From a virus: 32,594 bases of DNA. How positions within the stretch are numbered: the first letter of the stretch is position 1; every line of letters starts with the position of its first letter. Location of the stretch: positions 336,882-369,475 of IMG/VR virus record IMGVR_UViG_3300005529_000001; one strand, 5' to 3'. Both the position numbers and the translations under genes were made by a program. Below are positions 1-32,594 of the stretch, one piece after another. Below the pieces are notes generated by a model. That model had not been told where the DNA came from and ran no database searches. It saw only the letters and a list, made by a program, of their open reading frames with translations.

Positions 1-138
1 TTTGGGATCGATGACGTTGGTTTTCCGCCATTTGGTGGCATGTACTGTTCTGGGAAGTGCATGCCACCGCCACCCCGTCCCAAAAACCTCTGGCAACGCA
101 TACGCGCTGAGTTGGGACTTGGATACATCACCAAATGA
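1..138 (+). CDS. 3' end of an unknown protein (partial)
   Basis: An open frame enters from the left edge and ends at the TGA at 136-138, giving the last 45 residues of a protein. The tail has a Gly/Pro/Cys-rich stretch (two Cys close together, then a PPPPRP run) and a basic amphipathic end. The family cannot be recognised from this fragment. A competing frame over the same bases, with a start near position 2, gives a low-complexity product that overlaps the next gene, so I prefer the entering frame. Confidence 0.5.
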   Translation, partial: FGIDDVGFPPFGGMYCSGKCMPPPPRPKNLWQRIRAELGLGYITK

Positions 139-144
139 ACATTC

Positions 145-170
145 GCGTAGATCGAAGATACGATCTGCGC
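145..170 (+). promoter_or_regulatory. 10-bp hairpin ending one base before a start codon
   Basis: Bases 145-154 (GCGTAGATCG) pair with 161-170 (CGATCTGCGC) through ten consecutive pairs, one of them G-U, around a 6-base loop AAGATA. The stem ends one base before the ATG at 172. It fills the place where a ribosome-binding site should be, and no other Shine-Dalgarno sequence is visible. It may be a translational control element for the downstream nuclease, or a structure left after the upstream stop at 138. There is no U-run, so it does not look like an intrinsic terminator. Confidence 0.55.
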
Positions 171-171
171 A

Positions 172-1020
172 ATGCCCCGTGAAGCACTAACTCCCGAGCA
201 AGAGGCTGAACAAGCAAAGTACGAGAAGCTGCCAACCGGGAAACCGCATGTCAGCTTCTCTGAGCTCCGTGACTGGAGCGAGTGCTCGTACCGTCACCTT
301 CTGAAGTACGTAAAGAAGATCAATGCAGATATGCCTGGAATCCACATGGATTTTGGGACTGCAATCCATGCAGCTTGCGAGAACTACCTAAAAACGCGGG
401 TGATGGACAAGAAGATCTTTCTTAATACGCTGAAGAAGCTGTGGGAAGCCAACGGGCCAAAGCTACCCGAAGAGTACACTGTCAAACAGTTCCAGGAGTT
501 TGGTAAGCAAGGGATCAGCATCCTGGGTGACGTGCCCAAGTGGCTGGACGAGCAATTCCCGGGATGGGAATATGTGGACGCTGAACATGCCCTTTATGAG
601 CCCGTTGAGGGAAGCTCACATGCCTTTAAGGGCTACATCGATGCCATCATACGAGCGCCTGGCCCCAAGGGCAAGATATTGGTATGGCTCCTTGATTGGA
701 AGACAACGTCGTGGGGCTGGTCCACCTACAAGAAAAGTGATGAGCTTGTCAGGTCACAGCTTGTTCTATACAAGAACTTCTGGTCCATCAAAACAGGTCA
801 CAACGTCAAGGACGTACGTTGTGGCTTTGTCCTCCTGAAGCGGACGGGTAAACCGGGCAAGCACTGTGAGCTGGTTACCACATCAGTTGGTGAAATCACG
901 ACTGGAAAGTCGCTGAAGGTTGTCAACAACATGATCACGAGCGTCAAGCGTGGGATCGCGCTCAAAAACAGAAACAGCTGCCAGTTCTGTGACTTCTATA
1001 ACACCCCTCACTGCACATGA
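172..1020 (+). CDS. PD-(D/E)XK exonuclease, RecB/Cas4-like with Fe-S cysteines
   Basis: A 282-residue protein with the hallmarks of RecB-family nucleases (PDDEXK_1/Cas4/AddB C-terminal type). The motifs in order are: GTAIH with His66; FKGYID with Asp157; the catalytic LLDWKTT with Asp175 and Lys177; and QLVLY with Gln196 and Tyr200. Four cysteines are placed as in the [4Fe-4S] nucleases of this superfamily: Cys38 near the N-terminus (ECSYRHLLKY, like the CP-Y-R motif) and Cys270, Cys273 and Cys281 at the extreme C-terminus. It probably degrades or processes DNA ends in recombination or replication. It could equally be described as a phage Cas4-like protein; no cas genes are nearby. The ATG at 172 has no clear ribosome-binding site because a hairpin sits there. 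A short hairpin surrounds its stop codon. Confidence 0.85.
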   Translation: MPREALTPEQEAEQAKYEKLPTGKPHVSFSELRDWSECSYRHLLKYVKKINADMPGIHMDFGTAIHAACENYLKTRVMDKKIFLNTLKKLWEANGPKLPEEYTVKQFQEFGKQGISILGDVPKWLDEQFPGWEYVDAEHALYEPVEGSSHAFKGYIDAIIRAPGPKGKILVWLLDWKTTSWGWSTYKKSDELVRSQLVLYKNFWSIKTGHNVKDVRCGFVLLKRTGKPGKHCELVTTSVGEITTGKSLKVVNNMITSVKRGIALKNRNSCQFCDFYNTPHCT

Positions 1021-1027
1021 AGTGCAG
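1011..1027 (+). other. 6-bp hairpin around a stop codon
   Basis: CTGCAC (1011-1016) pairs with GTGCAG (1022-1027) around ATGAA, which contains the TGA of the nuclease gene. A second short odd palindrome, ACTGT-T-ACAGT, follows at about 1031-1041. There is no U-run. The pair may be a weak transcript-end or mRNA-stability structure in the 51-base gap before the glycosyltransferase. Confidence 0.3.
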
Positions 1028-1071
1028 AACACTGTTACAGTTGGTCGTCCGGTGGATAGGATGGAACCACG

Positions 1072-2391
1072 ATGACGGAACTGTCCCAATCGACTGTCAA
1101 CTTCTCAACTGTCCCCCCTGAGATCGCTAAGATCCCAACGATGGCACCCAAAAAGAAGGTGTTGATGTTGAGCGATCATCCTCTCTCAACGAGCGGTGTT
1201 GGCGTGCAAGCCCGGTACCTGATCACGGGTCTCCTTCAGACGGGCAAGTACACGTTCCGTTGCTTTGGTGGCGCTGTCAAGCACGATAACTACAACACCA
1301 TCAAAGTCAACGATGATTTCATCGTCAAACCGACCAACGGCTTCGGGGACAAGAATCTGTTGCGGATGACGCTAGCCGTCGAGAAGCCTGACATCCTGCT
1401 CCTGTTCACTGATCCAAGGTTCTTCATCTGGGTCTGGGAGATGGAGGACGAGATTCACCAGATCTGCCCGATCGCCTACAATCACCTGTGGGACAACCCT
1501 CCCTGGCCCGAGTTCAACCGGGTGCTGTACGAGTCAACTGATCTGATCAACTGCATCAACTATCCCACTTACGAAATGGTTCACAAGCGGTTCCCAGAGA
1601 AAACGAACTACATCCCCCATGCCGTTCCCAAAGAAGTCTTTCACCCACTGCCAGCCTCTGAACGAGCTAGGCTGAAAACGATGATCATCGGCAATGAACG
1701 TGCCGATCACTTTGTGGCTCTTTACGTGTCACGAAATGCCAGGAGAAAGATGCCGAGTGACATCATCCTGTCATTCAAGCAGTTTCTGGATGAGATGGAA
1801 AAGAAGCATGGCCATCGTAAGGGTACCCTAATCTTGCACACCGATCCGATGGACCCTGAGGGACCCAACCTTCACCATGTCATTGACATGTTTCACTTGA
1901 AGAACAACGTTGTCTTTTCAAAGGACCGCATTGGATTTGAGCAGATGAACGCTCTGTACAACATCGGTGACTGTGTTGTGAACCGGTCGTGCAACGAGGG
2001 GTTTGGGTTGCCCACGTTGGAGATGATGATGTGTGGAAAGCCCATCATTGCTATCAAGACAGGTGGTTTGACTCGACAGGTTGAGAACCACGAGACGGGC
2101 GAACAGTACGGGATTGGCATGGACCCCGATGTCAGGACGTTGGTTGGAAACCAGCTTGTTCCTTACATCTATGAAGACTTCGTGTCACATGAAAAACTGA
2201 GTGCCGCGTTTACAAAGCTGTATGAGATGGGCGAAGAAGAGCGTCTCCGTCTTGGCGAGAGAGCTCGCCAGCACGCCCTCAAAGATTATGACATCCAGAA
2301 CATGGTCAATGATTGGGATAGGACGTTGACGGGCCTGACCGACAGCTGGAACAAGACAAAGCTCACGCGGTGGGAAAAGGTGGAGATCTGA
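1072..2391 (+). CDS. Glycosyltransferase, GT4 (GT-B) type, copy 1
   Basis: A 439-residue protein of the GT-B glycosyltransferase fold. The N-terminal Rossmann half opens with a hydrophobic strand and a Gly-rich nucleotide-sugar loop (STSGVGVQARYL, residues about 40-51). The C-terminal half carries the E-x7-E motif EGFGLPTLE, Glu309 and Glu317, which in this family contacts the sugar-nucleotide donor. It is followed by the usual G-KPIIA-GG segment. It should transfer a sugar from a nucleotide-sugar. The acceptor could be modified phage DNA, a virion protein or a host glycan, and the sequence does not say which. It is the first of two adjacent paralogous enzymes: its TGA overlaps the next ATG by one base. 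Confidence 0.88.
   Translation: MTELSQSTVNFSTVPPEIAKIPTMAPKKKVLMLSDHPLSTSGVGVQARYLITGLLQTGKYTFRCFGGAVKHDNYNTIKVNDDFIVKPTNGFGDKNLLRMTLAVEKPDILLLFTDPRFFIWVWEMEDEIHQICPIAYNHLWDNPPWPEFNRVLYESTDLINCINYPTYEMVHKRFPEKTNYIPHAVPKEVFHPLPASERARLKTMIIGNERADHFVALYVSRNARRKMPSDIILSFKQFLDEMEKKHGHRKGTLILHTDPMDPEGPNLHHVIDMFHLKNNVVFSKDRIGFEQMNALYNIGDCVVNRSCNEGFGLPTLEMMMCGKPIIAIKTGGLTRQVENHETGEQYGIGMDPDVRTLVGNQLVPYIYEDFVSHEKLSAAFTKLYEMGEEERLRLGERARQHALKDYDIQNMVNDWDRTLTGLTDSWNKTKLTRWEKVEI
2377..2385 (+). promoter_or_regulatory. Ribosome-binding site fixing the second glycosyltransferase start
   Basis: AAGGTGGAG lies 5 bases before the ATG at 2391. It supports 2391 as the start rather than the in-frame GTG at 2370, which lies upstream of this site. 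Confidence 0.6.
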
Positions 2392-3548
2392 TGAAGACCG
2401 TCGTATTGCGAGCCCCGTCACTGACACAGTCTGGCTACGGTGTCCATGCAAGGCAGCTAGCGAGGTGGTTGTTGTCGAAGCCCAACCTTGACGTAAGGTT
2501 CGCGACGTTGCCCTGGGGAGAGACGCCCTGGTTACTGAACCAAGAAGCACACGATGGCTTGGTCGGTGAGATCATGAAACGAAGTGTCAAGCCCGATCAC
2601 AGAGCTGATGTTTCGGTGCAATTACAGCTACCCAACGAGTGGGACCCGTCAGTTGCGCCCGTGAACATCGGCATCACAGCGGGTGTCGAGACTGATAAGT
2701 GTCACCCATCATGGCCAGCGGCATGTAACAAGATGACAACAGTTGTCGTCCCGAGCCAGCACACCAAGCTGTGTTTGACCAACTCAGGTCCCATCACGGT
2801 GCCACTTCATGTCATTCCTGAGGCGTACTCAGACGCATGCCGCGAGAAAGACCTGCCTCAAGTCGTTGACTTTGACACGTCGTTCAACTTTCTGGTCTTT
2901 GGCCAGTTGACGGGCAACAACCCAGAAAACGATCGGAAGAACATCTTCTACACCATCAAGTGGTTGACTGAAGTCTTCAAAGACGATCCAGACGTTGGTA
3001 TTGTCCTGAAGACCAACGTGGGTCGTAACAGCAGGATCGACAGGAATGTTACAAAAGGATTGTTGACGACTGTCGCTCAAGAAAGCCGAAGGGGCGGGAC
3101 AGGACCAAAGATTCACCTGTTACATGGTGACCTTGATGATGTTGAAATCGCAAGCCTGTACCGTCACCCGAAGATCAAAGCGCTTGTCGCTCTGACACGC
3201 GGCGAGGGATTTGGGCTACCGATCCTCGAGGCTGCAGCGAGCGGGTTGCCGATCATCGCCACGGGATGGTCAGGCCATCTGGACTTTCTGAGGCACGGAA
3301 AGTACATCAGCATCTACTACCAGTTGGGCGAAGTCCATCCGTCTAGGATCGACAGCAAGATCTTTGTTCCTGGCTCACGTTGGGCTAACCCAAGCGAAGA
3401 AGACTTCAAAAAGCGCGTCGCCAAGTTCCGAGCAAGTAACCACACTCCGAAACAGTGGGCTGAAGAGCTAAAACCAACGATCCAAGAACAGTACAGTCTC
3501 GATGCAATTTGCAAACGATATGATGAGCTCTTGGGGGAGTGTTTCTGA
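2391..3548 (+). CDS. Glycosyltransferase, GT4 (GT-B) type, copy 2
   Basis: A 385-residue protein, read from the ATG at 2391 that overlaps the previous stop as TGATG. It resembles the preceding gene in design: an N-terminal loop QSGYGVHARQLARWL matching the SGVGVQARYL loop of copy 1, and a C-terminal E-x7-E motif EGFGLPILE with Glu272 and Glu280 followed by A-SGLPIIAT. The overall identity between the two looks low, so this is an old duplication or two recruited enzymes. They probably act in sequence on the same acceptor. The stop overlaps the ATG of the next gene (TGATG at 3546-3550), so translation is likely coupled. Confidence 0.88.
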   Translation: MKTVVLRAPSLTQSGYGVHARQLARWLLSKPNLDVRFATLPWGETPWLLNQEAHDGLVGEIMKRSVKPDHRADVSVQLQLPNEWDPSVAPVNIGITAGVETDKCHPSWPAACNKMTTVVVPSQHTKLCLTNSGPITVPLHVIPEAYSDACREKDLPQVVDFDTSFNFLVFGQLTGNNPENDRKNIFYTIKWLTEVFKDDPDVGIVLKTNVGRNSRIDRNVTKGLLTTVAQESRRGGTGPKIHLLHGDLDDVEIASLYRHPKIKALVALTRGEGFGLPILEAAASGLPIIATGWSGHLDFLRHGKYISIYYQLGEVHPSRIDSKIFVPGSRWANPSEEDFKKRVAKFRASNHTPKQWAEELKPTIQEQYSLDAICKRYDELLGECF

Positions 3549-3862
3549 TGCTGTGGGCGTGGGCCATCATAACGACATTGCTATTGGGAGCCGCTGTCTG
3601 GTACGGCGTCTTTGTCACGCGTAAGAACCTAGAGCTGAACGACCAGCGTGAGAACCTAGTCGATCAGATCGAAGAAAGCCTTGATGTGCTAGACCAGTGT
3701 TATTCGCGTTTAGCACACCATGCAGACATCCCGGTCCTCAGCGATGAACCGATTATCCAGGAGCTTGTTTCTGACATGAAGCGCGCACGTAACGCTGTTT
3801 TGAAAGTCGCAAGCCTGATTGTCACCTATGGCGGCGAAGAAAGAGATGAGGCCGAGACATGA
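3548..3862 (+). CDS. Small membrane-anchored protein of unknown function
   Basis: A 104-residue protein starting at the ATG at 3548, 7 bases after a strong GGGGGAG site. Residues about 2-24 form one hydrophobic membrane segment (WAWAIITTLLLGAAVWYGVF) followed by an RK pair, so the rest is probably cytoplasmic by the positive-inside rule. The remainder is charged and helical, with an acidic coiled-coil-like stretch (DQIEESLDVLDQCYSRL). I do not recognise the family. It is translationally linked to the glycosyltransferase before it and overlaps the sigma gene after it by four bases (ATGA). Confidence 0.75.
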   Translation: MLWAWAIITTLLLGAAVWYGVFVTRKNLELNDQRENLVDQIEESLDVLDQCYSRLAHHADIPVLSDEPIIQELVSDMKRARNAVLKVASLIVTYGGEERDEAET

Positions 3863-4779
3863 AAGCCGTCGCCAAGCCCAAGGCAAAAGCCGTCAAGAAA
3901 GACAAATCCCAAAAAGCGTCTAAGCCCAAGATGCCCAAGGCAGCGAAGAAAGTCAGAGAACCCGAGATTGTTGAGCAGTCAGTGACCGCAAAGCTGCCCG
4001 TCGTTCCTGAGATCCAACCTACAGCCGAAGAACTGAAACAGAAAGAGCTGACCGCGGAAGAAAAAGCCGCGGCGGCCAAAGCTGCAAAGCAAGCCCGGAT
4101 GTACTTCAACCAGAACACTCAGGCATGCATTGTCGCTTACCAACAGGCAAAGGAAAACAAGAAAGAACGTGACAGGCTCTATGTCACGGGCATCATGCCC
4201 GCTTTCGAGAAGCTGGTTGAGAACCTAATCAACATCCACAAGTTCACCAGCCTTCATGACACGTATGACGACCTGAAAAATGACTGCGTCAACTTCTTGT
4301 TCGAGACGATCGGCAAGTTTGATTCCACACGTGGGACAAACGCTTTCTCGTATTTCAATGTCGTTGCAAAAAACTGGCTCATCATCCGCACCAAGCAGAA
4401 GAGCCAACGCATCCGTCGTAGCGTCAGCCTGGATGATCCTGAGGCTCTGTCAGTCAACGAACAACGCATCGTCGAAGACCACGCCACGATTCCGAGCCAG
4501 GACGTCCTTTTAGAAAAAGAATCAAGTGCCAAGGCGGTCGTGAACATGCTGTACGAGATCCGTAGCAAGGTCAAGACTGAAAACGAGCTTGCATGCATCA
4601 ACAGCATCATCACTATCTTTGAGAACATCGATGACATCGATCTCCTTAACAAGAGCGCGATCTTGCTCTACATGCGAGAGCTCAGTGGCCTGAGCCCGAA
4701 GCAACTCACGACGACAATGCAAAGCGTAAAGAAACATTACAGGCGAATGAAGATCGACCCGAAGTTTCGGTTGTTCTGA
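3859..4779 (+). CDS. Late-transcription sigma factor, T4 gp55-like
   Basis: A 306-residue protein with a sigma-70 region-2-like core. The clearest segment is a conserved stretch of the T4 gp55 type, FDSTRGTNAFSYFNVVAKNW, at about residues 153-173, followed by a basic helix (RTKQKSQRIRRS) suited to promoter DNA. In T4 this protein directs host RNA polymerase to late promoters together with the clamp and a co-activator. T4 gp55 is about 185 residues. This one is much longer because of an N-terminal extension of about 75 residues that is rich in Lys, Ala and Pro and probably disordered. It overlaps the previous stop (ATGA). No gp33-like co-activator is recognisable nearby. Its stop overlaps the next small ORF as TGATG. 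Confidence 0.75.
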   Translation: MKAVAKPKAKAVKKDKSQKASKPKMPKAAKKVREPEIVEQSVTAKLPVVPEIQPTAEELKQKELTAEEKAAAAKAAKQARMYFNQNTQACIVAYQQAKENKKERDRLYVTGIMPAFEKLVENLINIHKFTSLHDTYDDLKNDCVNFLFETIGKFDSTRGTNAFSYFNVVAKNWLIIRTKQKSQRIRRSVSLDDPEALSVNEQRIVEDHATIPSQDVLLEKESSAKAVVNMLYEIRSKVKTENELACINSIITIFENIDDIDLLNKSAILLYMRELSGLSPKQLTTTMQSVKKHYRRMKIDPKFRLF

Positions 4780-4886
4780 TGTACATTGTCTACTATCATA
4801 CCAATCGAAACAACGGCAAACGTTACGTTGGATGGGCCATCATTGGTGTGAATCAGACATATCATGAAGCTGATCCAAGCAGATAA
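4779..4886 (+). pseudogene. Possible GIY-YIG nuclease N-terminal remnant (35 residues)
   Basis: An ORF of 35 codons starts in TGATG overlap with the sigma gene. Its first 20 residues (MYIVYYHTNR, then NNGKRYVGWA) look like the start of a GIY-YIG homing-endonuclease domain, with Tyr-x-Val-Tyr and then Gly-Lys-x-Tyr-Val-Gly in the usual spacing. The frame then stops, well short of the 80-90 residues such a domain needs. A different frame, 4864-4953, continues with an open 29-codon ORF. The pair may be a frameshifted or decayed nuclease. Alternatively both are intact small phage genes and the resemblance is accidental. Confidence 0.4.
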
Positions 4887-4953
4887 GCTCATCATCGCCA
4901 AGTGGGAGAACCGAGAGACCATCACAAAGTTACCTGGTTATGAAAAAAGATGA
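4864..4953 (+). CDS. Very small ORF, 29 residues, doubtful
   Basis: ATG at 4864, stop TGA at 4951-4953. The product is short, mixed charged and helical (LIIAKWENRETITK). It overlaps the end of the GIY-YIG-like ORF and the start of the next gene, each in another frame. It could be the continuation of the former after a frameshift, or a real mini-gene of a kind common in phage genomes. No ribosome-binding site is evident. Confidence 0.25.
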   Translation: MKLIQADKLIIAKWENRETITKLPGYEKR

Positions 4954-5344
4954 AAGAAGTGGCCCTATCAAGATAGGTCAGATCATGATCACACCATCAA
5001 ACCGTTGTTTCTACGTCGAGAGGGACTATCTCGCTCATTCAATGCCCGATGAACTACATTTTGTGAATAAATGTTTTGAACCAAAGTCTGACACATCTCC
5101 AGAAATGTGGAACAAACTTGTTAAACAAGTTTCACGATATTCACAACTAAAATACACTCGAGGCTTTAGTAAGAACGTTGGTCATCGATTTCAAGATCTG
5201 CATGAACAGCTGCTACGTAGAAGCATCATCACTCATGAGTGGACTGATCGTGTCCGAGTAGATCCATACTCTCATCAAAATATTGGAAGATATGTTTTGA
5301 AGACGGGTTCTCCTCCCGCTGACATCCTTGATACACATTACTGA
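4940..5344 (+). CDS. Unrecognised small protein in an A+T-richer patch
   Basis: A 134-residue protein with mixed charge, no signal peptide and no membrane segment. I recognise no domain. It contains two Cys (in RCFYVERDYL and NKCFEPK), several His and aromatic residues, and basic stretches, which would be compatible with a small nucleic-acid-binding or enzymatic protein, but there is no defining motif. Codons end in A or T more often than in neighbouring genes, and there is no obvious ribosome-binding site before the ATG at 4940. With the preceding remnant this suggests inserted accessory DNA between the sigma gene and the structural block. Confidence 0.55.
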   Translation: MKKDERSGPIKIGQIMITPSNRCFYVERDYLAHSMPDELHFVNKCFEPKSDTSPEMWNKLVKQVSRYSQLKYTRGFSKNVGHRFQDLHEQLLRRSIITHEWTDRVRVDPYSHQNIGRYVLKTGSPPADILDTHY

Positions 5345-5349
5345 TTATC

Positions 5350-5739
5350 ATGGCTGAAGCAGATGACAAGAAGGCGCTCGAGGGCATCGTTGAGATGTCA
5401 GAACGTTCCGTTGAGGAACGGATTCGCGACTTTGGAGCCATCCTTGAAGACATCGAGTCGATGGACTCGAAGCAACGACGTCTCTGGAAAGAGATTTATG
5501 AGAATGCCATCGCTGATCGACAGAACTCATACGTCATGTTCACCAAGCTCGTCAAGATGACGGGTGACAAGAGCTCAGAGCACGCGGTGCACGGTAAGGG
5601 CATTGCAACCTACATAGAACGCATGCAGAGGGCAAATGACCAGCTGGTGAAACTGGCTGAGCTCATCGCCGATGCCAAGAAGAAAGACGAAGCGATCAAC
5701 TCTGACTCAGTGTTTGACCAGATCAGAAACAAGGGTTGA
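5350..5739 (+). CDS. Conserved-looking helical protein, function unknown
   Basis: A 129-residue, almost entirely helical acidic/basic protein. Residues about 20-60 (ERIRDFGAILEDIESMD, then RLWKEIYENAIADR) and 85-110 (YIERMQRANDQLVKLAEL) look like amphipathic coiled-coil helices. The overall form, a short helical bundle protein beside late genes, would suit an assembly factor, a small terminase-like oligomer or a transcription co-activator. None of these is supported by a diagnostic motif. It begins 5 bases after the previous stop with no strong ribosome-binding site, and it is followed by the spike gene. Confidence 0.65.
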   Translation: MAEADDKKALEGIVEMSERSVEERIRDFGAILEDIESMDSKQRRLWKEIYENAIADRQNSYVMFTKLVKMTGDKSSEHAVHGKGIATYIERMQRANDQLVKLAELIADAKKKDEAINSDSVFDQIRNKG

Positions 5740-5777
5740 GCCAGTGCCCGACGGGTACATAAACCCAGAGGAGCCCC

Positions 5778-7256
5778 GTGCCCAATCCCAAGTACGACGC
5801 TAGAGACATTGTCAAGCACATCGCGGAGGGCCGCCATGACGAGGTGCTACGGGAACGGGCTGCTTATCGCACTCCAGACCCCCACTTCCCAACATTCTTG
5901 CGGTTCGTTATCTTGGATGTCATCCACGATCCATCGATGGTTGACAGCACCAAGCTGTCTCACTACGTTCATGACCTGGGTGTTGCTAACCCGAAGTACG
6001 TCGGTGTAGCACCCAGGAACAGCATCATCGCCCGACGCGTGTTGGCACCTGATGCCGCCGCGAGCGAAAAGGTGATGGTGCTCTACCCGTTCTGTCCACC
6101 CCACCTAGCGATGCCAGCCAAGCCTGGCGAACACGTTTGGGGCATGATGGAGCACCCAGACGCTAAGGTGAACGACATCGGTTACTGGCTGTGGAAGATC
6201 ACCATGCCAGACTTTGTGGAGGACGTCAACTACACCCATGCTGACAGGCAGTTTGATGCTTCTTTCTTGCCGGGACTCAACGACCTGTTTGATGGAACCG
6301 CAAACCCTAAGTATGAGTTCCATAACGGAGCAGTTGACACAGATGCCGCGAGTGGCAACCCATATGTCATCCAAGACACTGCATCGTTGCCCGGTGATGA
6401 TACGCAATACAAGAAGCTACTGACCAAGAGCGATGCTGCACAGATAGCACAGTATGAATCGGTTCCGCGTTTTCGTAAGCGCCCGCAGGATACTGCGTTT
6501 GAGGGAAGCAACAACACTCTCATTGTCCTGGGGACTGACAGGACGGGACCCGCCTCTGACTACGGCACTGACCCAAACAACGGACAGGTCCCCAAGGCTC
6601 ACCCCGCTGATGTAACAGGCAATGCAGGCGCAATTGACCTTGTCGCGGGCAGGGGTCAAACGGACGCGACAGCAGGCAAACCTGTCCAGAACACGCTCAA
6701 CAACAAGGAGTTGGGCAAAGACAAGCAAAACCTGCAACCGACTGAGGGCGACGTTGATTTGCTTAACGACAGGTCGCGCGTCCTGATCTCACAGAAAACA
6801 AAGCCTGACACGAACTTCAGCATCACGAGCGTTGTGTCAGCACATTCGTCTGAGTCTTCGATCCAGGACGGTAACGGTGAGGGAGCCATCGTCGTAAAGA
6901 CAGACAAGGTCAGGATCATCGCTCGGCATGACCTTGTCATCCTCGTCAGTGGCGTGACTGACACCGACGGCAACGGGAATGTGAAAGATCCGGGCGCCAG
7001 CATTGACCCTTCTAAGTGTGCATCGATTATTCTGAGAGCAAACGGTGACATCGTTTTCACGCCCTCGAGCACTGGCGTGGTGCGTTTGGGCGGTGATGAT
7101 GCAACACTGTCACCGTTGTGCACCCGAGTAGGAAACTCACCCGGGATGAACAGCCCGATCCCACCGCCGAGCCCGATCGTGGACACAATGGGTGGTTCCC
7201 AGGGCGGTGCCGATGGATTGAATGGGACATTTGCAACGAAAGTTCTTCTGAAGTGA
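5778..7256 (+). CDS. Baseplate hub/central spike, gp5-like
   Basis: A 492-residue protein starting at GTG 5778, four bases after AGAGGAG. After a short N-terminal region, residues about 70-150 match the OB-fold domain of T4-type gp5: PKYVGVAPRNSIIARRV, then VLYPFCPPHLAMPAKPGEHV and WGMMEHP. Mid-protein segments (SNNTLIVLGTDRTG, AIDLVAGRG) are typical of the linker that contacts the spike. The C-terminal third, with IVVKTDKVRIIARHD and then NGDIVFTPSSTGVVRLGGDD, reads as the beta-helical needle that trimerises and punctures the outer membrane. The lysozyme domain of T4 gp5 is absent: no lysozyme catalytic motif is seen between the OB fold and the helix. It is the first gene of the baseplate block. 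Confidence 0.85.
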   Translation: MPNPKYDARDIVKHIAEGRHDEVLRERAAYRTPDPHFPTFLRFVILDVIHDPSMVDSTKLSHYVHDLGVANPKYVGVAPRNSIIARRVLAPDAAASEKVMVLYPFCPPHLAMPAKPGEHVWGMMEHPDAKVNDIGYWLWKITMPDFVEDVNYTHADRQFDASFLPGLNDLFDGTANPKYEFHNGAVDTDAASGNPYVIQDTASLPGDDTQYKKLLTKSDAAQIAQYESVPRFRKRPQDTAFEGSNNTLIVLGTDRTGPASDYGTDPNNGQVPKAHPADVTGNAGAIDLVAGRGQTDATAGKPVQNTLNNKELGKDKQNLQPTEGDVDLLNDRSRVLISQKTKPDTNFSITSVVSAHSSESSIQDGNGEGAIVVKTDKVRIIARHDLVILVSGVTDTDGNGNVKDPGASIDPSKCASIILRANGDIVFTPSSTGVVRLGGDDATLSPLCTRVGNSPGMNSPIPPPSPIVDTMGGSQGGADGLNGTFATKVLLK

Positions 7257-7262
7257 GGACGC

Positions 7263-8210
7263 ATGGGTGATCCGTACGGACCGATATTGACGGGCATCGG
7301 GATGCTCGACAGCGGAAAGCTGACAGACGCGGGCAAGAAAGCTTATGTCGGGGATGTCCTCGCCCTTTTGACCGGCGGCAACGACAAGGGAATGGGCAAC
7401 CCATTGTGTTCTCTAGGTTTCCAAGCCTTCACTAAGCTGGTTCCCTTGCCACCCATCCCCGGACCCAACATCATCAACGTGACAACGCTTCAGTCAGAAC
7501 CGCTGTTCTGGTTCAAACCCGATCCGGCTGCTGCGTTGATGGCGACGTTGTTAGCAGACAAAGAGAAGACACCCATCTGGAACACTCTGTTTCCCGATGG
7601 CATCCTAACGACGACAGCGCAAGCGCTCGATCTCACGGGCAACACGCCCCTGTTTCCGATCTTTGATTTCACTGTGGCATTTCCCAGCCTAAAGATCCCG
7701 CCGTTCCCGTTGGCGTTGCCAGACCTAGCCGTCAACGTCAACTTGCCACCACCCCAGCTGTTGCTCAAGCTCGCTGGGTTGGGCATCCAACTGAAACTGC
7801 CATCGTTGCCCTCAATCCCATCGTTGTCGCTACCAAACTTTGGGTTCCCGCCGGACCTCGCTTTGAAAGCTGCAGCAACCATCCCGCAGCTGATCCTTGG
7901 CCTGATCCAGTTGCCGTTCAAGCTAATCATCAAGCTCTTGCTACCGCCGGACATCGGACTGGTTTTGAAAATGATCTCGCTTGATATCAGCGCGGTTTTC
8001 AACATTGCGCTAGACCTTCTCATCCAGTTGTTGGTCGATCTGGGCTTGTTGCTGATCATACCCAAGTTGTTGGTTGCTTCGTTGTTGATCTACCTCAAAG
8101 ACATCGTAGCAATGGTCTGTGTGGATCTGGCTGGGCAACTCGTGGGTTCTGGTGGAGCTATCACCAAGCTTATTGGCGAAGTGACGGGGCTGATTCCGCT
8201 CACGTCGTAA
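7263..8210 (+). CDS. Hydrophobic Pro/Leu-rich baseplate-region protein
   Basis: A 315-residue protein of strongly biased composition. Residues 1-125 are fairly ordinary and Gly/Pro containing. Residues about 130-200 are proline-punctuated hydrophobic repeats (FPSLKIPPFPLALPDL, LKLPSLPSIPSLSLPNF). Residues about 205-290 are several long hydrophobic helices rich in Leu/Ile (IPQLILGLIQLPFKLIIKLL, LDLLIQLLVDLGLLLIIP). It sits between the spike and the gp25-like wedge, 6 bases after the spike gene, preceded by a GAGG site, so it is very likely a virion or assembly protein. I do not recognise the family. A membrane-inserting or pore-like role at tail penetration, or a hydrophobic core packed inside the hub, are inferences from composition only. 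Confidence 0.75.
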   Translation: MGDPYGPILTGIGMLDSGKLTDAGKKAYVGDVLALLTGGNDKGMGNPLCSLGFQAFTKLVPLPPIPGPNIINVTTLQSEPLFWFKPDPAAALMATLLADKEKTPIWNTLFPDGILTTTAQALDLTGNTPLFPIFDFTVAFPSLKIPPFPLALPDLAVNVNLPPPQLLLKLAGLGIQLKLPSLPSIPSLSLPNFGFPPDLALKAAATIPQLILGLIQLPFKLIIKLLLPPDIGLVLKMISLDISAVFNIALDLLIQLLVDLGLLLIIPKLLVASLLIYLKDIVAMVCVDLAGQLVGSGGAITKLIGEVTGLIPLTS

Positions 8211-8289
8211 GGGCCGGCATAGTTACCTGACATGAGCCGTAATCGGTCTCAAATCCCTTCTATGCGTTTCTGTGAACGGAGAACTCAAC
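8211..8289 (+). other. Short intergenic gap with a bulged hairpin
   Basis: The gap between the hydrophobic protein and the gp25-like gene holds one foldable element. TGAG-CCG (8233-8239) pairs with CGG-CTCA (8244-8251, with T8247 bulged) around TAAT. No U-run follows, so it is not a standard terminator. A 23-codon ORF (ATG 8232) also reads through it, but it has no ribosome-binding site and overlaps the next gene. Confidence 0.3.
8278..8283 (+). promoter_or_regulatory. Ribosome-binding site fixing the gp25-like start
   Basis: GGAGAA lies 6 bases before GTG 8290, which makes that codon the likely start in place of the in-frame GTG at 8272 that lies upstream of the site. Confidence 0.55.
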
Positions 8290-8760
8290 GTGGGACAGTT
8301 TAGCTTCAAGTCTTCCGGAGTTACCCCACAGACGAACCCGGCAACTAGCATCACGACGACTCCCCCAAACATAGGCATCTTGACGCCCTTGTCTTTGGGA
8401 ATGACCGACCTGCTTCGGACATCAACTGACGTAGCCACACAGATGGCAGACAACCTCCGAAACCTCATCCAGACGAACTGGGGTGAACGGTTGGGCAAGT
8501 ACAACTACGGTGCCAACCTAAAACCGTTGCTAGTCAATCTAGTATCTCTGGATGATTTTGACGCTTCAGCAATGACGGCGATCAAGACCGCGGTCGCTCT
8601 CTGGATGCCGTATGTTGAGCTAGTCGATTTCGCATCTGTCATCGACACAACGGGCAAGCTGGTCCAGGGTATCGCTCAGGTGTCCATCACCATGACGTAT
8701 AACATCCCAAGCCTCAAAGTCACTGGAAAAATGATCAAAGTCACGCTGTACGCGCTCTGA
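8290..8760 (+). CDS. Baseplate wedge protein, gp25/GPW-like
   Basis: A 156-residue protein from GTG 8290. The conserved core of the GPW/gp25 family is visible at about residues 50-85: DNLRNLIQTNWGERLGKYNY followed by GANLKPLL, with the family's x-GER-x-x-x-x-x-x-G spacing. The C-terminal part (VQGIAQVSITMTYNIPSL) is the usual beta-strand end. In T4, gp25 joins the wedge to the sheath and helps start sheath assembly. An N-terminal extension of about 35 residues rich in Thr, Pro and Asn precedes the core. Its neighbours match the standard order: gp25-like, then gp6-like. Confidence 0.85.
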   Translation: MGQFSFKSSGVTPQTNPATSITTTPPNIGILTPLSLGMTDLLRTSTDVATQMADNLRNLIQTNWGERLGKYNYGANLKPLLVNLVSLDDFDASAMTAIKTAVALWMPYVELVDFASVIDTTGKLVQGIAQVSITMTYNIPSLKVTGKMIKVTLYAL

Positions 8761-8785
8761 TGCAGGAAGGTACTTAACGGGTGCC

Positions 8786-10642
8786 ATGACACTCCAAAGA
8801 GATGATCTGAAAGCTGTACGTCAAAGAAAATTCCTCGCAAAGGACTTTGACGCGCTGCGGAACAATTTGTTGGAGTATGCGAAGCTGTACTACCCAGACA
8901 GGCTACGTGACTTTTCTGACAACAGCTTGGGAGGCCTGCTGCTCGACATGGCGGCATACGTGGGCGACAACATGTCGTTCTACCTCGATCACCAGTTTGG
9001 TGAGCTCGATCCAACGACGGCCGTCGAGAGCCTCAACATCCAGCGATTGCTGCAACAAGCCGGAGTCCCGATCGTTGGTGCTTCGCCTGCTTTGTGTCCT
9101 GTTACGTTTTATGTGGAAGTTCCAGCGACCGTCATCAACAACGTGATGGGACCAAATCCTGATTGTTTGCCAATCATCAAAGCAAACTCAACGTTTTCTG
9201 CAAACAACGGGACCATCTTTGCGTTGCTTGAAGACCTTGATTACACCGCAACTACGTCCAACGGACAACTCCAAGTGATCGCAAGCGGCATGGCGAAGAT
9301 CGGGCAAAAAGGTTCGAATGGTGTCCCGCAGACTTATATCCTAGCGATGACGGGCTTGTGCATCTCAGGCCAAGAAACGACAGAAAACATCGTTGTCGGA
9401 GCGACGTTCATCCCATTCAACAAGCTTCTGTTGGCTAACCCTGACGTATCACAGATAGTCAGCATCAACGACTTGCTCGGAAACATCTACTACCAGGTTG
9501 ACGCATTGTCAAACGACACTGTTTACCAAAATGTTCTTAACACTGCTTCCGATAACGATCTGGTTTCTCAGGTCATCAAGGTCATCCCAGCCCCGTATCG
9601 TTACACTGTTGACGTTGACCTGTTGAGTCGAAAATCCATGCTCACGTTTGGCGGTGGCAACGCCGACTCGCTTAATGATGACATCATTCCTGACCCATCA
9701 TCATTTGCAATCTCATTTCCTTATACCACGACTTTTTCTCGGATTTCTGTCAACCCGCAACAGCTGCTCCAAACAACAACAATGGGTGTCGCCGCTGCAA
9801 ACACCACGTACCAAATCACGTACCGCTATGGGGGCGGTCTTAGCCACAACGTGCCTGCAAACCAGATCCAAAGCGTCAGACAGCTGAACATGATCTTCCC
9901 GGGCAACCCAACACCAGCTCTGGCAGGTGCAGTAAGGAGCTCACTGACTCTGACAAACAAGGTCCAAGCGTCTGGTGGTGAGGATGCTCCGTCAGCTGAC
10001 GACCTCAAGTCTTTGATCCCATCAATCAGGAACAGCCAAGAAAGAATCGTCACACGTGAAGACTTGCTAGCACGTGTATACACGATTCCCGCTAACTTTG
10101 GCCGCGTCTTTAGGTGCGCTGCTCGTAGCAACCCAAATAACCCGCTGGCAACGTTGCTCTATATCGTCAGTCGCAACACCCAGGGACAGCTCATTACCTC
10201 GCCTGACACGTTGAAACAGAACCTGGTCAAGTATCTCAACCCATACCGGATGATCAGCGATGCGATTGATATCCTCGATGCTAGGATCGTAGACTTGCAA
10301 TTTACGTTCGATGTGTTGATCGATCCGAGCCTGAACCGTACTATCGTCATCCAAAACATCATCACTGCGTTGACGTCGTTCTTTGCGGTTCAAAACTTCC
10401 AGATTGACCAGCCCATTGTCATCGACAACGTCAGAAACACCATCTTCAGCATCCCAGGTGTGGTGTCGATAAACAGCATGAAGTTCACGAATGTCCAGGG
10501 GACGGTCAACAACATGCAATACAGCAGCGTCATCTTTGATGTGGACTCAAACACTCGAAAGAACATCCTGTTCCCTCCAGCGGGCGGGATCTTTGAAGTA
10601 CGGTATCCAACCGTTGACATCGTTGGGAGGGCGTCAGTCTGA
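8786..10642 (+). CDS. Baseplate wedge protein, gp6/baseplate-J-like
   Basis: A 618-residue protein. The N-terminus (KDFDALRNNLLEYAKLYYPD, then GGLLLDMAAYVGDNMSFYLD) is the very characteristic start of T4 gp6-type and baseplate-J wedge proteins, and residues about 390-600 carry the J-like core (RNSQERIVTREDLLARVY, later IVIDNVRNTIFSIPGVVSIN). In T4, gp6 dimers form the ring that connects the wedges around the hub. The length is close to T4 gp6 (660). The ATG at 8786 follows a weak site. The stop overlaps the next start as TGATG, so translation of the next baseplate gene is probably coupled. Confidence 0.88.
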   Translation: MTLQRDDLKAVRQRKFLAKDFDALRNNLLEYAKLYYPDRLRDFSDNSLGGLLLDMAAYVGDNMSFYLDHQFGELDPTTAVESLNIQRLLQQAGVPIVGASPALCPVTFYVEVPATVINNVMGPNPDCLPIIKANSTFSANNGTIFALLEDLDYTATTSNGQLQVIASGMAKIGQKGSNGVPQTYILAMTGLCISGQETTENIVVGATFIPFNKLLLANPDVSQIVSINDLLGNIYYQVDALSNDTVYQNVLNTASDNDLVSQVIKVIPAPYRYTVDVDLLSRKSMLTFGGGNADSLNDDIIPDPSSFAISFPYTTTFSRISVNPQQLLQTTTMGVAAANTTYQITYRYGGGLSHNVPANQIQSVRQLNMIFPGNPTPALAGAVRSSLTLTNKVQASGGEDAPSADDLKSLIPSIRNSQERIVTREDLLARVYTIPANFGRVFRCAARSNPNNPLATLLYIVSRNTQGQLITSPDTLKQNLVKYLNPYRMISDAIDILDARIVDLQFTFDVLIDPSLNRTIVIQNIITALTSFFAVQNFQIDQPIVIDNVRNTIFSIPGVVSINSMKFTNVQGTVNNMQYSSVIFDVDSNTRKNILFPPAGGIFEVRYPTVDIVGRASV

Positions 10643-12528
10643 TGTTTAAGGTTCTTCCAGCTATCAAAGATGCGTACATCCAGAACCGGTTTGTTAACGG
10701 CGTGACACAGGTTTCAGGCAACGTAGGATTGGCGGGTTCGTTAGACCTGTTCAAGCTTTACGGGTACACTTCCACACAAACTGCATCAGGGACCATTCCC
10801 AATGTAGAGCTGTCACGTTTGTTGGTTCATTTCAATTTGCAACCGCTACGTGACATGGTCTCAGCGGGACAGGTTGACATCAACAATGCGAGTTTCAACG
10901 TTCGCTTGCACCTGTTTGATGTTTATGGCGGCCAACCCACGCCCGACAATTTTAGCGTCATCGTTTATCCTTTGTCAGCTTCGTTTGATGAAGGTCATGG
11001 ACGTGATGTTGTCTACTATTCTGACTATGATGCTTGCAATTGGCTCAACTCTTCGCTGGTTTCTGGATCATGGCAAGGACAAGGTTGCGTTAGCGGTGGT
11101 TTCTACCCACAAGCATGTGACTTCTTCACCGGATCAAACAACCTAAACCTGGGTGTCCAACAAACGTTTTTCAAGGGAACAGAGGACCTTGACGTTGACA
11201 TAACAACAATCGTTAGTGCAACGCTCGCTGGGTTGCTGCCAGACGCCGGGCTTCGCATCGCTTTTGCTCCAGCACTGGAAAACGACACACACTCATACTT
11301 TGTCAAACGCTTTGGTTCACGGCAAGCATTCAATCCCGAAAAACGTCCGTGCTTGTTTGTCAGGTTTGACGACTCCGTCCAAGATGACACTCAAAACTTT
11401 TATCTTGATTCACCTAGCTATCTGTTCCTTTATAACTACGTCAGGAACTCACGTCTAGGTAACCTGATCTCGGGTTCCACGTCGGTAACAGGAAGCAATA
11501 GTCTTGTTCTGAAACTGTACGGACAATTCCCGTCGGTGACTCCCGTTGTGGTCAGCAGCAGTCAAGCTCTGATACAATCGGGGAAGTTTACGTTTTCAAA
11601 CCCAAGCGATGTGCTTTTTGCGGGAACGTACAGTATACTCAATTCAACGTCGGGGACTATCACAACAGGTAGCCAGCTTTACGCGGGCGTGCTATCAGGT
11701 TCTTACACCACCCAACAGATCGTGGGAAGCGGCAGCTTTGTGTATGCTGACACCACGGGCATCCACGTCGCAATCTCAGGAACAGCAACCTTCAATGGGA
11801 CGCTTGATGGAACGGCCGGAGTCTATGCCCTGACGGGAACATACCTTCCCAACGGCGGTTTCCTGTTCAGCGCAAGCTACTTCCTCAGCCAGACAATGGG
11901 ACCGGGACCGTACGTGGCGGGACCGTTTGTGGGTAGCCAGCTGTCTTTGGGAAGCAACTTCCAAACGGGAATCTATTCCGCATCGGTTACGTTGTCATCA
12001 ACAGACCCAAGCTTGCAACCACAGTGGCAACACTCGGGCAGCGTCACCTTCATCCCAGTCTGGGGCAGCCTTGATGGCACCGTTGCCTTCCTGACCGGGA
12101 GCGAGATCAAGGCTTATCCCCCGGTCAGGGGCCCACAGTCACAGAACTGGAAACACCTGAACGTTCGCATCATCGGCTTGAATGATGAGTACGATAACCA
12201 GACGCAACAGGTGCTAAGAGTAAACCTTTGGGACTTCACGCAACCCGTCTTGCTCAGTGCGGTTCGCTTGCCCGTAGAGTTGCCCGGAATCATCATCCGA
12301 GATGTTCATTACCAGATCCGTGACAACAGTGATGGATACATCGCGGTTCCTTTCGATCTAGTCACAAATTCGACAAGGTTGTCTAACGATTCACAGAACA
12401 TGTTCTTCACCCTCGACACGTCAAACCTAATCTCAGGTCACTCTTATGTCATCGACATCATGGTGGTGACAGACAACGTCAAACAGCTTTACAAGGGCGC
12501 ATCATCGCCGTTCAGAGTGGCTGGATGA
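10642..12528 (+). CDS. Structural protein with an N-terminal DNRLRE-like beta domain
   Basis: A 628-residue protein. Residues 1 to about 265 resemble a DNRLRE/CBM96-like beta-sandwich: a start of DAYIQ form, a Gly-rich strand pair, SRLLVHFNL, then a later FKGTEDLDVDIT and LRIAFAP. These domains are common in extracellular and appendage proteins. Residues about 300-480 are low-complexity Gly/Ser/Thr repeats that probably form beta structure. Residues about 490-628 (WKHLNVRIIGLNDEYDNQ, later RDVHYQIRDNSDGYIAVPFD) look like an immunoglobulin-like or baseplate docking domain. Its place between the gp6-like and gp7-like genes suggests a baseplate-periphery protein. It is not a recognisable homologue of T4 gp8. 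Confidence 0.7.
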   Translation: MFKVLPAIKDAYIQNRFVNGVTQVSGNVGLAGSLDLFKLYGYTSTQTASGTIPNVELSRLLVHFNLQPLRDMVSAGQVDINNASFNVRLHLFDVYGGQPTPDNFSVIVYPLSASFDEGHGRDVVYYSDYDACNWLNSSLVSGSWQGQGCVSGGFYPQACDFFTGSNNLNLGVQQTFFKGTEDLDVDITTIVSATLAGLLPDAGLRIAFAPALENDTHSYFVKRFGSRQAFNPEKRPCLFVRFDDSVQDDTQNFYLDSPSYLFLYNYVRNSRLGNLISGSTSVTGSNSLVLKLYGQFPSVTPVVVSSSQALIQSGKFTFSNPSDVLFAGTYSILNSTSGTITTGSQLYAGVLSGSYTTQQIVGSGSFVYADTTGIHVAISGTATFNGTLDGTAGVYALTGTYLPNGGFLFSASYFLSQTMGPGPYVAGPFVGSQLSLGSNFQTGIYSASVTLSSTDPSLQPQWQHSGSVTFIPVWGSLDGTVAFLTGSEIKAYPPVRGPQSQNWKHLNVRIIGLNDEYDNQTQQVLRVNLWDFTQPVLLSAVRLPVELPGIIIRDVHYQIRDNSDGYIAVPFDLVTNSTRLSNDSQNMFFTLDTSNLISGHSYVIDIMVVTDNVKQLYKGASSPFRVAG

Positions 12529-12565
12529 GAGTAGATTTTGATAGGTAAGGCCAGGTCCTGCGCCG

Positions 12566-15500
12566 ATGCCCGTCACCGTTAACCCATACATCCCCTCGTT
12601 CTTGAGGGCGACCATGACCGGCAGCCGTCCCCTGGTGCTGACAGGGCAATCGTTGGCGGACACGAACGTGCTGTCTTCAGCTTCGTTCCAATACGATCCT
12701 GCATACAGTGCCCTCAAATCAACGCAACAGCTCAACGTTGACTGGTCACAGTTCCAGAACCACACGTTTTTCATGTCAGCCGAAGCCAAGGTTAACCTTG
12801 CTTTCGACCAGGTCATCAACGGGTTTCCGTTCGATGGGACACGTTTGGAGACCGAAGTCTTCTTTGACAACCTGACGGGTTTTGACAAGTGGGTCTTTGA
12901 TCAGTTTCCCACGTTTCATGGTGAGCTGTTCTTTTCGAGCTCCACGATAGGAACAGGTTCAGTACCCGCTACGGGCCCAACTGCGGTTTCAAACCAAGCG
13001 GGCGGCACGTGGATCGCGGTCCAGAACAAGGTGGGAGCTCTGTTCCCGGAGCTGGTGACAAACCAGAACACACAGACTGGGCAATCTGTGCTCAACCCAA
13101 CCGGGTCCACGTCATTGACGATCGAGATGCAGATCTACTTGCCTCCCGCTGCAAACGATGTGCAAGTCATCTGCCAGATGTTGGATCAGACCAACACGGG
13201 ATCATTGGGAGGTTCGCAACAGGGCTTCTCATTGTTCCTTACCCAATCGCTGTCAACGACCTCAGTCAACGCTATGTTTGTGGTCGTGTCTGGCTCGTCA
13301 TTCATGACGGTCCCTCTAACCCTCAACAAAGGCCAGTTTAACCACGTTGCGTTTGAGCTTAACCGCGACAACGGGTTGCCTTTCTTGGAGTCGTTTGCCC
13401 TATCGTCTCCAGTTGCCGAAAGCGTAACCCAAGTTGAGATCGGCGACCTAGCGATCGATAACACGAACTTCCTGATCGGCGTGGGAACCCCCGTCCAGTA
13501 TGGTAACCAGCTTGTGACTCCCATCCAGACCCTGGGAGCAACGATCGATGAGTTCCGAGTGTTTCACTCAGCTCGTACGCCGCAACAACAAGCGGCGTAT
13601 GCGTCCAAAGCTCTCTACGCAACATCAGACCTAGTCCTTTACTTCAAATTCAATGAACCAACGGGCTCGCTAAACAGCCAGAACCAGGTAGTGTTGTTAG
13701 ACAACACCAACAACTCTTCAAGCCCGATCAACAGCATTGTCCTTGACTCAAGCGGTAACTCGCTCCATTCGCTGGTCGCAAACTTCACGTCTAGCTGGCG
13801 TCGAAATTCTTTGCTAGACGCCTTGAATCCCGTTGTCAATGAGCGTGATGATCAATCACCAATCTTGTTCCCGGCATACCCACCGGTAGTTGCTTTTAAC
13901 GCGCAGCTGTTACAAAGCGCAAGCTTGTATGATCAAGAAAATCCTAACCTCATCACCAAACTGATCCCGCAACACTACCTCCTAGAAGGTGCCCAACAGG
14001 ATGGTTTTGTTGACCCGCCCGAGGGAAATGCTAACCAACCCTTTGCGGGGACGGGCATCCCAGGCCAGGGACAGATGGGCAACGTGCAGATCCTAGTGTC
14101 GTTGCTTTACATCTATGCTCGGTTTTTTGATGAGATCAAGCTGTTTATCGATTCGTTCAGCAACGTCAGGACCGTCGATTACGACACGAATGACACGGTT
14201 GCTGCAGACACGGTCCCCGACACGTTTCTCACCAAGTTGATCAGCAACTTTGGCTTCCACATGCCTCCCCTGTTTCAGGATGCTGACATCGACCAGTACG
14301 TCAGGGGAGAGAACGTTGATATCGACCAGTACGCAACAAACGTCAACACACTGCGTTACGTCCAACACACCCTGACACGCCGCATCCTGAAAAACTTGCC
14401 CAGTGTCCTCCGGTCAAAGGGCACCCAATACAGCATCCAAGCTTTCCTCCGCGCCGTTGGTATCGATCCCAACAACATCATGCGCATGCGTGAGATGGGA
14501 GGCCCAACAACCCAACAGCTGCAGTTTGTCCGTGACAACAAGGTAGAGCCAGGAACCATGACGCTGTTCAGCGGCAGCTCGTTGGTCAAGAGCTCGGTTT
14601 ATGTAGCATCTCCATACCTTTCAGCATCACGTGTCGAACCAGGATTTCCACTTCCACAAGGCCAATTTGTCATAGACCCTAACACGGGACGAAACATAAA
14701 AACGACAGTCCCCAGCGACAACGTGTTGACATCAGGATCTTGGACTTGGGAAGGGATTGTCAAGTTCACTCCTTCTGACATCAGGTCTATGACTGCCGCA
14801 ACTCAGTCGCTGATGCGTATGTGTGTGGCAAGCGAGCCAAACATTGGTGTCTTCGGAACTGATATCTTTGGCGTTGACTCTCCCTTTGGTTATTTGGCGG
14901 GAAACTCTCTAACAGTTGGCCTGGTTGCAAACTTGTTGGCGATATCATCATCGATGGACACTCCGGGTAACGGCCCTAAACTGGTCTTGTACCTACGGCC
15001 CAACGCGTTGCCCGCTGGCGCTGATAACCCTTCGATCTCACCCGTCCTACGTCTAGAGATTGACACAGCCCTACCAAATCTGTTCACCGGATCGCCAACA
15101 ATCGGCATCTTCAATGGCGACAGATGGAACGTTAGCTTTGGTTGTCAACGAGGTGATGATGGTCTCAACAGCAGCGTATCATCGTCGTACTTCTTGCGCC
15201 TAGCTTACCAGAACGGCGGCGAAATCCAACACTTCTTCGCAACAAGCTCATTCTTCCAGGAAGATCCCAAAGGTGGTGACAACATCTTCCGTGGCTTCAT
15301 GACGACGAGCAGCTTCCCAGGCCCGTTCTTCGCAGTGGGCCCAGGACAAGTCATCCTAACGGGAAATGGTACTGGCTCTTTGTTCCTCAACAATAATCTG
15401 GCAGTCCCCGCCGAGGCACGAGCCACCGATTTTACGGGCCGTCTCAGCAACACAAGGTTCTGGAGTAAGGCTCTGAGCCTTGACGAGTGGCGAGAACACG

Positions 15501-16312
15501 TCAGGAACTACAACTCTGTTGGTGTAGAAAACCCGCTCGCGAACTGGAACTACGTTCACAACGTAACGGGGTCATGGGGACGCCTCCGCATGAACACGAT
15601 GGTGAAGCAAGACACGCGCAACGCTGATTCCCTGGGAAACATCACGTTCCTTGACTTCAGTGAGAACAAGCTTCACATGACGGGCTCTGGTTTCCAACCC
15701 AACCAAGAAGCAATTGTCGGTGAGATCTTTGACCTCAGCTTCTTCAACCCGTACTTTGATGAAGCATCGACTAACAACAAGGTTCGTGTTCGGTCATTCC
15801 TCAATTTTGACCTGGTTGAACAGACGCCCTGGGCTCAGCTAGCGCCTGTCTATGAAGTGCCACCCAGCGAGACGCCAACTGATGACGTCAGGTTCATCAT
15901 GGAGTTCTCATTGATTGAGGCCCTGAACCGTGACATCATCAACATCTTCTCCACTCTTGACGCGCTAGACAACGCAATGGGCGATCCCGACCTGATGTTC
16001 AGCGTTGATTACCCAGTCATCGAGAATTTGCGTGACATCTACTTCAATCGCATCAAAGCAAAACTGAATTTCGATGCCTTCCTTGTTTTCTTCCGGTGGT
16101 TCGACACAACCATAGGCCAGTTCATCAGCCAGCTGATCCCCCGCAAGACGAATTTCAAAGGTGTCAACTTCACAGTTGAGTCTCACATGCTTGAGCGACA
16201 CAAGATGAACTATGAGTCACAGGCTCAAATCTATGTTGGTGATAACAACCGAACCAACCTAAACGCAGTGCTGTTGTTGCAACAGATCGCAGGCTCGGTG
16301 CGGAAGTTTTAG
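12566..16312 (+). CDS. Large baseplate wedge protein, gp7/GpI-like, with two LamG-like domains
   Basis: A 1248-residue protein. At about residues 560-640 it has the signature of P2 GpI and T4 gp7-type tail proteins: YVQHTLTRRILKNLPSVLRS followed by KGTQYSIQAFLRAVGID. Two concanavalin/LamG-like folds flank it. One at about residues 120-350 ends in the diagnostic IDEFRVFHSARTPQQQAAYA. A second at about 700-1000 ends in FTGRLSNTRFWSKALSLDEW. The last 200 residues (SLIEALNRDIINIFSTLDAL, then DYPVIENLRDIYFNRIKAKL) are helical and probably contact the wedge. The order after gp6 fits gp7. Two lectin-like folds in such a protein are unusual. Its TAG overlaps the stop of the convergent minus-strand gene. 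Confidence 0.78.
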   Translation: MPVTVNPYIPSFLRATMTGSRPLVLTGQSLADTNVLSSASFQYDPAYSALKSTQQLNVDWSQFQNHTFFMSAEAKVNLAFDQVINGFPFDGTRLETEVFFDNLTGFDKWVFDQFPTFHGELFFSSSTIGTGSVPATGPTAVSNQAGGTWIAVQNKVGALFPELVTNQNTQTGQSVLNPTGSTSLTIEMQIYLPPAANDVQVICQMLDQTNTGSLGGSQQGFSLFLTQSLSTTSVNAMFVVVSGSSFMTVPLTLNKGQFNHVAFELNRDNGLPFLESFALSSPVAESVTQVEIGDLAIDNTNFLIGVGTPVQYGNQLVTPIQTLGATIDEFRVFHSARTPQQQAAYASKALYATSDLVLYFKFNEPTGSLNSQNQVVLLDNTNNSSSPINSIVLDSSGNSLHSLVANFTSSWRRNSLLDALNPVVNERDDQSPILFPAYPPVVAFNAQLLQSASLYDQENPNLITKLIPQHYLLEGAQQDGFVDPPEGNANQPFAGTGIPGQGQMGNVQILVSLLYIYARFFDEIKLFIDSFSNVRTVDYDTNDTVAADTVPDTFLTKLISNFGFHMPPLFQDADIDQYVRGENVDIDQYATNVNTLRYVQHTLTRRILKNLPSVLRSKGTQYSIQAFLRAVGIDPNNIMRMREMGGPTTQQLQFVRDNKVEPGTMTLFSGSSLVKSSVYVASPYLSASRVEPGFPLPQGQFVIDPNTGRNIKTTVPSDNVLTSGSWTWEGIVKFTPSDIRSMTAATQSLMRMCVASEPNIGVFGTDIFGVDSPFGYLAGNSLTVGLVANLLAISSSMDTPGNGPKLVLYLRPNALPAGADNPSISPVLRLEIDTALPNLFTGSPTIGIFNGDRWNVSFGCQRGDDGLNSSVSSSYFLRLAYQNGGEIQHFFATSSFFQEDPKGGDNIFRGFMTTSSFPGPFFAVGPGQVILTGNGTGSLFLNNNLAVPAEARATDFTGRLSNTRFWSKALSLDEWREHVRNYNSVGVENPLANWNYVHNVTGSWGRLRMNTMVKQDTRNADSLGNITFLDFSENKLHMTGSGFQPNQEAIVGEIFDLSFFNPYFDEASTNNKVRVRSFLNFDLVEQTPWAQLAPVYEVPPSETPTDDVRFIMEFSLIEALNRDIINIFSTLDALDNAMGDPDLMFSVDYPVIENLRDIYFNRIKAKLNFDAFLVFFRWFDTTIGQFISQLIPRKTNFKGVNFTVESHMLERHKMNYESQAQIYVGDNNRTNLNAVLLLQQIAGSVRKF

Positions 16313-17016
16313 AACGCAGGGAGCACCGGCACGGTGCCTGCCGTCTGCATCTTGGACATGACTGTAACGTAGTCGTTACCAGACTGTGCGTTAGTGCCGT
16401 TCTCGTCGGTGACTATCGCCACGTAGATGTACTTGTTCCGATCGACGACCGACGAGGTAATGGGGCAGACGAGCTCCTTGATATGACCGCTCTCGAACCA
16501 GCTGGCCCCCGTCGGGTAGGATGACGTCGAGAAGGTAACCGAACCGATCTGCGTTTGCGCCGGAAATGTACCGCTGATCGAGGTGTCGATCTTGTAGACC
16601 TGGACCTGCGGGAAGTTCTGGGGCGCGCCGCCGGCGTGGGTACCCCCGACGGCGATTGACAAGGTGACGCTGAGCAACGTCGCGCTTGTGACCAAGTCTG
16701 GTAGTATAAACGCCTGGGCAGCGTTCGTCCCCGGGCCGGCGGGAACTCCAAATGATCCTATGGTCCAACCCGTTCCCAGAGCCGGGAAGATAGGCCACCC
16801 TCGCTTGGTGATGACCTGCGGTGCGGCCAGGTTGACGGTGTTGAACGTGCCCGTCGATGTGCTGACGAAGGTGTCAACCGAGATAGTGATGTTGTCCTTG
16901 TTTCCTGTGACGATGATCCCTCCGCTTCCCGTGACGACGGTGGTGGGGGACGCGACGGGAGGTGCCCGGAAGAAGGAATAAGTCTTTCGGCCCCGGTTCT
17001 GGTCAAGGACTGACAT
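16309..17016 (-). CDS. Fibre-like structural protein encoded against the tail operon
   Basis: A 235-residue protein on the minus strand, from the ATG at 17016 to the TAA at 16309-16311, whose stop overlaps the stop of the baseplate gene (TTAG). Residues about 28-55 (TVVTGSGGIIVTGNKDNITI) are the Gly/Thr-rich, beta-forming kind seen in phage fibre shafts. Residues about 85-235 look like a compact beta-sandwich domain with Ser/Thr/Gly-rich strands (LLSVTLSIAVGGTHAGGAP, then KYIYVAIVTDENG). I infer an adhesin or fibre tip. Third codon positions are visibly richer in G and C than in the baseplate genes. It could be an independently regulated fibre, a fibre-associated decoration, or part of a switchable cassette. 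No recombinase is nearby. Confidence 0.7.
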   Translation of the reverse strand: MSVLDQNRGRKTYSFFRAPPVASPTTVVTGSGGIIVTGNKDNITISVDTFVSTSTGTFNTVNLAAPQVITKRGWPIFPALGTGWTIGSFGVPAGPGTNAAQAFILPDLVTSATLLSVTLSIAVGGTHAGGAPQNFPQVQVYKIDTSISGTFPAQTQIGSVTFSTSSYPTGASWFESGHIKELVCPITSSVVDRNKYIYVAIVTDENGTNAQSGNDYVTVMSKMQTAGTVPVLPAF

Positions 17017-17115
17017 GATCTGTTTCTAGGTATCCGGCAGGGGGAGCCTGCAGCGCGGTCAATAAGTAGGATCGTGCAGACGGTCTGCTCGACGTCCTGA
17101 AGAACAATCTAACCC
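17017..17115. promoter_or_regulatory. Divergent intergenic region with two dyads
   Basis: This 99-base gap separates the minus-strand fibre gene from the plus-strand virion gene and should hold both promoters. It contains a hairpin, GCAGG (17037-17041) with CCTGC (17047-17051), and a strong palindrome at 17072-17092. Neither flanking ATG has a good ribosome-binding site. I see no clear -35/-10 pair or T4-like late box. Confidence 0.45.
17072..17092. promoter_or_regulatory. 21-base near-perfect palindrome, operator-like
   Basis: TCG-T-GCAGAC-G-GTCTGC-T-CGA: nine of ten arm positions are complementary about a central G, and only the T/T pair mismatches. The odd symmetry, the tiny loop (poor for RNA folding) and the divergent promoter context favour a protein-binding operator over an RNA hairpin. 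Confidence 0.5.
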
Positions 17116-17979
17116 ATGGCAACATCAACGATTAGGCTTGAATCTCCCTCAGAGTTTCAACCCATCTTCACATCGCTACCCGTGCACCAGAAGCTGTTCT
17201 TCGACGAAGGGCCGCATGTTCGTCCCACGGTGAAAACTAGTCTGTCGGGAAGCGACACTTCAGCGATCGATGCCTTCACGCAGGGCGTCGAGCTGACAAA
17301 CATATCACGGTACGACGCAGGAGTGGTGAAGGTGTGGTCAGGAGAACCCGGTCACGTGCTGCCGCAGATGGTCTACGGGCAGGACAAGACCTTCTTCTTA
17401 CCACCCCAGTATGTTGATGTCGATAAGTTCAACCCGATTAACTACATCAAGGCTCAGGACAAGCTGAACAGCCTGGACTACGTCTACGAAAACCTGTTCA
17501 CGTTCCCAATCGTCACGGGTGACAATGATCAGCTTGAAACCACTAACTTCAACGGCGTCATCGAACCGCTCGCTGTTCGTCAGGTTGTTTCCTTCTCATC
17601 GATCAACGTCCCGATCGAACCTCATGCTTTCCGGGGTGTAATTGAGAGCGGGAACGAGAGTCTCATCAAAGGATCGGATCGAGTGGTGACAGTCTACGTT
17701 ACGAACGTCAAAAAGCAAACGACGGCGTTCTTGGACACCGGGTATTTCTTATCTGACATCGCAACCTTGCTCCCGTTCGTTGACCAGCGGCTTGTGAGGA
17801 ACACGTTAGCTCCTTCCACGGTCAATGAAAGCGCTCTGGTACCTGCTTTATCGCTCATGACTGGTTCAACTGACAATTATGTCAGGTTCGATCAACGATC
17901 AGCTACGTGCGGGTGGAGATATGATAACGCCATGGTAACGGGAACTGACTCGCTGTCCTTTGGGGGGATGACGTACTGA
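17116..17979 (+). CDS. Virion-associated protein of unknown family
   Basis: A 287-residue protein with mixed beta/alpha appearance, no signal peptide and no membrane segment. It overlaps the next fibre gene as TGATG at 17977-17981. Its position directly before the 1445-residue appendage protein, and the coupled start, suggest that it anchors or completes that appendage. Features to note are an aromatic, Asn-rich central stretch (LPPQYVDVDKFNPINYIK) and a Ser/Thr/Gly-rich C-terminus. I do not recognise the family. Confidence 0.65.
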   Translation: MATSTIRLESPSEFQPIFTSLPVHQKLFFDEGPHVRPTVKTSLSGSDTSAIDAFTQGVELTNISRYDAGVVKVWSGEPGHVLPQMVYGQDKTFFLPPQYVDVDKFNPINYIKAQDKLNSLDYVYENLFTFPIVTGDNDQLETTNFNGVIEPLAVRQVVSFSSINVPIEPHAFRGVIESGNESLIKGSDRVVTVYVTNVKKQTTAFLDTGYFLSDIATLLPFVDQRLVRNTLAPSTVNESALVPALSLMTGSTDNYVRFDQRSATCGWRYDNAMVTGTDSLSFGGMTY

Positions 17980-20900
17980 TGACTGGAACACCCGTATCAA
18001 CACGAACCGCTCCCTCACGTAGGTTCGAAAACTACGTCCTGACACGTGTCGTGGACCAGAGCGCCGGTTTGACTGCGTTCAAAGACTCAAATTTCACGCA
18101 GCTGAATGGTCCGAACGACTACACTGGGTTCAACATTGGCCAGGGCTTCTGCGACGATGGGTACTCTTTCGTCACACCGATCGGTTTCGACTTTCAGCTT
18201 GATGGGATCACGTACAAGCAATTCGTCGCCAACTCTAACGGATGGATGGCGCTCGTCGACCCAACGCTGGGTACCTTCACGCCGCGAGATGTTCTCTCAG
18301 CTTCATATTCTTCGATCGACCCGATCACTTCAGGGACGATCTTCACGAACTCTAGTTCGATCAACCCAGCAATCGGTAATGGTTCGTGGCAGAACGCCGC
18401 GATCAAACCTTCGTTTGCTTCGAATGCCGTCATCATCGCTCCCTGGTTCGATGACCTTCGCAACACCCCTAACACGACCGCGCAGTTGCTGCTGAGCCCG
18501 TTCAGCTTCGGCGCCACGAAGGCGAACAACGTTGCCAAGGGTATCGAACCCAGGCCAACCCAACTCGATCAGGTCGCTTATGGCGTGAGCTACCTGAACG
18601 ATAGGCAATCTACCAAAGGTCGTCGCCTGATCATCAGGTGGAATTGCCTCAGCAACTACGTGGCTCCTTCAACGACGCTAAAGTTTGAAGCCATCCTCTA
18701 CGAGAACGGGGCCATCGAGTTTCGTTACGCATCCAGGGCGTTTCTGAAGTTGCAGGGTTCATCGCTCGAAGGTGCTACGATCGGGGTCTTCATGCCCAAC
18801 GGGACTAACAGGTTCCGTGACTTTGCGATCGGATTGGGTTATCGGGATGACGCTCGTCAGGAGTACATCTACGGTGGGTACATCTACACCGCAAGCTACG
18901 TCGATTCAGAAACACCATCTCAAGAAGACTTCCCGGCGACGGCGTCATACACCATCAACTTGCAGCCTGCACACTACTGGCCCGGGTTGATCAACGGTGG
19001 TAGCATCTTCACGTTCTCGCCTCCCGTCAAACGGCGTAAAGTTCTGCCCCGCCTTGAACAGCGTAAACACGATGCTCGGATCAACCATCCGACCGTCGCA
19101 CGGACGGGTGACAGCAGGTTGGGAATTGGGCAATCGACCTTTGATGATCGGCGCTCGCCACAGTATCTGCAGAACTCTGGAACTATCGTCAACTACCCAA
19201 CCACGATGCCCAGGTTTTTCGGGGGTACCGGGATCGGGACGCTCGAGCGCCAGAACCTGTTCTCTGGCGACATGCTGGTCACAGGCAACATCGTTAAGAG
19301 TGCCATCGACCCGTTCCTTAACGAGGACCCCTTCACGTCAATCGCCGCTTTTAATGAGACCCAGAATTACGAACAGTCGTCTACATCTAGTTTCTACTTG
19401 ACGGGCTCGTCGATCAGCGAAGTTGGTGCCGGCTTCGACCAACCGTTGAAATCCAAGACGCAGATCAAGCTGCAGTTTCCAGTTGACATAGCCGTGCAGC
19501 TCCCGGGTGCCACCTCTAGCATCTACTATTACAACCGCGCTAACAAGTCGTGGAACGTCCCGCAAAACAGCTCATACACGCTAGCGAACGGTGCGACTAC
19601 CCATCCTGCGGGCCAACCCGGCGGCGATTGGATGGATCCGACGTGGAACCCGAACAAAGGCTTTGAGTGGTTCGCTGAGGATGCTCGAGGCTTCGGACCC
19701 ATCGGTAACGTCCGCGTATCAGGATCGCACCAGCAATCAGGATCGTTCGATCAGACCGATGGCAACTTTGGTCCGATCATCGCCTACAACTCAACCACCG
19801 CGACCAACGCGTTGAAGCGGTTCTACCCAAAAAGTATTGCGAACAACAACGAGTACCAACCTACCAACGATGAAACCTTCACGCTACCCATCACCGCACC
19901 GTTCCTGATCGAGAAAGCTGTCATCGAGATCCCGTTCTCGATGGGACCGGGCTGGTTCCTGGATCAGACCCAGACCCGATGGCCCGTTCCCGCCACAAGC
20001 ACTTCTGACTTCGGTGGACCAGCCATGACAGTTGCGCTGCACCGGGTGGTGCAGCTATCAGAGAACAGTTCGACTCCTGCGCGGCGTGACCTGATCTTGA
20101 CAGGAACCATCACTCACCAGGCTGACAACATCAAGTCGGTCGTTTTGACCCAAACTCCTGACATCACGGGATCGCTCGATCCCGGGCTCTTTCAACTACG
20201 CAACGTCGGCTTCCTCAGCTACGCTGATCGCGCTAGCGCAGTTGTATCACCCATCAAATACAGCACTGATCCAACTTCTGTCATAAACTACTTCACCGGT
20301 TCAGTGAAGATTGAGTGCGAGGCAACTGTTGCACACGGTCTGATTCTAGACTTCCAACAGGACATCCAGGGGGCAGCCGGATCGATCCAGTCGTTATTGA
20401 CGACCCCCAGGCTGACGTTACAACTTTTTCTAGGATTAACATCGATCCAGAACCCAATTCCGTTCGGTCGTGGAGGCACTGGGTTTGAGCAGTCAGGACG
20501 CTCGATCCTGGGCAAAGAGTTTGCCACCTTCCAGAACCTGTCTGACCCCAGCGGTCTGACGGTTCCCAACCCATTCTATGTTGCTAGCGGATCGATCCCG
20601 AGCAACATAACCAGCGCGCAAATCGCCCTAGCACAGAGCTCAGGTACCATTGCCAACACGACGATCCCGTTGGTGGGACACTTCAAGTCGCCTTACCTGG
20701 TGATGCCAGGTGACAAGCTGGTTCTCAGCCTTAGCAAGACCAGGCCCGCGATCTTTAGCAGGGTTCTATCGTGGTTCTCGGGAACCTTCCCAAGCACGGG
20801 TCACGACGTCCAGCTCACAGCGGGACAGATTAACATCACGCTCTACGGAAGCCAAATCAAAGAGGGTGCGGAGTTCCACGATACGTTGAACCAACCCCTG

Positions 20901-22316
20901 GGATCTGACATGGTCCATGAGATCATCGGTGCTGAGCCCGTCATCGATCAGTTCGAATCATCGTACCGCGATGAGTACACAGGCAGCTACAGTGACAACG
21001 TGATGCTGGGAAATTTGCTAACATCTAAAATTGTCGGTGGTCAGTTCAATTTTGTGCAAGGTGTACGAGATCGCAAGTTGAGCAAGCTAAATGCTCGAAA
21101 TGCTCCTTCCCTAACGTCTCACGTTGCTGACGTCCTGATTAACCCATACAAGGGATATCGGTTGCAACCATGGTTTGAACGAGCTGGTGGCGTTAGGCTG
21201 TCTCAGTTTTCAACTGATAGCGAACGTTTCTGGGATTCAATGTTGCCATCTTTTGCCGGCTGCCTTCAAGCCAACGGCGTTGGGATCTTTGTTCAGTCAC
21301 TAGCGTCTGTCAATAATGCTGGGTTCCGTGACATGCCCGGCGTCCCAGATGGATTGCTTCCATCAATAGGACAGGTCTGGTTGGATTCTACCGTCAATGG
21401 TGGCGGGCTCTTTGACAAGGTCAGCGATAGATGCTGGACACACTCATACCCTTATGAACCACGTTATAACGGTGTCAACAGACTATTGAACACATCAAAT
21501 GGATTCATTGCTAACTTCCTGCTAGACCCTAGCGTGATCTTGGGAGTGATGACACCCACACCAGTACAGGGTTTGTTTCCGTTGATGCCATCTCCAAAGA
21601 CAGTCTCATCATCGATTGTCTACCCAGGTAACGCAGTCCAAACGATTTCGATCAACTATCACTCAGCTGACGCTCTTGTCGGATCAACAGTCAACGGTCT
21701 CATTGTTACGTCATCTGCACCCGTGGACGATGTCGCTCGAACGCTGTTCGGTTTTGGCGACCGAAACACGCTTCATTTCACCGATAACAACACAGGATTT
21801 GTCGTGCCATATAAGGCGGGATCAACGACACAACAGGGGACCGTACATTACGCTGACTTCAGAAGCTTTGATGACGTCAATGTAAACAACGCTAATCAGC
21901 AGTTTTATTCCCCGTTCTCATTCAGCCCAATCATCCGGGGTTGGAAGTATGGGATCTATAACGGGTTACCGACGTTCAGCAAGAACTACTGGCGTAGGGG
22001 CAAGTTCGGCCAGTTCCGTGACATGCTCGAGCAACGTTTGTTCACCAAGTACTATGAATCACCTGAAAATGACCCAACGGATCCTAACTTCCAACAGGGC
22101 GTAAAAGATGCCGTTGTCAAGGTGAAGTTCTTGACTCCGTCGGGCCAGCTAACAAACCCTGAGAGCACCTGGTCCAGCAACCTGGACTTTGAATGCACCT
22201 CATCACTGCCATATTTCGATGGCGTGTCAACCAACAGACCTCCCATTATCGTGTCGACGCTTAACCGTTCGATTGTCAACCTGAGCGCAGACAACAATGG
22301 CAACGTGATTCTGTGA
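17979..22316 (+). CDS. Giant tail-appendage protein with a NIDO-like N-terminal domain
   Basis: A 1445-residue protein. Residues about 45-290 resemble the nidogen-like (NIDO) or related extracellular beta domain: a GFDFQLDGITY strand pair, then VANSNGWMAL, then IIAPWFDDLRN at about 152-162, then RLIIRWN and an ENGAIEFRY strand. The rest is a long beta-rich structural region with Ser/Thr/Gly-rich linkers, no coiled coils and no enzymatic motif that I can see. It is probably a long fibre, a tail collar protein or an adhesin scaffold. Base composition drops to lower G+C at about 21,000 (residue about 1005), with no frame break, as if two alleles had been joined. Confidence 0.7.
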   Translation: MTGTPVSTRTAPSRRFENYVLTRVVDQSAGLTAFKDSNFTQLNGPNDYTGFNIGQGFCDDGYSFVTPIGFDFQLDGITYKQFVANSNGWMALVDPTLGTFTPRDVLSASYSSIDPITSGTIFTNSSSINPAIGNGSWQNAAIKPSFASNAVIIAPWFDDLRNTPNTTAQLLLSPFSFGATKANNVAKGIEPRPTQLDQVAYGVSYLNDRQSTKGRRLIIRWNCLSNYVAPSTTLKFEAILYENGAIEFRYASRAFLKLQGSSLEGATIGVFMPNGTNRFRDFAIGLGYRDDARQEYIYGGYIYTASYVDSETPSQEDFPATASYTINLQPAHYWPGLINGGSIFTFSPPVKRRKVLPRLEQRKHDARINHPTVARTGDSRLGIGQSTFDDRRSPQYLQNSGTIVNYPTTMPRFFGGTGIGTLERQNLFSGDMLVTGNIVKSAIDPFLNEDPFTSIAAFNETQNYEQSSTSSFYLTGSSISEVGAGFDQPLKSKTQIKLQFPVDIAVQLPGATSSIYYYNRANKSWNVPQNSSYTLANGATTHPAGQPGGDWMDPTWNPNKGFEWFAEDARGFGPIGNVRVSGSHQQSGSFDQTDGNFGPIIAYNSTTATNALKRFYPKSIANNNEYQPTNDETFTLPITAPFLIEKAVIEIPFSMGPGWFLDQTQTRWPVPATSTSDFGGPAMTVALHRVVQLSENSSTPARRDLILTGTITHQADNIKSVVLTQTPDITGSLDPGLFQLRNVGFLSYADRASAVVSPIKYSTDPTSVINYFTGSVKIECEATVAHGLILDFQQDIQGAAGSIQSLLTTPRLTLQLFLGLTSIQNPIPFGRGGTGFEQSGRSILGKEFATFQNLSDPSGLTVPNPFYVASGSIPSNITSAQIALAQSSGTIANTTIPLVGHFKSPYLVMPGDKLVLSLSKTRPAIFSRVLSWFSGTFPSTGHDVQLTAGQINITLYGSQIKEGAEFHDTLNQPLGSDMVHEIIGAEPVIDQFESSYRDEYTGSYSDNVMLGNLLTSKIVGGQFNFVQGVRDRKLSKLNARNAPSLTSHVADVLINPYKGYRLQPWFERAGGVRLSQFSTDSERFWDSMLPSFAGCLQANGVGIFVQSLASVNNAGFRDMPGVPDGLLPSIGQVWLDSTVNGGGLFDKVSDRCWTHSYPYEPRYNGVNRLLNTSNGFIANFLLDPSVILGVMTPTPVQGLFPLMPSPKTVSSSIVYPGNAVQTISINYHSADALVGSTVNGLIVTSSAPVDDVARTLFGFGDRNTLHFTDNNTGFVVPYKAGSTTQQGTVHYADFRSFDDVNVNNANQQFYSPFSFSPIIRGWKYGIYNGLPTFSKNYWRRGKFGQFRDMLEQRLFTKYYESPENDPTDPNFQQGVKDAVVKVKFLTPSGQLTNPESTWSSNLDFECTSSLPYFDGVSTNRPPIIVSTLNRSIVNLSADNNGNVIL

Positions 22317-22337
22317 GACAGACACTAGATAAAGCAC

Positions 22338-25300
22338 ATGGCAGGTAACCTTTCAGACGCCAAGCAATCGTTCTTTATCTTTGTCCGTGATCCCAACACG
22401 AACAAGATAGAACGCGTCGCGATCCCAGGCGATGTCCAAGTTGGGTTAAAAGACAACCCGGCGGATCTGACTTTGATGGGTCGATTTGCTATCAATGCTA
22501 GCGAGTATTCGATTACCACAGCAAACGCAGGCATCATCAATGCAAGCTCCGATGATTGTATCATCGGCATCAAACTGATCTCAAGTCCTCTGAACAACAA
22601 AGCAAACCTCCTGCTTCCCCAGAATCCTCGTGAAGGTCAACTAGCCTTTGTCAAGGACATGACGGGGACCAGCACAAGTGTTCCCGTTACCATCAACCCG
22701 GGAACTGGCTTATTGATTGACGATAAACCGACCGCTCTTTTGTCGGCATCGTATGGTTCATCTGCACTGGCGTGGTTTGATGGCCAATGGCGTACAATCG
22801 GAGGGGGTGGAACAGGTGGTGGAGGTGGCACCATCACCAACATCCTGGGAGCGGGCGGATCCACAGTCACTAACGTGGGGTCAGTCTACACTGTCTCAAG
22901 CAGCATCGGTGTCAGCAACGTTGTGGGCACTGGTGGTTCAATCGTCGTTAAGATCGGTACGGGAACAGAGTATCAGGTCTCCAGTAGCATTGGGGCAGAT
23001 GCAAACGCATCTTACATCCTCGTAAAAGCAAATGCAAACGACCCAAATGCTCGGATCCTTTCGGGTGGCGTTGGGATCAACATCCTGGACAATGGACCGG
23101 GTAACACGCTTGTCATCAACGGTATCACGGGTGATGGGTGGTACACGGCCCTAGACGTCGATCTGACGGCGCAAGGAAACATCAATCCGCTAGTTGATCA
23201 AGCATATACCTTCACAGGAAATCCGGGTGGGACGTTGACCAAGATCAACAGCTCTCACGATGACACACCGTCTCAAATCATATCTGGACAGGGATGGAAA
23301 GTAACGCCAAGCAACTCCAACCTCGGTCTTAATAACGGAAAATACAGCACCCACACTCTGAGCTCGTTCACCATCCCGTTAGCCAACCTTGATTCAACTA
23401 TCGATCCCCTAACACCGATCCGGATCTGGGTTTACATCGCTTCACAAACGCAGGCACCTCAAGGAAGCGGGGGCGTCGGAGAGGGTCAATGGATCTACGT
23501 TGACGATTGGAACGGAGCACAATACACCTGGTCATGGCACTGCAATGCGGGTTTCGGTGGTTCGGGCAACGGGTGGTACGCCGCAATTCAAAGCCCCACA
23601 GGAGCAGGTAGCACGGGCATCGTTGACGCGTACACGAACCCACCCAATGTGATGATGTTGTACCTCCCACAAGGAATTGGAGGTCGGATCGGGTACGTTT
23701 TCAGAAAGGACATTGCTGGGAATTCATGGCCATCGTTAGCAACGATGGTTCCCTATTTGTATTTCGATCAGAATACACTAGACTTCAACTCGGGAACATT
23801 GAACGCATACGTTCTTCCGTCTGCAGCCAACATCTCTTGGGGCGTGACGGGCGACCCGGCTTTCAGCGGTGGCTCCGGATATTCAACTATCATCAGCAGG
23901 ATCCGCGTTGATTATTACCGTGCAGGTGTGGGCAACGCAGGTCCGACAGGATCGCAAGGCCTCCCAGGTACGCAGGGTATCAGCGCATCGTGGAAGGGCA
24001 CGATACTGCCCCACAATCCTTACACAAACGTCGATTTCAGCAACGGCATCTTTGCTGGCGAACTGAACTCACTGACTGCATCAGTCCAGATTGATAACAG
24101 CGTTGTCGCAACGTTGTCTGGATCTACGTTTTCAGGACCCATCATCGCCACAGATAACCCGGGCATCACGGGCAGCTTGACTAAACTAAGGGCTGGTTTG
24201 GCATACTTGGTCGGTGTGGGCACTGTCGGCATCAGCACCAATTCATTGGGACAGGTGATCATCAGCGGATCAGGTGGCACCGGGACAGTGACCAGTGTGA
24301 CTGCCTCAGGCGGATCATCAGCATCACACGTCGGAACCGTCTACACGATCTCTAGCAGCATCGGCGCCGATTTGTATGCTAGCTACCTCATCGCTTCAGC
24401 CAGCGCGGTCGACCCCAATGCTCGGGTGCTTGCGGCAGGCGCTAACATCACGCTAGTGGACACGGGTCCGGGCGGCACGTTAACCATCGCCGCCCTGGCG
24501 GGAACTGGCAGCAACGTTTTCACGGGCAGCCTGACTCAGACGGGCATCCCGGGGTTCCCATACCTCGTTGGCTTGGGAAGCGTCACCATCTCAACGAACT
24601 CGCTGGGTCAAGTTCTTGTCAGCGGATCAGGTGGAGGTGGTGGTGGCGGGACCGTCATAAACCAGATTGTCAGCGCATCGACCGCAGGTTGGGTAACAGT
24701 CGTTGACATCCCGTTTGACGCTCAACCATCACAGACGTTCACGGGCAACTCATCTGTAACGATTGACGGATTTGGATTCACCCAACTAAACCCGGCTAAC
24801 GCTTCTGCTGCAGCGGTCGTTCCGGGCACCGGCGTCCAGTGGACAAACTCTGCAGTAGATGACATCTTCGGTGGGACGTTCTCAGCGCCTGTCTTGGCGA
24901 TCCCGTTCCAAAGCCTGTTCTCAGCCTACTCTTTGCCCGATCATGATATCAGGATTTGGTGGTGGATCAATCAAGACAGCGTTACCACAAATTTTGATTC
25001 TGCCGTTTACGGCGTGTTGCTGGGTGGGACAGCAACTGGATTTACACCCACGACCGAGAACATCACCAACAAGAAGGGCTTCCTCGGCGGCGCGCAGGGT
25101 TACAACCCACAGCTGAACATCAACGCAACGAACTACATCAACACCGACATCGCGGGATTCGAGACATACAACGTCCAGATGTTGCAGTACAACCGCAATG
25201 GTCGGTTCTACGCTTGGTACATCGGTTCGGGTAGCATCATCAACGGCGTTGACGTATGGCCCGCAACGAACCAGATGCAGTTGTTGGCAGCGGGAGACGC

Positions 25301-26942
25301 AACCCCCAACAGCGAACTGTTAACGCAGCTACCGATCACCGGATCAGGAAACCCATCTGTCTTTTTTGGTCTTGCTTCAACGGGTGGCCGTGCGATTGTT
25401 GAGTCGTTCCGCAAACTGCGCTTCGACTACCTGAATCCCAACAACGTGACGGTGAACGGTAGCGCTTCTCCGGGACAGGGGGCTTACTACGGTTTCGTTA
25501 CATCATCAGTCTGGTGGGTCGCGACGGGATCCTGGCAACCATTCGTGTCCGCATGTCCCGATGGGATCGTGACGGACGTCTTTTCCCAAGGTATCGTCCG
25601 CAGCGGGTCCACATTCACGGTCACCAATGGCGGGTTGTATTCATTCCACGCAGGTTTCAATGCCTACGGTAGCGATGCATACATTAGCCTGAGGTTGAGC
25701 AGCTCAAATGGCATCGCTCTGTCAAGGTCAACGTATAGGACCGACCCAGCTGACCAGAACCTAGTAGTCCTGGATGGCATCTTTTCTGCCACGATAGGCC
25801 AAACATACACGCTGCAATACGTCAGCTCGGGAACGGTCTTTGCTTGGACGGGATCGAACCCACTGCCTGGTGTAGATGCTGCATCGATGCACACTGGTGA
25901 CATCAGCATCTTTTTGGTGAATACCAGCGGCAGCACTCAATGGCTCGATAAGGGTAACGTACTGGTTACGACCGCGAGTGTTAGCATTGATGGACAAGCA
26001 CGAACAGCAATCCAAGGATCTGGGATCGACGCTTATCTGTGGGTAAGCGGCACGCAAAGCATCAGTGGCGCGTGGAATAGCCCATCAGCCGTAACGGGTT
26101 CAGCTGCACGACGTGCAGTGTTTGGTGGAGACGTGGTCATCTCAGGTACCCTTTCAGTGCTCAGGGGATCACCATTCTCGCCATGGACAACCTTACTAGA
26201 TGTTGATTTCACCGCTCAACCTGCACAGACGCTTAGCTCCGACGGTTTCTATGACATCGCGGGCTTAACTTGGTTCAAATCAAACACTGCGAATGAAAAT
26301 GCTCCTACGACGATCGGATCCGCAGGTTTAACGTTCGCTCCCGTAGCCGCCACAGATTATTCAAACACCACGAGAACGGGGCCGTTGTTGTGGTTGCCTC
26401 TCAGCCAATCGTTGCTGTTGCCCAACCTTGATTGGACATATTCTTTTAGGTTGTGGGTCTACGTGACTGTTGACAACCCATCTGTCAACTTTGACGAGTG
26501 TATCGTGGGTCTGGATAACAACGGAACCACGTTGTCGATGTTCTTTGCACGTGGCATGGATCCCGCCGGCGGCACAGGTGGATTCATGCGTAACATTGTC
26601 AACGGAGCAAACGTCAGCGCACAGAACAACATCAGCTTCACGACCAGCAGTCTAAACAACGTGATGATCATGGAGTGGAACGTCTTGAGCAGGCAAACAA
26701 CAGCCACGGTCAACAGCTCTACCCCCAGGTTGTTCACCCATGCAATGAGCGGGACGGTGACTAACAGTTCTTGGCCACCTTACCAGACAAGCACGTACCA
26801 GAGCATGTGGGACACGTCAACACTGAATCCAGGTACGGTTTTCAACGCATTGGGGGTCGTCCTGGGTGCCGTTCGCGGTGGCGCCGGCGGCACTCATTAT
26901 AGCTGTTCAATCGGTAGGATCAAGTTGGATTATCATGCTTGA
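22338..26942 (+). CDS. Giant modular tail fibre with three lectin-like modules
   Basis: A 1534-residue fibre protein. Residues 1-155 form an attachment module (FFIFVRDPNTNKIERVAIPG, then DDKPTALLSASYGSSALAWF) closed by a poly-Gly linker. The shaft contains repeated units (SSSIGADANASYILVKA at about 214-230 and SSSIGADLYASYLIASA at about 671-687) and LVGxGxVxISTNSLGQV at about 624 and 743. Three related modules of about 250 residues start at about 265, 785 and 1280 with WYTALDVDLTAQ, WVTVVDIPFDAQ and WTTLLDVDFTAQ, and end in RIRVDYY, KLRFDYL and RIKLDYHA. A short collagen-like GPTGSQGLPGTQG lies near 534. A C1q-like jelly roll (SGSTFTVTNGGLYSFHAGF) lies at about 1085-1195. This is very likely the receptor-binding fibre. 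Confidence 0.8.
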   Translation: MAGNLSDAKQSFFIFVRDPNTNKIERVAIPGDVQVGLKDNPADLTLMGRFAINASEYSITTANAGIINASSDDCIIGIKLISSPLNNKANLLLPQNPREGQLAFVKDMTGTSTSVPVTINPGTGLLIDDKPTALLSASYGSSALAWFDGQWRTIGGGGTGGGGGTITNILGAGGSTVTNVGSVYTVSSSIGVSNVVGTGGSIVVKIGTGTEYQVSSSIGADANASYILVKANANDPNARILSGGVGINILDNGPGNTLVINGITGDGWYTALDVDLTAQGNINPLVDQAYTFTGNPGGTLTKINSSHDDTPSQIISGQGWKVTPSNSNLGLNNGKYSTHTLSSFTIPLANLDSTIDPLTPIRIWVYIASQTQAPQGSGGVGEGQWIYVDDWNGAQYTWSWHCNAGFGGSGNGWYAAIQSPTGAGSTGIVDAYTNPPNVMMLYLPQGIGGRIGYVFRKDIAGNSWPSLATMVPYLYFDQNTLDFNSGTLNAYVLPSAANISWGVTGDPAFSGGSGYSTIISRIRVDYYRAGVGNAGPTGSQGLPGTQGISASWKGTILPHNPYTNVDFSNGIFAGELNSLTASVQIDNSVVATLSGSTFSGPIIATDNPGITGSLTKLRAGLAYLVGVGTVGISTNSLGQVIISGSGGTGTVTSVTASGGSSASHVGTVYTISSSIGADLYASYLIASASAVDPNARVLAAGANITLVDTGPGGTLTIAALAGTGSNVFTGSLTQTGIPGFPYLVGLGSVTISTNSLGQVLVSGSGGGGGGGTVINQIVSASTAGWVTVVDIPFDAQPSQTFTGNSSVTIDGFGFTQLNPANASAAAVVPGTGVQWTNSAVDDIFGGTFSAPVLAIPFQSLFSAYSLPDHDIRIWWWINQDSVTTNFDSAVYGVLLGGTATGFTPTTENITNKKGFLGGAQGYNPQLNINATNYINTDIAGFETYNVQMLQYNRNGRFYAWYIGSGSIINGVDVWPATNQMQLLAAGDATPNSELLTQLPITGSGNPSVFFGLASTGGRAIVESFRKLRFDYLNPNNVTVNGSASPGQGAYYGFVTSSVWWVATGSWQPFVSACPDGIVTDVFSQGIVRSGSTFTVTNGGLYSFHAGFNAYGSDAYISLRLSSSNGIALSRSTYRTDPADQNLVVLDGIFSATIGQTYTLQYVSSGTVFAWTGSNPLPGVDAASMHTGDISIFLVNTSGSTQWLDKGNVLVTTASVSIDGQARTAIQGSGIDAYLWVSGTQSISGAWNSPSAVTGSAARRAVFGGDVVISGTLSVLRGSPFSPWTTLLDVDFTAQPAQTLSSDGFYDIAGLTWFKSNTANENAPTTIGSAGLTFAPVAATDYSNTTRTGPLLWLPLSQSLLLPNLDWTYSFRLWVYVTVDNPSVNFDECIVGLDNNGTTLSMFFARGMDPAGGTGGFMRNIVNGANVSAQNNISFTTSSLNNVMIMEWNVLSRQTTATVNSSTPRLFTHAMSGTVTNSSWPPYQTSTYQSMWDTSTLNPGTVFNALGVVLGAVRGGAGGTHYSCSIGRIKLDYHA
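23125..26942 (+). repeat. Three dispersed protein-level repeats of a lectin-like module
   Basis: Approximate copies lie at 23125-23930, 24685-25440 and 26170-26940. Each opens with W-T-x-L/V-D-V/I-x-F/L-x-AQ and closes with R/K-I/L-R/K-x-DY. Inside each copy is a recurrent R-I/L-W-x-W/Y-I/V core strand. They are diverged in DNA sequence, so this is an old duplication and not a recombination hot spot. The last copy ends exactly at the stop codon. Confidence 0.65.
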
Positions 26943-26954
26943 TGGGAGATCAAC

Positions 26955-28004
26955 ATGAGCGGGATGGGAAAACCAGGCACGGGTAAGATCTGGGTGTTTG
27001 AAACGCCCGGCGTTTGGGCTGGTACATACATTGCCTCGACGGGTCTCGCCAGCGCGCGACCCGCTGCGGCTGGTTCAGGTGCTTTGTACTTTTGCACCGA
27101 TGTTCCCATTGTTTATGTAGATGATCCCACGACCGCAACTTGGCAGGGGTTCGATCACAACGGTTACAACGTGGGAGGAGGACCTGGTCCGGTTGTCAAC
27201 TGGACGGTTGTTGGAAGCGTTGGCCTTATGTCGACTGGCGACGCAATTCTTTCCACTGCTGCGGTAAACAACTTGTCAAACCAAGTGTTACAACCCATAC
27301 CCGCCGGTGTTACGGGCGCGGGACCTTGGAAAGTCACGTTTACGGGAGAGATGTCTTTTACCCGGGGTGCAACGTTTCCTGAAGTTGGGGTGTGCGTCTC
27401 AAACGGGACAACGTCAGGAACATCAATTGCATTGTTCTGCGGCGCTTACCAGTTCAGCTCTAACAACATGGTTCCGGGTGCATGGCAGGAGACACTACAC
27501 ACGCAGACCAGGCCCGCTATCTATTTTGGCGATAACACTTTCACGCAGATGACAGGGCCGTGGTACTTCCGCATCCTGAACGATGGGACGAACTACTTGT
27601 ACCAATACAGCCAGCATCATGGAGCATTTTGGCGAACGTTCTTCAACAACACTGTTGCGGGTGTTGGTTTGACGATCACTGACTTCGGATGGACAGTTGG
27701 TTGCGTCAACGGTAGCGGTTATGCATCGGCACTGGTCACTGGGTGCAGCATGCAAACGCTGTCGCAGACCGCCATCTCAAACGTGACCGAAGCAGCGTCT
27801 CTCTATACCATCACCACATCAACAGCGCATGGGTTGAACACTGGCGATTCAGTCACCATCACAAGCGTCACGGGGACGGGCACCAATCCTAACGGCGTTT
27901 ATGAGAACACTGTCATTGTCACGAACCCGACGACATTCACGCTTCCCGCGGGAGGAGCATTCACCTACACGTCGGGCGGCAACGTGACGTTGACCAGCCG
28001 CTGA
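26955..28004 (+). CDS. Tail fibre-like protein with a C-terminal phage-tip domain
   Basis: A 349-residue protein starting 6 bases after GGGAGA. Residues 1-80 are a Gly-rich attachment segment that ends in TATWQGFDHNGYNVGG. Residues about 85-270 look like a lectin-type beta-sandwich (WKVTFTGEMSFTRGATFPEV, later AIYFGDNTFTQMTGPWYFR), similar in flavour to the modules of the previous gene. Residues about 278-349 (STAHGLNTGDSVTITSVTG, later NPTTFTLPAGG) match a small domain that recurs in phage tail and fibre proteins. It is probably an accessory fibre or distal tip. Its TGA directly abuts the stop of the convergent 57-residue gene, making TGATCA. Confidence 0.72.
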   Translation: MSGMGKPGTGKIWVFETPGVWAGTYIASTGLASARPAAAGSGALYFCTDVPIVYVDDPTTATWQGFDHNGYNVGGGPGPVVNWTVVGSVGLMSTGDAILSTAAVNNLSNQVLQPIPAGVTGAGPWKVTFTGEMSFTRGATFPEVGVCVSNGTTSGTSIALFCGAYQFSSNNMVPGAWQETLHTQTRPAIYFGDNTFTQMTGPWYFRILNDGTNYLYQYSQHHGAFWRTFFNNTVAGVGLTITDFGWTVGCVNGSGYASALVTGCSMQTLSQTAISNVTEAASLYTITTSTAHGLNTGDSVTITSVTGTGTNPNGVYENTVIVTNPTTFTLPAGGAFTYTSGGNVTLTSR

Positions 28005-28178
28005 TCACTTCTGGGTGACAGGGACGATCTGGAGCGTGGGTTGGGGCGAGCGACGGAAGATCTCTTCGAGAGCACGCTTGCGCATCTCTTCCTTGCGTGC
28101 AATCTCTTCGGCGCTGTCTTCAGCTCCCATGACGATCATATCGTCATCTCCCATCAAGTCGATTACGATTGTCGCCAT
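28005..28178 (-). CDS. Small charged protein, 57 residues
   Basis: This gene runs on the minus strand from ATG 28178 to TGA 28005. It has the best ribosome-binding site in the window, AAGGAG (minus strand; 28190-28185), six bases before the ATG. The product has a hydrophobic/acidic start (MATIVIDLMGDDDMIVMG), then a charged helix (EEIARKEEMRKRALEEIFRR), then a short tail. I recognise no family. A plus-strand ORF over the same bases has no ribosome-binding site and is a shadow. It is preceded by the multi-hairpin element at 28201-28272. Confidence 0.7.
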   Translation of the reverse strand: MATIVIDLMGDDDMIVMGAEDSAEEIARKEEMRKRALEEIFRRSPQPTLQIVPVTQK

Positions 28179-28184
28179 GTTGAG

Positions 28185-28190
28185 CTCCTT
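28185..28190 (-). promoter_or_regulatory. Consensus Shine-Dalgarno site for the 57-residue gene
   Basis: AAGGAG on the minus strand with a six-base spacer to ATG 28178. It is what separates this short real gene from the overlapping plus-strand ORF. Confidence 0.65.
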
Positions 28191-28200
28191 TGCGTAAGTA

Positions 28201-28272
28201 TCAGTGACCTGCTAGATCCACCGTAACCACGGTCATGAGGGCTGTACAGGCCGCCCACCGTGGGCTCACTGA
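28201..28272 (-). ncRNA. 72-base multi-hairpin, cloverleaf-like element
   Basis: TCAGTGA (28201-28207) pairs perfectly with TCACTGA (28266-28272), closing three internal hairpins: CCGT/ACGG (28221-28232), GGC/GCC (28240-28252, with a palindromic CTGTACAG) and GCCCA/TGGGC (28253-28265). It is tRNA-sized, but it lacks a T-loop consensus and a proper anticodon loop on either strand, so it is not an ordinary tRNA. CCACGG (28227-28232) can also pair with CCGTGG (28258-28263), which allows an alternative fold. It lies between the RNA ligase stop and the ribosome-binding site of the 57-residue gene, so it would be in that gene's leader if transcribed from the minus strand. Strand and function are inferred. 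Confidence 0.45.
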
Positions 28273-28297
28273 CAATTCACCGCCTCGCATGTGAGGG

Positions 28298-29641
28298 TTA
28301 CAGGGTCAGCTTCGCAAGAATGTTGTCGAGCGACGAGTCAGACAGCTTGTTGTTCTTGCACGCGGACGTGAACCACTCTCGAGCGTTCTTAGCCCGGTTC
28401 TCCCACAGGTTGAAGTAGACCGCGGTCCAGTCGCCGGACTCTTTCACCTGTTCAGCGTAATGCTTGCGTGAACCGTTAGCTTCTTGCCTGAATGTAGCGA
28501 CATTGGCATCGATGTGCTGGCAGTACTCGCCGAAGGCTCGCTGCATGTTCAGCAACCTGTCCTGGACGTCCTTGGGAACCAGAGGGATGATGTCATCAGC
28601 CTTCTCGAGGATGACAGCCTCTAGAGCGTTGCGAACTGACGACGTCACTGTGTCTTTCGACTTGTGAGCCAGCACGTAGGTCTTATTCTTGACTTTCAAC
28701 CTCTGGAAGGAGGCACCCGTCTGGACACAGACGACAGCACCCTCGAGCTCTGCTGGGTTGGCCGAGTCGACGAAACATGACAACGAGGCTATGTCACGGA
28801 TCTCCCACGTCTTCGGCCGCCGCACGTGTTCGATCCTGAGGCTCTCAATCGGGACCTCACGACCCGTCTGGGTGTGACGAGCGGCCAACAGGTAGACTCG
28901 CGGCTCTGGATAGACAACGACGATCTGGTTGTGAGGCGAGACAAGCTCGAAGACGTACGTCATCTCCTTGTTGAGGTGGATGACCTTATCAGGCCCGTCG
29001 ACGACCCAGTCGTGCGGGTACTTGTCGTCTTTTGGGCACAGCAAGTCGGGGTGTGCACACTCCTCACGCATTACGCTGCACTTCGAGCAATGAGCCCATC
29101 CGATGGGACCTGATAGCTCTTCCCGCGTCCTCACAAGCGCTTTGAGGAAAAGCTGTGAGAACGTCATCTCACCGATTTCGAGGTTACCCGCGTTGATGGG
29201 CAAGTCAGCCTCGGGTACAGACCGTGTGCCCGCGTGCCACTTCCCGTGAAGCGGGTCCCAGTAACAGATGATGCAGGTGCCATCGACTTTTTCATAGACC
29301 CTCAACGAGGGATGTGACCAGTCGATGTTCACAGCGCTGGGATCGCCGAAGTTGTAGAAACGGCACATGGGCCACGCCAGCACTTCGATCTCGCCAACCC
29401 TGATGTCTTTCCAATCACGGTTGGTGAATGATTCCATCATGCTGAACCAATCAAGTTCGACGGGCCGGATGACGAGGCCACGGCACTGCTCGGAGACGGG
29501 GTCGCCATTCTTGGCTAGGATCTGATCATAGTTGAGCGCGAACTTGTCACCCGTTGCGTTGGGCCTTGCACAGACACCGTGCTCCTCTTCGAGCTGACGA
29601 AAGGTGTGGTTGCGAAGGTAGTCCCTGACAAGGAGATCCAT
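28298..29641 (-). CDS. RNA ligase, T4 Rnl1-like, with Cys4 insertion
   Basis: A 447-residue nucleotidyltransferase of the Rnl1 type. The pattern is QCRGLVIRP (residues 52-60), motif I KVDG with nucleophile Lys118 (VYEKVDGTCIICYW), motif III FELVSPHN at 231-238, motif IV LEGAVV with Glu300, and motif V RLKVKNKTY with Lys316 and Lys318. Such enzymes seal broken RNA, in T4 the tRNAs cut by the host PrrC anticodon nuclease. Between motifs I and III is an insertion with four cysteines, C185-x2-C188-x6-C195-x6-C202, probably a zinc knuckle. It is divergent from the HAD phosphatase gene across 62 bases. Confidence 0.88.
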   Translation of the reverse strand: MDLLVRDYLRNHTFRQLEEEHGVCARPNATGDKFALNYDQILAKNGDPVSEQCRGLVIRPVELDWFSMMESFTNRDWKDIRVGEIEVLAWPMCRFYNFGDPSAVNIDWSHPSLRVYEKVDGTCIICYWDPLHGKWHAGTRSVPEADLPINAGNLEIGEMTFSQLFLKALVRTREELSGPIGWAHCSKCSVMREECAHPDLLCPKDDKYPHDWVVDGPDKVIHLNKEMTYVFELVSPHNQIVVVYPEPRVYLLAARHTQTGREVPIESLRIEHVRRPKTWEIRDIASLSCFVDSANPAELEGAVVCVQTGASFQRLKVKNKTYVLAHKSKDTVTSSVRNALEAVILEKADDIIPLVPKDVQDRLLNMQRAFGEYCQHIDANVATFRQEANGSRKHYAEQVKESGDWTAVYFNLWENRAKNAREWFTSACKNNKLSDSSLDNILAKLTL

Positions 29642-29703
29642 GTCCCAACCCTACCTCACATGCCGGCCAAGATACACTGTGCACACATTGGGTACGATTG
29701 ATC
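29642..29703. promoter_or_regulatory. Divergent intergenic region, RNA ligase / HAD phosphatase
   Basis: The 62 bases between the two divergent starts must hold promoters for both genes if they are not read through. On the minus strand a GAGG-type site precedes ATG 29641. On the plus strand no good ribosome-binding site is seen before ATG 29704. I cannot pick convincing -10/-35 boxes. Confidence 0.3.
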
Positions 29704-30288
29704 ATGGGTTCATCGACGAAGCTCCTGAAGGAGTACATCAGGACCGTCAAGACAACCAAGCCACGTCGTAAGCGATGGGTCTTTGATTTTGACTACACCT
29801 TAGTCAGGACGGATGCATGCACTCACGTTACCAACTCCGTGGGAAAGAAATTTGACCTTGACCCACACGAGTTCGCGATCTACGAGAGGCAGCCTGGCGA
29901 TGTCTTTGACTACACCGATTTCGAAAAACTGATCAACCCACGGCCCATCAAGTGGATGAATCGCATCCTCCACAACGTGTGCGAGCACCACGGCCATGAG
30001 GCAGCGCTAGTGTTGTCAGCCCGGTCGTACAGCGATCCCATCCGCCAGTATCTGGTTGGTGTTGGCCTGGCTGATGTTGAGGTTGCAACGCTCAACACTC
30101 CAGCACCCGAAGCCAAAGCTGCTTACGTCAGCGAGCTCATTGAGACAGAAGACCTAGAAGAGGTCGAGTTTTTCGATGACAGTCACAAAAACGTCGCTGC
30201 TGTTGCTGCTTTGCGAGCAAAGCACCCGAACGTTGCCATCTTCTCGAGACACGTCATCCACAACCGGATCAACCGGTGTTTGTCCTGA
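29704..30288 (+). CDS. HAD-superfamily phosphatase, phage type
   Basis: A 194-residue protein (ATG 29704; a TTG at 29698 is also in frame) with all four HAD motifs: motif I WVFDFDYTL, with Asp28 as nucleophile and Asp30 as acid/base; motif II LSARS with Ser105; motif III Lys138; and motif IV EFFDDS with Asp158 and Asp159. The cap-side pattern FDLDPHEFAIYERQPGD then FDYTDFEKL matches a HAD subfamily that is common in large phages. Likely substrates are nucleotides or nucleic-acid 3'- or 5'-phosphates. Being back to back with an RNA ligase, it may supply the end-healing 3'-phosphatase step, as the phosphatase half of T4 Pnkp does. No kinase domain is present. The stop abuts the convergent next gene as TGATCA. 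Confidence 0.82.
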   Translation: MGSSTKLLKEYIRTVKTTKPRRKRWVFDFDYTLVRTDACTHVTNSVGKKFDLDPHEFAIYERQPGDVFDYTDFEKLINPRPIKWMNRILHNVCEHHGHEAALVLSARSYSDPIRQYLVGVGLADVEVATLNTPAPEAKAAYVSELIETEDLEEVEFFDDSHKNVAAVAALRAKHPNVAIFSRHVIHNRINRCLS

Positions 30289-30750
30289 TCAATCGTCAGT
30301 GACGATCGGGATCTCATCATTGAAGAGAGAAGCCAGGTCCAGGCGTGAGTCACCGTCTTCGACGAGCACCACGTCGATGTGCGGGTCATTGTAACGCTTC
30401 ATCGGCAGCATGTTTCCCATCACCCACCCAGCATGGGTGCTGACCTCGGTGCCCGATGCGTTCTGTGGTTCATGCGCCTTGGCCAACCTAACCAAGTCCA
30501 GTCGCTTGCCCTTCACCGAAGTCGGGATCTTACCCGGCTCGACAGCGTCATCATAAGCGTAATCGAAGCCCCTCAGCTCGGCTTCAATGAAGCCTCCGGG
30601 CTCCAACACGAGCTCATGGATTCCGTCAACTTGAACCTGTTCGTTCCGTTCGAGAGCACACGCCCAAACATAGAGCGCTTCGGAACTGGGGAAGAGGTGA
30701 AACTTCCGTCCTGGAGAATTGGGTTTGAGAGTGATTCTGACCTTTTTCAT
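30289..30750 (-). CDS. Unrecognised 153-residue protein
   Basis: A soluble protein with a basic beta-like N-terminus (MKKVRITLKPNSPGRKFHLF), an acidic middle (LVLEPGGFIEAELRGFDYAY) and an acidic C-terminus (LASLFNDEIPIVTDD). No catalytic motif, signal peptide or membrane segment is seen. It starts directly after the stop of the zinc-ribbon-like gene upstream (TGA then ATG with no gap), so it belongs to the same transcript as the tRNA and RNA ligase genes. Function unknown. Confidence 0.65.
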   Translation of the reverse strand: MKKVRITLKPNSPGRKFHLFPSSEALYVWACALERNEQVQVDGIHELVLEPGGFIEAELRGFDYAYDDAVEPGKIPTSVKGKRLDLVRLAKAHEPQNASGTEVSTHAGWVMGNMLPMKRYNDPHIDVVLVEDGDSRLDLASLFNDEIPIVTDD

Positions 30751-31152
30751 TCACTGCCACTCCATTGAGCCACGTTCTGGTACGTCAGATTCGTTTTGAT
30801 AGCTCGACATCGTAACTAGGTCTTGGGCACGCCTGATCCCAAGGGCGTTGGGCAAATCGATCCAAAGCTCCTCTTCTGCCACGGATTTTCGCAACAGGTT
30901 CAGGTTTACGTTGGTGTCAACGCCAGCGTTCTTTCGCGACTTGGTGATCAACCTTGCCGCGCAGTGATCGCAACAGTGAATTCCCAACGTCTGGTGACGG
31001 ACCGTAGCGGCTTGCTTGCAACCGTTGCACGCGCACCTCTCAAGCGTCTGGAGCATCAGCGCGGCGTGCTCAGCAAAGCCCTGTGACAACACGCCAATCA
31101 TGTTGTCATTCTTGAGTGTCAGCTTCGTCAGGAGGTCAAACAGCGACGCCAT
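30751..31152 (-). CDS. Small protein with a zinc-ribbon-like cysteine set
   Basis: A 133-residue protein. I chose ATG 31152 (MASLFDLLTK), because the longer reading to 31221 runs into tRNA-Ile. Residues about 39-63 hold CACNGC and then HCCDHC, a probable C-x2-C / C-x2-C zinc site of about 20 residues, preceded by a helical stretch (NMIGVLSQGFAEHAALMLQT). The C-terminal half is basic, then acidic, with no known motif. A zinc ribbon beside RNA-processing genes suggests nucleic-acid binding, but this is inference. It lies 39 bases downstream of tRNA-Ile and abuts the next gene. Confidence 0.65.
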   Translation of the reverse strand: MASLFDLLTKLTLKNDNMIGVLSQGFAEHAALMLQTLERCACNGCKQAATVRHQTLGIHCCDHCAARLITKSRKNAGVDTNVNLNLLRKSVAEEELWIDLPNALGIRRAQDLVTMSSYQNESDVPERGSMEWQ

Positions 31153-31191
31153 CCGATCACATAGTACCCCAATCGAAGGGCTTTTGCAAGG

Positions 31192-31271
31192 TCGGCCGCG
31201 CGGGAATCGAACCCATAGCACATACGCTTATAAGACGTACCCCTCCGACCAGGCGGGTTAGCTCGCGGCCG
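31192..31271 (-). tRNA. tRNA-Ile (anticodon UAU), atypical D-arm
   Basis: On the minus strand a perfect 7-bp acceptor CGGCCGC/GCGGCCG is followed by an anticodon stem TACGT/GCGTA with loop CTTATAA (anticodon TAT at 31232-31230, reading AUA) and a T-arm ATGGG-TTCGATT-CCCGC ending in discriminator A. No CCA is encoded. The D-arm region is too long and pairs only weakly (a CCC/GGG stem with a TGGT loop can be drawn, leaving extra bases after the acceptor), so the tRNA is unusual or slightly decayed. It begins 3 bases after the Rnl2-type ligase gene and was probably cut out of its transcript. A purely Met-converted (lysidine CAU) Ile tRNA is ruled out by the loop. Confidence 0.75.
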
Positions 31272-31274
31272 CTC

Positions 31275-31973
31275 TCACTTGAGCGCGTTCCGGAGCTCTA
31301 TGTTGTCGCCACAGTAAATGTCAAGCTTGTCCAGCCATGCCCGCGACTTCTGCTTGAACATGATGGGCATCTTGGTCTTCTTGTCGTTCTTCGCCTTGCA
31401 AACGACGCCCTCGAATGTCATGCCGGGCAACGTACCAGCCCTGACAGACTCGATGAACTCAGGAGTGACGTCACCTTCATACAGGACCTTGGCATGGTCC
31501 AGTCCTTCAGCAAGCTTCAGGAACCGCGCTGGCTCCAAGATGCCCTGGGCGAAGGGGGCGATATCAAACAAGGTGACCGTCAGCTCTTCCTGCAGGTTGT
31601 GCATCCCCGCAAAGGAGCTGGGTCCCCAGAGCTCGAAAAAGCACATGGCTCGGTCGATGTTAGCTTCTTGGAGACGTTGTGCTAACGTCTCGCCGTACTT
31701 AGCCTGCACCAGCCCCGGGGCCTGCCCGAAGATGGGATCGGTCTCATCGACCAGCCGGTTGCGAGTGCCAAACTTGTGCCAGCCCTTCTTGCTGGTCCAC
31801 TCGGCACGGATGTTGCTGCCGTCGAGCTTGTCGAAGGCAACGATGGGAAGGTGAGATTCAGTTGCATATACGATGCTAGGATATGTTTTCACGATAGACT
31901 CCGGATCTCTTCGTTCATCAAGATCATAGTTCAGGCGCTTATCACGCCGGCGGTAGTGTTCTCGTTCAGACAT
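31275..31973 (-). CDS. RNA ligase, Rnl2-like
   Basis: A 232-residue nucleotidyltransferase. Motif I is FDKLDGSN with nucleophile Lys49, motif Ia-like residues follow at FGTRNRL, motif III is FFELWG (112-117), motif IV FEGVVCK (187-193) and motif V MFKQKS (205-210). This fits the adenylyltransferase domain of the T4 Rnl2 / RNA-ligase family. It is shorter than T4 Rnl2 (334), with no obvious C-terminal domain, so it is a minimal core ligase. It is a second, different class from the Rnl1-like enzyme nearby. It starts directly after the DUF4326 stop and ends 3 bases before tRNA-Ile, which favours a tRNA-repair or RNA-sealing role. Confidence 0.85.
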   Translation of the reverse strand: MSEREHYRRRDKRLNYDLDERRDPESIVKTYPSIVYATESHLPIVAFDKLDGSNIRAEWTSKKGWHKFGTRNRLVDETDPIFGQAPGLVQAKYGETLAQRLQEANIDRAMCFFELWGPSSFAGMHNLQEELTVTLFDIAPFAQGILEPARFLKLAEGLDHAKVLYEGDVTPEFIESVRAGTLPGMTFEGVVCKAKNDKKTKMPIMFKQKSRAWLDKLDIYCGDNIELRNALK

Positions 31974-32252
31974 TCATGGCTCGTTCGCAATTCGTGCTAG
32001 GACGTCACCGTGACACGCTTTCGGCGCACACCAACATCCCAACACTTTTCCTTTCAGTTCTCGTTTCGCTCTCTCGATGATCTCTGGATGCTGTCTCAGG
32101 TACTCTTCATAACAAGCGATCGCTTCTTCTCGAGTATCTACCTTGACTTCTGCCAAGCTCTTGGGCTTGTCAGAGAATGGGTTCCCCCACTCTGAGGGCC
32201 GTCCGATGTAAACGTCGTACGGTTCCTTCTTGCAATGGACGACAAACTTCAT
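31974..32252 (-). CDS. DUF4326 protein
   Basis: A 92-residue protein with the whole DUF4326 signature: an N-terminal VVHCKKEPYDVYIGRPSEWG, NPF, then the C-terminal LGCWCAPKACHGDVLA with Cys73, Cys75, Cys80 and His81. The conserved Cys/His group suggests a metal or active-site cluster. The biochemical role of the family is not known to me. It sits 3 bases downstream of tRNA-Leu and abuts the Rnl2-type ligase, so it probably shares their transcript. Confidence 0.85.
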   Translation of the reverse strand: MKFVVHCKKEPYDVYIGRPSEWGNPFSDKPKSLAEVKVDTREEAIACYEEYLRQHPEIIERAKRELKGKVLGCWCAPKACHGDVLARIANEP

Positions 32253-32255
32253 CCG

Positions 32256-32339
32256 TACTCACGGTGGGATTCGAACCCACACTCCCTTGCGGGAACCGGG
32301 GTTTGAGCCCGGCGCGTCTGCCAATTCCGCCACGTGAGC
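32256..32339 (-). tRNA. tRNA-Leu (anticodon CAA)
   Basis: Minus strand, 84 bases, a regular type-II cloverleaf: acceptor GCTCACG/CGTGAGT (one G-U), a D-arm with the usual TTGGCAGACGC, anticodon stem CCGGG/CCCGG with loop CTCAAAC (anticodon CAA at 32305-32303, reading UUG), a long variable arm with a CCC/GGG stem, and T-arm GTGGG-TTCGAAT-CCCAC. The discriminator is A and no CCA is encoded. It is 15 bases after the upstream small gene and 3 bases before DUF4326, so it must be processed out of a polycistronic transcript or have its own promoter. Confidence 0.92.
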
Positions 32340-32354
32340 GTGATCTCTGCGTTC

Positions 32355-32543
32355 CTAAGTCTTATGTAGTTTTGGAACAACACGGTCCCAATCGTAATAG
32401 ATCACATCAACCCGAGTAAGCCTACCGTCGTCGCCCACCGCGAAAGCTTGGTTTCCCTGTCGGAGCTCGACTTCGCGATTCATCGCGTTCACTTGTTCCT
32501 GTGTCACCTTCCGGCGAGCATGCTTGATCTTCTTGTCTTTCAC
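32355..32543 (-). CDS. Small basic protein, 62 residues
   Basis: It reads from GTG 32543 to TAG 32355. The N-terminus is strongly basic (KDKKIKHARRKVTQEQVNAM) and the C-terminus ends in a beta-like GDDGRLTRVDVIYYDWDRVV. The open frame extends 12 codons further upstream with no ATG, GTG or TTG, so GTG is the only normal start. I do not recognise the family. It lies immediately upstream of tRNA-Leu on the same strand. Confidence 0.5.
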   Translation of the reverse strand: MKDKKIKHARRKVTQEQVNAMNREVELRQGNQAFAVGDDGRLTRVDVIYYDWDRVVPKLHKT

Positions 32544-32594
32544 TTCAATCTCTCGCTCGCTTTGATCGCCTGTTCGTGACTACTCCCGATCATC

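Follow-up and report, generated by a model that had tools for sequence, protein, structure and literature searches.

A conserved tRNA and RNA-ligase block at the tail-proximal end of a proposed translation-maintenance island in an uncultured jumbo phage

The gene block at positions 28298 to 32543 of the window, the 32,594-nucleotide stretch of viral DNA analysed here (positions 336882-369475 of a phage record of 369,475 bases), is best explained as the tail-proximal end of a ~45-kb translation-maintenance island in an uncultured jumbo phage. Through tRNA supply, RNA-end repair and ribosome rescue, the island as a whole would probably serve to blunt host tRNA-cleaving defences, a purpose that we infer along with the activities and substrates of the encoded products. 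An exact 110-bp repeat joins the two ends of the record, so that the window's right end abuts record position 1. The region from 0.7 to 39 kb of the record is filled with minus-strand tRNAs, the genome total being ~58 tRNA genes, a tally that includes two inside the window and two immediately to its left, and the start of p32355 overlaps the stop of an HNH gene located at the record start. The tRNA order of relatives is the same and leads directly into the block. Also encoded within the tRNA island are NADAR, a YAcAr SLOG protein, a PCRF/RF-1 release-factor-like (GGQ) protein and PTH2 (record 4197-4727). Gene, profile and tRNA calls recovered every item that a sequence-only reading of this DNA had named at the locus (Table 1), and the gaps of 0-40 nt that it gave between the minus-strand items from 32543 to 30289 are correct; the two tRNAs that it took for replacement tRNAs are nothing special, being the end of the long array.

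Table 1. Features of the block, with positions counted from the first base of the window.
Feature	Position	Strand	Evidence and remarks
T4 Rnl1-like RNA ligase, 447 aa	28298..29641	-	phrog_562 5.5e-41; PDB 2c5u 2.8e-13 (T4 Rnl1 structure)
Divergent promoter region (predicted), 62 bp	29642..29703		between HAD and Rnl1; conserved in 7 divergent pairs
Standalone HAD phosphatase-fold protein	29704..30288	+	motifs FDFDYTL, LSAR, K, FFDDS (alignment); weak phrog_415
p30289, beta-rich	30289..30750	-	new family; 20 other contigs; convergent with HAD
p30751, zinc-binding-like Cys4 protein	30751..31152	-	start corrected; own -10-like box TACTAT
tRNA-Ile(UAU)	31191..31271	-	lengthened D-stem; D-loop of 5 nt, UGGUC; additional linker GAGCUAA following acceptor stem
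Minimal RNA ligase, 232 aa	31275..31973	-	RNA_ligase-family catalytic domain only, K49-LDG; PF09414 7.1e-8, above cut-off
DUF4326 protein	31974..32252	-	PF14216 1.4e-25, 90 bits against cut-off of 25
tRNA-Leu(CAA)	32255-32339	-	ARAGORN, 58 bits
p32355, small basic protein	32355..32543	-	conserved in L033, L043, L160 and L170
Terminal repeat	32485..32594		last 110 bp, exact copy of the first 110 bp of the record

Homology searches of viral contigs recovered p30289 in 20 other distinct contigs, 21 including this one, across which the order is NADAR, PTH2, (tRNA-Leu), (AUA-reading tRNA), (p30751), p30289, HAD on the opposite strand, (Rnl1) and convergent tail genes, with optional members in brackets. 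This order is kept at p30289 identities as low as ~23-34%, so that the linkage in related genomes on which the sequence-only reading depended is indeed conserved, and it may partly reflect descent because the adjacent tail genes are also conserved. PTH2 lies upstream on the same strand in 19 of the 21 contigs, the remaining two being interrupted by contig ends, while HAD is present in 15, p30751 in 11, and Rnl1 and the minimal ligase in 10 each. About half of the contigs have no ligase at the locus; L081 carries Rnl1 and lacks the minimal ligase, and some contigs carry p30289 and HAD with neither ligase nearby. In L173-L176, NADAR, PTH2 and p30289 stand together with no intervening tRNA or ligase, an arrangement which, with the locus survey, indicates that p30289 tracks PTH2/NADAR (and the AUA tRNA) and not the ligases. 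The p30289 product most likely serves the PTH2/tRNA part of the locus rather than the ligases, and Rnl1, the Rnl2-like minimal ligase and DUF4326 are optional additions of one sublineage. DUF4326 directly precedes the minimal ligase in six contigs, this phage's included.

The strand layout and conserved promoter-like boxes, with HAD and Rnl1 diverging, mean that the block is not one operon. The region between these two genes holds a shared GATACACT/AGTGTATC element, and -10-like boxes lie 5-6 nt ahead of the start codons of HAD (TACGAT) and Rnl1 (TAGGGT). A TAnnnT box is found 4-8 nt 5' of the start in 18/20 HAD, Rnl1 and p30751 starts, as against 3.2% of random positions, a count that does not represent 20 independent tests because the sequences are related. 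A generic sigma-70 scan yielded nothing informative. Together these motifs suggest leaderless messages from separate promoters; the single polycistronic transcript anticipated from the sequence alone is opposed by the strand layout and by several predicted promoters, p30751-p30289 having a -10-like box of their own.

Both ligases had been credited with full motifs, and the alignments bear this out. In the Rnl1-like ligase, motifs I (K118-V-D-G), IIIa, IV and V are invariant among 10 aligned sequences; it scores 66.8 bits against TIGR02308 (curated cut-off 242) and carries a Cys/His-rich insertion of ~28 aa present only in this phage. The minimal ligase retains K49, D51, G52, E188, G189, K207 and K209 as invariant residues in the alignment of its relatives. 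Its assignment as an Rnl2-type enzyme holds for the catalytic domain, as seen in the PF09414 match and these motifs, and fails for the C-terminal domain: the protein ends shortly past motif V, without the Rnl2-specific domain, and had no match to TIGR02307. The genome encodes four ATP-dependent RNA ligases, including another at 22 kb of the record and an RNA_ligase protein (Rnl2) in a second repair operon at 208-214 kb of the record, alongside PNKP (kinase and HAD_PNKP), RlaP and a metallophosphoesterase. That operon, ~125 kb ahead of the window, is the genome's complete healing-sealing set. RtcB was searched for in the phage genome and not found. The position of this set, the occurrence of p30289 and HAD away from ligases and the several predicted promoters tell against a single ligase-centred unit, as the block had earlier been portrayed.

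The standalone HAD protein begins at ATG 29704 rather than TTG 29698, as judged by alignment with relatives. It has no Pfam match, the HAD_SAK profile and PF25109 included, and aligns to a HAD_SAK_1 protein of L081 with an hhalign probability of 85%; by this comparison it looks nearest to the 'Swiss-army-knife' RNA-repair HADs (HAD_SAK). A role as a PNKP phosphatase was not supported (hhalign 0.2% to the genome's own PNKP; PF25109 no match). Many other uncultured viruses carry HAD relatives in the absence of p30289; there, no relatives of the two ligases are nearby and tRNAs are, with few exceptions, absent. The start of p30751 is placed at ATG 31152, since homologous sequences align only from residue 24 onwards and the GTG at 31221 falls within the tRNA gene. 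Homologue alignments and the locus survey establish p30289 and p30751, both put forward earlier as candidate new parts of a counter-defence, as real conserved families. Foldseek returned nothing below E = 0.07 for p30289, which matches no PDB or viral fold, and nothing below E = 0.37 for p30751; a weak match of p30751 to Spt4 (0.016) was set aside, as it is carried mainly by the zinc-ribbon part. Among 85 pattern matches in bacterial genomes none was p30289, and tblastn of p30289 and HAD against 50,697 phage records gave no match.

The tRNA-Ile(UAU) was overlooked by ARAGORN and scores under the Rfam tRNA cut-off, its top Rfam match being tRNA-Sec, yet covariation in 12 aligned relatives upholds the original call. 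The family has a 6-bp D-stem with a compensatory change at each of the six pairs and a 5-nt D-loop, mostly YGGUY; across the full structure, pairing holds in 93% of cells, compared with 32-52% with slid partners. A canonical-core test (U8, A14, D-stem of 3-4 bp and D-loop of >=7), which replaced a laxer one-sequence D-stem counter, was passed by 0/12 members of the UAU family versus 42/56 other tRNAs of this genome. In L083, L084 and L086 the slot is occupied instead by a tRNA(CAU) beside TilS, with TIGR02432 above cut-off in both of the two proteins tested from this group; no TilS was found in this genome, the control being positive in all 14 genomes. The UAU slot of L035 carries a call of 'tRNA-Stop(UUA)', probably the result of poor parsing of the tRNA there. 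Scanning with a pattern turned up comparable extended D-arms in additional viral contigs, and five bacterial contigs matched, none with >=5 D pairs, a viral-versus-bacterial contrast that is biased because the pattern came from the family itself.

Like bacterial tRNA-Sec, the phage tRNA has a 6-bp D-stem and a very short D-loop; unlike it, the phage tRNA has a UAU anticodon, a short variable region and a mostly 7-bp acceptor. PMC7609411, in its summary of Mukai 2017, describes an abundant, unexplained group of allo-tRNA(UAU) in soil and sediment, as well as irregular tRNAs that have G-1 and an additional loop between acceptor and D-stem. Likened by that description only, the phage tRNA, with its seven-base acceptor-to-D linker and G ahead of position 1, has in common with these the UAU anticodon, the unusual linker, possible 8/4 helices and G-1, and the identity of the two groups is offered as a lead. 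A tentative joint reading, which we consider somewhat doubtful, is that jumbo phages keep a dedicated AUA slot, served either by a tRNA-Ile(UAU) whose D-arm resembles that of tRNA-Sec or by tRNA-Ile(CAU) with TilS; that these phage tRNAs account for the abundant orphan allo-tRNA(UAU) genes in soil and sediment metagenomes, and would function independently of host lysidine modification and evade enzymes that recognise the canonical tRNA core; and that the p30289 family is part of this decoding/rescue unit.

In the proposed mechanism, the phage would supply a nearly complete tRNA set, including the oddly shaped AUA-reading tRNA, to replace broken tRNAs, and PNKP, encoded elsewhere, possibly with HAD, would heal broken ends for the Rnl1-like and minimal ligases to reseal as 3'-OH/5'-phosphate. 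Stalled peptidyl-tRNA would be released by PTH2 and the GGQ release-factor-like protein, removal of ADP-ribose phosphates would fall to NADAR and DUF4326, and phage translation could thereby outlive host tRNA-cleaving defences. Counter-defence or repair roles have been proposed for jumbo-phage tRNAs, multiple RNA ligases, PTH2, NADAR and DUF4326 (PMC7824862), and action of NADAR/DUF4326 on ADP-ribose products has likewise been proposed for jumbo phages (PMC7824862, PMC9503650). Experiments have shown that phage tRNA-Tyr and tRNA-Lys defeat retron-Eco7 and PrrC (PMC11555353).

The same genes could instead give plain translation support, with the phage's own tRNAs and decoding/rescue factors meeting codon demand and sustaining translation after host shut-off, the ligases performing RNA housekeeping and no defence being countered. 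The near-completeness of the tRNA set, an AUA-decoder slot held by either a UAU tRNA or a CAU tRNA with TilS, and AUA usage of 3.3 per 1000 codons in the window agree with this account, but four ATP-dependent RNA ligases together with PNKP and RlaP exceed codon-supply needs, and we regard it as unlikely. Slightly more doubtful still is a neighbourhood held together by descent, in which unrelated early genes persist next to one another at the tail module's edge without working together: conservation of the tail proteins beside the block too, the separate predicted promoters and the gain and loss of block members would all be expected, but NADAR, PTH2 and p30289 remain joined in L173-L176 in the absence of tRNAs and ligases, and an RNA/translation theme is common to the members.

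It is highly improbable that the Rnl1-like protein acts chiefly in tail-fibre attachment, as T4 gp63 does, and is placed here because of the adjacent tail-fibre genes. Its gene does adjoin tail/fibre genes in most relatives and the PHROG is named 'RNA ligase and tail fiber protein attachment catalyst'; however, its catalytic motifs are all invariant, its divergent promoter region is common to HAD and not to the tail genes, and the tail genes are convergent on the opposite strand.

Maintenance of phage translation against tRNA cleavage remains our preferred reading, and islands of tRNA and RNA-repair genes are already known from jumbo phages, as is phage TilS, which RsoM2USA encodes with a CUA suppressor tRNA (PMC8504454). 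The new elements are the conserved architecture PTH2-AUA tRNA-p30289-HAD, the p30289 and p30751 protein families, the pairing of the minimal ligase with DUF4326, and a family of non-canonical tRNA-Ile(UAU) together with the TilS alternative to it. The gene order offers a conserved, testable arrangement for the protection and rescue of translation in giant phages, with two new families whose context points to PTH2/tRNA over ligases, and a structurally odd tRNA(UAU) class, akin to soil 'allo-tRNAs' of unknown origin, gains a genomic home.

The jumbo phages XacN1, RsoM2USA and BcepSaruman/BcepSauron likewise carry dozens of tRNAs, several RNA ligases, PTH2, NADAR and DUF4326 (PMC7824862, PMC8504454). 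In XacN1 the minimal ligase has a relative (44.9%), around which, unlike in this phage, there is no annotated counterpart of the block. An Rnl1-like ligase and a PNKP in the genome are shared with the T4 Pnkp/Rnl1 system of tRNA repair against PrrC; unlike T4, PNKP is here paired with another ligase far off, and it is a standalone HAD and a minimal ligase that adjoin Rnl1.

The element GGTACNAT, located approximately 13-16 nt upstream of start codons, is found at window 29691, at window 31168 and at 14404 (-) of L062, another stretch of the same phage record, where it precedes the metallophosphoesterase gene of the 208-kb RNA-repair operon. Since it is located upstream of this gene as well as the window starts, one promoter type may serve the repair genes.

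The Rnl1-like ligase (window 28298-29641) contains a Cys/His-rich insertion of ~28 residues, at residues about 206-235 (AHCSKCSVMREECAH...C), that is possibly a zinc-binding addition; the insertion is found in none of the relatives compared (9/9). The UAU tRNA is absent from its usual slot in L040, a contig of a relative, and a tRNA called Val(UAC) at L040 1082-1155 scores 47 bits against the UAU-family model, suggesting that the unusual D-arm may also occur there.

Additional features in other stretches of the record (L060, L061, L063)
Feature	Position	Strand	Remark
tRNA, first of tandem pair	L063 6640-6713	+	ARAGORN 'ttca'
tRNA, second of tandem pair	L063 6719-6793	+	ARAGORN 'ttca'
tRNA with CUA anticodon	L061 16781-16856	-	ARAGORN label: Pyl
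Small protein, weak match to Rit1 DUSP-like domain	L060 9567-10073	-	inside tRNA island

The tandem pair (record 336639-336791) lies directly left of the window, separate from the main array. Both have an 8-nt anticodon loop, AUUUCAAC, and are possibly frameshift or UGA-reading tRNAs. The Rit1 DUSP-like domain is that of an initiator tRNA phosphoribosyl transferase. Comparable to the CUA-anticodon tRNA, an amber-suppressor-like tRNA has also been reported in the jumbo phage RsoM2USA.
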